Assembly (NCBI GenBank): GCA_003331985.1 | Contig: QOQK01000002.1 | Location: 27,986-91,985, forward strand | Direction: 5' to 3' | Length of the DNA: 64,000 nt | Origin: PS1 clade bacterium | Lineage (GTDB): Bacteria; Pseudomonadota; Alphaproteobacteria; RS24 | Shown here: positions 1-64,000 of the stretch, in pieces | Position numbering within the stretch: the first letter of the stretch is position 1 | How the letters are laid out: each line of letters opens with the position of its first letter | Program-made: the position numbers and the translations under genes | Notes under the pieces: model-generated | What the model was told of the DNA's origin: nothing | The model's database searches: none | Seen by the model: only the letters and a program-made list of their open reading frames with translations

Positions 1-13
1 AATCGCCTCTAGT

Positions 14-28
14 TTATAATAATTATAA
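14..28. promoter_or_regulatory. AT-rich perfect palindrome upstream of irr
   Basis: TTATAAT-A-ATTATAA is a perfect inverted repeat with 7-base arms, ending 24 bp before the first possible irr start. It could be an operator for irr or part of its promoter. AT-rich sequence makes palindromes easily by chance, so this is only a candidate. Confidence 0.25.
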
Positions 29-52
29 GTTTCAGATTTTTTTACAAAGATT

Positions 53-502
53 ATGGTTACGATGGAAAACGTTAACACCCATACGAATCAAAACGAAAGT
101 CACCAAACGCTTACTGATAAATTGCGTGGGGTGGGATTGCGTGCAACCCGTCAAAGACTGGATATTGGGAGCCTTCTTTTCTCAGGAAAATATCGTCATG
201 TGACGGCTGAAAGTTTACATGATGAGGCAATTGCAGCTGGCATGAAGATTTCACTGGCAACAATTTATAACGCCCTGAACCAGTTCACGGATGTCGGACT
301 TCTCCGAGAGGTTCTCGTTGATCCTACGCGCACCTATTTTGATACAAATACATCTTCTCATCACCACTTTTTTAATATTGATAATGGTCATCTGACAGAT
401 ATCCCGCATGATGAAATCAATGTTTCCTGCCTTCCAACCTTACCGGATGGACAGATTATTGACGGTGTGGATGTTTTGATAAGAATTAAGCCTGTAGCAT
501 AA
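53..502 (+). CDS. irr: Irr, Fur-family iron response regulator
   Basis: Fur-superfamily transcription factor of the Irr branch, which in alphaproteobacteria represses or activates iron, heme and oxidative-stress genes according to heme status. The N-terminal winged helix is visible (LRATRQRLDIGSLLF, then SLATIYNALNQFTDVGLLRE), followed by the Irr-type dimerisation domain with YFDTNTSSHHHFF; the three histidines (about residues 103-105) form the low-affinity heme site of the family. The N-terminal cysteine-proline heme regulatory motif of Bradyrhizobium Irr is absent, as in many other Irr proteins. Length (149 aa) is normal. An alternative ATG lies three codons in. It sits directly upstream of a canonical Irr box and a rubrerythrin operon, which fits a local regulator-target pair. 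Confidence 0.92.
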   Translation: MVTMENVNTHTNQNESHQTLTDKLRGVGLRATRQRLDIGSLLFSGKYRHVTAESLHDEAIAAGMKISLATIYNALNQFTDVGLLREVLVDPTRTYFDTNTSSHHHFFNIDNGHLTDIPHDEINVSCLPTLPDGQIIDGVDVLIRIKPVA

Positions 503-508
503 TTTTTA

Positions 509-525
509 TTTAGAATTATTCTAAA
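509..525. promoter_or_regulatory. Irr box (ICE motif) before rubrerythrin operon
   Basis: TTTAGAATTATTCTAAA is a perfect inverted repeat with 7-base arms around TTA. It matches exactly the known alphaproteobacterial iron control element TTTAGAA-N3-TTCTAAA bound by Irr. It lies 4 bp upstream of a consensus -35 hexamer, a position suited to repression of the downstream operon. The irr gene ends 7 bp before it. Confidence 0.85.
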
Positions 526-528
526 CTA

Positions 529-558
529 TTGACATCTCTTCTCTAAGACATATATAGT
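529..558 (+). promoter_or_regulatory. Sigma-70-type promoter of the rubrerythrin operon
   Basis: TTGACA (529-534) is a consensus -35 box. TATAGT (553-558, spacer 18) or the overlapping TATATA (551-556, spacer 16) can serve as -10. It directly follows the Irr box, giving an mRNA leader of about 80 nt before the rubrerythrin start. Confidence 0.7.
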
Positions 559-642
559 CTACATAAGAGTTAGGGAAAGCCCTTTTCTCTTTATTACTGG
601 CTTTTCGGATTGGCCGAAAAGCATGCTTGGAGGAAGATGATA

Positions 643-1059
643 ATGTCACTCGCAGACTCAAAAACTCTGGAAAACCTGAAGGACGCATTTGCCGGTGAAA
701 GCCAGGCAAACCGTCGCTACCTTTACTTCGCGCAAAAAGCCGATGTAGAGGGATATAACGATGTTGCTACTGTATTTCGCTCGACTGCTGAAGGCGAAAC
801 AGGACACGCACATGGTCACCTCGAATTTCTTGAAGAAGTTGGGGATCCTGCAACTGGTGAGCCAATCGGTTCAACAGCTGCAAACCTGAAAGCTTCAATT
901 GCCGGTGAAACACATGAATACACAGACATGTATCCCGGTATGGCACGTACTGCACGTGAAGAAGGCTTCGATGAAATTGCTGACTGGTTTGAAACACTCG
1001 CCAAAGCGGAGAAATCCCACGCTGGCCGTTTCCAGAAAGCACTGGACTCAATGGATTAA
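643..1059 (+). CDS. Rubrerythrin-type diiron protein without rubredoxin domain
   Basis: A 138-residue four-helix-bundle protein of the rubrerythrin family, expected to reduce peroxide or protect iron-sulfur proteins in the cytoplasm. The diiron ligands are visible: GES (E19), EGETGH (E52 and H55), GETHEY (E89, E92) and KAEKSH (E123, H126). The C-terminal rubredoxin domain with CxxC pairs is absent, so another electron donor is needed; the Fe-S protein next door is a candidate. The ORF track starts at TTG 610, but ATG 643 is preceded by GGAGGA at good spacing and matches family N-termini. First gene of an operon under an Irr box and followed by a strong hairpin. Confidence 0.9.
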
Positions 1060-1097
1060 TTTCCACTCTGTGTCTCTTTGAGACATATGAGACTCTT

Positions 1098-1140
1098 GGA
1101 GACTATGGCGGCTATCGCCATAGTCTCTGTGGTCTCTTTT
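1098..1140 (+). terminator. 12-bp perfect hairpin with T-rich tail (attenuator or processing site)
   Basis: GAGACTATGGCG (1099-1110) and CGCCATAGTCTC (1116-1127) form a perfect 12-bp stem with a 5-nt loop, followed by a pyrimidine-rich run ending in TCTCTTTTCTT. It lies between the rubrerythrin and Fe-S genes, so it could be a partial terminator or an mRNA-stabilising element giving more rubrerythrin than the downstream products. Further GTCTC/GAGAC repeats lie just upstream. Confidence 0.65.
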
Positions 1141-1159
1141 CTTAAAAAAGGAATAACCT

Positions 1160-2512
1160 ATGAAAGAGGGCAGCACCGAAGCGCCAATTCGTTACCCCTT
1201 GGATTGGCATAGCGAAGAATTTTATGACCGCGCAGCACTTGACGAAGAAGCGCGCCGTCAGTTTGATGTTTGTCACGGTTGCAGACGCTGCTTTAACCTC
1301 TGTGATAGTTTCCCGCGCCTATTTGACCTCATTGATGAGTCCGAATCCGGCGAGCTTGATACTGTCGCTAGTGGTGATTTCGGCCCTATTATTGATGGCT
1401 GTACCATGTGCGACATGTGCTTCATGACAAAATGCCCATATGTGCCGCCGCATGAATTTAACTTAGATTTCCCTCATCTTATGCTTCGCTATCGCGCTGT
1501 GGAATTGAAAGAAAAAGGCAAAGCGCCTTTTACTCAAAACCAGCTTGCTCAGATGGACAGAAATGGCTCGCTTGCTGAAAAAGTATCCGGTCTTGCGAAT
1601 TGGGGTTCCTCTAAAGGGAATGCGCTTACTCGCCCTGTCATGTCAGCGACTTTGGGCATTGATAAAAATGTTGAATTACCAAAATTTACCGGTGAAACAT
1701 TTATGAAGCGTGCAGAAAAATCTGCAAAGAACGGTGAGTTAGAGCCCAATAAAGAGGGTACTGCTCAAGACAGGAAAGCGCTTATCTACGCTACATGTTC
1801 AGTTAATTATAACAATCCCGGTGTAGGTGAAGCCGCACTCAAAGTGCTGACACATCTTGGAGTTTCCGTGAAAACAGATTATCCGGGCTGTTGCGGCATG
1901 CCTTATTTGGAGCAGGGCAATCTTGAGAAAGTGGCTCAAAATGCTGCGAGTGTCTCGGCTGCGCTGCGCCCTTACATTGACGAGGGGTATGATATTCTGA
2001 CCCTGACGGCCAGTTGTGGATTGATGTTCAAATTTGAGTGGCCCTTAATCGTGCCAGATAATGAGGATGTGAAAGCCCTCAGCGCTGCGACGCGAGATAT
2101 TAGCGAATATATTGTTCAAATCGCTGATAAAAACGGCCTTCCCGATGGCCTTCAAACAATAGAAGGCGGGGTGCAGGTGCATCTGGCCTGTCATGCTCGC
2201 GCCCAAAATATGGGGCCAAAATCAGCAGACCTATTGCGTCTCATTCCTGATGCCGACATTGGGGTCATTGAGCGTTGTTCCGGTCATGGTGGTACTTTCG
2301 GTGTTATGAAAGACACCCATGATCTTGCTGTAAAAGTCGGCAAACCAGTCGCACGTAATGTGGCTAAATCTGAAGCCAAGATTATTGTTTCAGATTGTCC
2401 ACTCGCGGCAAAACATATTGTTCAAGGAGTCGAATATCTAGACTCATCTGCAAAACTGCCGGAGGCCGCGCACCCTGTAGAGGTATTCGCGCGCGCTTAT
2501 GGTCTAATATAA
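1160..2512 (+). CDS. Heterodisulfide-reductase-related Fe-S protein (CCG domains)
   Basis: A 450-aa soluble protein with two N-terminal [4Fe-4S] motifs: CHGCRRCFNLC (C38, C41, C44, C48) and CTMCDMCFMTKCP (C81, C84, C87, C92). Two CCG/HdrB-like domains follow. The first has a full CCG motif (PGCCGMPYLEQGN, about residue 245), whereas the second reads CSGHGG, so one canonical cysteine is replaced. The protein resembles GlpC and HdrD-type electron-transfer subunits, but no dehydrogenase partner is adjacent. A start with upstream AAAAGGAA fits. Its place between rubrerythrin and DUF3501 is a recurrent arrangement in alphaproteobacteria and suggests an electron donor or repair role in iron/peroxide stress; that role is inference. 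Confidence 0.85.
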   Translation: MKEGSTEAPIRYPLDWHSEEFYDRAALDEEARRQFDVCHGCRRCFNLCDSFPRLFDLIDESESGELDTVASGDFGPIIDGCTMCDMCFMTKCPYVPPHEFNLDFPHLMLRYRAVELKEKGKAPFTQNQLAQMDRNGSLAEKVSGLANWGSSKGNALTRPVMSATLGIDKNVELPKFTGETFMKRAEKSAKNGELEPNKEGTAQDRKALIYATCSVNYNNPGVGEAALKVLTHLGVSVKTDYPGCCGMPYLEQGNLEKVAQNAASVSAALRPYIDEGYDILTLTASCGLMFKFEWPLIVPDNEDVKALSAATRDISEYIVQIADKNGLPDGLQTIEGGVQVHLACHARAQNMGPKSADLLRLIPDADIGVIERCSGHGGTFGVMKDTHDLAVKVGKPVARNVAKSEAKIIVSDCPLAAKHIVQGVEYLDSSAKLPEAAHPVEVFARAYGLI

Positions 2513-2524
2513 ATGGAGAGTTTT

Positions 2525-3118
2525 ATGTCTGAAGCTAACAGAGCAATTACCCCTGAAGATATTGTGCCTATGACTACTTATGTCGCCGAACGTAAGGAAA
2601 GACGTCAGGCCGTTCTTGCACTCAAAAAACCACGTCGGATTGAGATTGGGCCGGTCGCAACATTTTATTTTGAGAATTACGAGACCATGCTGGCTCAAAT
2701 TCAAGAGATGCTTTACATCGAAAAAGGTGGTGATGAACAGCTTGAGGATGAGCTGACTGCCTATAATCCGATGATACCGGATGGCTGTGAACTGACTGCA
2801 ACTTTGATGTTTGAAATAGATGATCCGCAGCGTCGCGGTTCCATTTTACGCCGTCTGACGGATGTTGAAATGACAGCTTACATTGAGGTGGCTGGTGAGA
2901 AGGTCTTCGCAGTTCCAGAACAGGAAGTCGAACGAACAGCCTCCGACGGCAAGACATCCTCTGTTCATTTTTTACACTTCCCGTTTACGGCAGAGCAAAT
3001 TGCGGCTTTCAAAGATACCAATAATCAAGCCATTCTAGGCATTGGTCATGAGAATTATGCACATATGACGATTTTGTCAGAAGAATCGCGTACCTCGCTG
3101 GCTGGAGATTTTGATTAA
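2525..3118 (+). CDS. DUF3501 family protein
   Basis: A 197-aa protein recognisable as DUF3501 by its setting and sequence (ITPEDIVPMTTYVAERKERR near the N-terminus, YFENYETMLAQIQEML in the middle, HFPFTAEQIAAFK near the end). Function is unknown. No signal peptide, membrane segment or metal motif is evident. The track start at ATG 2513 abuts the preceding stop, but GGAGAG sits between it and ATG 2525, so 2525 is the likelier start. It is translationally linked to the CCG Fe-S gene, and its stop ends 1 bp before the convergent SH3 gene's stop. Confidence 0.85.
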   Translation: MSEANRAITPEDIVPMTTYVAERKERRQAVLALKKPRRIEIGPVATFYFENYETMLAQIQEMLYIEKGGDEQLEDELTAYNPMIPDGCELTATLMFEIDDPQRRGSILRRLTDVEMTAYIEVAGEKVFAVPEQEVERTASDGKTSSVHFLHFPFTAEQIAAFKDTNNQAILGIGHENYAHMTILSEESRTSLAGDFD

Positions 3119-3119
3119 G

Positions 3120-3659
3120 CTATTTTTCCGCAAACTCATGTGGATAGACGCCCCATAGAGACACACGGGGCGTCCAGCCCCGATAACCGCTCACACGGAT
3201 ATCACACCATTCACCATCGCAGTCTTCAAGCTCGGCAACTATGCCGGGTTGAAGATATGCGGTGATAACAGCCCTTTCATCAGGTCTTTTGCGAAGTTTA
3301 TGGGCTGTTGGATTTTGATGCAGCACAACGCTTCGTTTGCCGCGCAGAAGATTGGCCTGTATCCACCCTATGTCGCCGTCATAATCTCTGATTTTTCGCC
3401 AATTGCTATTTTCATCCAAAATTTCAACCGGCCACCCTACGCGTTTAAAGGTCAATAGGGCAGGGTATTGTGTGCCGGGACCTTGTCTTAAATTTACCGG
3501 GTTGCCTTTAATGCTGACAAATCTTGGTAGGGGGAGGCCGCTTGCCCCCCGTTTGTCAGGCTCGGCATAGCTTGGGAATGCAAGAGTTGATGAGAGGACT
3601 AACACAATTAAACCAGCAACAAAAAAACGAAAATGCCGCGCAAAGAATACTGAAATCAT
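3120..3659 (-). CDS. Secreted SH3-domain protein
   Basis: A 179-aa protein with a clear signal peptide (hydrophobic FFVAGLIVLVLSSTLAF, likely cut after SYA). Two bacterial SH3-like repeats follow: NLRQGPGTQYPALLTFKRVG...GWIQANLL and LRKRPDERAVITAYLQPG...GWTPRVSLWGVY. Such periplasmic SH3 proteins are thought to bind cell-wall or protein ligands; the exact role is unknown. GAGG sits 7 bp before the ATG. It is divergent from a 2-hydroxyacid dehydrogenase, an arrangement common in Hyphomicrobiales. Confidence 0.85.
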   Translation of the reverse strand: MISVFFARHFRFFVAGLIVLVLSSTLAFPSYAEPDKRGASGLPLPRFVSIKGNPVNLRQGPGTQYPALLTFKRVGWPVEILDENSNWRKIRDYDGDIGWIQANLLRGKRSVVLHQNPTAHKLRKRPDERAVITAYLQPGIVAELEDCDGEWCDIRVSGYRGWTPRVSLWGVYPHEFAEK

Positions 3660-3810
3660 AAATATGCCTCATGGAGCCAAAAATAATAAGATCCGCATCA
3701 CCGATTTGCTTATCTTAATGCCTTATTTAATCTCAAATCGCCTATTCGGATAGAATTAATGCTAAAAAAAGTTTTGCCGGACAGCAGCATTTGCTACACC
3801 TTATCAGGAT

Positions 3811-4809
3811 ATGATTGGAAAATCTGCCAAAGTAATTGTTCTTCGAAAACTCCCAGCCGCCATTGAAACTAGAATGGCGGAGCTTTTTGATGTGGAATTC
3901 AGCAACGAAGACCGCCACCTCGGTAAAGAAGAAATCGCTTCTGCAATGGCGCGGGCGGATGTATTGGTTTCAACTGTCACTGACACCATTGACGCGGAAT
4001 TGATTAAAAATGCTGGCGACCAGTTGAAGCTCATCGCGAATTTTGGCAATGGCGTTGATAATATAGATGTTGATGCGGCCTATGCTCGGAATATTACCGT
4101 GACGAATACGCCGAGTGTGCTGACCGAAGATACGGCAGATATGGTTATGGCACTTATATTGGCGCTCCCCCGACGTATGGTGGAAGGTGATCGTATAATG
4201 CGTGAGCCTGGTAGTTTCACCGGTTGGTCACCCAATTGGATGCTGGGTCGGCGACTGGGAGGCAAAAAGCTTGGCATTGTTGGCATGGGGCGTATCGGGC
4301 AAGCAGTTGCGAAGCGCGCAATAGCCTTTGGTCTCGAAATTCATTATCACAACCGCAATCGTGTGCATGAAGAAATTGAGCAGGAGCTTGGCGCCACATA
4401 CTGGGACAGTCTGGATCGCTTACTCGGCCATGTTGATTTTGTATCGGCAAATTGTCCGAGTACACCGGCAACTTATCACCTCATCGGGCCACGCCGGATG
4501 AAGCTACTGAAACAGGGAGCGTATTTGATTAACGCCTCGCGGGGTCAGGTGCTTGATGAAGACGCGCTGGCAGATGCACTTGAGGAAAACCGTCTTGGTG
4601 GCGCAGCGCTGGATGTTTTTGAGCGTGAGCCTGCCGTTAATCCACGCTTGTTGGAATTCCAGAATGTTATTCTCCTACCTCATATGAGTTCGGCAACTAT
4701 CGAGGGTAGGCTTGGCATGGGCGAGAAGGTGCTTATAAATATTCGCACTTTTCTGGACGGGCATCGACCACCGGATCGTGTATTACCGACGCTTGCCACA
4801 GATAATTAA
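3811..4809 (+). CDS. D-2-hydroxyacid dehydrogenase (glyoxylate/hydroxypyruvate reductase type)
   Basis: A 332-aa NAD(P)-dependent oxidoreductase of the 2-hydroxyacid dehydrogenase family. The Rossmann motif is GIVGMGRIGQAVAKRA. The catalytic triad is present as Arg in NASRGQVLDE, Glu in LDVFEREP and His in LPHMSSAT. Residues around FGNGVDNIDVDAA match the glyoxylate/hydroxypyruvate reductase branch, so it probably reduces glyoxylate or hydroxypyruvate in the cytoplasm. The exact substrate cannot be read from sequence. An AGGAT motif lies very close to the ATG. Confidence 0.88.
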   Translation: MIGKSAKVIVLRKLPAAIETRMAELFDVEFSNEDRHLGKEEIASAMARADVLVSTVTDTIDAELIKNAGDQLKLIANFGNGVDNIDVDAAYARNITVTNTPSVLTEDTADMVMALILALPRRMVEGDRIMREPGSFTGWSPNWMLGRRLGGKKLGIVGMGRIGQAVAKRAIAFGLEIHYHNRNRVHEEIEQELGATYWDSLDRLLGHVDFVSANCPSTPATYHLIGPRRMKLLKQGAYLINASRGQVLDEDALADALEENRLGGAALDVFEREPAVNPRLLEFQNVILLPHMSSATIEGRLGMGEKVLINIRTFLDGHRPPDRVLPTLATDN

Positions 4810-4858
4810 GCACGCATTTTGCGCATGAGCGCTACATTAAAATATTTGAGAATGATGG

Positions 4859-5680
4859 TTATGAATGTGAAGACAAGTCACTAATTGTTGGCGAGTTCCC
4901 GTTTAGGGGGTTGGATGGATCCCATGGGAGTCCCACAACCCTTGCGGTGGCCGCCAGACCATCATAGATCATCAGCCGTCCGGCAAGACTGTCTCCCGCG
5001 CCGGTAATTTCCTTAACCACCTCTAGCGCCTGAAGACTTCCCATTATGCCCGTCAAGGCGCCGATTATGCCTGTCGTAGAACAATCATCTGTCTCTGTTG
5101 CCCTCATACTGTCAGGGACAAGTGATCTATAACAAGGATAGGGTGTTCCGTTAGTATCTTTCATATAGGCTTTAAAGGTTGTCAGTTGCCCGTCAAACCG
5201 ACCTACGGCTGCTGATACAAGCGGTTTAGCAGCGAAATAACAGGCATCATTAACCAAAAACCGAGTCGCAAAATTATCACAGCCATCGGCGATAACATCA
5301 TGGTCATCTATCAAAGCTTTTGCATTATCAGCCGTCAGACGCGCTTCAATCGGTGTAACTTTACAATCAGGATTAAGTTTTGACAGAAATTTTGCAGCAC
5401 ATACAGCTTTGGGTCGTCCAATGTCGTCGTGATTGAAAAGCACTTGTCGTTGAAGATTGGAGAGGGAAACCACATCATCATCTATTATGCTGATAGAGCC
5501 AACACCCGCAGCAGAGAGATAAGCCAAGAGAGATGCGCCCAAACCACCAGCGCCGATAACCAACACACGCGCTAAGGAGAGTTTCTGTTGTCCCGCCCCC
5601 CCAATTTCTTTAAGGACGAGGTGACGCGCATAACGCTCTGTGTAATTAGCGTTTTCCGGCAGACCATCACTGCCCGTCAT
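4859..5680 (-). CDS. moeB: MoeB/ThiF-family adenylyltransferase
   Basis: E1-like enzyme that adenylates the C-terminal glycine of a ubiquitin-like sulfur carrier such as MoaD or ThiS. The nucleotide motif VLVIGAGGLGASLLAYLSAAG and the R-x-Q segment LSNLQRQVLF are intact, as is the conserved Cys before GIIGALTGIMGS. The zinc-binding cysteines of E. coli MoeB are not: the first pair reads PCYRS rather than CxxC, and the C-terminus (LPWDPSNPLNG) has no CxxC. The start is taken at the ATG that overlaps the cysK stop (TGATG) rather than the TTG one codon upstream. Last gene of the ubiE-moeB chain. Confidence 0.85.
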   Translation of the reverse strand: MTGSDGLPENANYTERYARHLVLKEIGGAGQQKLSLARVLVIGAGGLGASLLAYLSAAGVGSISIIDDDVVSLSNLQRQVLFNHDDIGRPKAVCAAKFLSKLNPDCKVTPIEARLTADNAKALIDDHDVIADGCDNFATRFLVNDACYFAAKPLVSAAVGRFDGQLTTFKAYMKDTNGTPYPCYRSLVPDSMRATETDDCSTTGIIGALTGIMGSLQALEVVKEITGAGDSLAGRLMIYDGLAATARVVGLPWDPSNPLNGNSPTISDLSSHS

Positions 5681-6630
5681 CAAAGACCTTCGAACAATGC
5701 TGTTGAGAGGTAACGCTCTGCGAAACTCGGTATAATCGTGACAATCCGTTTGCCGGCCATGTCGGGCATTGCGGCAATTTCAAGAGCTGCTGCAGTCGCT
5801 GCGCCTGAGGAAATGCCGCCCGGAATGCCTTCTGTCTTGGCAAGACGCCTGGCAGTTTCAAAGGCGGTTTCATTACCAATGGTCACCACACCATCTATGA
5901 GTGATTCATCAAGATTGCCGGGTTTAAAGCCCGCGCCAATACCTTGAATTTTGTGGGGACCTGGGTCGCCACCTGACAGGATCGGGCTGTCTTCCGGTTC
6001 AACAGCATAAATTTTAATATCAGGATTATGTTGTTTCAAAATGCTGCCAATACCGGTTAGTGTGCCTGCCGTGCCGACACCAGAAATTATGGCATCTAAC
6101 TTGCCATCCGTATCGGCCAGAATTTCTTGCGCAGTGGTGTTGCGATGAATTTCAGGATTTGCCGGATTGTCGAATTGCTGGGGCATGACCGCATTATCAA
6201 GATTAGTAATAAGTTCCTCGGCTTTGGCAATCGCGCCCTTCATCCCTAGCTCTGCTGGTGTGAGTTCAAGTTCTGCGCCGAGCAGAAGGAGCATTTTTCG
6301 TCTTTCAATGGACATGCTTTCGGGCATGCAAAGAATAAGCCTATAGCCTTTTGCCGCGCAGGCGAAAGCCAACGCAATGCCTGTATTGCCGGATGTCGGT
6401 TCTACAATCACTGATTTTTCGGTTAAGAGGCCGCGATTTTCAAGATCCTCAATCATCGCCACACCAATACGATCTTTAACGCTGGCCATAGGATTGAAAA
6501 ACTCAAGCTTCAGAAGTATCTCCGCTGAGACTCCATATTGTTCGGGTAGTCGATTGAGACGCACCAGAGGCGTCGCACCGATTGTTTCGGTTATATTATT
6601 ATAAATTTTTCCGCGATTTTCGAATGTCAT
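5680..6630 (-). CDS. cysK: Cysteine synthase A (O-acetylserine sulfhydrylase)
   Basis: PLP-dependent enzyme that makes L-cysteine from O-acetylserine and sulfide. The PLP lysine lies in [11 protein letters not shown], the substrate loop is [12 protein letters not shown], and the phosphate-binding loop is [13 protein letters not shown]. The 316-aa length is typical. Sixteen bases separate it from the upstream Rrf2 regulator, and its stop overlaps the moeB start by one base. Proximity to an Rrf2 gene suggests cysteine-responsive control of the CymR type. Confidence 0.93.
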
Positions 6631-6646
6631 GGTTATACCTGATTGG

Positions 6647-7102
6647 TTAAATGTTGAAATCTACTGATGTTTCAGAACTTAAGCTGTTTTTATTTTGATG
6701 GCTCTGACAAATATCGTCAATGCTTACGCTGTCGAGATGTTTTAGAAATTCACCTTCAAGTTCAGTGCATTTCTCAAAAGTCATACCAGCCCCGAGCTGA
6801 CTGTCTTTAGATTTCTGGGCTGCTTCGTTTTCAACGCGTTCAATTTCAGCGATAACGCGTACTACCTCACCGGCAAAAATCTTACGCCTTTCGCGGGCTA
6901 GTCTGTATCCCCCTTTGGGTCCGCGTACGCCGCGAAGAATATCGGCTTTCACGAGGGTTTGCATAATCTGTTCAAGATATCGCTGGGGAACCTTTTGACG
7001 ACTAGTGATGTCTTTCGCTTGCACCGGGTCGGGTCGGGAATGCAGGGCAACATCCACAACTGTCTCTAATGCTAAAACTGTTTTCCGGCTTAAAAACAGC
7101 AT
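6647..7102 (-). CDS. Rrf2-family transcriptional regulator (CymR-like context)
   Basis: A 151-aa winged-helix regulator of the Rrf2 family: [15 protein letters not shown], then [31 protein letters not shown]. The C-terminal part has cysteines only in FEKCTEL and DDICQS, not the three-cysteine array that binds the cluster in IscR, so it is probably not a canonical Fe-S sensor. Position directly before cysK points to regulation of sulfur assimilation. The ORF track uses a TTG at 7108 inside the dut stop; ATG 7102 with AAAGG six bases upstream is preferred. Confidence 0.82.
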
Positions 7103-7104
7103 CT

Positions 7105-7584
7105 TCAACCTTTCGAGTGATTAGAAGTGCCACCCGTGGAGCCAAACCCGCCTTCGCCCCTCTCGGTATCAGGAAGTTCTTCTGTTTCTTGAAGAATGCC
7201 TTGTGTCACCGGTGCAATAACCATCTGGGCAATCCGATCGCCACGATTTATTACAAAAGCTTCTGGCCCGTGATTAATAAGAATAACTTTCACCTCACCC
7301 CGGTAATCACTATCAACAGTGCCGGGGCTATTGAGTACGGTAACACCAAATTTGGCTGCCAAACCTGAGCGCGGGCGAACTTGAGCTTCAAAACCTTGGG
7401 GTAATGCCATTGCCAGACCCGTCGGCACCATTGCGGTTTTGCCGGGAGCTAGGGTCACTGGATTGTCTTCGGGCAATGCTGCTCTTAAATCCATGCCTGC
7501 GGCTTGGTCCGTTTCATAAGATGGCAGGGGCAAGCCCTCGCTATGTGGCAGGCGTTTAATCTCAATGCTGACATTGTGGGCCAT
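7105..7584 (-). CDS. dut: Deoxyuridine 5'-triphosphate nucleotidohydrolase
   Basis: Trimeric dUTPase that hydrolyses dUTP to dUMP, keeping uracil out of DNA and feeding dTMP synthesis. All family motifs appear: AAGMDLRA (1), [10 protein letters not shown] (2), [16 protein letters not shown] (3), [12 protein letters not shown] (4) and the C-terminal [10 protein letters not shown] arm (5). The 159-aa length is normal. The coaBC stop and dut start share bases (TAATG), as in the common coaBC-dut pair of proteobacteria. Confidence 0.95.
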
Positions 7585-8825
7585 TAGTGTGCTTCCTGTT
7601 TTTCTGGTTTTGAGTGAGTTTCTGAGAAGTAATCAGCGATTTTTCCTGCAAGCCTGAGGGCCACATCTTGTTTGCTGAGCATTTCCCAGCTTTCTTCTGA
7701 TGTCCGGGTTAAAAAATGGATGGTATTAAAATCACCGCCCATTACACCGCTATCGGGGGACACATTATTTGCCATGAGCCAGTCACAGCCTTTGCGAACA
7801 AATTTTTCCCGCGCATGATCCATGACTTGATCGGTCTCAGCAGCAAAGCCGACAATTAAATCAGGGCGATGTGTGTGACTGGCGAGTCCGGCAAGAATAT
7901 CAGGGTTTTCTGTTAGCTCTAATGAAGGCGGCGTGTTGGCAGCCTGTTTTTTGATTTTTTCATGAGCTGGTTGTGTGGTTCTCCAGTCTGCAACAGCCGC
8001 AGTCATGACAGCAATCTGGCTCGGCAAGGCTTCTTCGCAAGCTGCAGCCATTTCAAGTGCAGTTTCCACGCGTATAACGCGCGCCCCACACGGGTCAGGT
8101 AAATTAACGGGACCGGATACAAGCAAAGTTTCTGCACCAAGAGCCGCCATCGCTTCGGCAATGGCATAGCCCTGCTTGCCCGAAGACCGATTGGCAATAT
8201 AGCGAACAGGATCAATGGGTTCATGCGTCGGGCCTGCAGTGACAAGTGCTTTCAGCCCTCTAAGGGGGCCTTTTGGCATGAGAGATTCAGCAACAGCTTC
8301 CATAATTTCTGTTGGTTCAGCCATACGACCTGGGCCAGTTTCGCCACAAGCCATATCCCCCTTATTGGGATCAATAATGGCAATGCCGTCATTTATGAGT
8401 GTTTCTAGATTGCGTTGCGTAGCATCATGAAGCCACATACGCACATTCATGGCTGGCGCAATCATCACTGGCTTGTCGGTTGCCAGTAAGGCCGTGCTGG
8501 CGAGGTCGTTGGCAAACCCTTGCGCCATTTTCGCCATTAAATCTGCTGTTGCCGGGGCAACAAGTACGAGATCCGCATTGCGAGATAACTGAATGTGCCC
8601 CATTTCGGTTTCATCGGTGAGGTCAAAAAGATTTTGATAGACTTTATTGCCACTTACTGACGCGAGCGTGAGTGCGGTTACAAATTCACTGCCAGATTTG
8701 CTGAGCAGACATTGAACATCTGCGCCTTCTTTTACTAATTGCCGGACGAGTTCGGGCGTTTTGTAGGCGGCAATACCGCCACCGACAATCAGCAAAATGC
8801 GTTTATTTAACAATCGTGCAGACAT
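7584..8825 (-). CDS. coaBC: Bifunctional phosphopantothenoylcysteine decarboxylase/synthase
   Basis: Makes 4'-phosphopantetheine for coenzyme A from phosphopantothenate, cysteine and CTP. The N-terminal flavoprotein (CoaC) shows [16 protein letters not shown], the [10 protein letters not shown] histidine segment, APAMNVRMW and the [10 protein letters not shown] cysteine loop. The C-terminal CoaB synthase shows [26 protein letters not shown] and the HEKIKK lysine segment. The track start (8864) adds 13 residues; ATG 8825 has AAAGGA upstream and matches homologues, giving 413 aa. It consumes cysteine, as the nearby cysK produces it. Confidence 0.93.
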
Positions 8826-8914
8826 TCGGAAATCCTTTACCTGTCTGCAACTGGTATAAAACAAATTCTACCGGAATTAAATGTAATTTTAAGCTCTTGA
8901 TACCATTATGGATG

Positions 8915-10459
8915 TTATTGGAAAATACGATAGGTCAGATAACCACCTACAGCGAGACCGGTTATCAGCAATAATGGTTTTAGGGTATTTTTCTTCTCAT
9001 CTTCATAATGAATTTTAAACCCCTTATCAGAGAGAATTTTTTCAAGCTGTTCCTGATTGCGTTCAACGCGTTCCAATGTATCAGGCAGGCGCCCGATGGA
9101 TTTGGCGGCACGCTGCATGCCGTCTAATGTTTCTTTTAAAATCGCTTCAGGCCCTAATTCACCTTTAATCCATCCTGAGACAACTGGGTCTGCCGCATCC
9201 CATATATTGAGTTTAGGGTCAAAACTTCTGGCAACGCCTTCCACAACAACCATGGTTTTTTGCAGTAAGAGCAATTGTGGCTGGGTGTGCATGTCAAATT
9301 GTTCGGTGACTTCAAACAGCTGGGTCAAAACCCGCCCCATAGAGATACTGTCCGCATCCTGCCCCCGAATAGGCTCGCCGATAGCCCGCAGAGCCTGAGC
9401 AAATGCTTCCATACTTTTACTGTCCGGCACATAGCCGGCATCAAAATGGGTTTGCGCCACGCGGCGATAATCGCGGGTGATGAATCCATACAGAATTTCT
9501 GCCAGAAAACGTCGGCTATTCTTATCAAGTCGCCCCATTATGCCAAGGTCAATCGCGACGAATGTCCCGTCGGGGCAAATCAGCAAATTGCCTTGATGCA
9601 TATCTCCATGGAAAAATCCGTCGCGGAGCGCATGGGTTAAAAAAGCTTGTATCAGCCTGGCTGCAAGATTCTGCATATCATGTCCGGCGGCCTCTAGGGC
9701 TTCAAGGTCAGAAGCTTTTGTGCCATCAGACCAGTGCATGGTGACAACCCGTCTGGCTGTGGCTTCCCATATTACTTCCGGAACATCAAATTTAGCGTCC
9801 TTTAATGTATTTTCGCGCATTTCAGAAAGTGCAGCAGCTTCCATACGTAAATCAATTTCGAGTCTTACACTATCCCAAAGGGTGCGAACGCCCTCAACAG
9901 GGCGCAAGCGTCGGGCAGCAGGGATAAGTGCCTCCACCATATGGGCCACAAACATAAAGGTAGATAATTCAGTCGTTAGCTTCTGCTCAATGCCCGGGCG
10001 CAATATTTTGACTGCCACAGGCGTCCCATCTTTGAGCTTGGCTTTGTGCACTTGTGCGATGGAAGCGGCAGCAACCGGTTCGCTGAAATCGTCAAACAAT
10101 TCACTCACAGGTTGTTCAAGTTCGTCAATGATGAGTTTTTCGACAACTTTCATCGGAAAGGCGGGCAGGCTGTCTTGAAGATATTGTAAATCTTTTGCCA
10201 ATTTAAGGCCCACAATATCGGGGCGTGTCGCCAGCGACTGACCGAGCTTAATATAAGTGGGGCCAAGTGATTGCAGTTTTTTTGATAATTCAACGCCGCG
10301 AGAGTCTTGGTCAAATTTTCTTGCGCCAAAGGTAAAAATCTTGCGAAGTGCTTTTAGCCAAAGCGGTGCTTTTTCTTTGAAGTCAGGGGGAAGCAAGCTG
10401 TCCTGCGCGAACACCAGACGGATGAAGCCAATTAGTTTGAAGAAACTGAAAAGCCGCAT
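8915..10459 (-). CDS. ubiB: UbiB, ABC1/ADCK-family ubiquinone biosynthesis protein
   Basis: Atypical kinase-like ATPase required for ubiquinone synthesis, probably acting on lipid-soluble intermediates at the inner membrane. The family KxGQ-type motif is PTYIKLGQSLATRPDI; AVKILRPGIEQ carries the ATP lysine; HGDMHQGNLLI and AIDLGIMGRL are the catalytic and metal loops. The C-terminus has a transmembrane helix (PLLLITGLAVGGYLTYRIF), as in other UbiB proteins. Length 514 aa. It starts one base after the ubiE stop. Confidence 0.93.
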   Translation of the reverse strand: MRLFSFFKLIGFIRLVFAQDSLLPPDFKEKAPLWLKALRKIFTFGARKFDQDSRGVELSKKLQSLGPTYIKLGQSLATRPDIVGLKLAKDLQYLQDSLPAFPMKVVEKLIIDELEQPVSELFDDFSEPVAAASIAQVHKAKLKDGTPVAVKILRPGIEQKLTTELSTFMFVAHMVEALIPAARRLRPVEGVRTLWDSVRLEIDLRMEAAALSEMRENTLKDAKFDVPEVIWEATARRVVTMHWSDGTKASDLEALEAAGHDMQNLAARLIQAFLTHALRDGFFHGDMHQGNLLICPDGTFVAIDLGIMGRLDKNSRRFLAEILYGFITRDYRRVAQTHFDAGYVPDSKSMEAFAQALRAIGEPIRGQDADSISMGRVLTQLFEVTEQFDMHTQPQLLLLQKTMVVVEGVARSFDPKLNIWDAADPVVSGWIKGELGPEAILKETLDGMQRAAKSIGRLPDTLERVERNQEQLEKILSDKGFKIHYEDEKKNTLKPLLLITGLAVGGYLTYRIFQ

Positions 10460-10460
10460 T

Positions 10461-11231
10461 TTAAATCCGCCACGCGCTATGCAGGGCTACAATACCTCCA
10501 GAGAGTCTTTCATATCGGACATGAGAAAAGCCCGCGGCTTCTATTTCACGGGAGAAATTATCCGGCTTTGGAAAGCGTCTGATACTCTCAACAAGATATT
10601 GATAGGCTTCTTCATCGCCGGCAATAAACTTGCCGACTTTAGGGATGATATTAAACGACCAGCGGTCATATAGCTTCTCAAGAATTGGATCAGCCACATG
10701 GCTGAATTCGAGGCATAAAAATCGCCCGCCGGGTTTAAGCACCCGGTAGGCTTCTGCGAGTGCTTTATCATGATGCGTGACATTTCTTATGCCGAAAGCA
10801 ATCGTGTAAGCGTCAAAAAACCCGTCCTGCAATGCAAGTGCCTCGGCGTTACCGGCAGTAAAATTAATATTTTCCGGACGGGGTATATTTTTCTTTTTTT
10901 CAAGTCGCGTCTGTCCGGCCTGTAACATGGCTTCATTAATATCAAGAATGGTGGCGGCAAAACCGTCGCCTGCCTTGGCGGCGGCTTTAAAAGCAATATC
11001 GCCTGTACCACCCGCTACATCCAGTAGATGAAAATCTCGGTTCCCGGTGGGCAAAGCGAGGCTGTCCACCATATGCTGTTTCCAGACACGATGCAGCCCA
11101 CCCGACATAAGGTCATTCATCAGATCATATTTATCGGCAACGCTTTCAAACACACGATGCACGCGTTTTTGTTTTTCTTCTATCGGCACATCTTGCCGAC
11201 CGAATGATGCTGTAGTGGTTTTTTCTGTCAT
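10461..11231 (-). CDS. ubiE: Ubiquinone/menaquinone C-methyltransferase
   Basis: SAM-dependent C-methyltransferase acting on the demethylated benzoquinol ring in ubiquinone synthesis. Motif I is [44 protein letters not shown] and [15 protein letters not shown] are diagnostic of UbiE. Length 256 aa. First gene of the minus-strand chain and divergent from mutM, the common alphaproteobacterial arrangement. Confidence 0.95.
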
Positions 11232-11346
11232 GTCACTTCATTGGGCTATTTTTCAGGACGATAGCCCAATCCTAATGAATAGGCTAGAAATAGCGGCACT
11301 GAAAACTTGATATAAGTTATATGTATATCAGATTGAAAGATGTTCC

Positions 11347-12279
11347 ATGCCAGAATTACCTGAAGTTGAGACTGTTTGCCGAGGATTGCGGGCACATATA
11401 ATCGACCGCCGCATTGTTCGTGCGGAGCTTCGGCGCCCCGATTTGCGTTTCCCTTTTCCTAAAGGGTTGCAAGATCAGTTGGAGGGTAGCACGATTAAAA
11501 ATATTACCCGTCGTGCCAAATATATTTTAATTCAGGTGGGGAATGACCAAGCCGGTGAAGCGAACGACAAAATCTGGTTGACGCATTTAGGGATGACCGG
11601 ACGTTTTACTGTTTACCCGGCACAATCAGATGAAAAAGCCTTAGATGAAACTGGAGATGAAACTGGGGACACAGCAAAGGAAACTGCTCGTTTTTATCAC
11701 TCTACACATAACCAAATCGGGGCACATGACCATGTGCATATCTGGTTTGATGATCTGACGGAGCTTGTTTACACAGACCCGCGAAGGTTTGGCTACATGG
11801 ATATGATGGCGTTGAGTGATGTTAATGAGTCGAAACATTTGCGCCAATTGGGGCCAGAACCCATCGGTAATACTTTTGGCGCAGAGGTGCTGCTAGAAAA
11901 GTTAAAAAATAGGCGGGCGCCGATTAAATCCGCCTTGCTTGATCAACATGTTGTTGCCGGGTTGGGTAATATTTATGTTTGTGAGGCTTTGTTCCGATCA
12001 GGTATTTCACCGCGAAGGCTCGCGTGCCATGTTGGCCCTGTTCGTACCGGGCGGCTTATTGAAGCTATTAAAAATGTTCTCGATGAAGCGATAACCGCCG
12101 GTGGGTCAACATTAAGGGATTTCGCTGGCGCACAGGGGTCGGCAGGATATTTTCAACATAATTTTGATGTTTACGACCGCGAGGGCGAGGCTTGTTTGAA
12201 GCCCGAATGTGGCGGTAAAATTAAAAGGATTGTGCAATCTGGGCGTTCAAGTTTTTATTGTTCCAAATGTCAAAGGTGA
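11347..12279 (+). CDS. mutM: Formamidopyrimidine-DNA glycosylase
   Basis: Bifunctional DNA glycosylase/AP lyase that removes 8-oxoguanine and formamidopyrimidines. The N-terminus MPELPEVETV carries the catalytic Pro (after Met removal) and Glu. RRAKYILI holds the conserved lysine, and the end carries the zinc finger CLKPECGG...FYCSKCQR. At 310 aa it is longer than the usual ~270-290 because of an acidic insertion (ALDETGDETGDTAKETA), as seen in some alphaproteobacteria. Divergent from ubiE. Confidence 0.95.
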   Translation: MPELPEVETVCRGLRAHIIDRRIVRAELRRPDLRFPFPKGLQDQLEGSTIKNITRRAKYILIQVGNDQAGEANDKIWLTHLGMTGRFTVYPAQSDEKALDETGDETGDTAKETARFYHSTHNQIGAHDHVHIWFDDLTELVYTDPRRFGYMDMMALSDVNESKHLRQLGPEPIGNTFGAEVLLEKLKNRRAPIKSALLDQHVVAGLGNIYVCEALFRSGISPRRLACHVGPVRTGRLIEAIKNVLDEAITAGGSTLRDFAGAQGSAGYFQHNFDVYDREGEACLKPECGGKIKRIVQSGRSSFYCSKCQR

Positions 12280-12360
12280 ACAGGTGAAGATTATCAGAGT
12301 GAATCTTAATAAGATAAACATGCGGCACACAAATAATATATTGTCATCTCAAGAGAAATC

Positions 12361-12765
12361 ATGACACAAAACAACATGATGTATAAAAACCTTAAAAATA
12401 TTTCACAAAAACTGGCCATGTGGTCTGCTGTACTTGTTCTTTCAGTCGGCAGTTCTTTGGCGGCATCATTTTTGTCTGTTGCGCCGGACATACCCCTCGC
12501 ACCCGGTTTATCCGAAGCCGAGACGGGGGCTTTAATTTTTGACAAGCCGGAAGGCCGCATTGTTTCTATTGAAGCTCTGGCGGCGACCCCTTCAGCAGAT
12601 ATTTTCGCTTTTTACCGTTTAAGCTTGCCCAATCTTGGTTGGCAGAATAAGCCGGAACTGTCTGTCAGAAACAGTGAAACCTTTCACCGTGAAGGCGAGG
12701 CCCTAACAATTAAATATGAAGGCGGTGTGGTGTTTTTCCGTCTTCAGCCAATCGCTGCAAATTAA
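12361..12765 (+). CDS. Small secreted hypothetical protein
   Basis: A 134-aa protein with an N-terminal export signal (MWSAVLVLSVGSSLAASF). The mature part is short and mixed alpha/beta, with ADIFAFYRLSLPNLGW and a terminal EGGVVFFRLQPI strand. A protein of this type occurs at the same place, between mutM and rpsT, in several alphaproteobacteria, so it is likely a real conserved periplasmic or lipoprotein-like gene. No lipobox cysteine is seen and no function can be assigned. Confidence 0.7.
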   Translation: MTQNNMMYKNLKNISQKLAMWSAVLVLSVGSSLAASFLSVAPDIPLAPGLSEAETGALIFDKPEGRIVSIEALAATPSADIFAFYRLSLPNLGWQNKPELSVRNSETFHREGEALTIKYEGGVVFFRLQPIAAN

Positions 12766-12788
12766 TTCAAATTTTGTTGCTTTAAAGG

Positions 12789-12817
12789 TTGACGCTAGCT
12801 CAAGCGCGGCCTATAAA
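12789..12817 (+). promoter_or_regulatory. rpsT promoter
   Basis: TTGACG (12789-12794) and TATAAA (12812-12817) are near-consensus -35 and -10 boxes with an ideal 17-bp spacer, about 100 bp before the rpsT start. This is one of the clearest promoters in the window. Confidence 0.75.
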
Positions 12818-12825
12818 ACCGCCCA

Positions 12826-12856
12826 TCCTGATAAAAAATTATCGGGGGTGTTTTTA
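12826..12856 (+). promoter_or_regulatory. rpsT leader hairpin
   Basis: CCTGATAA (12827-12834) pairs with TTATCGGG (12839-12846) with one G-U pair and a 4-nt loop, and is followed by GGTGTTTTTA. It lies just after the predicted transcription start, so it could be a weak attenuator or a leader structure in S20 autogenous control. Confidence 0.4.
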
Positions 12857-12917
12857 CACGAAATTTACTAAATCTTATTGATTTAAAAAATCGTATTAAC
12901 GAGAAAGACCACTCATT

Positions 12918-13181
12918 ATGGCGAATACCCAATCTGCCAAAAAAATGGTTCGCAAGATTGCCAAACGTACCGAGGTTAATAAAGCCCGCCGTTCACGCAT
13001 GCGTAGCTTTATCCGTAGTGTTGAAGAAGCCATTACCGCAGGAAATAAGAGTGCAGCACAGGAAGCCCTGAAAAACGCTGAACCTGCCATTATGAGAAAT
13101 AGCCAAAAAGGTATCATGCACAAGCGGGCCGCTTCACGCAAAGTTTCCCGTCTGTCAAAGCGCATTGCTAAACTCGGCTAA
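12918..13181 (+). CDS. rpsT: 30S ribosomal protein S20
   Basis: An 87-aa, very basic protein binding 16S rRNA in the small subunit. [29 protein letters not shown] is the classic S20 N-terminus, and [19 protein letters not shown] the classic end. Gene order mutM-(secreted protein)-rpsT-dnaA is typical of alphaproteobacteria. Confidence 0.97.
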
Positions 13182-13773
13182 TTATAGCTTTTATTGGCAC
13201 TTAAATTGCCACTATTCTCTAAAATCTATTCCTATTCTCATTTTCCTTCACTGACACTTTTATATTTGTCAGATTTGTTTGCTTGCTGTGACGCAGGGTT
13301 TTAAAAAATATTAAAAAAAAACAAAAAAAAGTAGAAGTTCTTGTTTCCTTCTAGTTGCCAGCCATGCTTCGTCTGGATATGGTTATTATCGGGAGTACAG
13401 GAAACAATCATCACAAGGGTTACAGAGTCACATCTCAATAAGTTCAAAATTCTTAAGTATTTTCATAAATGATGAAAAAATGCCGAGCTCAATTAGAGTT
13501 TAATCGGGCAGGATTTAAGAGCACTTTATAAGCTTGATTGAGAGCCAATTTATCTGGACGTTTTTTTAAAATTAATTTTATTAGAATGTTAATCTTCATA
13601 AATTGCGTGAACACTCTTACAGATTTTGGTTCCTTAACTCCAAAAGCGTTATGACATGATTTGAATATGTGACGATATCTTAAGTTATCTTAAGCCATCA
13701 TCTGCAAAAGCTTCTCCTGTCGCGCGAAAACAAATTACTGGTTATCAGCAAATGATTAAAGGCGGAGACGGAA
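13182..13773. other. 592-bp AT-rich gene-free region upstream of rhodanese-dnaA
   Basis: No convincing ORF or RNA gene is visible. The region is AT-rich, with long A and T runs (around 13303-13330 and 13560-13580), and holds a tandem pair of TATCTTAAG (13676-13684 and 13686-13694) spaced by one helical turn. No exact DnaA box (TTATNCACA) was found, so an origin is not supported by box content, although the position next to dnaA and the AT-richness keep it open. It may carry the promoters for the rhodanese and dnaA. Confidence 0.5.
13676..13694. repeat. Tandem 9-bp direct repeat TATCTTAAG
   Basis: Two exact copies of TATCTTAAG start 10 bp apart, i.e. on the same face of the helix, 80-98 bp upstream of the rhodanese start. 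Each contains the palindrome CTTAAG. This spacing suits a protein binding site for dimers or a response regulator. Confidence 0.45.
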
Positions 13774-14256
13774 ATGCAGAGTGATATCGAAAGGAAAGAA
13801 AAAGTATCTGTCGATTTTGCGACTCTTGAAAACTCCGCAAACGGATATGATGGTGACGTATCACCTATCACCGCTTATGAAATTCTCAGTCATGATGGGG
13901 CCGCAAATCTGGTGGATGTTCGGACTTCTGCGGAATGGGCTTTTGTAGGTGTGCCTGATGTGTCTTCACTTAACCACGAAACAAAATTTATAAGTTGGCA
14001 AATTTTTCCAGAAATGAGTCTTAACGAAGATTTCATAAATATGCTGGAAGTTGCCATTCCTAACAAAACTCCACCTGTGCTGTTTTTGTGTCGCTCCGGC
14101 GCGCGATCTGCCTCGGCTGCCAGAATTGCAAAAGCGAATGGCTATGAAGCGAGTTTTAATATTGCTGGAGGCTTTGAGGGTGATGCCAACAGCGAACATC
14201 ACAGAGGTGGGGTCAATGGGTGGAAGTCAGATAATCTCCCATGGGTTCAACAATGA
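13774..14256 (+). CDS. Rhodanese-like sulfurtransferase
   Basis: A 160-aa single-domain rhodanese. LVDVRTSAEWAFVGVPD is the N-terminal CH2-like motif; FLCRSGARSASAA is the active-site loop with the persulfide-forming cysteine; FNIAGGFEG is a further conserved motif. Probably transfers or senses sulfane sulfur in the cytoplasm; its acceptor is unknown. A GGAGA Shine-Dalgarno precedes the ATG. Located just upstream of dnaA (45-bp gap), an arrangement seen in other alphaproteobacteria. Confidence 0.85.
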   Translation: MQSDIERKEKVSVDFATLENSANGYDGDVSPITAYEILSHDGAANLVDVRTSAEWAFVGVPDVSSLNHETKFISWQIFPEMSLNEDFINMLEVAIPNKTPPVLFLCRSGARSASAARIAKANGYEASFNIAGGFEGDANSEHHRGGVNGWKSDNLPWVQQ

Positions 14257-14301
14257 TAATAATACAGGGATTATTTCTTGCATAAGCAAGATGGAGCAGG
14301 A

Positions 14302-15771
14302 ATGTCAGAAGAAAATATTAACCAAAATCGTCAAGATAAAGCCACAGACGACCTTGTAATCGCCAAACGGCAGTGGGACCGGGTCAGATCAAGATTAAGA
14401 GCTGAATTGGGGGAGGCCACTTTCAATAGCTGGTTCCGTCATCTTGAAATTTTGAAAACAACCGCTACCTCAGTGACAATTCAGGTGCCCACGAGGTTTA
14501 TTGGGAGCTGGATTGAAACGAATTACCTGAAGCGCATTCTCGGTCATTGGAAAAAAGAGAGTGAGACTATCAGTAAAATCAATATTAGCATTCAGCCTGC
14601 TATGCACCAACCTGTCGCCCAAGCTGAGACCATAAGCCGAGTGGTCACGGATAGCCGTTCTTCCCAGCCGGTTCAAAATACTCAAGTCAATCAAGTGCCG
14701 AGTGAAGAGCGCACACAGGATGATGTAGGCGCGCCTCTGGAGCCAAGATATACATTTGATAATTTCGTCGTCGGCAAGTCGAATGAAATGGCGCATGCTG
14801 CTGCCCGTCGGATTACCGATGGAGATCCGTCTTACTATAAACTGCATAATCCACTTTTCCTTTATGGCGGTGTTGGTCTTGGTAAGACTCACTTGATGCA
14901 TGCTATTGCTTGGGAAATTCGTCGTAATGACCCGAGCCGTCGTGTGATTTATACATCGGCAGAAAAATTCATGTATCAGTTCATTCGGGCGCTTAGATAT
15001 AAAGACATGATGTCTTTTAAACAGCAATTCCGCGAAGTTGATGTTTTGATGGTTGATGATATTCAGTTCATTGCCGGTAAAGAGTCTACCCAAGAAGAGT
15101 TTTTCCACACTTTCAATGCATTGATTGACGGCAATCATCAGGTGATCATTTCGGCTGATAGATCGCCTTCTGACCTTGAAGGTATTGAAGAGCGTATCCG
15201 GTCCCGATTAGGCTGGGGGCTGGTCGCAGATATTCACCCGACAGATTATGAATTGAGATTGGGTATTTTGCAGTCCAAAGCTGAAACACTTATGCGCAAT
15301 CATAAGGACGCATCCGTTCCTGAGCAGGTCTTGGAATTCCTTGCCCAGCGTGTTGCCACTAATATTCGTGAACTGGAAGGTGCGCTGAACAGAGTCGTGG
15401 CTTTCGCTTCCTTTAGTGGTCGCCCGATAACGCTTGAGATGGCAAAAGAAATTTTGCGCGATTTGCTTCGTGCGTCAGAGCGCCGGATTTCTATTGATCA
15501 GATTCAGCGCAAAGTTGCTGATTATTATAATGTCCGTATGGGGGACATGTTGTCGGCGAGGCGCTCCCGTGCCGTCGCGCGTCCGCGTCAAATAGCTATG
15601 TATCTCTCAAAACAATTAACGACTCGGTCTCTGCCGGAAATCGGTCGTAAATTTGGGGGACGGGACCATACAACAGTCATCCATGCTGTCCGTAAAGTTG
15701 AGAGCTTGCGCGAGTCAGACCCTTCGATTGAGGAAGATGTAGATCTACTACTGAGAAGTCTTGAGGCTTAA
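14302..15771 (+). CDS. dnaA: Chromosomal replication initiator DnaA
   Basis: AAA+ initiator that binds DnaA boxes and opens the origin. Domain I (QWDRVRSRLRAELGEATFNSWF), the Walker A loop GGVGLGKTHLMHA, Walker B VLMVDDIQFIAGK, sensor region ADRSPSDLEGIEERIRSR and the domain IV helix-turn-helix with GGRDHTTVIHAVRKV are all present. The track begins at TTG 14278; ATG 14302 (MSEENINQ) with upstream GGAG is preferred, giving 489 aa. Followed by dnaN, recF and gyrB. Confidence 0.96.
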   Translation: MSEENINQNRQDKATDDLVIAKRQWDRVRSRLRAELGEATFNSWFRHLEILKTTATSVTIQVPTRFIGSWIETNYLKRILGHWKKESETISKINISIQPAMHQPVAQAETISRVVTDSRSSQPVQNTQVNQVPSEERTQDDVGAPLEPRYTFDNFVVGKSNEMAHAAARRITDGDPSYYKLHNPLFLYGGVGLGKTHLMHAIAWEIRRNDPSRRVIYTSAEKFMYQFIRALRYKDMMSFKQQFREVDVLMVDDIQFIAGKESTQEEFFHTFNALIDGNHQVIISADRSPSDLEGIEERIRSRLGWGLVADIHPTDYELRLGILQSKAETLMRNHKDASVPEQVLEFLAQRVATNIRELEGALNRVVAFASFSGRPITLEMAKEILRDLLRASERRISIDQIQRKVADYYNVRMGDMLSARRSRAVARPRQIAMYLSKQLTTRSLPEIGRKFGGRDHTTVIHAVRKVESLRESDPSIEEDVDLLLRSLEA

Positions 15772-15890
15772 ATCACTCTGTATCTCTCCGCCTGCAAGCC
15801 ATACTCTTAACATCTTGCGTATCGGTATCGCCTAGAACTGCTTATAAAGCTTTTTTCTGCCCAATTAATCGGCAAAACAGACAAGAAATC

Positions 15891-15927
15891 AGCACCTAAA
15901 TAGTGTCATACGGGCCATTTAGGTGTT
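15891..15927 (+). promoter_or_regulatory. Long stem-loop between dnaA and dnaN
   Basis: CACCTAAAT (15893-15901) and ATTTAGGTG (15917-15925) are perfect complements; the stem extends to 11 bp with one G-U pair and encloses a 15-nt loop. There is no T-tract, so it is not a textbook terminator. It could be an operator or a leader structure that sets dnaA and dnaN expression apart. Confidence 0.55.
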
Positions 15928-16009
15928 ATATTCTATGGGTGATTCGTCTTTCGGCTTGCAGACGCTTAAGAGCCTTTAGAAATGCCTATCTTTAGGAGAT
16001 AATGAAGAA

Positions 16010-17128
16010 ATGAAAGTGACAATTGAACAGGGCGCCCTCCTAAAAGCACTTGAACATGTTCAGAGTGTTGTGGAGCGAAGAAATACTATCCCAATCCTGT
16101 CTAATGTTGTTCTGGAAGCTCAAAATGGGGCCTTGTTGCTTACGGCGACTGATCTTGAAATAGAAATCAAAGAGAGTATCGAAGCTGAAGTTGCCGAAAC
16201 CGGTGCCACGACAGCCCCGGCGCACATGCTTTATGATATTGTTAATAAATTACCTGCCGGCAGTCAGGTCAATCTTTCTAAAGACGAGGCCGCGACACAA
16301 CTGAGTTTGAACTCCGGCAGTTCCTCCTTCGTTTTGCAGAGCCTTCCCCGTGAGGACTTCCCATCTCTGACATTAGGTGACATGCCGCATGCCTTTGCTC
16401 TGCCGGCGGGGGATTTGCTTAGGCTGATTGATAAAACCCGATTTGCTATTTCAAATGAAGATACACGACATTATCTAAACGGCATTTATCTTCACATTGT
16501 TGATGAGGATAGCACATCCATGTTACGCGCTGTCGCCACTGACGGCCACCGTCTGGCACAGGCACAATGCCCGCAACCTCTCGGCGCAAGTGAGATGCCG
16601 GCAATTATTGTGCCGCGCAAAACGGTCAATGAGCTACAAAAATTATTGAAAAACTCAAGTGGTGAAGTTTCAGCACAGGTTTCTGAAACCAAGATTAACT
16701 TCTCACATGAGAATATTTCACTTACGTCAAAACTAATTGACGGTAAGTTCCCTGATTATAATCGTGTTATTCCGTCTAATAATGACAAACGCCTTTCAGT
16801 TGATGCCAAAGCTTTCGTGCAATGCGTGGACAGAGTATCTGCCGTTTCTAATGAACGCTCACGCGCTGTTAAGCTTAGCCTAGCGAATGACTCGTTAACC
16901 TTCACAGTTTCAAACCCTGAAAGTGGGAGTGCGACTGATGAATTGGGTGTTGGTTATAGTGCCGACTCCCTCGATATCGGTTTTAATGCCCGTTATCTCC
17001 TGGATATTACCGGTCAGTTGGATGGTGATATGGCGATCTTTGAATTAGCGGACTCCGGTTCACCAACTCTTATTCGCGATGAGCAGGATGCCGACGCGCT
17101 TTATGTTCTCATGCCAATGCGGGTTTGA
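16010..17128 (+). CDS. dnaN: DNA polymerase III sliding clamp (beta subunit)
   Basis: A 372-aa ring-forming clamp with three repeated domains. Landmarks: ALEHVQSVVERRNTIPILSNVVLEA, the FAISNEDTRHYLNGIYLH segment of domain 2, and the C-terminal LYVLMPMRV ending that forms part of the ligand pocket. A TAGGAGA motif precedes the start. The recF reading frame starts within a few bases of its stop, the conserved dnaN-recF coupling. Confidence 0.97.
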   Translation: MKVTIEQGALLKALEHVQSVVERRNTIPILSNVVLEAQNGALLLTATDLEIEIKESIEAEVAETGATTAPAHMLYDIVNKLPAGSQVNLSKDEAATQLSLNSGSSSFVLQSLPREDFPSLTLGDMPHAFALPAGDLLRLIDKTRFAISNEDTRHYLNGIYLHIVDEDSTSMLRAVATDGHRLAQAQCPQPLGASEMPAIIVPRKTVNELQKLLKNSSGEVSAQVSETKINFSHENISLTSKLIDGKFPDYNRVIPSNNDKRLSVDAKAFVQCVDRVSAVSNERSRAVKLSLANDSLTFTVSNPESGSATDELGVGYSADSLDIGFNARYLLDITGQLDGDMAIFELADSGSPTLIRDEQDADALYVLMPMRV

Positions 17129-17133
17129 GGCGC

Positions 17134-18330
17134 ATGCTTCAAACCAACCATGACTTACCTGACGGCGCAATAAAAAGCGCGAAAGGAAGCGTGGAAAATA
17201 CTGCAAATGATAAAATATTTTCTCCGTCTATTGCCGAACTGAAACTGACTGACTTCAGGTCGCATGCGAAAGCTCATATTGTTACCGGCAAGGGAATTGT
17301 TGTGCTGTCAGGCGATAATGGTGTCGGCAAAACCAATATTCTTGAAGCAATTTCTATGCTCGGCCCAGGGCGGGGTTTGCGAACTGCAAAACTAGCCGAG
17401 TTGGCGCGGCGGGATGGTGCGAATGCGTGGTCTGTGTCGGCGCTGGTGCGCACACAAGAAGAAGATATCCAAATTGGGGTAGGAATTGACCCTAATGCCG
17501 ATACTCGCCGGCTCCGCATTGACGGACAAAATGTCAAAGGGTTCGACCGTCTTACTGTGATGTTGCCTCAATTGTGGCTCACGCCGGCCATGGATAGGTT
17601 ATTTGTTGATGGCGCATCTGGTCGGCGTAAGTTCCTCGACCGCTATGCGTTGGGTCTGTCGCCGCAACATGCAAAAATGTCTCAGGATTATGAGCGCGCC
17701 ATGCGTGAGCGTAATCGCCTTTTACAAGAAGACCCGTCTTCCGATAGTTGGCTTAAGAGTCTGGAAAGCAATATGGCGGTATCGGGTGTTGCGATTGCTG
17801 ATGCCCGCCTAACCGCACTGGATGCATTGGCGTCAGGGTTACAGCATAGCCATGATGCTTTCCCCGAAGCTGAAATTGCACTTGAAGGCTGGATCGAAGC
17901 CGCTTTACGGCAAGACTCGGCGCTGGATGTTGAAGATGCTTTCCGTTTGCATTTGAAGAAAGCGCGGGGGCTTGATGCCTCTGTTGGGCGAACACTTGAA
18001 GGGCCGCATCGCAGCGATTTAATCGTCCGTCATAAGGGTAAAGATATGCCCGCATCTGATTGCTCGACGGGTGAACAAAAAGCTCTGCTTGTCGGGTTGG
18101 TTCTGGCGCAAGCACGCGTTATGTCGGGTGAGACCGGGCGCGTACCACTTTTATTGCTGGATGAAGTTGCCGCCCATCTGGATGGTACACGCCGGGCCGC
18201 GCTGATTGAGGTAATCGAGAACCTTGGCGCACAGGCCTGGATTACCGGAACTGATCCAGCGGTTTTTCAGCAGATTGCGTTTACAGGAACACACTTAACT
18301 TTTGACGGGCAGCTCATCAAGAACGCCTGA
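17134..18330 (+). CDS. recF: DNA replication and repair protein RecF
   Basis: SMC-like ATPase that helps load RecA at gaps. Walker A is LSGDNGVGKTNILEAIS, the ABC signature is CSTGEQKALLVGLVLAQ, and Walker B is VPLLLLDEVAAHLD. Relative to typical RecF, which begins close to the L-T-D-F-R motif, this ORF has about 35 extra N-terminal residues. The track uses TTG 17125 overlapping the dnaN stop; ATG 17134 is annotated here, and GTG 17191 is an alternative that would give a standard-length protein. Confidence 0.92.
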   Translation: MLQTNHDLPDGAIKSAKGSVENTANDKIFSPSIAELKLTDFRSHAKAHIVTGKGIVVLSGDNGVGKTNILEAISMLGPGRGLRTAKLAELARRDGANAWSVSALVRTQEEDIQIGVGIDPNADTRRLRIDGQNVKGFDRLTVMLPQLWLTPAMDRLFVDGASGRRKFLDRYALGLSPQHAKMSQDYERAMRERNRLLQEDPSSDSWLKSLESNMAVSGVAIADARLTALDALASGLQHSHDAFPEAEIALEGWIEAALRQDSALDVEDAFRLHLKKARGLDASVGRTLEGPHRSDLIVRHKGKDMPASDCSTGEQKALLVGLVLAQARVMSGETGRVPLLLLDEVAAHLDGTRRAALIEVIENLGAQAWITGTDPAVFQQIAFTGTHLTFDGQLIKNA

Positions 18331-18333
18331 TAA

Positions 18334-21437
<3,104 letters not shown>

Positions 21438-21486
21438 CGCTTATTCTATGCTACAGAATGATGAACAGTGTCAATGAGAAGTACAA

Positions 21487-22101
21487 ATGCTTGATAAGGA
21501 TGTCACGGCCATGCAATTGGATAGCCTTGAAAACATAAAAAAAGGTTTTCGGTCACTTCGGACCTTTGGTTTCTGCCTCTGCCTTACAATATTAACCGTT
21601 CCGTTGAAGGCCAATGCTCAAGGTTTTGGTAAGGAAAGTGACATGGTTAAGGGCGCAAAAAATAATAGCGTCGGCGTCATGGAGCGCGGATTTATTGAAG
21701 GTCACAGCCCCAATAGTCGAAGCCGAGAAGGTGATCCTGTGCTCGTTATTGTTGCAGAAAATGGTTATGAACTTGGTGTTAGGTATCTGATTTCAAGAGG
21801 GGCTAGGGTCAATGACCGCGGCCTCAATAATCGGACGCCGCTTGGGGTAGCTGCAGCGGCAGGTCATTCAGCTATCCTCGAACATTTGCTAAAAGGAGGT
21901 GCAGACCCTGATAAAACCGGTCTGCGACGTGAAGTGCCGCTTATTAGAGCCGCACGAAATGGTCACCTTGAGGCTGTGAAGGTGTTGATAGAAAACGGCG
22001 CTTATCCTGATGATACGGATTTAACCGGTCGGACGGCACTCGATTGGGCACGTGAACAACGCCATCGGAAAATTGTCTCTTATTTAGAAGCTCAAGAGTA
22101 A
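21487..22101 (+). CDS. Periplasmic ankyrin-repeat protein
   Basis: A 204-aa protein with an N-terminal export signal (FGFCLCLTILTVPLKANAQ) and about four ankyrin repeats from residue ~75: GDPVLVIVAENGYELGVRYLISRGA, RTPLGVAAAAGHSAILEHLLKGGA, EVPLIRAARNGHLEAVKVLIENGA, RTALDWAREQRHRKIVSYLEA. Such repeats bind proteins. Its TAA stop is followed immediately by the regB ATG with no spacer, so it is probably co-translated with RegB and may act on the periplasmic side of the sensor or of oxidase assembly. That role is inference. Confidence 0.8.
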   Translation: MLDKDVTAMQLDSLENIKKGFRSLRTFGFCLCLTILTVPLKANAQGFGKESDMVKGAKNNSVGVMERGFIEGHSPNSRSREGDPVLVIVAENGYELGVRYLISRGARVNDRGLNNRTPLGVAAAAGHSAILEHLLKGGADPDKTGLRREVPLIRAARNGHLEAVKVLIENGAYPDDTDLTGRTALDWAREQRHRKIVSYLEAQE

Positions 22102-23442
22102 ATGTCTGAAAAAATCGCTGACGCTAACTTTTATGGTGGTACTCGCCAATCAGCTCAGTTTTTGACCCGTGATGCTGGGGTGCTTTTGCGGGTGCAAACA
22201 CTGCTACGTTGGCTGGCGGTTTCTGGTCAATCGGTAACAATTTTTATTGTCGGTTTTGTGCTTGAGTACCAAATGCCACTTTTGTCGTGTATTGGGCTGG
22301 TCTTAATGTCTGTGGCGGTCAATATCGGTCTTTGGCTTTATTATCCATCCAATTATCGTCTATCGCCAAAATTTGCCGCAGCCTATCTGTTGTATGATTT
22401 ACTGCAGTTGACTGCGCTTTTATTTATGACTGGCGGTCTTGCTAATCCTTTTATTGTGATGATCCTTGCGCCCGTGACTGTCTCCGCAACGGTTTTGACT
22501 GCTAGAGCCACTTTGTTGTTGGTGGGTATGTCTTGTGCGGTTATCAGCCTTTTGGCTTATTTCCATATGCCGTTGCCCTGGAAAGGGGAGCCGCCGAATT
22601 TTCCTGAAATTTATCTGCTTGGCGTTTGGGCGGCATTGATGCTTGGTTTGGCATTTATTTCGGCTTACGTCTGGCGCATTAGCCATGAGGGACGTCGGAT
22701 GAGTGCAGCGAGTACGGCCTTGCAACAAGTGCTTGCCCGTGAGCACAGATTATCTGCCTTGGATGGATTGGCTGCCGCTGCCGCGCATCAGCTTGGGACA
22801 CCACTTGGGACAATCGGTCTGATAGCTAAGGAATTACAATCTAGTCCACTCGTTGACAGTGAGTTAGCAGAGGATTTGCAATCTTTGCTCACCGAAACCA
22901 AACGTTGCAAGGAAATACTGTCCTCTCTAACCACACAATCTGATCAGGGAGACACTATTTTTTCTCGTATGTCCCTGTCTGCGCTTATACAGGAAGCCAT
23001 TGATGAGGCTGGCGGGCATGATAAGGATATCTTCGTAAAGATTGAGCCTGAGGACATATCCGAGCCTTATGTTATCCGACAGCCTGAAATTATTTATGGT
23101 CTAGGAAATCTCATTGAGAATGCGGGAGAATTTGCAATAAATTCGGTCGCTGTTACGTCCAAGATTGAGGCGCAAAGTATTGAAATTTGTGTGTCTGATG
23201 ACGGGCCGGGCTTTGCCTATGACATTCTTCCCCGATTGGGTGAGCCTTGGTTGACCTCGCGTCCGGCTTCGGGCGATATGACGGCGCAATCCGGCATGGG
23301 TTTAGGGTTTTTTATTGCCAAAACTTTGCTGGAGAGAACCGGTGGACAAGTCGTGGCGACAAATAAAACATCACCTGAAAAGGGGGCAATGATCAAAGTA
23401 AAATGGTCACGAGCAGTTTTAGAGACCATTCCGGAAGCTTGA
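22102..23442 (+). CDS. regB: RegB/PrrB redox sensor histidine kinase
   Basis: A 446-aa sensor kinase with six membrane segments in the first ~195 residues. The RegB heptapeptide GGLANPF (111-117) linked to quinone sensing is intact. The H-box ALDGLAAAAAHQLGTPLGTI carries the phosphorylated His229, and the redox-active cysteine of the family corresponds to C269 in KRCKEIL. The kinase domain ends with G-boxes SDDGPGFAY and SGMGLGFFIAKTLLERTGG. It controls respiration and redox balance through RegA. Directly downstream of the ankyrin gene. Confidence 0.94.
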   Translation: MSEKIADANFYGGTRQSAQFLTRDAGVLLRVQTLLRWLAVSGQSVTIFIVGFVLEYQMPLLSCIGLVLMSVAVNIGLWLYYPSNYRLSPKFAAAYLLYDLLQLTALLFMTGGLANPFIVMILAPVTVSATVLTARATLLLVGMSCAVISLLAYFHMPLPWKGEPPNFPEIYLLGVWAALMLGLAFISAYVWRISHEGRRMSAASTALQQVLAREHRLSALDGLAAAAAHQLGTPLGTIGLIAKELQSSPLVDSELAEDLQSLLTETKRCKEILSSLTTQSDQGDTIFSRMSLSALIQEAIDEAGGHDKDIFVKIEPEDISEPYVIRQPEIIYGLGNLIENAGEFAINSVAVTSKIEAQSIEICVSDDGPGFAYDILPRLGEPWLTSRPASGDMTAQSGMGLGFFIAKTLLERTGGQVVATNKTSPEKGAMIKVKWSRAVLETIPEA

Positions 23443-23487
23443 AATAGCGATAATCACCAGAAGTTTCCAGAACCATTAGCTGCAAAT

Positions 23488-23515
23488 TTGCGTATTGAGT
23501 TTGTTAACCTATATA
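23488..23515 (+). promoter_or_regulatory. Candidate regA promoter
   Basis: TTGCGT (23488-23493) and TATATA (23510-23515) are separated by 16 bp. A short palindrome GCAAATTTGC (23482-23491) overlaps the -35. The -10 lies just upstream of ATG 23517, so transcripts would begin near that codon; this favours translation from GTG 23550. Confidence 0.45.
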
Positions 23516-23549
23516 TATGTTAGAACCTTCATCGGTTAATGAGGATATT

Positions 23550-24116
23550 GTGACTGATATTGCGCAAGATACGGAAGAAATCATACTCCCAGAGGGTAAA
23601 ACCATGCTTCTGGTTGACGACGACCTGCCATGGTTGACTCGGCTTGCCCGTGCTATGGAGCGCCGTGGGTATATCGTCAGTATTGCTGATAATGTGGCTG
23701 AGGGATTGGTGCTGGCTAAAAGCGTCAAGCCTGCCTACGCCGTCGTGGATATGCGTCTTCAGGATGGTAATGGTATGGATGTTATTGAAGCCGTCCAACA
23801 GGTGAACCCTGATGGGCGTGTGATTATGCTCACCGGTTATGGTAATATCACAACTGCTGTTGAGGCTGTTAAAAAGGGAGCAGTGGATTATCTCGCCAAG
23901 CCTGCCGATGCTGATGAGATCGAAGCGGCTCTTACGGTAAATGGCGCATCCAAACCAAAACCACCTGAAAACCCTATGTCTGCAGACCGAGTCAGGTGGG
24001 AGCATATTCAGCGTGTATATGAACTTTGCGACCGCAATGTTTCTGAGACGGCTCGGCGGTTAAATATGCATCGCCGCACGTTACAAAGAATTCTCGCTAA
24101 ACGCGCCCCCCGATAA
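23550..24116 (+). CDS. regA: RegA/PrrA global redox response regulator
   Basis: Response regulator partner of RegB. The receiver domain has the acidic pair LLVDDDLPWLTRLARAMERRGY, the phosphoacceptor Asp in AVVDMRLQDGNG, and the Thr/Lys of MLTGYGNITTAVEAVKKGAVDYLAKPAD. A proline-rich linker (KPPENPMSADRVRWEH) leads to the Fis-type helix-turn-helix NVSETARRLNMHRRTLQRILAKR, which is nearly invariant in RegA. GTG 23550 has GAGGA five bases upstream and gives 188 aa, close to the usual ~184; the track's ATG 23517 lacks a ribosome-binding site. Confidence 0.94.
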   Translation: MTDIAQDTEEIILPEGKTMLLVDDDLPWLTRLARAMERRGYIVSIADNVAEGLVLAKSVKPAYAVVDMRLQDGNGMDVIEAVQQVNPDGRVIMLTGYGNITTAVEAVKKGAVDYLAKPADADEIEAALTVNGASKPKPPENPMSADRVRWEHIQRVYELCDRNVSETARRLNMHRRTLQRILAKRAPR

Positions 24117-24137
24117 ATTATTTAAAGATTAAAGCTG

Positions 24138-25166
24138 TTAGGCTCGTTTCTCGTGCAAAGGGGTGGGGGGACGACTATTTGTTGGTTCTTTATCCAAGGC
24201 CGGCTCTTCAAAAGCCGCAAGCGCCTCGATACCCAATTTGGACATCAGGGCGGCATCCTTATCGCGTCCCGGATTGTCAGTAGTCAGCAGCTCATCACCG
24301 ACAAAAATTGAATTTGCACCGGCAAAGAAACACAGTGCTTGCATTTCATCTGACATTTCTTCACGCCCTGCCGAAAGTCTCACAGTAGATCGGGGCATCA
24401 TTATGCGAGCGACAGCGATACAGCGAACAAAGTCAATTGAATGGGGAAGATTGACATTTTCTAGCTTAGTACCGGGAATGGCAATGAGCTGGTTAATCGG
24501 AATGGAGTCCGGGTGAGTGGCAAGATTTGCCAGTGTGCGAAGCATCTCAGCCCGATCAAGTATTTTTTCTCCCATCCCGATAATGCCGCCACAGCAGACT
24601 TTCATGCCGCTATCTCTCACAACATCAAGCGTATCAAGGCGATCTTGGAAGGTTCTGGTGGTGATGATTTCACCGTAAAATTCTTCGGAGGTATCAATGT
24701 TGTGATTATAATAATCTAACCCGGCGTCAGCCAGTTCTTTGGCTTGCTCCTCAGTCAGCATGCCGAGTGTTGCGCATGTTTCCATCCCCATGTCCCGCAC
24801 GCCGCTTATCATAGCCTTAAGGTTTTCCATATCCCGGTCTTTGGGGGAGCGCCATGCCGCGCCCATGCAATAGCGTGTTGCGCCGCCTTCTTTGGCTTTG
24901 CGGGCTTCGCTCAAAACTTCTTCAACAGCCATTAGTTTGCTGGCGCCCAAATCTGACTCGGCAAATGCCGATTGGCTGCAATAGCCACAATCCTCTGGAC
25001 ACCCACCTGTTTTAATAGATAGAAGCTGGCACATTTGCACTTCATTCGGATTGAAAAATTTCCGATGAATTGTCTGGGCCTCAAAAATCAGATCATTAAA
25101 AGGGAGGTCAAAAAGGGCCTGCACTTCTTCCGCAGTCCAATCATGGCGTATTATTTGAGTGGTCAT
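24138..25166 (-). CDS. bioB: Biotin synthase
   Basis: Radical-SAM enzyme that inserts sulfur into dethiobiotin. The [4Fe-4S]/SAM motif is [26 protein letters not shown] and [17 protein letters not shown] are conserved BioB stretches. The ORF track extends it 70 residues upstream into the divergent GIY-YIG gene; ATG 25166 ([10 protein letters not shown]) has GAGG upstream and gives the normal 342 aa. No other bio gene is nearby. Confidence 0.94.
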
Positions 25167-25253
25167 ATCTACCTCTTTTGTGATTAGCCAATTTACGATT
25201 TTTAGGTGATTATGCAAGCCTAGTGCTCGATTATGCCTTAGAAAGATGAGCCA

Positions 25254-25568
25254 ATGGATACATCCAATAAAATGGACGGAAAAGCAAAAGTGAAGCCTTG
25301 CTATGCCTATGTGCTTGGCTCGTGGTCCGATTGCGCCAAGGGCGGGAGTCCGCGTCTTTATTCCGGTTGGACGCATGATCTTGAAAAACGACTAGCAGCC
25401 CACAACGCCGGAAAAGGCGCTAAGGCCACCAGAGGCCGAGACTGGCAGATTTTACATTTTGAAACATTTAAAACTCGTGGGGCAGCAATGTCTCGTGAGG
25501 CCGAGCTAAAAAAAACCCTTAAAACCAATCGATCTTTGCGCCAAGAGATGTTCGCCCGCAAAGATTAG
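25254..25568 (+). CDS. GIY-YIG nuclease-fold protein
   Basis: A 104-aa small protein with the GIY-YIG fold, here [10 protein letters not shown]...[31 protein letters not shown], followed by [21 protein letters not shown] with the catalytic-type Arg and Glu. It resembles the stand-alone UPF0213/YhbQ-like group, whose cellular role is unclear; DNA damage processing has been proposed for relatives. Divergent from bioB with an 87-bp gap. Confidence 0.82.
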
Positions 25569-25600
25569 TGCTCCCTCAGGCTTATATGGTTAAAGTGTCT

Positions 25601-26401
25601 TCAAATAGCCTCAAAAGCTGTTACGTCTAACCAGCCAAAATCGTCTGAAAGGAAGTGAATATTGTTCCCTGTGCGGTGACGTTCCATCGCGCAGAGAGAC
25701 CAGTTATTACTTATCTTCATACCCAGTAATTTACTTAAAGATGAAGCGTCATAGCGTTGGATTTTATCCATTTTGATATAGTCCCGGATAAGGTTAAATA
25801 CCTTCGAGCCGATAATGTTCGCCGCTTCGTTCATGCCACTTTCCCGCAAATGGTCGAAAATGGCATATTGAGGCTTTATGGCTGTAACAAAATTTTTCAG
25901 AATATCAGGTGTTAGATAGTAGCTGATGCCTTCCATAATCAAAAAAGTTGGTCTGTGCTGTTGCCAACCGGCGCGTTTTAATTTGTCGATAATTGATGAA
26001 GCGTCGGCAAGATCGCCCTCAATAAGATGAAGTCTTGGATTGCTGATTAACTCTGCTTTTATGGACATTTGTTCGCGGTCAATTTCAAAAATGTCTAACC
26101 CTTTATGGCGTTGCGTCACTTCCAACCCCAGCGGGTCAAGACCCGCGGCACCTGATATGATTTGCATTGAAGGGTTTTTAGCCAAAGTTTCATTGATATG
26201 ATGGAGGATCATGTGCTTGCGATTGAAAATGACTTCCGCATATTCCGGCCAAATTGCGTTACAAGCTTCATGTAGGCTCTGTCCGGCTGACAGGTCGAGG
26301 TGGGAAAGATAATCCTCTACAGCTTTGGAATGATAAACCTGACCCTGCAAAAAACGCAGTGCCAGAGCTGACGTCTCAGATAATTTTATAGATTCTACCA
26401 T
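25601..26401 (-). CDS. SAM-dependent methyltransferase, leucine carboxyl methyltransferase-like
   Basis: A 266-aa protein that looks like the LCM/TIGR00027 type of O-methyltransferase: SAM-binding segment MQIISGAAGLDPLGLEV, acidic strand end IFEIDREQM, and LIMEGISYYLTPDIL, which parallels the family's A-E-G-L-L-x-Y-L motif. The N-terminal ETSALALRFLQG is also typical. Substrate is unknown; in some bacteria such enzymes modify polyketides or small acids. The track's TTG start adds 12 residues; ATG 26401 is preferred. Neighbours give no pathway clue. Confidence 0.65.
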   Translation of the reverse strand: MVESIKLSETSALALRFLQGQVYHSKAVEDYLSHLDLSAGQSLHEACNAIWPEYAEVIFNRKHMILHHINETLAKNPSMQIISGAAGLDPLGLEVTQRHKGLDIFEIDREQMSIKAELISNPRLHLIEGDLADASSIIDKLKRAGWQQHRPTFLIMEGISYYLTPDILKNFVTAIKPQYAIFDHLRESGMNEAANIIGSKVFNLIRDYIKMDKIQRYDASSLSKLLGMKISNNWSLCAMERHRTGNNIHFLSDDFGWLDVTAFEAI

Positions 26402-26550
26402 TTTATTTTTCTTCTTTTGGTTGCCTGATAATACCAATAATTCTGATGGAATAAAAAATTGGTTTGTCCGTTAGGAGCTTTTATTGCGTCCGGTAGAATA
26501 TGTGTCTAGGTTGAGCGATAATGTGAAAATAGTTCAGGGGGACTTCGATT

Positions 26551-27714
26551 ATGAATAATGAAAAAGAATTCAGTCTGGTTGTGTATGGTGCCAGCGGCTT
26601 TACGGGGCGTCTGGTTGCCGAATACCTTGCTGCACAATATGGCGACAATCTGAAATGGGCTATGGCCGGTCGTAATGAAGAAAAGCTTAAATCGGTCAGA
26701 GAAGAAGTAGGTGCAGGTGATGTGCCGCTTATCATCGCTGACTCTGATGACGAGGCCTCTTTAAAAAGTATGGTCGCCCGGGCAGATGTTGTTCTAACAA
26801 CGACAGGGCCTTATCAGCTTTATGGGGAAGGTTTGCTCAAAGCCTGCGCCGAAGCGGGCACTCATTATGTTGATTTATGCGGTGAGCCGGGCTGGATGTA
26901 TGACATGATTGGTAAATATCAGGATACAGCCAGTAATAGCGGCGCCCGTCTTGTGTTTAGCTGTGGCTTTGACTCAGTGCCTTTTGATTTAGGTGTGCAA
27001 TATGTTCAAAAAGCCGCCATTGATAAATGGGATAATCCTGCAGGACGTGTCAGAGGTCGTGTCCGCGCAATGAATGGCGAGTTTTCTGGCGGTACGGCCG
27101 CGTCATTTAAGGCGACCGTGAAATCTTTAGAGACACGCCCAGAGCTTTTCAACGTGCTGATTGACCCTTTCAGTCTGGCGGGCAAGGCCGGCCCTGAGCA
27201 ACCTGCTGATAACAAGCCTTATGAAGATGATGTTTTGGGGGCATGGGTGGCGCCTTTTATCATGGCAGCGATTAACACCAAAAATGTTCACCGCTCAAAT
27301 GCTCTTATGGATTATGCCTATGGTGAGAATTTTCTTTATGATGAAATGATGGTGACTGGGTTTGGAGACGAAGGCAAAGCTGTTGCCGAATACGTCACCA
27401 AAGCTTCACCACTTGATGGTGATAATGTGCCTCAGCCTGGGGAGGGCCCGTCAAAGGAGAAGCGTGAGTCTGGGAATTATGATGTGCTGTTTCTAGCTGA
27501 AGGAGCAGATGGTTCTGTACTCAAAGCCTCCGTTAAAGGAGATATGGACCCTGGATATGGCTCAACCTCCAAAATGATTGCTGAGAGTGCCTTGTGCCTT
27601 GTGCAAGATTGTGGGGAACTTGGTGGAGGTATTTATACCGCTGCGTCCGCCATGGGAGATAAGCTTGTTACAAGACTTGAGGCCAATGCCGGCCTCACAT
27701 TTAGCATGGAATAA
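26551..27714 (+). CDS. Saccharopine dehydrogenase-like NAD(P)-binding oxidoreductase
   Basis: A 387-aa protein with N-terminal Rossmann motif VVYGASGFTGRLVAEYLA, then AMAGRNEEKL, TTGPYQLYGEGLLKACAEAGTHYVDLCGE and SCGFDSVPFDLG. These are characteristic of the family that includes mycobacterial trans-acting enoyl reductases and eukaryotic saccharopine dehydrogenase-like oxidoreductase. True saccharopine dehydrogenase activity is unlikely; a role in lipid metabolism is the usual guess. GGGGGA sits 8 bases before the ATG. A 77-bp inverted-repeat element follows its stop. Confidence 0.82.
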   Translation: MNNEKEFSLVVYGASGFTGRLVAEYLAAQYGDNLKWAMAGRNEEKLKSVREEVGAGDVPLIIADSDDEASLKSMVARADVVLTTTGPYQLYGEGLLKACAEAGTHYVDLCGEPGWMYDMIGKYQDTASNSGARLVFSCGFDSVPFDLGVQYVQKAAIDKWDNPAGRVRGRVRAMNGEFSGGTAASFKATVKSLETRPELFNVLIDPFSLAGKAGPEQPADNKPYEDDVLGAWVAPFIMAAINTKNVHRSNALMDYAYGENFLYDEMMVTGFGDEGKAVAEYVTKASPLDGDNVPQPGEGPSKEKRESGNYDVLFLAEGADGSVLKASVKGDMDPGYGSTSKMIAESALCLVQDCGELGGGIYTAASAMGDKLVTRLEANAGLTFSME

Positions 27715-27719
27715 TTAAA

Positions 27720-27796
27720 TAGGGAGACTGTTTTTAGTTTGAGGATGGTGGGGGGCGTCACTAATTTCCCCTTACTCACTTGGGACAGTCTCCCTA
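27720..27796. repeat. 77-bp element with perfect 12-bp terminal inverted repeats
   Basis: TAGGGAGACTGT (27720-27731) and its exact reverse complement ACAGTCTCCCTA (27785-27796) bound 53 bp. The outermost bases on each side are TA, compatible with insertion at a TA target. It may be a small non-autonomous transposable element (MITE) or an IS relic; alternatively a large hairpin between two convergent genes could end transcription, but no strong T-tract follows on either strand. Confidence 0.55.
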
Positions 27797-27819
27797 TAAT
27801 TTCCAGGCTTAGGGTATGC

Positions 27820-29907
27820 CTAGAAATTCCTGCGTAAAGAAACTCTTGCATTGAGAGGCTCCCCAACAGAAGCCTGGTGGCTACTGTGAGAATGCGGGAA
27901 GTACAACTCGTCAGTTAAATTTTCAACGTTAAGAGTAATCGTGGTTTCTTCAGAGACGTGGTAATATGCAGCTAAGTCAATCCGCTCATAATCAGGTAAC
28001 TTCCTTGAGGTATTATTATTACCAATAAAAGACTCATCCTGATATGTCATGCCAAGCCCTAAACCGAACTTGTCGTTAACATCATACATGCCCCAAAGAG
28101 AGAAGGTAGTCTCAGGTATCTCCCGAGGAGACCCACCTGAAGATGTCTCGCCCTCCATATTACTGTAACCAGCAGTTATAGATAATTTGTCTGATACATT
28201 GCCCTTTAGTTGCATCTCAAATCCGTCAACTGTCAGTCCAGTCACTTCTGAAGTTTCACCAGTTACGCTATCACGAACAGCTTGAACTTGTTCGCTGTCG
28301 AAGTAGCTGAGTGTGAAACTTAGGTCATCCTGAATGTCCCATTTGAAACCAATTTCAGTATTTTCAAATACATCGGGGTCAAGACGCGCGTTTGATGCAG
28401 ATAGTTTTTTAAATTGCTCACCAGATCTAGGCAAGAAACTTTCACTGTAGCTTACGAATAAAGATGTATTCTCTTGAGGTTTGAAAATTAAACCAGCTCG
28501 AGGAGAAAATTCCTCATCTTTTCTGGAAGTTGTGACAGCATCGTCAACGTCAACCACTGTAATGTCAAACGAGTCAAAGCGGCCGCCCAACATAATTTTA
28601 AACTGATCAGACAAATCAATCTGGTCTTGGATGAAGAAAGACGTGACTTTAATATCTGATGTTGTTTTGTTACTTAGGTCGGTTGTGAAGTCTACAGAAC
28701 TTGCCTGCCCAGCGGCATTGGTAGCAAAGTTCATTGGTCTGGTTACGTTGAAAGTCTCATTATCGTCTTGAGTATTTGAAAAATATGTATTGAAACGGAA
28801 ATTTTTATTTTCAGTGTCAACTTGTTCTGCACCAAGTAAAACAGTATGGCCGATGCTTCCCGTATTGAATTCACTAACTAAATTACCTGAAACTATAAAG
28901 TTATTGCGTTCTGTAGGGTCACGATAACCATCCATTGTTACAATATTTGTGGTGGCGTCATATCCAGATGCATAGAGATTTTGGTACATTTTCTCAAAAT
29001 CGCTATGTTGCACAACAATATTACCCTTCAGGGTGTCAGAGAATTCGTGGCTCAGGATACCCTTAACAATGTCAGCCTTTAAAGTTGTGACGTTTATATC
29101 AGGGTCACCAAAAGTAATTTTTTCGAACGCTTCTACAGGCACTCCACTAGCGGTCGGCACACCTCTATCGATAAATCTTTCATGATTTGCGTGTTCATAG
29201 GAAAGATCTAAAGAAGTTTTCTCACCGAGTTGAATTTTGAGAGTTGGGTTGAAGCCATACCTGTCGCCATCATAATAGTCCCTATGGTTTTCCAGGTAAT
29301 CATTGTGAGCATTGACCCTTAATGCCATGTTGTCACTTAGTGGGGTATTGAAGTCAAAAGAAAAATCATATGCTCCGAATGTGTCAAAACCTAAATCGAT
29401 CGACCCAAATTCCTCACCTATTTGACCTTTTTTTGTCACACGGTTAACTATACCGCCTGTTCCGCCTCTCCCGAAAAGTAGGGCATTGGGTCCGCGCAAG
29501 ATTTCTACTTGCTCTAAGTTATATAGTGAGCGGTAATACTGAACATCGTCCCTGATGCCGTCCATATAGAAGTCAGCAGTAGAGCGCACACCTCTAAAAA
29601 CTATTGCATCACGGTGGCCTTCGCCCTGTGATGTGTTCACACCTGGTGTATATCTAGCTATATCGCCAATAGAACGGAATCCCTGCGATCTGATATCTTC
29701 ATCAGTTATAATAGATAAACTTTGAGGAACGTTAAGGATTGGAACTGGTGTTTTAAGAGAATTAACCTGATCCGAATAAAGAACTTTACCCTTAACAATA
29801 ATTTCATCAGTCGTTTGGGCTAAAGTAATAGTATGGCCAAAAGCCAACAATACTAAGCAACTTGCAAAACTTCTTAAAAGTCTTAAGGATATTAAATTAT
29901 ATTTCAT
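27820..29907 (-). CDS. TonB-dependent siderophore receptor
   Basis: A 695-aa outer-membrane receptor that imports a ferric siderophore using TonB energy. Signal peptide LRSFASCLVLLAFGHTITLAQ, plug domain (VPQSLSIITDEDIRSQGF, VFRGVRSTADFYMDGIRDDVQYYRSLYNLEQVEILRGPNALLFGRGGTGGIVN) and a 22-strand barrel ending in the terminal Phe (NARVSLRRNF). GPNALLFGRGGTGG is typical of catecholate/hydroxamate receptors. Start moved from 30048 to ATG 29907, preceded by AAGGAAA. It looks more AT-rich than its neighbours, and has no adjacent TonB or ABC uptake genes, suggesting acquisition as a single gene. Candidate iron boxes lie upstream. Confidence 0.93.
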   Translation of the reverse strand: MKYNLISLRLLRSFASCLVLLAFGHTITLAQTTDEIIVKGKVLYSDQVNSLKTPVPILNVPQSLSIITDEDIRSQGFRSIGDIARYTPGVNTSQGEGHRDAIVFRGVRSTADFYMDGIRDDVQYYRSLYNLEQVEILRGPNALLFGRGGTGGIVNRVTKKGQIGEEFGSIDLGFDTFGAYDFSFDFNTPLSDNMALRVNAHNDYLENHRDYYDGDRYGFNPTLKIQLGEKTSLDLSYEHANHERFIDRGVPTASGVPVEAFEKITFGDPDINVTTLKADIVKGILSHEFSDTLKGNIVVQHSDFEKMYQNLYASGYDATTNIVTMDGYRDPTERNNFIVSGNLVSEFNTGSIGHTVLLGAEQVDTENKNFRFNTYFSNTQDDNETFNVTRPMNFATNAAGQASSVDFTTDLSNKTTSDIKVTSFFIQDQIDLSDQFKIMLGGRFDSFDITVVDVDDAVTTSRKDEEFSPRAGLIFKPQENTSLFVSYSESFLPRSGEQFKKLSASNARLDPDVFENTEIGFKWDIQDDLSFTLSYFDSEQVQAVRDSVTGETSEVTGLTVDGFEMQLKGNVSDKLSITAGYSNMEGETSSGGSPREIPETTFSLWGMYDVNDKFGLGLGMTYQDESFIGNNNTSRKLPDYERIDLAAYYHVSEETTITLNVENLTDELYFPHSHSSHQASVGEPLNARVSLRRNF

Positions 29908-29943
29908 TTGCACAATTTCCTTCATATAGCATAAGCCGTGTAC

Positions 29944-29960
29944 TTGAGAATTAATCTCAA
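29944..29960. promoter_or_regulatory. Candidate iron-responsive operator (TGA-N9-TCA palindrome)
   Basis: TTGAGA-ATTAA-TCTCAA is a perfect inverted repeat. Its core TGAGAATTAATCTCA fits the TGA-N9-TCA pattern described for rhizobial RirA operators. It lies 37 bp upstream of the receptor start, i.e. in the likely leader or promoter. Confidence 0.4.
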
Positions 29961-29972
29961 TTGGGTTTTTTA

Positions 29973-29995
29973 TTGTAAATGATAATGAGTTGCAA
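29973..29995. promoter_or_regulatory. Fur-box-like sequence upstream of the TonB receptor
   Basis: TTGTAAATGATAATGAGTTGCAA has imperfect dyad symmetry (TTG...CAA ends) and the ATGATAATGA core seen in Fur-family operators. Its position about 65 bp before the receptor start codon fits iron-dependent repression. Confidence 0.45.
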
Positions 29996-30107
29996 TAACA
30001 AAAACATCTATTTTCAATTTTTTTTCGTAAATCAAACATGAACTTCAAAAATCAATTCTTCTGTAGAACAACAAAAGCCTTCAAAAAGCGGCTCATAGGG
30101 TCAATTT

Positions 30108-30674
30108 ATGAACTATTCACAATCAATGCGTCTCGGATCCTTTTTTAGTGAAATTTTGCCTCTGGCGAGTTTTTTCATATTTTATCGCCTTTATGGGCTT
30201 TATGCTGCAGCAATAGCGGGAGTCACCGTTTCGGCCTTCATGTTGCTTTATTTCTGGCTGTTGGAACGCCGTGTAGCCAAATTTGTGGTTTTTTCAACGC
30301 TGTTTTCGGGTGTGCTGACAGCTACGGCGATTTTGTCATCCGAAAAATTGCTTATTAAAATCCAACCAACAATTTCTTCACTTGTTATGGCGGGTGTTTT
30401 GCTTGGTGGGCTGTTACGCGGGAAAGCTATGATGCAGGTTTTTTTCGGTACTCAATTTAGGTTAACCGAGACAACATGGTTTCAGCTCAGTTTTCGCTGG
30501 GGACTTTTTTTCTTAACTGCGGCTATCGGTAATGAATTGGCTTGGCGTTATTTAAGTGAAGAAAATTGGGTAATGTTCAGAACTTTTGTCATGTCACCGG
30601 CAACAGGAATTTTTATGTTGTCACAATTACCGCTTACCCTTCGAGGGCGCTTGCCCCTTGAGGAAGATAGCTAA
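30108..30674 (+). CDS. yciB: YciB/IspZ-family inner-membrane protein
   Basis: A 188-aa polytopic protein of the intracellular septation protein A family, with about five hydrophobic helices. FFSEILPLASFFIFYRLYGLYAAAI, LLGGLLRGKAMMQVFFG and ANELAWRYLSEENWVMFRTFVM-like segments (here GNELAWRYL...VMFRTFV) are recognisable. Relatives affect envelope integrity and septation through interactions with division and elongation proteins. It ends 13 bp from the convergent photolyase. Confidence 0.88.
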   Translation: MNYSQSMRLGSFFSEILPLASFFIFYRLYGLYAAAIAGVTVSAFMLLYFWLLERRVAKFVVFSTLFSGVLTATAILSSEKLLIKIQPTISSLVMAGVLLGGLLRGKAMMQVFFGTQFRLTETTWFQLSFRWGLFFLTAAIGNELAWRYLSEENWVMFRTFVMSPATGIFMLSQLPLTLRGRLPLEEDS

Positions 30675-30687
30675 ATTTTCTTAAATT

Positions 30688-32232
30688 TTAAATTCTTGTG
30701 CCACGTGCACATTTATTGCGCAGTGCTTTAGCGGTGTCTCGGATTGAAGCAAGTTCTTCGGGGTCTTTCCTGTCGAGGTTTTTCAACTGGAACGCCATGC
30801 GTGGATTTTTCCTAAACTGCTTTTCATGTTGAGCAAGAAAATCCCAATACAGGGCAGTTACAGGGCAAGCTTCTGGCCCATGTGCTTTCTTGGGCGTATA
30901 AGGGCAGGTCTTACAGCAATCTGACATGCGATCTATATAGGCGCCTGAGGCCGCATAGGGTTTTGTACCCATAATGCCGCCATCACCAAACTGGCTCATG
31001 CCGACAACATTTGGTAGTGACACCCAGTCAATTGCATCCAGATAAAGCCCCATATGCCACTCATGTACGGCATAAGGGTTCGCGCCATATTGCATCAGGA
31101 ATAGTCCGAGGACCATCAGTCGCTGAATATGATGGGCATAGCCTTCCGTCAACACGCTGTTAAGTGCGTCGGCAACACAGGCCATATCGGTTTCGCCTGT
31201 CCAAAAGAATTCAGGGACCTCTTCATTGGCATCAAGCTTATTTAATGCCGCATAATCCGGCATATAGTGCCAGTAAAGCCCCCGTACAAATTCTCGCCAC
31301 CCTAAAATTTGGCGGATAAAACCTTCGACAGCATTAATAGGAGCATCTCCTATTTCATAGGCCTCAAGGGCAGCTTCACAAACTTCAGTCGGGGAAATCA
31401 GATGTAAATTCATCGCCGCCGATAGCCTGGAGTGATAGAGCGTCACATATCCTGTAGCGATTGCGTCCTCATAGGTGCCAAAATCCGGTAGCCGATAGGC
31501 GATAAAATCCTTCAGTGCCTGTCGCGCTTGATCCGGTGTTACGGGTTCGGCAAACCCCTCACTTTTCCCGGGTGCATCGGGGAACATACGGTCAACCATA
31601 GCTTGAACTGAACGCGTCACATCATCTGGTTCAAAGGGTTGGCGAGTGGGGATGAGAGGGGGGCCGTCTTTACCAAAACTTTTGCGATTATCTTTGTCAA
31701 AATTCCATTGCCCGCCAACGGGATTGTTACCATCCATTAACCAGCCGGTTTTGCGCCTCAGCGGGCGATAAAAATCTTCCAGAACAAGTTTTTTGCGGCC
31801 TTCTGCAAATTTTGCAAAATCATCCGGCGTGGTGAAAAAATGATCATCTTCCACCAACACCAACCGATTGCCTGCAGCTTTGGTGAGGGCCTCTTGAACC
31901 CGCCAGTCACCGGTACGCGTGATGAATATTTGATCCGGTTCGAATTCTTTGGCGGCGCGCAGCATGCCCTCAGCAATGGTTTGAGGTGCTTGTTGTTTTT
32001 CAGTTGCGTCATCAAGCGCATAATAAAATACTTGCTTCCCCTCCGCACGGCGGGCATTGCGGAAGTGGCGCATGGCCGCAAAAAACATAATAAGTCTTTT
32101 TTTATGCTGTCTGGGAGTGGCTTCCTCAATGGCTTCCGTCATGACGATTGCGTCATGTTCGGGGTCAAAGTCACTGAAAATTTGCGACATTGGATTGAGT
32201 TGGTCACCACAAATGACGATGAGCCGCTTCAT
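30688..32232 (-). CDS. Fe-S bacterial photolyase/cryptochrome (PhrB-like, probable (6-4) photolyase)
   Basis: A 514-aa flavoprotein of the prokaryotic FeS-BCP group, which repairs (6-4) photoproducts with light and carries a [4Fe-4S] cluster. The N-terminal antenna domain begins LIVICGDQLNPMSQIF; the C-terminal FAD domain shows INAVEGFIRQILGWREFVRGLYW and YGANPYAVHEWHMGLYLDAIDWVSLPNVVGMSQFGDGG-type segments. The cysteines CCKTCPYTPKKAHGPEACP, with one cysteine further upstream (DMACVADAL), form the cluster site. It follows the ABC ATPase by 4 bp. Confidence 0.92.
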   Translation of the reverse strand: MKRLIVICGDQLNPMSQIFSDFDPEHDAIVMTEAIEEATPRQHKKRLIMFFAAMRHFRNARRAEGKQVFYYALDDATEKQQAPQTIAEGMLRAAKEFEPDQIFITRTGDWRVQEALTKAAGNRLVLVEDDHFFTTPDDFAKFAEGRKKLVLEDFYRPLRRKTGWLMDGNNPVGGQWNFDKDNRKSFGKDGPPLIPTRQPFEPDDVTRSVQAMVDRMFPDAPGKSEGFAEPVTPDQARQALKDFIAYRLPDFGTYEDAIATGYVTLYHSRLSAAMNLHLISPTEVCEAALEAYEIGDAPINAVEGFIRQILGWREFVRGLYWHYMPDYAALNKLDANEEVPEFFWTGETDMACVADALNSVLTEGYAHHIQRLMVLGLFLMQYGANPYAVHEWHMGLYLDAIDWVSLPNVVGMSQFGDGGIMGTKPYAASGAYIDRMSDCCKTCPYTPKKAHGPEACPVTALYWDFLAQHEKQFRKNPRMAFQLKNLDRKDPEELASIRDTAKALRNKCARGTRI

Positions 32233-32236
32233 TATA

Positions 32237-33232
32237 TTATCCTGCCTGATTGGGTGGGGTCGTCTGATTGCCCGTTAATTTCATGAACACATCTTCAAGG
32301 TTTGTGCCTTCTGTTTCTAGGTCTGTAATTGAGATGTTTTTTTGTCGAACATCATCCAGCACTTGCAGTGCAGTTTTTTCTCGTGGGTTAAATGTTAGCG
32401 CCAGCCTGCCATCCGATTGCAGAGTTGTGTGATAGCTCTCCAGACCTGCCGGAACCTCAGAGAGTGTCGTGTCGGGACGTAGTAAAAGTGTTTTGCTATC
32501 CAGTAGGCTCAACAGTTTTGGTGTGTCATCACAAATAACGAGATCGCCATGGTCAATAATTGCAATCCGGTCACAGAGCGCTTGCGCTTCTTCAAGATAA
32601 TGCGTTGTCAGTACAATCGTAACACCTTGTTCGTTAAGGGCGCGAACATAAGTCCAAAGTTGGTGGCGCAGTTCAATATCCACCCCGGCAGTAGGTTCGT
32701 CCAGCACCAGAATGGGCGGTTGATGCACGAGTGCTTTAGCAATCAGTAAACGCCGTCGCATGCCACCCGATAAAGTGCGCGAATAGGCATTAGCCTTATC
32801 GCCAAGACCCAGTGTTTCCAGAATCTCCATGCTGCGTCTTTGTTTAGCCTTAACCCCATAAAGCCCCGCCTGCAGATCAAGAGATTCAAGCGGGGTGAAG
32901 AAGGGGTCGAAATTAATTTCTTGAGGGACAACTCCTATAGATGCGCGAGCCATGCGTGGATTCTCGTCAATATCAAACCCCCAGACAGATGCTTTGCCTG
33001 AAGACTTTATGACAAGTCCGGCAAGAATATTGATGAAAGTGGATTTTCCGGCACCATTAGGGCCCAAAAGGCCAAAAATCATCCCACGAGGAATTTCAAG
33101 ATCAACACTTTTAAGGGCTTTTTTTTCGGACTGATTGCCGCTGGCCTGATATGTTTTTGTTAGCCCTTCTGCTGTGATAGCATTCTCAATATCGCCATCA
33201 CTATTATTGTCAGGGTTGGATAAATTCTGCAT
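32237..33232 (-). CDS. ABC transporter ATP-binding protein (ABC-2/DrrA type)
   Basis: A 331-aa ATPase with Walker A LLGPNGAGKSTFINILAGL, Q-loop GVVPQEINFDPFFTPLESL, signature LSGGMRRRLLIAKAL and Walker B ILVLDEPTAGVDIEL. The C-terminal ~90 residues resemble the extension of the DrrA/NodI export ATPases. No permease gene is adjacent on either side, which is unusual; the partner must be elsewhere. Transcribed toward and probably with the photolyase. Confidence 0.88.
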   Translation of the reverse strand: MQNLSNPDNNSDGDIENAITAEGLTKTYQASGNQSEKKALKSVDLEIPRGMIFGLLGPNGAGKSTFINILAGLVIKSSGKASVWGFDIDENPRMARASIGVVPQEINFDPFFTPLESLDLQAGLYGVKAKQRRSMEILETLGLGDKANAYSRTLSGGMRRRLLIAKALVHQPPILVLDEPTAGVDIELRHQLWTYVRALNEQGVTIVLTTHYLEEAQALCDRIAIIDHGDLVICDDTPKLLSLLDSKTLLLRPDTTLSEVPAGLESYHTTLQSDGRLALTFNPREKTALQVLDDVRQKNISITDLETEGTNLEDVFMKLTGNQTTPPNQAG

Positions 33233-33313
33233 TATTCTTCCTCAAGTTATTATCAGAACTAGCACGCAGTCTGTTCAAGGCAAAGACTAAAACTAAAAGC
33301 AAGGAGTGGCCTC

Positions 33314-36166
33314 ATGAGCCTCAAAAAATCTGATCACCTTTATCTCGTTGATGGTTCTGGTTATATTTTTCGTGCTTTCCATGCATTGCCCCCACTCACT
33401 AGAAAAAGTGACAAATTACCGGTTGGTGCTGTTGCCGGGTTCTGCAATATGTTGGTGCGGCTGATGGATGATATGGCGGCAGAAGAAAGCCCGACACACC
33501 TTGCTGTAATTTTTGATGCTTCCGGCAAAACATTCAGAAATGATATCTACCCAGAGTATAAAGCCAATCGAGATGCGCCACCTGAAGATTTGGTGCCTCA
33601 ATTTCCTCTTGTACGTGAAGCTGTGAAAGCATTTGGTATTCCTTCGGTAGAGTTGCAGGGCTATGAGGCCGATGATTTGATTGCGGCCTATACACATGCT
33701 GCTACGCACAATGGCGCACGGGTCTCGATTGTATCCTCCGATAAAGATCTCATGCAACTCGTGACTGACCGGGTGAACATGATTGATACAATGAAGGATA
33801 AGAAAATTGGCCCTGCCGAGGTGCTGGAAAAATTTGAAGTTGGCCCTGAGCGTGTGATTGATGTTCAATCCCTTGCCGGAGATAGCGTGGATAATGTGCC
33901 CGGTGTGCCGGGTATTGGCATTAAAACGGCGGCTCTGTTGATTAATGAATATGGGGACTTGGAAACACTTCTCGATCGCGCCGGAGAAATTAAACAGAAT
34001 AAACGTCGTGAGAATCTTATTGAATTTGCTGATCAGGCACGGATAAGCCGAGAACTTGTCACGCTTCGAACGGATACACCTCTGCCGATTGATTTAAATG
34101 ATATGGGTCTGACACCGCCAGAGGCTGAGAAGTTAATGGGATTCCTAAAGGCAATGGAATTCAACACACTGACTCAACGTGTCGGTAAACGCTATGACCT
34201 GAGCACTGAGGATTATGAAGCTTCGGCTGAACTGGCGGCTAAAACGTCTGCGGTTTCTTCTTCAGGCGTAACAGAAAGCCCTGCATATGACTTCCCATCG
34301 GTTGTAACTGACATGCCGCCTATTGATGCTGCGGCTTATGAATGTGTAACGGATATGACCGTGCTTGATAATTGGATTGAAGCTGCTATCGCGAGTGGTT
34401 ATGTGGCAATTGATACAGAGACCGATGGCCTTGACGCGGTGAGTTGTCGTCTGGTGGGCGTGTCACTTGCCACCCGCCCTGGTCATGCCTGTTATATTCC
34501 GCTCGCGCATGGCATTGGTGAAGGGCTTGCTCTTGCCGATGATGTACCACAGCAACTCGCAGAGACGGATGTTTTGGCGCGGCTCAAGCCACTCTTGCAA
34601 GATGCATCCATTATGAAAATCCTGCAAAATGCAAAATTCGATTTACAGGTCCTCACCCAGCGCAAGATTGAGGTTCATCCGGTTGAGGACACGATGTTGA
34701 TGTCCTATGCCCTTGCCGCAGGTCAGCGCGGTCACGGTATGGATGAACTTTCCGAGCTCTATTTAGGGCATAAGCCCATCTCCATTAAGGAGTTGCTGGG
34801 TACGGGCAAGTCACAAATTACATTTGATCAGGTGCCGCTTGAGAAAGCCGCGCCCTATGCCGCAGAGGATGCTGACATCACTTTCAGGCTTTGGCAGATG
34901 ATGCGGTCCGAACTCGTCAAAGATAGGATGGTGAGTGTATATCAGACAACCGAGAAACCCCTAGTGCCTGTGATTGTAGATATGGAGAAAAACGGTATTT
35001 CTGTTGATCGTAATGTGCTTTCTCGCTTGTCAGGAGAATTTGCTCAGAAAATGGCTGCAATGGAAGACGATATTTACAAGTTGGCCGGTGAGACTTTTAA
35101 TATCGCCAGCCCAAAACAACTCGGCGATATTTTGTTCGATAAAATGGGACTGCCGGGGGGTAAGAAAACTAAAACCGGCGCATGGGGAACGGGTGCGGAT
35201 GTGTTGGAAGGCCTGGCGGCTGAAGGACATGATTTGGCAGCACAAGTGCTTGAGTGGCGCGGATTGGCAAAACTTAAATCCACCTATACAGATGCCTTGC
35301 CCGAATTTATCAATCCCGATACAGGGCGTATTCACACTTCTTATTCACTGGCGTCAACAACAACGGGACGATTAGCCTCGTCGGATCCTAACTTGCAGAA
35401 TATTCCTATTCGTACAGAGGATGGGCGGCGTATTCGAACGGCTTTTGTTGCAGAGAAGGGTAATCTCCTCGTGAGTGCGGATTATAGTCAGATTGAATTG
35501 CGACTGCTCGCGCATATTGCCGATATAGACTCCCTGCGTCAGGCATTTGCTGATGGTCAGGATATTCATGCGATGACAGCTTCAGAAATGTTTGGCGTGC
35601 CTTTGGCAGATATGACACCTGAAACACGCCGTCGCGCTAAAGCAATTAATTTCGGGATTATTTATGGCATTTCGGCTTTTGGACTTGCGAACCAGCTGGG
35701 CATTTCACGTGGTGAAGCGAGTGCCTATATCAAGGCCTATTTTGAGAAGTTCCCGGGCATCAAGGATTATATGGAAGCGGTCAAGCAAGAGGCCCATGCA
35801 CAGGGCTATGTCTCCACCCTTTTCGGGCGGCGTATTTATTTGCGTGAGATAGACAGTAAAATACCGGCGCGTCGCGCGTTTGCTGAACGAGCTGCCATTA
35901 ACGCACCGATACAAGGTACAGCAGCCGATATTATCCGCCGCGCAATGATAGCCATGCCGACTGTTTTGAAAAAGAAATCACCAAAATCACGAATGTTGTT
36001 GCAGGTCCATGATGAGTTGATTTTTGAGGCTCCTGAGGCTGAAACCGATAAGTTGATGCAACATGTCAGAGAAGTGATGCAGAATGCGTGCGCCCCTCGC
36101 TTATCGTTATCTGTGCCTCTCGTGGTGGAAGCCCAAGCGGCCAAGAACTGGGATGAGGCGCATTAA
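33314..36166 (+). CDS. polA: DNA polymerase I
   Basis: A 950-aa repair and Okazaki-fragment polymerase. The 5' nuclease domain runs from YLVDGSGYIFRAFHALPPLTR through VSSDKDLMQLV. The 3'-5' proofreading domain keeps Exo I (AIDTETDGL), Exo II (NAKFDLQVL) and Exo III (YAAEDADITF). The polymerase domain keeps motif A (SADYSQIELRLLAHI), B (RRRAKAINFGIIYGISAFG) and C (LLQVHDELIFEAP). All three activities therefore look intact. AGGAG precedes the ATG; convergent with pckA. Confidence 0.97.
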   Translation: MSLKKSDHLYLVDGSGYIFRAFHALPPLTRKSDKLPVGAVAGFCNMLVRLMDDMAAEESPTHLAVIFDASGKTFRNDIYPEYKANRDAPPEDLVPQFPLVREAVKAFGIPSVELQGYEADDLIAAYTHAATHNGARVSIVSSDKDLMQLVTDRVNMIDTMKDKKIGPAEVLEKFEVGPERVIDVQSLAGDSVDNVPGVPGIGIKTAALLINEYGDLETLLDRAGEIKQNKRRENLIEFADQARISRELVTLRTDTPLPIDLNDMGLTPPEAEKLMGFLKAMEFNTLTQRVGKRYDLSTEDYEASAELAAKTSAVSSSGVTESPAYDFPSVVTDMPPIDAAAYECVTDMTVLDNWIEAAIASGYVAIDTETDGLDAVSCRLVGVSLATRPGHACYIPLAHGIGEGLALADDVPQQLAETDVLARLKPLLQDASIMKILQNAKFDLQVLTQRKIEVHPVEDTMLMSYALAAGQRGHGMDELSELYLGHKPISIKELLGTGKSQITFDQVPLEKAAPYAAEDADITFRLWQMMRSELVKDRMVSVYQTTEKPLVPVIVDMEKNGISVDRNVLSRLSGEFAQKMAAMEDDIYKLAGETFNIASPKQLGDILFDKMGLPGGKKTKTGAWGTGADVLEGLAAEGHDLAAQVLEWRGLAKLKSTYTDALPEFINPDTGRIHTSYSLASTTTGRLASSDPNLQNIPIRTEDGRRIRTAFVAEKGNLLVSADYSQIELRLLAHIADIDSLRQAFADGQDIHAMTASEMFGVPLADMTPETRRRAKAINFGIIYGISAFGLANQLGISRGEASAYIKAYFEKFPGIKDYMEAVKQEAHAQGYVSTLFGRRIYLREIDSKIPARRAFAERAAINAPIQGTAADIIRRAMIAMPTVLKKKSPKSRMLLQVHDELIFEAPEAETDKLMQHVREVMQNACAPRLSLSVPLVVEAQAAKNWDEAH

Positions 36167-36206
36167 AGGGGGTTGAGACTTTAATTATCCCTGGCTGTTC
36201 TAAATC

Positions 36207-37808
36207 TTATTCAGCAGCAGGAGCGGACTCGCGTACATCATTGCCGACATAGTCCATGAATTTTTGGAAGTTTGAAACAAACATGCCAACAAGCTTTCGC
36301 GCCTGAGCATCATAGGCTTCTTTATCATCCCACGTGTTACGCGGATTCAGGATGGAGATGTCAACGCCCGGCACACTAACGGGCACTTCAAAACCGAAGT
36401 TTTCGTCAATGCGGAATTCAACATTATTCAAGCTTCCATCCAGTGCAGCGGATAATAGAGCGCGTGTCTCTTTAATCGGCATTCTGTTACCGATGCCGTA
36501 AGGTCCACCAGTCCAGCCTGTGTTCACCAACCAACAACTTGCATTATGTTCGGCGATAAGGTCGCGCAAAAGATTGCCATATTCTGATGGATGACGCGGC
36601 ATAAAGGGTGCGCCAAAACAAGTTGAGAAAGTTGCTTCGGGTTCTGTCACGCCCTTCTCTGTGCCGGCAACCTTGGCGGTATAGCCGGAAAGAAAATGAT
36701 ACATTGCCTGACTAGGCGTCAGGCGTGAGATAGGCGGTAAAACGGAAAACGCATCCGCTGTCAGCATGATTATGCTTTTGGGGTGGCTCGTGCGACCTGT
36801 ATCCGATGCATTAGGAATAAATGAAAGCGGGTAAGCACCGCGGGAATTTTCAGCCAGAGAATTATCATCAAGATCCAGCCTACGGGTTTGCGGATCCATC
36901 ACAACATTTTCCAGTACGGTACCGAAACGTTGTGTGGTGGCATGAATTTCCGGCTCGGCTTCTGCGGAGAGATTAATCATTTTGGCATAACAACCGCCTT
37001 CAAAATTAAACACGCCATTCTCTGACCAGCCATGCTCATCGTCACCAACAAGTGTCCGGTTCGGGTCAGCTGAAAGTGTCGTTTTGCCAGTTCCGCTTAG
37101 ACCGAAGAAAACAGCTGAGTCATTTTCATTGCCAACATTTACTGAACAGTGCATGGGCATGACGTTTTTCGCCGGCAGCGTGTAATTCAACATTGAAAAG
37201 ACTGATTTTTTGGTTTCACCTGCGTAGGATGTGCCGCCAATAAGAACAATTTTACGAGCGAAATTAACCGCAATAATCGTCTCGGTTCGTGAGCCATGAC
37301 GCTCTGGGCTGGCTTTAAAGCTTGGCAGGTTAACAATCACAAATTCTGGATTGAAGTTTTCAAGGTCTTCTGCGGGTGGCTCAATTAAAAGGTTTTGAAT
37401 AAACAGGGAGTGCCATGCCAATTCGGTATAAACCCGTGTTGGCAATCTATGTGTAACATCCGCGCCGCCATGCAAATCCTGAATAAAAAGCTCACGACCT
37501 TCGGTATGAGCTTTCATATCTTCATAGAGATTATCAAATTGTTCTGCCGTGATAGATTTATTATTGTCCCACCAAATGGTGTTTTCCGTTGTCTCGTCAC
37601 GCACGATGAACTTATCTTGAGCTGAACGGCCTGTATGTTGACCGGTTTTTACAACAAGCGCTCCCCCATCAGCAATTTCACCTTCCCCACGTTCCAGTGA
37701 CATCTGGTAAAGTGCAGCAGGGCGGTGATTCCAGTGAAGGGCTTTAAGGTGGTTGAACCCGTGAAGATCGGGGCCAAATTTACTTTTGTTAAAACCAGTT
37801 TGATCCAT
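36207..37808 (-). CDS. pckA: Phosphoenolpyruvate carboxykinase (ATP)
   Basis: Converts oxaloacetate and ATP to phosphoenolpyruvate, the first step of gluconeogenesis from organic acids. The P-loop [18 protein letters not shown], the Mn-site segment around [12 protein letters not shown], and [15 protein letters not shown] are diagnostic. The start is set at ATG 37808 (MDQTGFNK), which lines up with family N-termini; ATG 37823 with AAAGGG upstream is an alternative and the track's 37841 is too long. Divergent from chvI, its known regulator in rhizobia. Confidence 0.95.
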
Positions 37809-37997
37809 GATGGCAATACCCATTAAACCCTTTAAGAACAAATCGCAAAAGAAAAAAGCATATCAAAGAAACTTTTTATCTGTTTAATTTATCTACAATG
37901 GCACATTTTAAGCGCGGAGCATTTAACTCTGCAACGTAAAATTATCCAGCTTGTGAACAACTAAGTTAGAGCTAAACTAAAGCTTAGCAACAGCTTA

Positions 37998-38028
37998 TTT
38001 GGGGAAGGTACCGAAAGTTTTCCCCAAA
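37998..38028. promoter_or_regulatory. Inverted repeat in the chvI leader
   Basis: TTTGGGGAA (37998-38006) and TTCCCCAAA (38020-38028) are perfect 9-bp arms around 13 bp, ending 37 bp before the chvI TTG start. It could be an operator (for instance for ChvI itself) or an RNA hairpin near the ribosome site. Confidence 0.45.
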
Positions 38029-38065
38029 AAGGTGTAGAAGGGATAAAAAGAATAGAGAGGGTAAT

Positions 38066-38764
38066 TTGACACGTATTGCGCTTGTAGATGACGACAAAAA
38101 TATTGTGGCCTCGCTTTCTTTGGCTTTGAAGGGAGAAGGTTTTGATGTGGAGTCTTTTGAGGATGGTGCTGCCGCGCTGGAAGCTTTGACCTCTCAACCT
38201 TCAGACAGCTTTGATATTGGTATTTTTGATATCAAAATGCCCAAAATGGATGGCCTCGAGCTTCTTCGTCGATTACGCGCCACGCATGAATTGCCTGTGA
38301 TTTATCTGACTTCCAAAGACGACGAAATTGATGAGCTTATTGGCCTTAAGATGGGGGCAGATGACTATATTACCAAACCGTTTTCTCAGCGACTATTGAT
38401 TGAACGTGTACGAACTATTTTACGTCGTACGAAAGCCCGGCAGGTCGTATCAGAAGATGAGGATGATATTATGGAGCGCGGCGGGTTAAGGCTGGATGCG
38501 GCGCGGCATGAATGTTTATGGGAAGGCCAGCCTGTTAATTTGACGGTGACGGAGTTTTTGATACTTGAAGCCCTGGCGCAACGTCCAGGTTTTGTCAAAA
38601 GTCGGGACGCATTGATGGATGCAGCCTATGAAGATCAGGTCTATGTTGATGATCGTACAATAGACAGTCACATAAAAAGACTTCGCCGTAAGTTCAAAAA
38701 AACAGACCAAAATTTTGATGCGATTGAGACACTTTATGGTGTCGGTTACAGGTATAAAGCATGA
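38066..38764 (+). CDS. chvI: ChvI-type response regulator
   Basis: OmpR-family regulator of the ChvG/ChvI system that responds to acid and envelope stress and central metabolism. The receiver begins [19 protein letters not shown]; the phosphoacceptor is D55 in [11 protein letters not shown]; the Lys is in [19 protein letters not shown]. The winged helix ends [31 protein letters not shown]. The start is TTG with GAGAGGG just upstream; no ATG or GTG is available in frame at that place. The stop overlaps the chvG start (ATGA). Confidence 0.95.
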
Positions 38765-40341
38765 GGGGGTTGAGTTTTTTAAAATCTGGTCTCTCAGCTC
38801 GTCTGGTGGTGATTAACAGCCTTGGACTGTTGGGTTTTTTTGCCGGTATTTTGTTTTTAGGTCAGACACGAGAAAGCCTCACCGATGCCTATACGCAAAG
38901 TCTTGAGGTGCAAGCGCAGATTATTGCCGAGGCTCTGGGAGAGTCCGCCGGAGATGACACAGATACCGGTGATATTATTAATGATATTGAGACTGATGAA
39001 AACACCATACAAGCCGGACAAATTATGGCACCGCGTCTGAATGCAGAACTGACTGAACAAATTCTAAGACGCATCATTGCACCCACATTAAATCGGGCTC
39101 GGGTTTATGATCGTCAGGGGCAATTGGTGATTGATAGCGATGTTTTGCTTCATTCCGGTGCCGTCATTTCCCGCGATTTACCGCCACCGTCATTCTCAGC
39201 GCAAAATGATACTGCCCCCGCGAATAATTTTCAGCCAACCGATACAGATAAAGCCGGTAAGGGCGATGCTGTATTGAAGGCCATTAATATAGCAATGCAG
39301 GGAGAGATGCGCGCATCGGCTCAAAGAACTCCCAATGGTGACGATATTGTGATGGTTGCTGTGCCCGTTCAACATTATCGAGCAATTATTGGCGTTCTAT
39401 TGCTGACCAGCCCCCCAGGAGAGATTGATCGTCTTGTAGCGGCAGAACGCACCTTTTTAGCCAAAGTCTTTCTTGTTGTGCTGGGTGTGACGTTGATTTT
39501 ATCATTTGCCCTCGCCGGGACTATTACCATGCCTGTTCGTCGTCTGGCGACAGCTATTCAGGCATTTCAAGCGGCAGGCGGATCGTTACCTGCACCCGAC
39601 ACTGTGCCGGATTTTTCTGATCGTCAGGATGAAATCGGCGATCTATCTTTAGCCTTACGGGATATGCTGACCCGTTTAATGAACCGGCTGGACACGATTG
39701 AAAATTTTGCAGCTGATGTTGCCCATGAACTGAAAAACCCTCTTGCGTCAATTAACAGTGCAGTCCAGTCGCTTGCCTCAACCACTGATGACGAGGCGCG
39801 CAAGCAGCTTATGGGAATTTTGCAGGCGGATATATTACGCATGAACCGCCTGATCACAGATATATCAGAAGCCTCTCGCCTTGATGCAGAGTTAGGGCGG
39901 GCAGCCGCTGAAAATTTTGACCTTTCGGATTTGTTGAAGCAGATGGTTCCTCTGGTGAATGGTGATATTCAGATAAAAATAAAGGCGCAGGTGAGCATTA
40001 ATGCGCAGAGAGACCGGATTGCTCAAATCATTCGTAACCTGCTGGATAATGCACTGTCTTTTTCTCCGGCGAAGGAAATTACAGTGCGTTTGGATAGTGA
40101 CCGGACAGGTATTTTCATTCATGTAGATGATGCAGGGCCGGGCCTGCCTGATGGGGTGGAGCATAAAATTTTTGAACGCTTTTATACAGATCGTCCAAAT
40201 GAGCATGACCTTCATTCAGGGCTTGGTCTTTCAATTTCGCAACAAATCGCCAGGGCGCATGGGGGCAATGTAACTGCTCGCAACCGGATTAATGCTTATG
40301 GTGCGCGGTTCACTTTATTTTTGCCACATCAAGGAAAATAA
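38761..40341 (+). CDS. chvG: ChvG-type sensor histidine kinase
   Basis: A 526-aa membrane sensor kinase. One N-terminal transmembrane helix ([19 protein letters not shown]), a large periplasmic domain to about residue 230, a second helix ([20 protein letters not shown]), a HAMP linker, then the H-box [14 protein letters not shown] with His322. ATP-binding boxes [10 protein letters not shown] and [17 protein letters not shown] follow. In relatives ExoR binds the periplasmic domain and restrains it; no exoR is in this window. Confidence 0.94.
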
Positions 40342-40359
40342 AACATAAATGGAGCGCTT

Positions 40360-40815
40360 ATGACAAATTTGCAAAATATACCTTCGCTTCACGGAAATTG
40401 CTTGTGGGTCAATGAAACTGGTGTGCTGATTTTAGGGGATGCCGCCAGTGGTAAAACCGAACTGGCATTGACGATGATTAATTCAGGGCGCGGTACTCTT
40501 GTCGCTGATGATCAGGTTATTATCGAGCGTGAGCACAAAATCTTGATGGCGCGCCCCCCCGAGGGTTTGCAAGGGTTGATGCAAATTCATGGTATTGGCA
40601 TTGTTAATTTTGATAACATAGCGCCCGTGCCGTTGCATTTGATAATTGAGCTTGTACCGCATACGGATGTGCCGCTCATTCCTGAGAAAAGTGAAAAAGA
40701 AATACAAGGCCTGTCTCTCCCCTTACTGAAACTGGCGGGTCATGAGGCGAGTAGTGCCGATAAATTATGGCTTGCGACAAATCTTCTAAAAAAAGAGATG
40801 CTTTTTAACGGGTAA
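40360..40815 (+). CDS. hprK: HPr kinase/phosphorylase (short alphaproteobacterial type)
   Basis: A 151-aa protein corresponding to the C-terminal kinase domain only, as usual in alphaproteobacteria. The Walker A loop is ILGDAASGKTELALTMI, followed by LVADDQVIIE and the RPPEGLQGLMQIHGIGI segment that matches the family's GxxE-I-R-G region. It phosphorylates a serine on HPr in response to metabolite state. Part of the chvIG-hprK-EIIA-HPr operon, with GGAG before the ATG. Confidence 0.92.
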   Translation: MTNLQNIPSLHGNCLWVNETGVLILGDAASGKTELALTMINSGRGTLVADDQVIIEREHKILMARPPEGLQGLMQIHGIGIVNFDNIAPVPLHLIIELVPHTDVPLIPEKSEKEIQGLSLPLLKLAGHEASSADKLWLATNLLKKEMLFNG

Positions 40816-40880
40816 ACTGTGACACAAAGTCTGTCTTGCCTGAGACGAATTGGTCAGGCATGGTGATAATAGGAGATAAT

Positions 40881-41288
40881 ATGATTGGTCTTGTGATAGT
40901 GACACATGGCGGCCTCGCCAATGAATTCAGATCTGCTCTTGAGCATGTTGTAGGTGATCAACAACAGCTTGAGGCCATTTGTATTGGCCCGGATGATGAT
41001 ATGGAAAAAAGACGGGAAGACATTGCTATCGCCACCAAAGATGTTGATAGCGGTGATGGTGTGATTTTGTTAACTGATATGTTCGGTGGCACACCATCTA
41101 ATCTCGCGATTTCTCTGCTAGATCACGGGCGTGTGGAGGTGATTGCAGGTGTAAATCTGCCTATGCTCATTAAACTTGTTGGTGTGCGTGAAAAAATGGG
41201 TCTTGAGGAAGCTGTGGAAGCGGCTCAAGACTCAGCGCGGAAATATATTTCTGTAGCCAGTAAAGTACTAAGCCGAAAAGAAGATTAA
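40881..41288 (+). CDS. PTS EIIA component, mannose family (regulatory)
   Basis: A 135-aa EIIA-Man-like domain. The phosphorylated histidine is H9 in GLVIVTHGG; VILLTDMFGGTPSNLAISLL is the second family motif. The track starts at 40836, but TAGGAGA just before ATG 40881 and alignment with family N-termini make 40881 the start. No sugar-specific EIIB or EIIC is nearby, so it belongs to a regulatory PTS rather than a sugar uptake system. Confidence 0.93.
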   Translation: MIGLVIVTHGGLANEFRSALEHVVGDQQQLEAICIGPDDDMEKRREDIAIATKDVDSGDGVILLTDMFGGTPSNLAISLLDHGRVEVIAGVNLPMLIKLVGVREKMGLEEAVEAAQDSARKYISVASKVLSRKED

Positions 41289-41575
41289 TGCCTGAAGCAG
41301 TTGTGGAGATAACCAACAAGCGGGGCCTTCACGCGCGTGCCTCGGCTAAATTTGTAACCTGTGCTCGCAGTTTTGACGCAAAAATTGATGTTATGCGTGA
41401 GGGGACAAATGTTCCCGGTACCTCAATAATGGGTCTGATGATGCTGGCAGCAAGTCTCGGTTGTTCTATAAAAATATCAGCTGAGGGCGCCGATGCTGAC
41501 GTTGCATTAGCCGAACTGGTCGCGCTTGTGCAAAATGGCTTTGGTGAGAATGATGCCGAAGAGAGCACCCAATAA
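41288..41575 (+). CDS. Phosphocarrier protein HPr
   Basis: A 95-aa HPr. The catalytic His15 lies in KRGLHARASAKF, and Ser46 in PGTSIMGLMML is the target of HPr kinase, so both phosphorylation sites are intact. The start overlaps the EIIA stop (TAATG), indicating translational coupling. EI (ptsP) is not in this window. Confidence 0.95.
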   Translation: MPEAVVEITNKRGLHARASAKFVTCARSFDAKIDVMREGTNVPGTSIMGLMMLAASLGCSIKISAEGADADVALAELVALVQNGFGENDAEESTQ

Positions 41576-41659
41576 TAATCTAAATTCTAATGATTTTAGC
41601 GTCTTACTGGTTTTTTAGCCATTAGGCCACATATCTATCAAATATAGGTTCTGCAAAAC

Positions 41660-41679
41660 ATATAAAGAAATCTTTATAT
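41660..41679. promoter_or_regulatory. Perfect palindrome in the ahcY upstream region
   Basis: ATATAAAGA-AA-TCTTTATAT has perfect 9-base arms and lies 60-80 bp before the ahcY start. It is a good candidate operator for a regulator of S-adenosylhomocysteine or methionine metabolism. The remaining leader contains only a short GGCT/AGCC hairpin and nothing recognisable as a known SAH or SAM riboswitch. Confidence 0.5.
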
Positions 41680-41726
41680 TGTCATTGCCTTCGACCTTTC
41701 AGGCTGATAAAAAGCCGATAAATTAA

Positions 41727-43028
<1,302 letters not shown>

Positions 43029-43039
43029 AAATTTTCAGA

Positions 43040-44269
43040 TTAAAGAGCCATCAGGTCTTTAGCAGACAGGCTTTCATCTGACAGTTTTTCTGGATCAAAA
43101 ACATCGCCTTCTGCAGCGCGATGAACCAGTTTCTTGGCGACCATAAACTCGCCCGGTCGATTTACTGCATCGACGGCGGTGAGTTGGTCACCTTTAAAAT
43201 AGAATACAGCGAAGGAACGGCTGTTTAAGTCGCCGCGTGTGACGACTTTGTCATGATCGCCTGACATGCCAACAATCTGGAGCTTTACGTCATATTGGTC
43301 GGACCAAAACCAAGGGATTTGGTGATAGGCGACGGGTGCGCCGAGAATATCGCTCGCTGAAGCTTTACCTTGCTCAATGGCGTTTTGAACAGACTCGAGG
43401 CGTAGGCGACGACCCAGCAAATCATTTGGGTGCTGGGTGCAATCTCCGGCAGCATAAATATCCGGATGGGATGTGCGTGCCGTGTCATTCACAACAATAC
43501 CATTATCCACATCGAGGCCGGCGGCTTCCGCCAATTCAATATTGGGTACAATACCTATACCGACAACAACGCAATCTGCTTCAAGAATTCGTTCATCTGA
43601 CAGTTCAACCCCTGAGACCGCACCACCAGTTCCATGGAGGCCCGCAACACCAGTACCGGTGAGGATAGTCACGCCTTCTTCTGCATGGACGCGTTGATAA
43701 AAATCTGACATGACCGGGTCAGTCACGCGTGCAAGTACTCTATCTGCGGCTTCAATGACTATGGTTTCAAGGCCCATTTTACAGGCAACTGCGGCTGTCT
43801 CGAGGCCAATATAACCGCCACCTATAATGATGAGCTTTTTTCCTGGTGTGAAAGCGGGCTTCATTGCGTCTATGTCGGCAATGGTGCGAACGTCAAAAAT
43901 ATTCGCTAGGTCGGCACCGGGAAGGGGTAATTGGCGTGGGCGTGAACCTGTGCAGATAATCAGTTTTGAGAAAGCAAGCTCGCTTTGGTCATCTAATGTC
44001 ACAGTTTTTTCATCAGTGGAAATCGCGGTAACGCGACAGCCAAGTTTAAGTGTCACATTTTCATTATCATAATATTCCTGCCCTCTGAAGAACAGCCGTT
44101 CGGCTTCCATTTCGCCGGACAGATATTTTTTTGAAAGCGGCGGGCGTTGATATGGTAATTCCTGCTCATCACCAATAAGCGTGATGGCGTCATTATATCC
44201 GCCTTGCCGAAGACTAACAACAGCTTGTGCGGCTGCTTGACCGGCACCAATAATAACAATGTGATTCAT
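43040..44269 (-). CDS. Ferredoxin/rubredoxin reductase-type FAD/NAD oxidoreductase
   Basis: A 409-aa flavoprotein with two dinucleotide folds: IVIIGAGQAAAQAVVSLRQGG for FAD and LIIIGGGYIGLETAAVACKMG for NAD(P)H; YAAGDCTQHPNDLLGRRLRLESVQNAIEQGKASA is the second FAD motif with the ESVQNA signature. It resembles reductases of ferredoxin, putidaredoxin and rubredoxin electron-transfer chains. No ferredoxin, P450 or dioxygenase is adjacent, so the partner is unknown. It ends 11 bp from ahcY, convergent. Confidence 0.9.
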   Translation of the reverse strand: MNHIVIIGAGQAAAQAVVSLRQGGYNDAITLIGDEQELPYQRPPLSKKYLSGEMEAERLFFRGQEYYDNENVTLKLGCRVTAISTDEKTVTLDDQSELAFSKLIICTGSRPRQLPLPGADLANIFDVRTIADIDAMKPAFTPGKKLIIIGGGYIGLETAAVACKMGLETIVIEAADRVLARVTDPVMSDFYQRVHAEEGVTILTGTGVAGLHGTGGAVSGVELSDERILEADCVVVGIGIVPNIELAEAAGLDVDNGIVVNDTARTSHPDIYAAGDCTQHPNDLLGRRLRLESVQNAIEQGKASASDILGAPVAYHQIPWFWSDQYDVKLQIVGMSGDHDKVVTRGDLNSRSFAVFYFKGDQLTAVDAVNRPGEFMVAKKLVHRAAEGDVFDPEKLSDESLSAKDLMAL

Positions 44270-44359
44270 AAGTCATTTCCTGATTTTGCTGCAGGATAAA
44301 AACATTTGTGAAACTTTCAACCCTTGCGACAATAATTTTCACCCTATACAACCACATTT

Positions 44360-45889
44360 ATGGAAAATGGGAATGCGACAATTTCCGTAACTCTGGATTT
44401 GCCCGATGTTTCGGCTGTTAGGCGTTTTGCAGGATGGATAGCCCCCCGGCTAAATAAAGGTGACTGGTTATTATTGTCCGGTGATTTGGGCGCGGGTAAA
44501 ACGGAGCTTGCCCGTTGCATTATTCGCCAGGTTTTTGGTGAAGGCACAGATGTGCCTAGCCCCACATTTACTCTTATTCAGCATTACGAGTCACGCGATA
44601 TTAAATTATTGCATACTGACCTTTATCGTCTTGAAAGCTCTGAAGAAATTCTCGAATTGGGGCTGCTGGATGAAACAGACAGCATCGTTCTGGTCGAATG
44701 GCCTGAAAAGCTTGGTACATATGTGCCGACAGAGGCTCTAATGGTTCATCTGGAGGATATCGGTTCAACTCGCCAATGTTCACTCAGCGTGAACTCGGAT
44801 AATGCAGACTTTTTTCAAGGCCTTGACGATTTTATTGATCGTGAGAAGGTGCTTGCCGATTTTCTTGAAAAAAACGGTTATGGTCAGGCTGTGCGAACGA
44901 CGCTGGCTGGCGACGCATCGCGGCGCCGCTATGAAAGACTTGAGCTGGACAATAAGCGCTTTATCCTGATGGACTGGCAAGCTCTCCCAAATGATAATGA
45001 TGCCTATAAAGCGAAAGTCTTCCTCTCGAATAGTGTCACAGATTTTCGAAATATATGTGCTTATTTAATCCGTTGTGGATTATCAGCCCCTGAGATTTTC
45101 GCGCAGGACGACGCGCAAGGTTTGCTTGTGCTAGAGGATTTCGGCACACTTAATTTCACCCATTCTATAGATGCCAAAGACCCACATTTACCTATTTTTT
45201 ATCATGAAACCATCATGGCGCTCGCGGCGCTTTATCATCATGCCGATACTGAAAATCCTGAGCAAGCTCGGCAATTTGACGCGAAGGTCAGTTCGCCCGT
45301 GCGTTATGACAAGGCAGTCATTTTAACTGAAATTCAACAATTCATTGACTGGTATATGCCGTCGCAGGGGAAGACCTTGCCTGATACCGCTCTGACAAAA
45401 TGGGAAGAGATTTGGGCCTCGCTGGTGGGTAAGCTTGAGGCTATGAAGATACGTGATGTGATGATGCTCAGAGATGTGCATTCGCCAAATTTGCATTGGC
45501 TCGGTAATCGCCAGTCTATTAGACGGGTCGGGTTTATTGATATTCAAGACGGTATTGCCGGTCACCCTGCTTATGATGTTGTGTCATTACTTCAGGATGC
45601 GCGTCGCGATTTACCGGAAGATTATGAGGGACGGTTTAAGGCTCTCTTTGTGGCTGAAACGGGTTTGGATGCTTCAGATTTTGACACTGCCTATAATATT
45701 TTTGGGGTACAGCGGAATCTTAGAATTTTAGGTATTTTTGTGAGGCTTTCGAAAATGCAGGGTAAATCAAGCTATTTGCAACATATCCCAAGAGTAAATG
45801 GGTATATCAAAGATGGCTTGGCGCATGAGGCGCTGGCAGATTTGCGTGAATGGTTTAAGACTTATGTCCCTGAGGTGCTGGAAATATGA
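44360..45889 (+). CDS. TsaE-AmgK fusion: tRNA t6A ATPase plus sugar kinase domain
   Basis: A 509-aa bifunctional protein. Residues ~1-150 are TsaE, the ATPase of the t6A37 tRNA-modification complex (LSGDLGAGKTELARCII, VPSPTFTLIQHYE, LLHTDLYRLES, IVLVEWPEKLG). Residues ~165-500 are an aminoglycoside-phosphotransferase-fold kinase (GDASRRRYERLEL, LRDVHSPNLHWL catalytic loop, GFIDIQDGIAGHPAYDVVSLLQDARRDL). With the MurU-like gene downstream, the second half is probably the anomeric cell-wall amino-sugar kinase AmgK. The fusion is known in alphaproteobacteria. No clear ribosome site precedes the ATG. Confidence 0.92.
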   Translation: MENGNATISVTLDLPDVSAVRRFAGWIAPRLNKGDWLLLSGDLGAGKTELARCIIRQVFGEGTDVPSPTFTLIQHYESRDIKLLHTDLYRLESSEEILELGLLDETDSIVLVEWPEKLGTYVPTEALMVHLEDIGSTRQCSLSVNSDNADFFQGLDDFIDREKVLADFLEKNGYGQAVRTTLAGDASRRRYERLELDNKRFILMDWQALPNDNDAYKAKVFLSNSVTDFRNICAYLIRCGLSAPEIFAQDDAQGLLVLEDFGTLNFTHSIDAKDPHLPIFYHETIMALAALYHHADTENPEQARQFDAKVSSPVRYDKAVILTEIQQFIDWYMPSQGKTLPDTALTKWEEIWASLVGKLEAMKIRDVMMLRDVHSPNLHWLGNRQSIRRVGFIDIQDGIAGHPAYDVVSLLQDARRDLPEDYEGRFKALFVAETGLDASDFDTAYNIFGVQRNLRILGIFVRLSKMQGKSSYLQHIPRVNGYIKDGLAHEALADLREWFKTYVPEVLEI

Positions 45890-46650
45890 CCCCTTCAAAG
45901 CCTAAACCCACCCACGCTATGGTGCTTGCCGCCGGATTGGGGCGGCGAATGCAGGCCTCCGAGAATGACCCGCCCAAACCTCTGACCAAAATCGGGGGGA
46001 TCACTTTGTTAGACCGTATGCTGACATATCTTGCGGATTTCGGGGTAACGCATGTGGTAATTAATCTGCATCACAAATCTGAGATGATTGAAGCTCATTT
46101 AAGAGATTTGGATTATCCCTTTGAGATTATTTTTTCCGATGAACGTGCCTGTTTGATGGAGACAGGTGGTGGCGTTTATCAAGCTCTGCCAATGCTAGGC
46201 AACAAGCCTTTTTTCGTATGTAACGCAGATATACTTTGGATTGAAAATACTTCAAATGACAAGATGACTGCGCTCGAAAAGCTGGCAGGCACTTTTGAAC
46301 CGGAGAAGATGGACTCATGCTTGTTACTGGCCTCAAGAGATAATTGCTCCGACTATGATGGTGCAGGGGATTTCAACTACACCCAGCATGGCAAGATTGA
46401 AAGGCGAAGGTCGCAATCAGGTGATCGGTTAGAGGCGAAATGGATTTATGCCGGTGTTCAGATTGTTTCGCCGTCTTTACTTGATAAGACACCTGAAACG
46501 GTCAAGTCACGCCCATTTTCTTTTAATCTTTTGTGGGATGAAGCGCTTTCTGCGGCTCGGCTCTACGGGTGTTCTTTGGAAGGTACATGGTTGCATGTTG
46601 GTACGCCGGAAGGTGTGCGGGATGCTGAACGTATTTTACAGGAAAAATAA
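45886..46650 (+). CDS. murU: MurU-like sugar-1-phosphate nucleotidyltransferase
   Basis: A 254-aa nucleotidyltransferase with the signature AMVLAAGLGRRMQASENDPPKPLTKIGG, the acceptor region TGGGVYQALPMLGNKPFFVCNADILW and a terminal WLHVGTPEGVRDAE. Paired with AmgK it would make UDP-MurNAc from recycled N-acetylmuramate 1-phosphate, bypassing de novo synthesis and fosfomycin-sensitive MurA. It overlaps the fusion gene's stop by four bases (ATGA). Substrate is inferred from context. Confidence 0.82.
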   Translation: MTPSKPKPTHAMVLAAGLGRRMQASENDPPKPLTKIGGITLLDRMLTYLADFGVTHVVINLHHKSEMIEAHLRDLDYPFEIIFSDERACLMETGGGVYQALPMLGNKPFFVCNADILWIENTSNDKMTALEKLAGTFEPEKMDSCLLLASRDNCSDYDGAGDFNYTQHGKIERRRSQSGDRLEAKWIYAGVQIVSPSLLDKTPETVKSRPFSFNLLWDEALSAARLYGCSLEGTWLHVGTPEGVRDAERILQEK

Positions 46651-46696
46651 TTTCTAAACATATCCGCGCCCTGCGATAATTTGATAAGATGAGCAC

Positions 46697-49600
46697 ATGT
46701 CATCGCGCCCACATGTTTTTAATATTCCTTCAGGTTATAGCTTTTTAGAGCAACTTGCGACGAAGCTTTTGTCGGACCCCAGCCTAAGCGGGCTATTTGA
46801 TGCAAAAACCCGCCTGCAGGATTACACGATTTTACTCCCGACGCGGCGTGCGGTCAGAAATTTACAAAATCTGTTACTGCAAAAATCAGGGACGGATGCG
46901 CTTTTAATGCCTGAAATACGTCCACTGGGTGATGTTAATCCGGAGGAAATGATTTTTGCCGAAGCAGAAGCCGGTCTGACGGGTTTGACGGGTCTCCTGC
47001 CTGCTGAAGTAACCCCTCATGCACCTTCCCTGTTACCTGCAATGTCAGGAATAGAGCGAGATATTAGTTTAATGACTTTGGTTCAAGCTTGGCTAGAGAC
47101 CTCCGGTCGTGCCGGGGGGCTGGCATCAACCTCTAAACTAACTGCCGAACTGACGGCTCTACTGGACAGTTTGCAAATTGAGGAGGTTGATATTTCTAAA
47201 CTGGCGTCTCTAGTGCCAGATGAGTTCAGTCATAATTGGCAACAGACATTGGAATTTTTGCAAATTTTGACGACAGCTTGGCCGCTTCACAAACAAGAAA
47301 TCGGGCGCTGTGATCCCAGTGAAAGGCGTGGCCTCTTATTGGATAGGCTGACAACATTATGGAATAACCATCCTCCCAGCGGGCCGGTTTTGGCAGCCGG
47401 GTCAACAGGAAGTATTCCTGCGACGTCTCGGTTATTGCAGTGTATTGCTCAGCTTGAAAAGGGTGCGGTTGTTTTATCCGGGCTGGACACGCAACTTCCA
47501 CCGGAAGGGTGGGCACAGTTAAAAAATGAACACGCTCACCCTCAATCGGGTTTGTTTCACCTTTGTGAGGCTATGGATTTACAAAGGTCAGACATACAGA
47601 CCTTCCCCGGATTACAGATGAAATCCTCGACAGATATCCAATGCGCCCGCGCTACCTTTGTCAACCAAGCCTTGTGGCCGACATCGTTGACGGGGCGTTG
47701 GATAGAATTATTGACGAATGATAAGCCATCCCAAAATCTTTTTGAGAACATGCAAATCTATGAAGCGTCGGATACGAGAAGCGAAGCTGGGGTTATTGCT
47801 TTAGCCCTCCGGGAAGCACTGGAAACCCCCGAAAAGACAGCCATGTTAATAACGCCCGATCGTCAATTGGCGCGTCGCGTTACGATTTTGCTAAGAAAAT
47901 GGGGCGTGGAGATTAATGATACAGCCGGCCAACCATTGTCTCGTACGTCGGTTGGCGTTTTTGCAGGTCTGGTCTTACAAGCCGTCGCGACTGATTTTTC
48001 ACCGGCAAATTTGTTGGCTCTTTTAAAGCACCCTTTCTGCCGTGTAGGACAGAACGCCAAGAGCCATCGGCAGTTAGTTTCTCGATTGGAGCTTTATGCC
48101 CTGCGCGGCTTTAGACCCACAGGAGACAGCGTAAAAGGGAATAATAGTTACGCTCATAATACAAATGGGCTTGATCATATTATGGCGCGACTGAAGCACG
48201 CTGAGTCCGAAAAAAAGCATATTCAACAACAGAGCCAACAAAATACAAATGATGAAACACTTATTGGTGAAGTGATTACTTTTGCCGATAAGCTCCGGCA
48301 AATATTTAAGCCACTGACGGATGTGCCTTATGAGGCCACCTTAAACAATGTTGGGCAAGCGCTTCTAGAGGTGATGGAAAGTCTCAGTCGGGATGACGCG
48401 AATATTTCTATTTTGTGGGACTCCCCCGACCAAGAGGTGAGTGAACATCTTGAAGCGTTCATGTCCGTGATGGTGGAGTTTATCAAAGCTGAGGATTTCA
48501 CTGCGCCCCAAAGTGAGTGGTCAGTCCTGCTTGATTACTGGTTATACCAGACGTCAATTCGTCCAAGGGTCAATGCCCATCCGAGACTATCGATTATGGG
48601 TTTGCTTGAAGCCCGTCTTGTGGATGCGGATTTGGTTATACTCGGCAGTTTGAATGAAGGAACTTGGCCAGCTCTGCCGGAAACTGGCGCTTGGTTGTCT
48701 CGCCCAATGCGTGAAAGCCTTGATATGGTTGCGCCGGAGCGCCGCATTGGTCAGAGTGCCCACGATTTTGTTCAAGCGTTTAGCGCCCCGGAAGTGCTTC
48801 TGACCCGCGCAGAAAAAATATCCGGCACCCCGCAATTACCATCGCGCTGGTTAAGCCGCCTTAAAGCCTTACATGCAGGTTTATATGAGGATATTTGCCC
48901 ATGGCCTGACGCAGAGCGATTATCAACACTTTGGACGACAGTGGACACGCCTCCTCCACCTAAGGCAGAAAAAAGACCAGAGCCTAAGCCGCCTGCTGAC
49001 GTTCGACCTGACCGCTTGTCTGTTACCCAAATTGCAACTCTTCAAATTGACCCTTATGCAATTTATGCGAAACATATATTGAAGCTCAAACCGCTTGATC
49101 CGCTGGAGGCAGATGTGACGGCGGCAATACGCGGTAGTTTTATTCATAAGGTGCTCGAGAAATTTACGCTTAAATATCCTGATGACCTGCCGGATAATGT
49201 AGCCTCGGCTGTACGTGAAACAGCCCTGGAATTAGCCGACGAAACTGCTGAAGGACAGGCTGTGTTGCTTTATTGGTGGCCAAGGTTTTCGGCGGTTGCA
49301 GATTGGATTGCGGATTTCGAAATAGAACGCCGATCGAAGATAACCCGCATATTTACTGAAATTACCGGCAGTATGACAGTCGATATTGCAAACAAGCCTT
49401 TCACGCTCACGGCTAAAGCTGACAGGATTGAGCTTACCGATTCGGGGCATGTGAATATTCTGGATTATAAAACCGGCGAGCCGCCCAGCAAAACTGACAT
49501 TGAAAAAATGCGTGCGCCGCAAATGCCACTTGAAGCCGCTATTGCCATTGCGGGTGGCTTTGAGGGGATCTCTAAAAATGCCCGTATTAAAGAGCTGGCA

Positions 49601-49822
49601 CACATTCAGGTGCATGGCGGATACCCGGCTGGGAAAATCAGAATTGAAGAAAACCCCGACCAACTGGCTGAAACCGCCTTGTCTGGTGTGAAGAAATTGC
49701 TTGAATATTATGCCGATGAAAACACCGCTTATATTCCCGAGCTTCACCCAGATCGAGTGAATTTTAGGGATTACGCTCATCTGGCGCGTGTACAAGAATG
49801 GATGAGCGAGGAAGATAGCTGA
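46697..49822 (+). CDS. addB: Double-strand break repair protein AddB
   Basis: A 1041-aa subunit of the alphaproteobacterial AddAB helicase-nuclease, which processes DNA ends for RecA. The N-terminal helicase-like part starts FNIPSGYSFLEQLATKLL and includes YTILLPTRRAVRNL. The C-terminal PD-(D/E)xK nuclease is visible as ALTAKADRIEL-like TAKADRIELTDSGHVNILDYKTGEPPS (Asp and D-x-K). The Fe-S cysteines of Bacillus AddB are not seen, as usual in this class. One base separates its stop from addA. Confidence 0.93.
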   Translation: MSSRPHVFNIPSGYSFLEQLATKLLSDPSLSGLFDAKTRLQDYTILLPTRRAVRNLQNLLLQKSGTDALLMPEIRPLGDVNPEEMIFAEAEAGLTGLTGLLPAEVTPHAPSLLPAMSGIERDISLMTLVQAWLETSGRAGGLASTSKLTAELTALLDSLQIEEVDISKLASLVPDEFSHNWQQTLEFLQILTTAWPLHKQEIGRCDPSERRGLLLDRLTTLWNNHPPSGPVLAAGSTGSIPATSRLLQCIAQLEKGAVVLSGLDTQLPPEGWAQLKNEHAHPQSGLFHLCEAMDLQRSDIQTFPGLQMKSSTDIQCARATFVNQALWPTSLTGRWIELLTNDKPSQNLFENMQIYEASDTRSEAGVIALALREALETPEKTAMLITPDRQLARRVTILLRKWGVEINDTAGQPLSRTSVGVFAGLVLQAVATDFSPANLLALLKHPFCRVGQNAKSHRQLVSRLELYALRGFRPTGDSVKGNNSYAHNTNGLDHIMARLKHAESEKKHIQQQSQQNTNDETLIGEVITFADKLRQIFKPLTDVPYEATLNNVGQALLEVMESLSRDDANISILWDSPDQEVSEHLEAFMSVMVEFIKAEDFTAPQSEWSVLLDYWLYQTSIRPRVNAHPRLSIMGLLEARLVDADLVILGSLNEGTWPALPETGAWLSRPMRESLDMVAPERRIGQSAHDFVQAFSAPEVLLTRAEKISGTPQLPSRWLSRLKALHAGLYEDICPWPDAERLSTLWTTVDTPPPPKAEKRPEPKPPADVRPDRLSVTQIATLQIDPYAIYAKHILKLKPLDPLEADVTAAIRGSFIHKVLEKFTLKYPDDLPDNVASAVRETALELADETAEGQAVLLYWWPRFSAVADWIADFEIERRSKITRIFTEITGSMTVDIANKPFTLTAKADRIELTDSGHVNILDYKTGEPPSKTDIEKMRAPQMPLEAAIAIAGGFEGISKNARIKELAHIQVHGGYPAGKIRIEENPDQLAETALSGVKKLLEYYADENTAYIPELHPDRVNFRDYAHLARVQEWMSEEDS

Positions 49823-49823
49823 G

Positions 49824-52800
49824 ATGGAAAGTACGCATCAGCAAGCTGTCCTAGAGGCGACCAGTGCCGAAAATTCTGCATGGGTGTCTGCACATGCGGG
49901 TTCGGGCAAAACCTATGTTCTGATTACTCGTCTGGTAACGCTCATGTTGTCCGGCACACGGCCTGAAAAACTTCTCTGCCTGACATATACGCGCTCAGCA
50001 GCTGCAGAAATGAAGCAACGCCTAAATGATTTGCTCGGCGAATGGGCGGTCTTGCCGGATGCCGAGTTGAAATCCGAGATGAAACGACGCACCGGCCTTA
50101 CGCCGACACAAAAGCAAATTAACGATGTACGCCAACTTTTTGCCCGCGCTATGGACACGCCTGGCGGTTTAAAGATTCAGACTATTCATGCTTTTTGCGA
50201 GGCTTTGCTAAATCGCTTCCCACTTGAGGCGGGTATATCTCCGGGTTTCAAGGTGATGGATGAAAGGGCTTTTCAGGCACTTGCGGCCGAAACACAGGCG
50301 AAAATTTTGCAACAGACAGAGTCAGATGCGCTCAGGGAGGCGTTACAAAGACTGACGCGGCGGATGAATGAAGCTGGTTTTAACACCTTATGTAAAGCCA
50401 TCACCGAGAATCGGCGGGAGTTTGCCCTACAAAGCGCGGATGTGCGGCGGGATGGGCTGATGGAAATGCTGGGTGTTACGAAACCGGTTCCGCTTAAAAA
50501 TTTTGGTTCAGCGTTTATCTCGTCTATTGCTCGTGAAACGCTGGCAGATGCCGCAAATTGCCTTAAAAAATCCGGCACGAATGATCAGAAAATTGCAGTC
50601 ATAATTGAGGCATTATTGTCGGCGTTGGACAAATTCAATGATTTTGAAATGCTTTATCCGACGCTAGAAGATTTCTTCATGACGGATAAAGGCCCGCGCA
50701 CGAAATTTGCTACCAAAGCTGTTGCCGAAGAATTCCCGACAGAAACCGGATATTTGTTAGAGCTTCAGAATATTTATATCCGTTTGCGGGAAGACTTTCT
50801 CGCTCAGCTTATTCTTCAAATTTCACTGGATATTTATTCGCTGGCAGATGCGTTACTTGCAGAGATTGATCTCAAGAAAACCCAGCAGGGCTATCTTGAT
50901 TATGATGATTTGATTTTTCATGCCGATAAGCTCCTCAGCAATCGACGCGATACCGGATGGGTATTGTATAAGCTGGATGGCGGCATTGATCATATTTTGG
51001 TCGATGAGGCACAGGATACAAGCCCACGGCAATGGTCGGTAATCTCGGCTATTGCAGAAGAATTTTTTTCCGGAGAAGGCGCATCTTCTCGACAGCGCAC
51101 CTTATTTGCCGTTGGCGATGAGAAACAATCAATATTCAGTTTCCAAGGTGCTGACCCTGATAAATTTGACAGCATGCGGAGCTATTACGCAGAAAAAGCC
51201 AATAATGCGCGGGCTGATTTCAAAAAGGTGGAACTCACCGCTTCTTGGAGATCGACACAAGAGGTTCTGGGTCTTGTCGATAGAGTTTGTGAAAATCCAA
51301 AAGTACAGCCTCAATTAACGAAGCAGGGCAGCGATGTTTCTCATACAAGCATGCGAACGAGCCAGAATGAGACTGGTGGCCTGGTTACATTATGGCCTGT
51401 CGAAAAAGGTGAAGCGCGGGTGATGGCAGATTTATTTGACCCCAGAGGCGCGTCAGAAACTGCATCAAAAAGTACATCGGATAGTACATCAGACATAACT
51501 GCCGGCGTTGTAATAACGCCGCAGCAAAAAGTGGCGCGCAAAATTGCCCATCAGATTGCTGACTGGCGGGATGATCCTGAAAGCAATATTACACCGGGAG
51601 ATATTTTGATTCTGGTGCAAAATCGCGGCCCGTTTGTTCAGGATATGATTCGTGCCCTAAAGAGTCAGCATCCCCCGATTGATGTTGCCGGTGCTGACCG
51701 GATGACGTTGACCGACCAATTAGCGGTTAAAGACCTTATCTGTGCAGGGCAAATAGTTCTGATGCCGCAAGATGATTTGATGCTTGCTACATTTTTGCGC
51801 TCACCCTTGGGGGGGATGAGTGAGCAGGACCTTATGAAGCTCTGTTTAGGTTCGAGCCTCAGTTCAGATCAGGGGCGCGGACAATCACTGCTTGCCTGTA
51901 TGCGCCAAATTAGTAAGGACGCGGCATCTGGGGAAGACAAGGACTATCTCATGCGTATCTCTGCGGCATTGGAGATGATTGACACTTTAATGACCCATGC
52001 TGCCAAGCTTCCCCCTTATGAGTTCTATGCATATTTATTGGATGCGCTTTCAGGGCGGGACAAATTACGCGCCCGATTGGGGGTGGAGGTCGATGATCCA
52101 GTAGAAGAGTTCCTAAATCAAGCGCTGGAATATGAGCGACAAAACATGCCCAGTCTGCAAGGTTTTCTTCACAGAATTCAATATGATGATCTGCAAATCA
52201 AACGTGACATGGAGCAAGGGGGCGCAGCCGTTCGTATTATGACAGTGCATGGCGCCAAAGGTCTGGAAGCGCCGGTGGTTTTTCTGCCCGATACGTGCCG
52301 TTCGCCAATCAAATCTGCAAACCTTCAATCGCCAATTAGTTGTTCTGCTGGGGGTAACATTATTTGGCAACCTTCAAAAAAGCTTGTCAGCAAGGCGGGA
52401 AAAGAAACCGGCGAACAAGAACGTGCCCTTGAAAGTGCCGAACATAAGCGGCTCTTATATGTAGCGCTTACCCGCGCAAGAGACCGTCTCTATGTCACCG
52501 GATTTCTTCCTGCCAACAGGAATTTACCGGAATCATGCTGGTACAGTTTAATTGAAGAGGGAATACAGCTTGGTGGGAATGCCTTGCCGGATGATGCGGG
52601 TTGGCAAATTGGTGATGCCTCAGCTGTCGGCGGTAGAATTGCATTAGATGAGGGTGAGGAAGAATATGATGTTGAGCATTCAGAAACTCCGAAGGCTCAA
52701 AATATATCAGCAATTAATGCCCCACTTCCTTTATGGGTTCACCAACCCGCCAAAAGAGAATCCATTTCAAACATGCCGCTTGGCCCCTCCGATTACTTCC

Positions 52801-53378
52801 AGCAAAGGCGCCTCTCTAACGACCTGTTACCTAAAAGGTCCGGTGAGAAGTCAACACAAGATATAACGGCACGCCAACGCGGGACAGTTATTCATCTTTT
52901 ACTAGAAGGGTTGGCGGGACTCGAAATTGCGCATTACGAGATAACTGCTCGAGAATTTTTGACGCATTACCCCGATCTTGAAGCAGAACATAATCAAATA
53001 ATTGCTGAGGTGATGAAACTCTTGGCAAAACCGGATTTACAAATGCTCTTCGGCCCGCAAAGCAGAGCTGAAGTTCCGATAGGTGGGCGGGTGCTTATGC
53101 CCGGTGGCGATCATCAACTTTTTAGCGGGCGCATTGACCGGTATGTTGAAATGCCTGAGGCAATTTTAATTGCCGATTATAAAACGACACGACATCCACC
53201 TTCAGCAGACGACCCCATTGACGCAGATATTGCCGTACAACTGGAAATCTACAGAAAACTTGTAAGCGCCGCTTACCCCGGGAAAGAGGTGCGCTGTGCT
53301 ATTGTTTGGACGGCAGGCCCGCATTACCGACTCGTTACGACTGAAGAACTTGATGAAGCTTGGCAAAAATTAAAGTAA
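49824..53378 (+). CDS. addA: Double-strand break repair helicase AddA
   Basis: An 1184-aa UvrD/RecB-like helicase-nuclease. Motif I SAHAGSGKTYVLITRLV, Ia CLTYTRSAAAEM, motif II HILVDEAQDTSPRQW, motif III FAVGDEKQSIFSFQGADP, motif V MTVHGAKGLEAPVVFLPD, motif VI YVALTRARDRLYVTG. The C-terminal nuclease has FSGRIDRYVEMPEAILIADYKTTRH. A Ser/Thr-rich low-complexity segment (SETASKSTSDSTSD) interrupts the middle. Forms AddAB with the preceding gene. Confidence 0.95.
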   Translation: MESTHQQAVLEATSAENSAWVSAHAGSGKTYVLITRLVTLMLSGTRPEKLLCLTYTRSAAAEMKQRLNDLLGEWAVLPDAELKSEMKRRTGLTPTQKQINDVRQLFARAMDTPGGLKIQTIHAFCEALLNRFPLEAGISPGFKVMDERAFQALAAETQAKILQQTESDALREALQRLTRRMNEAGFNTLCKAITENRREFALQSADVRRDGLMEMLGVTKPVPLKNFGSAFISSIARETLADAANCLKKSGTNDQKIAVIIEALLSALDKFNDFEMLYPTLEDFFMTDKGPRTKFATKAVAEEFPTETGYLLELQNIYIRLREDFLAQLILQISLDIYSLADALLAEIDLKKTQQGYLDYDDLIFHADKLLSNRRDTGWVLYKLDGGIDHILVDEAQDTSPRQWSVISAIAEEFFSGEGASSRQRTLFAVGDEKQSIFSFQGADPDKFDSMRSYYAEKANNARADFKKVELTASWRSTQEVLGLVDRVCENPKVQPQLTKQGSDVSHTSMRTSQNETGGLVTLWPVEKGEARVMADLFDPRGASETASKSTSDSTSDITAGVVITPQQKVARKIAHQIADWRDDPESNITPGDILILVQNRGPFVQDMIRALKSQHPPIDVAGADRMTLTDQLAVKDLICAGQIVLMPQDDLMLATFLRSPLGGMSEQDLMKLCLGSSLSSDQGRGQSLLACMRQISKDAASGEDKDYLMRISAALEMIDTLMTHAAKLPPYEFYAYLLDALSGRDKLRARLGVEVDDPVEEFLNQALEYERQNMPSLQGFLHRIQYDDLQIKRDMEQGGAAVRIMTVHGAKGLEAPVVFLPDTCRSPIKSANLQSPISCSAGGNIIWQPSKKLVSKAGKETGEQERALESAEHKRLLYVALTRARDRLYVTGFLPANRNLPESCWYSLIEEGIQLGGNALPDDAGWQIGDASAVGGRIALDEGEEEYDVEHSETPKAQNISAINAPLPLWVHQPAKRESISNMPLGPSDYFQQRRLSNDLLPKRSGEKSTQDITARQRGTVIHLLLEGLAGLEIAHYEITAREFLTHYPDLEAEHNQIIAEVMKLLAKPDLQMLFGPQSRAEVPIGGRVLMPGGDHQLFSGRIDRYVEMPEAILIADYKTTRHPPSADDPIDADIAVQLEIYRKLVSAAYPGKEVRCAIVWTAGPHYRLVTTEELDEAWQKLK

Positions 53379-53381
53379 AAA

Positions 53382-53448
53382 TTACGTGTACAAATCACGT
53401 AAAAGTACAGACGGGTTCTTGAAATTAAGGGCCCGAAGACTTAATTTC
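53382..53448 (+). promoter_or_regulatory. Two consecutive hairpins between addA and trxA
   Basis: TTACGTG (53382-53388) pairs with CACGTAA (53396-53402), and GAAATTAAG (53421-53429) pairs with CTTAATTTC (53440-53448), both perfect. Neither is followed by a T-tract on the plus strand. TTGAAA at 53419 could also be a -35 box. The region likely carries the trxA promoter/leader or an mRNA-protecting structure. Confidence 0.4.
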
Positions 53449-53473
53449 ATAGAACATAATAAGGAGATCCCGC

Positions 53474-53800
53474 ATGTCAGATAATGCCATCATTAACGCC
53501 GGTGACAGTGATTTTGAAGAAACAGTATTAAATGCCGACACTCCCGTTTTGGTCGATTTTTGGGCCGAATGGTGCGGGCCTTGTAAACAAATTGCACCGG
53601 CTCTAGAAGAAATTGCGGCTGAAATGGGGAATATCAAAATTGTCAAAGTCAATATTGATGAAAACCCCAAGACTCCAACAAATTACGGTGTGCGTTCCAT
53701 TCCGACAATGATGATTTTCCAAGATGGTCAAACAACAGCGACAAAAGTCGGTGCTGCACCAAAGTCCGACTTGGTTAGCTGGATTGAGGAAACGGTCTAG
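53474..53800 (+). CDS. trxA: Thioredoxin 1
   Basis: A 108-aa cytoplasmic dithiol-disulfide reductant. The active site WCGPC lies in [18 protein letters not shown]; the cis-proline is in [16 protein letters not shown] precedes the ATG. Located between addA and folC as in many alphaproteobacteria. Its TAG stop shares CTAG with the convergent folC stop. Confidence 0.97.
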
Positions 53801-55074
53801 TTATCGTTTTCTGCTAGTACATAGCCTGACAGATACAGAGACCCGCAAATTAAAATATCTCCTTGTGCTGCGGTAATCGCAGTTTCAAGAGTGCTGAAGG
53901 CTTGCGCCTTTAGCCCAACTCCTTGCGCTTGATCTGCAAGATCATTTGCAGTGTAGCTATTTGGCTGTTCGGGAATGGTAATGCAATGAAGTTCTACGCA
54001 GCTTTCACTGTATGATTTGAGCCAGTTTTCAGCATGCTTGGTTGCCATTAACCCACAAATAAGGGTTACAGCTTTGTCCGTGCTTGAAAAATATTCTGAT
54101 ATCCAGACGGCAAGCGCCTCGGCTGCTGCCTGATTATGCCCGCCATCAAGCCAGACCTCACCACATGCCATATCCACCAGCTTACCGGTGTTCAATTTTT
54201 GTAGACGCGCTGGCCAGTCGGGTTCTTGAAGCCCCTTACCAATTATAAATTCGGGTATACCGAGATGATATGCGGCCATCACAGCGGTTCCGGCATTAAC
54301 AATTTGATGCGCCCCGACGAGCCCCGGCATTGGTAAGTCCATCAGTCCGTCCGGGTGCTGGACGACGAGCCTTCCATGTTCTGCATAAGCCAGCCAATCC
54401 TGCCCGAAACAACTAACGGGGAGGTTGCACGTGGTGGCGTGTTCCATGATTACGTCACGCGCTTCCTCATCTTGTTGGGAGATGATAGCGGGAATACCAC
54501 TGACACTTTGCTTTAGAATACCGGCCTTTTCAGCCGCAATGGTGCGGATATCTGATCCCAAAAACTGTTCATGATCCATACTGACAGGTGTGATGATAGA
54601 TAATAAAGGTGCGTCGATAACATTTGTTGCGTCTAATCTTCCGCCAAGCCCAACTTCCAGCAAAAGATAATCCGCCGGGTGACGGCTAAATGTCAAAAAC
54701 GCGGCGGCGGTGGTGGCTTCAAAAAATGTAATCGGTTCGCCATTATTGACTTGCTCAACCTCTGCAAGGGTTTCAGCCAGGAGTTTTTCCGCAATATCAT
54801 GTCCATTTAGACGGATACGTTCATGGAAATTAACAAGATGAGGGGAGGTATAAGTATGCACCTGCGCCCCATTTGCTTCCAATATTGACATAATCATAGC
54901 CAAAGTGGAGCCTTTGCCGTTTGTTCCGGCAATATGAATGGTAGGTGGCAGGTGGTTTTGTGGGTTGCCCAAGGCACCAAGCAACCGCCACATGCGATCT
55001 AGAGACAAATCTATATATTTCGGGTGGAGCGCCAGTAAATTCGCTAGCGTCGTATCACTCTGACGCGACAGAAT
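53797..55074 (-). CDS. folC: Bifunctional folylpolyglutamate/dihydrofolate synthase
   Basis: Adds glutamate to dihydropteroate and folates. The P-loop is [43 protein letters not shown] and [14 protein letters not shown] are family motifs. The track begins at TTG 55008, but the frame upstream reads [22 protein letters not shown], which matches the usual N-terminus of alphaproteobacterial FolC. No ATG, GTG or TTG exists there. The best starts are ATT 55074, overlapping the accD stop as TAATT, or CTG 55071, with GGAGA just upstream. The coordinate given assumes ATT (about 425 aa). Either a rare start codon or a sequence error at a former TAATG. Confidence 0.88.
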
Positions 55075-55961
55075 TATTCTCCGGCAGGAATAGCTTGTTT
55101 CTCCTGACCGCTTTGCGGGTCAATCAGAAGACGCAGCAATCTGCCAAGTGTTTCAGCAAGCCTATGACGGTGCACAACCATATCAACCATGCCATGTTCG
55201 AGCAGGTATTCAGCGCGTTGGAAACCTTCAGGGAGTTTTTCGTTAATCGTGTCCTGAATAACGCGTGGACCGGCAAAACCAATAAGCGCTCCCGGTTCAG
55301 CAATATGAACATCACCCAACATGCCGTAAGAAGCGGTCACGCCGCCTGTGGTCGGATCAGTCAAAATAACGATATAAGGCAAGCCTCTATCGCGTAATTC
55401 TTGAATAATTACTGTTGTACGCGGCATCTGCATCAAGGACATAATACCTTCTTGCATACGTGCGCCGCCTGCCGCTGCAACAACAATAAACGGACAATTT
55501 TTCTCAAGTGCTGTTTCTCCACCACGGATAACAGCTTCACCGGCTGCCATGCCCAGCGATCCGCCCATAAAGGCAAAATCTTGAACAACGACGACTGTTT
55601 CAACGCCGCTTATATCACCGACCCCAATAGAAACAGCATCTCGCATGCCGGTTTTATTGCGGGCTTCTTTCAAGCGATCAATATAACGTTTTTGATCTTT
55701 AAATTTCAGAGGGTCTACGGGGACTTCAGGTGAGTCCACCAACTCGTAGCTGGCATCAAAAAGAAGCTCGAAGCGTTCTTTCGTAGAAAGCCGCATATGA
55801 TGGTCGCACCCCGGGCATACTTTGCCGAGATCATCCATATCACGATGAAATATCATCTCACCGCATTCGGTGCAATTAACCCACAAATTCTCTTCTGTGT
55901 CATCCTTACCGCGGAAAACACTTTCGAATTTCGGTCTTACGAAATTTTTAATCCAGTTCAT
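55074..55961 (-). CDS. accD: Acetyl-CoA carboxylase carboxyltransferase subunit beta
   Basis: A 295-aa subunit that with AccA transfers carboxyl from biotin to acetyl-CoA to make malonyl-CoA. The N-terminal zinc ribbon [29 protein letters not shown] is intact. The carboxyltransferase core shows [38 protein letters not shown] and [17 protein letters not shown]. It lies between trpA and folC, the usual order; accA is elsewhere. Confidence 0.96.
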
Positions 55962-56018
55962 TTTCTATCCCATGTAATCTGCATGGATTTATTCGATATT
56001 CTGAATATAAACTTCCTT

Positions 56019-56843
56019 TTACGCTCGTTTTACGCCATCTGCAAGCTCTTGTGCCTTTTTTAGCGTTTCTGTCACTGTTTCTGGGCTTGAGCCCCCATGT
56101 GAATCTAACGATTCAGCAATGACATCGACCAAAGCTGAGCCGACGACAGCACCATCAGCAACTGAGGCAATAGCCTCTGCCTGTTCGGCTGTTCTGATAC
56201 CAAAGCCAACTGCAACAGGTAAATCGGTGTGTCTTTTTACGCGCGCGACAGCCTCTTCAACGACGTTACGTTCGGGGCTGGCCGAACCTGTAATGCCTGT
56301 AATGGAGACGTAATATACAAAGCCAGAGGTCTTGGCGAGTACTTCGGGTAGGCGAGCATCATCGGTTGTCGGCGTGGCAAGGCGAATAAAATTAAGCCCG
56401 GCATTTAAGGCAGGGATGCAAAGCTCCTCATCTTCTTCAGGCGGCAAATCGACAATAATCAGGCCGTCGACACCTGCTTGCTTGGCGTCATGAATAAAGG
56501 CGTCTACGCCGTAAATATAGACCGGATTATAGTAGCCCATCAGTACGATCGGGGTCTCGTCATTATCGGTTCGGAATTGGCGAACCATGTCGAGTGTGCC
56601 TTTTAAGGTCATACCCGCCTTTAACGCTCTTTGCGATGAGGCTTGAATAGAAGGCCCGTCTGCCATTGGGTCAGTGAAAGGCATCCCAAGTTCAATAATA
56701 TCTGCACCCGCAGTAGGCAGTCCATGCATAATTTTTAGTGAGGTTACCGGATCAGGGTCTCCTGCAGAAACAAATGCCACGAAAGCTTTTGAATTACTCT
56801 CGCCGAGCTTTTTGAAGGTATTATCAAGTCGTGTCTGCTGCAT
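56019..56843 (-). CDS. trpA: Tryptophan synthase alpha chain
   Basis: A 274-aa TIM barrel that cleaves indole-3-glycerol phosphate to indole for channelling to TrpB. Catalytic Glu lies in [17 protein letters not shown] (with the catalytic Asp at the [14 protein letters not shown] strand). The phosphate loop is [15 protein letters not shown]. Twelve bases downstream of trpB. Confidence 0.96.
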
Positions 56844-56855
56844 AAGTGTCGTCCG

Positions 56856-58070
56856 TCAGCCAATATCCACATTAAGATGCTCCGCAACGGAAAACACATC
56901 TTTGTCTCCGCGACCGCACATATTCATCACTAGAAGATGATCGCTTGGAAGGTCTGGAGCAATTTTACCCACATGAGATAATGCATGGCTCGGTTCGAGA
57001 GCTGGAATAATACCTTCGAGTTTGGTGCATAGCTGAAAAGCGTCAAGCGCTTCTTGGTCAGTGGCGGAAACATAGGTAACCCGACCAGTATCTTTGAGAT
57101 AGGCATGCTCCGGCCCGATACCGGGATAATCTAGCCCTGCTGAAATGGAATGTCCTTCGGTAATCTGCCCATCATCATCCTGAAGGAGATAGGTTCTGTT
57201 ACCATGCAATACACCGGGCTTGCCCCCTGCCAGTGAAGCGGCGTGTTCGGGTGTATCAATACCATGCCCCCCCGCTTCAACACCGATTATGTCAACGGAC
57301 TCATCATCTAAGAAAGGGTAAAATAACCCCATAGCATTCGATCCGCCGCCGATACAGGCACATAATGTGTCCGGTAGTCTGCCTTCGCGCTCGAGCATTT
57401 GTTGTTTGGTTTCCTGTCCGATAATGGACTGAAAGTCCCTGACCATTGCTGGATAGGGATGTGGCCCGGCAACTGTGCCGATAATATAGAATGTCGAGTC
57501 GACATTGGTGACCCAGTCGCGTAGGGCTTCATTCATTGCGTCTTTCAACGTGCCTGCACCTGATGTGACCGGCATGATTTCCGCGCCAAGTAATTTCATC
57601 CGAAATACATTGGGTTTTTGGCGTTCAATATCTGTCGCGCCCATAAAGACAGTGCAAGGCAGGCCAAACCGCGCGGCTACAGTTGCTACTGCTACGCCGT
57701 GCTGACCGGCACCGGTTTCAGCGATGATACGGCGTTTGCCCATGCGTTTTGCCAGCAGTATCTGACCAAGGCAGTTATTGATTTTATGGGACCCGGTATG
57801 GTTCAACTCATCCCGTTTGAGATAGATTTTTGCGCCGCCATAATGTTCTGTAAGGCGCTCTGCAAAATATAAGGGGCTGGGTCGTCCGACATAATGAGTT
57901 TGTAAGTCCTGTAACTGGTCGAGAAATGCCGGATCTTGACGCGCTGCACCGTATGCTTTTTCCAAATCAAGTATAAGCGGCATAAGCGTTTCGGCAACGA
58001 AGCGGCCGCCAAAAATGCCAAAACGGCCATTTTCGTCCGGTCCGGTTGTATAGGAATTTGCTTTCGACAT
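56856..58070 (-). CDS. trpB: Tryptophan synthase beta chain
   Basis: PLP enzyme that condenses indole with serine. The PLP lysine lies in [35 protein letters not shown] is the catalytic Glu loop, and [15 protein letters not shown] the phosphate-binding glycine loop. The track start at 58118 adds 16 residues; ATG 58070 (MSKANSY) matches homologues and gives 404 aa. Confidence 0.96.
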
Positions 58071-58131
58071 AGCCAGTTCCGTTTCTGAAATCACCCAGTT
58101 CCATTTCTGGAAACACAAGGTGGGTTATATA

Positions 58132-58773
58132 TCATTTTTCCAAGCGGGCTGCTTGAATAAATCGTGAAATTTTTTCCCGGTCTTTTTCTCCTGCTTGGCG
58201 TTCTACACCAGAGGATACATCAACATAGGTCGCACCGGTCGCTTGCACAGCTTCGTGGACATTATCCGGGGTCAGCCCACCTGCGAGAAACCAGGGTAGA
58301 CTGCCGTCATAATCAGTCAATAATGACCAGTCAAACCGGTGTCCGGTGCCGCCCTGAGGTCCGTCAGGACGAGGCAAGGCATCCAAAAGAATGAAATCTG
58401 CACAACTATCAAAGGTTTTTGCAGCTTCCAGATGTGCCGCAGAGCCAATGCCCAAGGCTTTGATAATTCCGCAGTTAAATCTCTGCTTTAACATTGAACA
58501 TCTTTCAGGGCTTTCTGACCCATGAAGCTGTATGTAATCCGGTGCAATGGCCTCAATCATATTTTCTATCAGATGATCATCTGGGTCGACAGCCAAAGCC
58601 ACTTTCTTGATGGAAGGGTGCAGTTCTTTTTCAATCAAACCGGCCTGTTCATATGATAAATGGCGAGACGAATTGGGGTGAAAAACAAAGCCAGCAAAAT
58701 CGGCTGCGGCTTCTTCCAGAAAATGTGCATCTTCAATTTTAGTAATGCCACATATTTTAACCTTAACGCTCAT
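58132..58773 (-). CDS. trpF: Phosphoribosylanthranilate isomerase
   Basis: A 213-aa TIM barrel converting PRA to CdRP in tryptophan synthesis. VKICGITKIEDA carries the catalytic Cys; DYIQLHGSESPE, DFILLDALP with the catalytic Asp, and AGGLTPDNVHEAV are typical. It precedes trpB by 61 bp and follows pyrF by 2 bp. Confidence 0.95.
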   Translation of the reverse strand: MSVKVKICGITKIEDAHFLEEAAADFAGFVFHPNSSRHLSYEQAGLIEKELHPSIKKVALAVDPDDHLIENMIEAIAPDYIQLHGSESPERCSMLKQRFNCGIIKALGIGSAAHLEAAKTFDSCADFILLDALPRPDGPQGGTGHRFDWSLLTDYDGSLPWFLAGGLTPDNVHEAVQATGATYVDVSSGVERQAGEKDREKISRFIQAARLEK

Positions 58774-58775
58774 CT

Positions 58776-59495
58776 CTAACTCTTAGAATTCTGTAAAGAG
58801 GTAGAAATATCAAATGCTGCCTGAACAGGGTCAGGGGCTTGAGTGATAGCACGCCCAATCACGAGAATATCTGCCCCAGCTTCCAAAGCTGCTTCCGGCG
58901 TCATAATGCGTTTCTGGTCATCAGTTGCGTGTCCGGTGGGTCTTATACCAGGAACAATGATTTTAAAGTCTGGCCCGCAGCGATTCCTGAGAGCCTCAAC
59001 TTCATGTGCCGAACAAACAACCCCCCCCATATCTGCTTGCTGGGCGAGGTCTGCAAGCCTTAACACTTGGTCGCGTGGTGTGGCGCTGACACCAATCTGA
59101 TTGAGGTTGTCATCTTCAAGGCTGGTGAGGACTGTGACGGCAATCATCAAAGGTGCTGTGAGGCCATTATCCTCTGCGGTATCTTTTGCAGCCTTACTTG
59201 CGGCGCGCATCATGGCGAGACCGCCCCCTGCATGTACATTTAAAATGGCTGGCTGAAGCGGGCAGAGTGCTGCCACCGCCGCGGCTACAGTGTTTGGAAT
59301 ATCGTGAAGCTTCAAATCCAGAAAAATTGGCAGTCCGGTCGCGGCGAGGCCTTGGTAACCTGCCAAGCCAGCAGCATAGAAAAATTCCATACCGATTTTA
59401 ATGCCGCCTATATGGGGTGATAAGCTCTCAGAGAGTAGGGATGCTCTTGCAGGGTCTTGTGTATCGAGGGCGCAAAAAACTGGATTATCAGTCAT
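58776..59495 (-). CDS. pyrF: Orotidine 5'-phosphate decarboxylase
   Basis: A 239-aa TIM barrel that makes UMP. The catalytic Asp-Lys-Asp array is in IFLDLKLHDIPNTVAAAV; IVPGIRPTGHATDDQKRIMTPEAALEAGADILVIGRAIT is the phosphate-binding end. It overlaps lapA by 8 bp, and trpF follows 2 bp later, so the three are surely co-transcribed. Confidence 0.96.
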   Translation of the reverse strand: MTDNPVFCALDTQDPARASLLSESLSPHIGGIKIGMEFFYAAGLAGYQGLAATGLPIFLDLKLHDIPNTVAAAVAALCPLQPAILNVHAGGGLAMMRAASKAAKDTAEDNGLTAPLMIAVTVLTSLEDDNLNQIGVSATPRDQVLRLADLAQQADMGGVVCSAHEVEALRNRCGPDFKIIVPGIRPTGHATDDQKRIMTPEAALEAGADILVIGRAITQAPDPVQAAFDISTSLQNSKS

Positions 59496-59769
59496 CGTTT
59501 TCTCTCCCTTTATCCCTTAAGAAAATACGATTCATATTTTGTGTAAGGCCATTTATGATAGTGGTCACGACACTGCGTATATAGCCGAGTAAAATACCAA
59601 AGCCAATGGCGCCCATTAAAAGAACAAAAAGTGGTGCTTGAAATCCAAATGAAGGGTCTTCAGGGGAGAATGGGTCTAGGCTAAAGGAAACAACCTGTCT
59701 GTTCGCAAGGGCAAGAAAAATAACACCCAGAGCAATCAGAAGAAATATCAACCTGTTAAGAAGTTTCAA
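59488..59769 (-). CDS. lapA: LapA-family (DUF1049) membrane protein
   Basis: A 93-aa protein with two hydrophobic helices (LIFLLIALGVIFLALANRQVVSFSLDPF and LFVLLMGAIGFGILLGYI) and a short charged C-terminus. It matches the lipopolysaccharide assembly protein A family, which helps regulate LpxC turnover with LapB in enterics. In alphaproteobacteria its role is not established. The start is TTG with GAGGG upstream. Position between ihfB and pyrF is conserved. Confidence 0.85.
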   Translation of the reverse strand: MKLLNRLIFLLIALGVIFLALANRQVVSFSLDPFSPEDPSFGFQAPLFVLLMGAIGFGILLGYIRSVVTTIINGLTQNMNRIFLRDKGRENDD

Positions 59770-59778
59770 TAGAGGCCC

Positions 59779-60063
59779 TCACGAGCCTTCGTTCAGGCGA
59801 TCCCGCAAATCCTTACCGGCCTTGAAAAAAGGCACACATTTTTCGGCAACGGCAACGGCTTCTCCGGTTCTTGGATTACGCCCTATTCTTGGCGGACGAA
59901 TTTTTGCAGAGAATGCACCAAACCCTCTTAACTCGACACGGTCACCACGACCGAGAGCTTCAGTGATTTCGTCAAGTATTGTGTTCACTACTCTCTCTAC
60001 ATCTCTTTGATAAAGATGAGGGTATTGGTCGGCAAGACGATTAACGAGTTCGGATTTAATCAT
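59779..60063 (-). CDS. ihfB: Integration host factor subunit beta
   Basis: A 94-aa DNA-bending HU/IHF-fold protein. [26 protein letters not shown] and [25 protein letters not shown] with the intercalating proline arm identify IHF-beta. Pairs with IhfA. Located downstream of rpsA as in most proteobacteria. Confidence 0.95.
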
Positions 60064-60127
60064 GAGTTTTCATTCCTTGATGTAAGAAAAAAGTTATCCT
60101 TACAACAGCACATCAGTCAAGACGCTA

Positions 60128-60160
60128 GAGGGGCAATATTCTTAAAAAATATCGCCCCTT
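60128..60160. terminator. Hairpin between rpsA and ihfB
   Basis: AGGGGCAATATT (60129-60140) pairs with AATATCGCCCCT (60148-60159) with one A-C mismatch and a 7-nt loop. It lies just after the rpsA stop. On the minus strand no T-tract follows the stem, so it may stabilise the rpsA mRNA 3' end or cause partial termination rather than act as a strong terminator. Confidence 0.5.
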
Positions 60161-60171
60161 AACCTTTTCAA

Positions 60172-62037
60172 TTATGCGGAATCGTCACCTGACTCATCAG
60201 AAGTTTCATCGGATGCGTCGTCTGCAGCCTCTGCCTTAGGTGTTTCCTCGGGAGTTGTCTCTTCAGCAACTTCTTCAGCGGCAACTTCTTCAGCTGGTGT
60301 TTCTTCTACAACTTCTTCAGCTTCCGTCTCAGCATCCGTATTTTTGTTCAATGCCTCACCAAGAATGTCACCCAGCGATGCGCCGGAACTGACTGAACCA
60401 TATTGAGCAACGGCTTCTTTCTCTTCAGCGATTTCCAGCGCCTTGATTGAAAGACCAATACGACGTGACTTGGAGTCGAAATTGGTAATCATGGCATCTA
60501 GCTTATCACCAACGGCGAAACGCTCTGGTCTCTGGTCCTCTCTGTCACGAGAAAGATCGGAACGTCTGATAAAGGCGCTAAATTCGCTCTCCCCAACAGA
60601 TACTTCCAAACCGCCATCATTAACGGCAGTCACTGTACAGGTAGCTGTATCGCCGCGCTTGAGTTTGCTGATGCCTTCCATCGGGTCACTCTCAAGCTGT
60701 TTAATGCCGAGACTGATGCGTTCTTTTTCTACATCAATATCCAGCACAACGGCTTCGACATCCTGATTTTTTGCAAAACCTGCGAGTGCTTCTTCACCGG
60801 AAAGATTCCAGTCAAGGTCCGACATATGCACCATACCATCGACATCATTTTCCAGCCCGATAAACAGACCGAATTCTGTGATGTTTTTAACAGCCCCAGT
60901 GACTTTCGTGCCAACTGGATAGGTTGCAGCAAAGCTGTCCCATGGATTGTCCATGCATTGTTTCAAGCCGAGAGAAATACGGCGCTTGGAACTGTCTACC
61001 TCAAGGATCATGACTTCAACTTCTTGCGAGGTTGAGACGATTTTGCCAGGATGAACATTCTTCTTCACCCATGACATTTCAGACACGTGGACAAGACCTT
61101 CAACACCATCTTCAAGTTCAACAAATGCACCGTAATCAGTGATATTCGTTACTTGACCTGTGAACCTGCCATCAAGTGGGAATTTCGCTTCCGCAGAGTC
61201 CCATGGATCATTATGGAGCTGTTTCATACCAAGGCTAACGCGCATGGTTTCGGCGTTAATCTTAACGACTTGAACCTGAACGCTCTGACCAATAGACAGC
61301 ACTTCTGATGGATGATTAATCCGGCGCCATGCAATGTCTGTAACGTGTAGCAGACCATCAACACCACCAAGGTCAACAAATGCACCATAATCCGTGATGT
61401 TTTTAACCACGCCTTCAGTGACTTGGCCTTCAGCAAGATTTTGAACAATCTCACTACGGGCTTCCGCGCGTGTCTCTTCCATGATTGCCCTACGGGACAC
61501 AACGATGTTCCCACGACGGCGATCCATTTTTAGAATTTGGAAAGGTTGTGGTGTGTTCATCAACGGGGTGATGTCGCGCACCGGACGAATATCGACTTGG
61601 CTACCCGGCAAGAAAGCGGTTGCGCCATTCAGATCGACAGTGAAGCCGCCTTTCACGCGACCGAAAATTACACCGGTTACGCGTTCATTGGCTTCAAATG
61701 ATTTTTCAAGAACTGTCCAGCTCTCTTCGCGCCTAGCTTTGTCGCGCGAGAGCATGGCTTCGCCCATTGCATTCTCAATACGTTCCAAATAGACCTCGAC
61801 ATCGTCGCCAATACTCAGATCGGCTGGCTGTCCGGCCATTGCGAATTCTCTTAGAGGAACACGGCCCTCTGTTTTGAGACCCACATCAATAATGGCGAGA
61901 TCATTTTCAATAGCAGTTACACGCCCTTTAACGACAGTTCCTTCAAGAACGGATTGACCGGTAAAGCTTTCTTCCAGCAGGGCAGCAAAATCTTCAGTTG
62001 TCGGATTCAGTTCCGACGGGTTAGAGGTTTGAGACAA
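60172..62037 (-). CDS. rpsA: 30S ribosomal protein S1
   Basis: A 621-aa RNA-binding protein with six S1 OB-fold repeats (e.g. VKNITDYGAFVDLGGVDGLLHVTDIAW, VTNITDYGAFVELEDGVEGLVHVSEMSW) needed for translation initiation on structured mRNAs. The C-terminus is a long acidic tail (EEVVEETPAEEVAAEE...), longer than in enterics, raising the length above the usual ~560. The start is TTG with GGAGA seven bases upstream; the nearby ATG is out of frame. The leader carries alternative hairpins suggesting regulation. Confidence 0.96.
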   Translation of the reverse strand: MSQTSNPSELNPTTEDFAALLEESFTGQSVLEGTVVKGRVTAIENDLAIIDVGLKTEGRVPLREFAMAGQPADLSIGDDVEVYLERIENAMGEAMLSRDKARREESWTVLEKSFEANERVTGVIFGRVKGGFTVDLNGATAFLPGSQVDIRPVRDITPLMNTPQPFQILKMDRRRGNIVVSRRAIMEETRAEARSEIVQNLAEGQVTEGVVKNITDYGAFVDLGGVDGLLHVTDIAWRRINHPSEVLSIGQSVQVQVVKINAETMRVSLGMKQLHNDPWDSAEAKFPLDGRFTGQVTNITDYGAFVELEDGVEGLVHVSEMSWVKKNVHPGKIVSTSQEVEVMILEVDSSKRRISLGLKQCMDNPWDSFAATYPVGTKVTGAVKNITEFGLFIGLENDVDGMVHMSDLDWNLSGEEALAGFAKNQDVEAVVLDIDVEKERISLGIKQLESDPMEGISKLKRGDTATCTVTAVNDGGLEVSVGESEFSAFIRRSDLSRDREDQRPERFAVGDKLDAMITNFDSKSRRIGLSIKALEIAEEKEAVAQYGSVSSGASLGDILGEALNKNTDAETEAEEVVEETPAEEVAAEEVAEETTPEETPKAEAADDASDETSDESGDDSA

Positions 62038-62059
62038 GTGTCATCTCCTATTAATAATC

Positions 62060-62108
62060 AAAAAAATAAGTGCCGGCCGGTTGTGTCCGGCGGTCTTCCC
62101 TAACCGCC
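62060..62108 (-). promoter_or_regulatory. rpsA leader attenuator-like structure
   Basis: On the minus strand, GGCGGT...ACCGCC forms an upstream hairpin (62108-62089). Its 3' arm is reused in CCGCCGG-ACACAA-CCGGCCGG (62093-62073, one bulge), a GC-rich hairpin followed by CACTTATTTTTTT (T7 at 62066-62060). The two structures are mutually exclusive, as in transcription attenuators. The T-run ends 22 nt before the rpsA start. Confidence 0.55.
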
Positions 62109-62172
62109 ACACCATGCGACGGCAAAGAGCTATTATGAAATTACCCGAGCGGTTTGGATTTCAGCTACTGAT

Positions 62173-62808
62173 TTACTCAATCAGCTTCAGAGCCGCCTCG
62201 AATGCGTTTTCTATACCTAAATCTGACGTATCAAGCAAGTGCGCATCTTCAGCTGGGCGCAGGGGTGCGATTGCGCGCTCCATATCTTTCTTATCGCGGG
62301 CAATCACAGCCGCCAATATGTCAGCCTCTTTAAGCGCTGGGTCGGTGACAGATAGCTCAAGCCAGCGACGGTGCGCGCGGATTTCTGGGCTTGCAGTCAC
62401 AAAAAGTTTGACCGGGGCATCCGGGCATACAAATGTGCCGATATCGCGTCCGTCTAGTATTGCGCCATCTTTTCCGGCAGGAGGTGAAGCAGCGAAATTG
62501 CGCTGAAGTTCAAGAATACAAGTTCGGACGTCCTGATGAACGGCGACATCAGCAGCAGCCTGCCCAACCTCCGCACTTCGGATGGCGGTATGGTCAATAG
62601 CATCAATATTAAGTTTCTGTGCCGCTTCGAGTGATTTTTGCGGGTCGGTCGGATTATTCTCAGCTTGCAAAACAAGCAGAGCAACACCGCGATATAGAGC
62701 GCCGGTATCCAGACATGCGAAATTTAGATGTTTCCCCAGTTTCTTGGCAAGTGTGCCTTTACCGGCTGCCGCAGGGCCGTCTATTGCAATGGGAGAGGGG
62801 TAAGACAT
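62173..62808 (-). CDS. cmk: Cytidylate kinase
   Basis: A 211-aa (d)CMP kinase. The P-loop is IAIDGPAAAGKGTLAKKLG; LDTGALYRGVALLVL and DGRDIGTFVCPDAPVKLFVTA are characteristic, as is the lid segment ARDKKDMERAIAPLRPAEDAHLLDTS. Lies between aroA and rpsA, the conserved order. It starts 18 bp after the aroA stop. Confidence 0.96.
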   Translation of the reverse strand: MSYPSPIAIDGPAAAGKGTLAKKLGKHLNFACLDTGALYRGVALLVLQAENNPTDPQKSLEAAQKLNIDAIDHTAIRSAEVGQAAADVAVHQDVRTCILELQRNFAASPPAGKDGAILDGRDIGTFVCPDAPVKLFVTASPEIRAHRRWLELSVTDPALKEADILAAVIARDKKDMERAIAPLRPAEDAHLLDTSDLGIENAFEAALKLIE

Positions 62809-62826
62809 GATTTTAACTATTTCCCA

Positions 62827-64000
62827 CTATTCCGAGACAAAGTCTGCACCCAGCGTTGCCATAAGTTCAAAGAAATTTGGGAAACTGGTGGCAATCATGC
62901 GTGAGTCATCAATGGTTATCGGTTTTTTTGCGTTCAGACCTAAAATCAAAAAACTCATCGCGATGCGGTGATCAAGATGGGTTGTGATTTGTACATTATT
63001 TTGTAAGCCCGGCACGGGGCCACCACATCCCTCAATCGCCAGATCATCCTCGCCCTCAATGACTGTCACGCCACATAGTTTTAGCCCCTCGGCTATAGCG
63101 GCGAGGCGGTCGCTCTCCTTGACCCTCAACTCAGCCAGTCCATGAAGATGTGTTGTGCCTCTAGCGCAGGCAGCCGCCATTGCAAGAATGGGGAATTCAT
63201 CAATCATATCCGGTGCTCTTTCCGGCGGTACGTCAATGCCGACCAAATCAGAACCCTTTACAATATAATCGACGACCTTCTCTCCTGCGGCATCGCGCAT
63301 ATTTACTTCTTCTATCATGCCGCCCATTTCTCTTAGACAATCCCATAAGCCACTTCGATAGGGGTTGACCATGACATTGTTTAGACGAATTTCTGCGCCT
63401 TCGGAGAGCAGCCCGGCAACCAAAGGGAATGCTGCAGAGGAGGGGTCGCCCGGCACATGAATGGTTGTGGCTGATAATTCTGTCTCGCCAGTCAGTTCAA
63501 TTCTCTGGCCTTTGAAGAGGCCTTTAGCCGAATCTTTTCCCTCCGGGGTGGAGGAAATTTTTGCACCAAACAAGGTGAGCATTCTTTCTGTGTGGTCGCG
63601 CGTTGATTTTTTTTCCGTCACCGCCGTTACACCCGGGGCGCCCAAGCCTGCCAGCAAAATGCAGGACTTCACCTGCGCAGAGGCGACAGGCAAAACATAA
63701 TCAATCGGTAAGGCTCTTTGCGGACTGGTCAGCGTGAGCGGTAATTGCCCACGCGCCGCACTGTGAAATTCAAAAACAGCACCCATTTGCTCCAGTGGTT
63801 CAGTTACTCTCCCCATGGGGCGGCGCGAGAGAGATTCGTCGCCAACACATTTGGCCGTGACCGGGCAACCCGTCATGGCGCCAAGTGTCAGGCGAATCCC
63901 GGTGCCGGAATTTCCAAAATCAAGTGCGTCCTCGGGGCTGGTCAGGCCGGAAACACCTCGGCCTGTGACTTCCCATGTGCCATCCGGCAGACGCGTGGTT
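62827..64000 (-). CDS. aroA: 3-phosphoshikimate 1-carboxyvinyltransferase (partial, 5' end outside window)
   Basis: EPSP synthase of the shikimate pathway. The track starts at an internal ATG (63876), but the frame stays open to the window edge and encodes TSPEDALDFGNSGTGIRLTLGAM, containing the conserved G-N-S-G-T-G motif. Further motifs are LPVASAQVKSCILLAGL, VPGDPSSAAFPLVAGLL and DEFPILAMAAACARG...LRVKESDRL. Roughly the first 50 residues lie beyond position 64000. First visible gene of the aroA-folC block. Confidence 0.95.
   Translation of the reverse strand, partial: TTRLPDGTWEVTGRGVSGLTSPEDALDFGNSGTGIRLTLGAMTGCPVTAKCVGDESLSRRPMGRVTEPLEQMGAVFEFHSAARGQLPLTLTSPQRALPIDYVLPVASAQVKSCILLAGLGAPGVTAVTEKKSTRDHTERMLTLFGAKISSTPEGKDSAKGLFKGQRIELTGETELSATTIHVPGDPSSAAFPLVAGLLSEGAEIRLNNVMVNPYRSGLWDCLREMGGMIEEVNMRDAAGEKVVDYIVKGSDLVGIDVPPERAPDMIDEFPILAMAAACARGTTHLHGLAELRVKESDRLAAIAEGLKLCGVTVIEGEDDLAIEGCGGPVPGLQNNVQITTHLDHRIAMSFLILGLNAKKPITIDDSRMIATSFPNFFELMATLGADFVSE

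Follow-up and report, generated by a model that had tools for sequence, protein, structure and literature searches.

Predicted regulation at a palindrome between irr and a rubrerythrin operon

The 64,000-nucleotide stretch of PS1 clade bacterial DNA analysed here (hereafter the window) carries a palindrome between irr, which encodes an iron/heme response regulator of the Fur superfamily, and the genes for a rubrerythrin (rbr), an Fe-S protein (RFO) and a DUF3501 protein. This arrangement raises the question of whether the product of irr controls the neighbouring genes through the palindrome and, if so, in which direction and in response to which signal. An earlier sequence-only reading had proposed an exact Irr operator of the ICE type abutting a consensus promoter, with release of repression when iron or heme is ample and peroxide defence would be needed. 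Our comparisons of related loci give good support to the prediction that the palindrome is the operator by which the adjoining irr gene product controls the rbr operon, whereas the direction and the signal call for a more graded answer.

An exact ICE beside a near-consensus promoter

The palindrome conforms to the pattern TTTAGAA-N3-TTCTAAA at 14 of 14 positions and lies near the promoter of its presumed target (Table 1). We take it to be equal to the ICE consensus published in 2006 by Rudolph and by Rodionov. A consensus computed from 59 related loci bears out the claim of an exact operator, since the most frequent base agrees with the window 17-mer at each of the 17 positions. The site is beyond chance: at three or fewer mismatches, chance alone would give 0.27 matches in the window, and this one is exact. 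Nowhere else does the 1.32 Mb assembly (78% complete) from which the window derives match TTTAGAANNNTTCTAAA at 14/14. Four relatives of the same genus, whose genomes are 90-99% complete, each have a single genome-wide match at one or fewer mismatches, and these sites precede rbr in their loci (L017-L020). The idea of a self-contained switch therefore essentially holds in the window's genus.

Searches of the same assembly at two mismatches yielded eight further places, none of them before an evident iron gene and most within coding sequence, and no wider Irr regulon was found. At three mismatches a reversed-pattern control produced more matches than the ICE (211 versus 113), and thus weak sites carry no information.

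Table 1. Features of the irr-rbr region and one further regulator in the window. Positions are those of the window.
Feature	Position	Strand	Description
Weak ICE-like inverted repeat, candidate autoregulatory site	13-29		TTTATAATAATTATAAG; 11/14 match; immediately before irr
irr, Fur-superfamily iron/heme response regulator	53-502	+	149 aa; PF01475; NF045678
ICE, candidate Irr operator	509-525		TTTAGAATTATTCTAAA; perfect 7-3-7 inverted repeat (TTTAGAA, TTA, TTCTAAA), 14/14
-35 hexamer	529-534	+	TTGACA; 3 bp after ICE
-10 hexamer	553-558	+	TATAGT; 18-bp spacer; identical in all five genus loci
Hairpin in rbr 5' leader	600-622	+	GCTTTTCGG-ATTGG-CCGAAAAGC; genus-level only
rbr, short 'aerobic-type' rubrerythrin without rubredoxin domain	643-1059	+	138 aa; PF02915, 109 bits
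Terminator-like hairpin, probable attenuator	1097-1129	+	15-bp stem with a T-rich stretch behind it; in the rbr-RFO gap
RFO, CCG-domain Fe-S protein	1160-2512	+	PF02754; under NCBIfam GlpC cut-offs
DUF3501 protein	2513-3118	+	PF12007, 201 bits
Rrf2-family regulator	6647-7108	-	beside cysteine synthase-like and ThiF/MoeB-like genes

The promoter beside the palindrome is likewise as had been described, with 11 of 12 hexamer bases in agreement with the consensus. However, the gap between the palindrome and the -35 hexamer had been given as 4 bp and is 3 bp when counted. The promoter start is predicted near 565, and the centre of the ICE lies near -48. Further downstream, the hairpin in the 5' leader of rbr resides just upstream of the ribosome-binding site and shows small changes within the genus. 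Related loci revealed no class-wide conservation of this hairpin, and no Rfam match reached threshold.

The candidate operator and the -35 hexamer lie at a nearly constant distance

We scanned the rubrerythrin loci of 90 genomes and scored ICE matches within 250 bp. A match of at least 12/14 was present at 57 of the 65 rbr promoters that have irr directly upstream, compared with 0.5% of shuffled sequences. Only one of 25 rbr loci without a linked irr had such a match; by record title, many of these loci belong to Caulobacterales, Sphingomonadales or Gammaproteobacteria.

A TTGA[CT] sequence starts 3-6 bp after the ICE at 53 of 60 loci (1.3% when shuffled). The distance is exactly 3 bp in 33 cases, and the hexamer is TTGACA in 33 of the 53. 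This ICE-to-TTGAC distance has a standard deviation of 0.8 bp, versus 35-37 bp for the other distances: the ICE follows the irr stop codon by 0-242 bp, and TTGAC precedes the ATG by 57-214 bp. Because the spacing is rigid while its flanks vary, the operator and the -35 box appear to be held together by selection.

Irr and peroxidase genes across Alphaproteobacteria

A class-wide sample of 190 alphaproteobacterial genomes contained 117 with an Irr match, and 110 irr loci were examined. The rbr gene directly follows irr at 73 of these loci, 57 of which carry an ICE of at least 11/14, again with a modal gap of 3 bp. Judged from these sequences, the arrangement recurs in most sampled alphaproteobacteria that carry irr, and is real and old.

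When 35 genomes in which irr is not followed by rbr were searched, the aerobic-type rbr was absent from most and was present but unlinked in three. The ICE is kept on the rbr promoter in two of them (L326 and L327, both 13/14; in L327, TTGACT begins 3 bp after it), and none was found on the rbr promoter of the third (L330). The retention of the site in two of three such genomes indicates that it belongs to rbr rather than to the 3' end of irr. Other loci carry different peroxidase genes, here named by sequence resemblance. At L317 a katG-like gene with an ICE-TTGACC promoter takes the position after irr that rbr has elsewhere, and at L206 a peroxiredoxin gene is located between irr and rbr. 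Sister genera have a second ICE with similar TTGA spacing before genes for peroxiredoxin (L114) or before bfr (L119, L174-176). The bfr gene of the window's own genome lacks an ICE (best 10/14), as do the VIT1-domain genes in the class sample, which were uninformative.

The tree of Irr proteins (146 columns, 63 open forks) has a resolution too poor to place the rbr linkage as ancestral. We can only tentatively suggest a history in which irr, ICE and a peroxidase gene formed the ancestral, local version of Irr, a self-regulated and PerR-like rubrerythrin switch whose operator and promoter stand in rigid geometry. The global regulator of rhizobia would then be a later expansion, and the window's genus would have kept or regained a single target.

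The regulator, a candidate site upstream of its gene and its probable signal

The gene directly upstream of the palindrome is irr, as the sequence-only reading had stated. Its product scores 184 bits with the NCBIfam IrrA model NF045678 (cut-off 150) and 168 bits with the Irr model NF045677, narrowly below the cut-off of 170. The translation contains HHHFF and hence an HxH heme-binding motif. Motifs of the HHH type occur in the Irr proteins of 101 of 110 relatives and Cys-Pro in 4 of 110. The window protein has no N-terminal Cys-Pro heme regulatory motif like that of Bradyrhizobium-type Irr. Since it has HHH but not Cys-Pro, this Irr is likelier to respond to heme by releasing DNA than by being degraded. 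Loss of DNA binding on heme is the behaviour of Irr of the Rhizobium leguminosarum type (PMC7762939).

The earlier operator picture was right about the main site, but overlooked a weaker second site at the irr promoter. The same 11/14 repeat is found upstream of irr in all five genus loci, and repeats of at least 11/14 occur there in 20 of 64 relatives compared with 2.3% of shuffled sequences. Autoregulation of irr through this site is therefore probable. On this sequence evidence, Irr in the window's genus seems to be a local switch dedicated to rbr, and a second, weaker site lies at its own gene.

The protein might instead act as a PerR-like peroxide sensor that is inactivated by metal- or heme-catalysed oxidation, such that iron status would be secondary. 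PerR proteins sense peroxide through a bound metal and also possess a structural zinc site. When aligned to solved Fur proteins, the window Irr has His or Asp at the positions that we take to be those of the regulatory metal site, and the irr-adjacent genes that share the same ICE promoter encode peroxidases (rbr, peroxiredoxin and katG). In addition, Magnetospirillum irrA transcription changed with oxygen rather than with iron (PMC5459824). However, the lead of Irr models over PerR models exceeds 100 bits (184 versus a best of 61, with PerR cut-offs at 180-250), the single Cys leaves no CxxC structural zinc site, and heme is the signal to which characterised Irr proteins respond (PMC7762939). 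We thus regard peroxide as an unlikely primary signal.

The rubrerythrin operon and its intergenic hairpin

The three genes predicted downstream of the palindrome are all present. The PF02915 domain spans the rubrerythrin and leaves no room for a rubredoxin domain, and RFO (PF02754) and DUF3501 (PF12007) adjoin it, which makes the cluster one of the aerobic rubrerythrin type. Among solved chains, those closest to the window rubrerythrin are rubrerythrins (9onm, 4di0 and 8fuh) and sulerythrin. Of the named relatives found, alpha proteobacterium IMCC14465 is the nearest, with a rubrerythrin that is 97% identical.

A conserved, terminator-like hairpin lies between rbr and RFO and makes it doubtful that the one promoter drives all three genes equally. 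A stem of at least 11 bp is found in this gap in 32 of 63 relatives, compared with 0.3% of shuffled sequences. The hairpin is a probable attenuator that would set the rbr:RFO ratio and lower RFO and DUF3501 relative to rbr.

The window encodes one further regulator of note, an Rrf2-family protein (Table 1) that scores under the IscR, CymR and RirA cut-offs and is possibly a regulator of cysteine metabolism.

Repression or activation by Irr

The most likely mechanism is that apo-Irr obstructs the -35 region under iron or heme scarcity. Dimers of apo-Irr would occupy the ICE, whose edge lies 3 bp from the -35 hexamer, and would hinder contact by RNA polymerase so that an iron-containing peroxidase would not be produced. 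With ample heme, or after oxidative damage to Irr, the protein would release DNA and the strong promoter would fire. The weaker ICE upstream of irr would provide autoregulation, and the hairpin after rbr would keep expression of RFO and DUF3501 below that of rbr. We consider this combined explanation (Irr-ICE repression, irr autoregulation and hairpin attenuation) probable as a whole.

Four observations favour repression. Near-consensus -35 and -10 hexamers should need no activator. Loci L041 and L055 carry two exact ICEs 32 bp apart upstream of rbr, which flank the -35 box and place the second ICE between -35 and -10, a repressor position. Upstream of irr, the ICE fills the presumed promoter spacer in L066, L068, L076 and L080, likewise a repressor position. 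Finally, ccpA of R. sphaeroides has similar geometry and is negatively controlled by Irr, such that loss of Irr raises its expression under iron limitation (PMC3413700).

The opposite arrangement, in which Irr bound at a fixed distance upstream of -35 contacts RNA polymerase and raises rbr expression in low iron, would explain the rigid 3-6 bp spacing, whereas simple occlusion needs no strictly fixed distance between ICE and promoter. Irr is able to activate some genes, depending on the position of the ICE (PMC7762939), and in several lineages the ICE of irr lies inside the presumed spacer while that of rbr lies upstream of -35. The main datum contrary to repression comes from the SAR11 bacterium Ca. 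Pelagibacter ubique, in which one microarray study recorded a 1.57-fold rise in rbr mRNA during iron limitation (PMC2864753). This result would bear on the window by way of the Pelagibacteraceae relatives L058 and L075, which have the same ICE-TTGAC layout. On the other side, activator-dependent promoters seldom have a near-consensus -35, the mapped ccpA site of like geometry acts negatively in low iron (PMC3413700), and the additional ICE of L041 and L055 overlies the core promoter. Sister genera also share the geometry at bfr and peroxiredoxin genes, and rhizobial bfr is repressed by Irr (PMC7762939). Activation is accordingly a quite improbable reading of this promoter. The proposed de-repression at ample iron or heme is thus plausible and draws support from the near-consensus hexamers, the likeness to ccpA and relatives with operators inside the promoter spacer, but is opposed by the rise of rbr in Ca. 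Pelagibacter ubique.

It is very hard to credit that the palindrome serves another Fur-family protein, although the genome encodes a second one (C12:6500), or is a by-product of the irr 3' end, because the ICE tracks the presence of irr class-wide, stays with rbr in two of three cases where irr has moved, and falls beyond the irr coding sequence, 0-242 bp away depending on the locus.

Relation to known systems

To our knowledge, work on Irr has centred almost entirely on rhizobia, Brucella and Rhodobacter. A link between irr and rbr may have been predicted by Rodionov and colleagues in 2006; in the literature searched here, no paper describing control of rbr by Irr was found. Control of iron and peroxide genes by Irr via ICEs is established, as is the three-gene rubrerythrin cluster (PMC5114695). 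Less expected from our sequence comparisons are the apparent class-wide rigidity of the geometry and the single-target state in the window's genus.

In the class-wide sample, irr has the aerobic-type rubrerythrin operon as its commonest neighbour, including in marine SAR11, SAR116 and the IMCC14465 group. Coupling of irr to rbr would link iron or heme status to peroxide defence in bacteria that have few regulators. Moreover, a system of one regulator and one promoter is well suited to asking how position determines repression or activation by Irr.

Several known systems share parts of this design. The PerR protein of Clostridioides difficile likewise belongs to the Fur superfamily and represses oxidative stress genes, rubrerythrin among them (PMC8546684). 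It differs from the window Irr, which has no structural zinc site. Ferriperoxin (Fpx) of Hydrogenobacter thermophilus is similarly a rubrerythrin-type peroxidase without rubredoxin and is needed for aerobic growth, but it belongs to a different phylum and Irr control is outside that work (PMC3317640). The 'aerobic-type' cluster described in 2016 has the same three co-localised genes and no rubredoxin domain; its text mentions Irr zero times, and the window adds a predicted irr-ICE layer of control (PMC5114695). The closest parallels are the Irr/ICE systems of Rhizobiales and Rhodobacter (mbfA/blr7895, bfr and ccpA), which likewise combine Irr, an ICE-type operator and iron-binding or peroxide-related targets, several of them repressed in low iron as we infer here (PMC3413700, PMC7762939). 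In contrast to those systems, the window has an Irr without the heme regulatory motif, its target is the rbr-RFO-DUF3501 cluster adjoining irr rather than mbfA or bfr, and its genus carries one strong site per genome.
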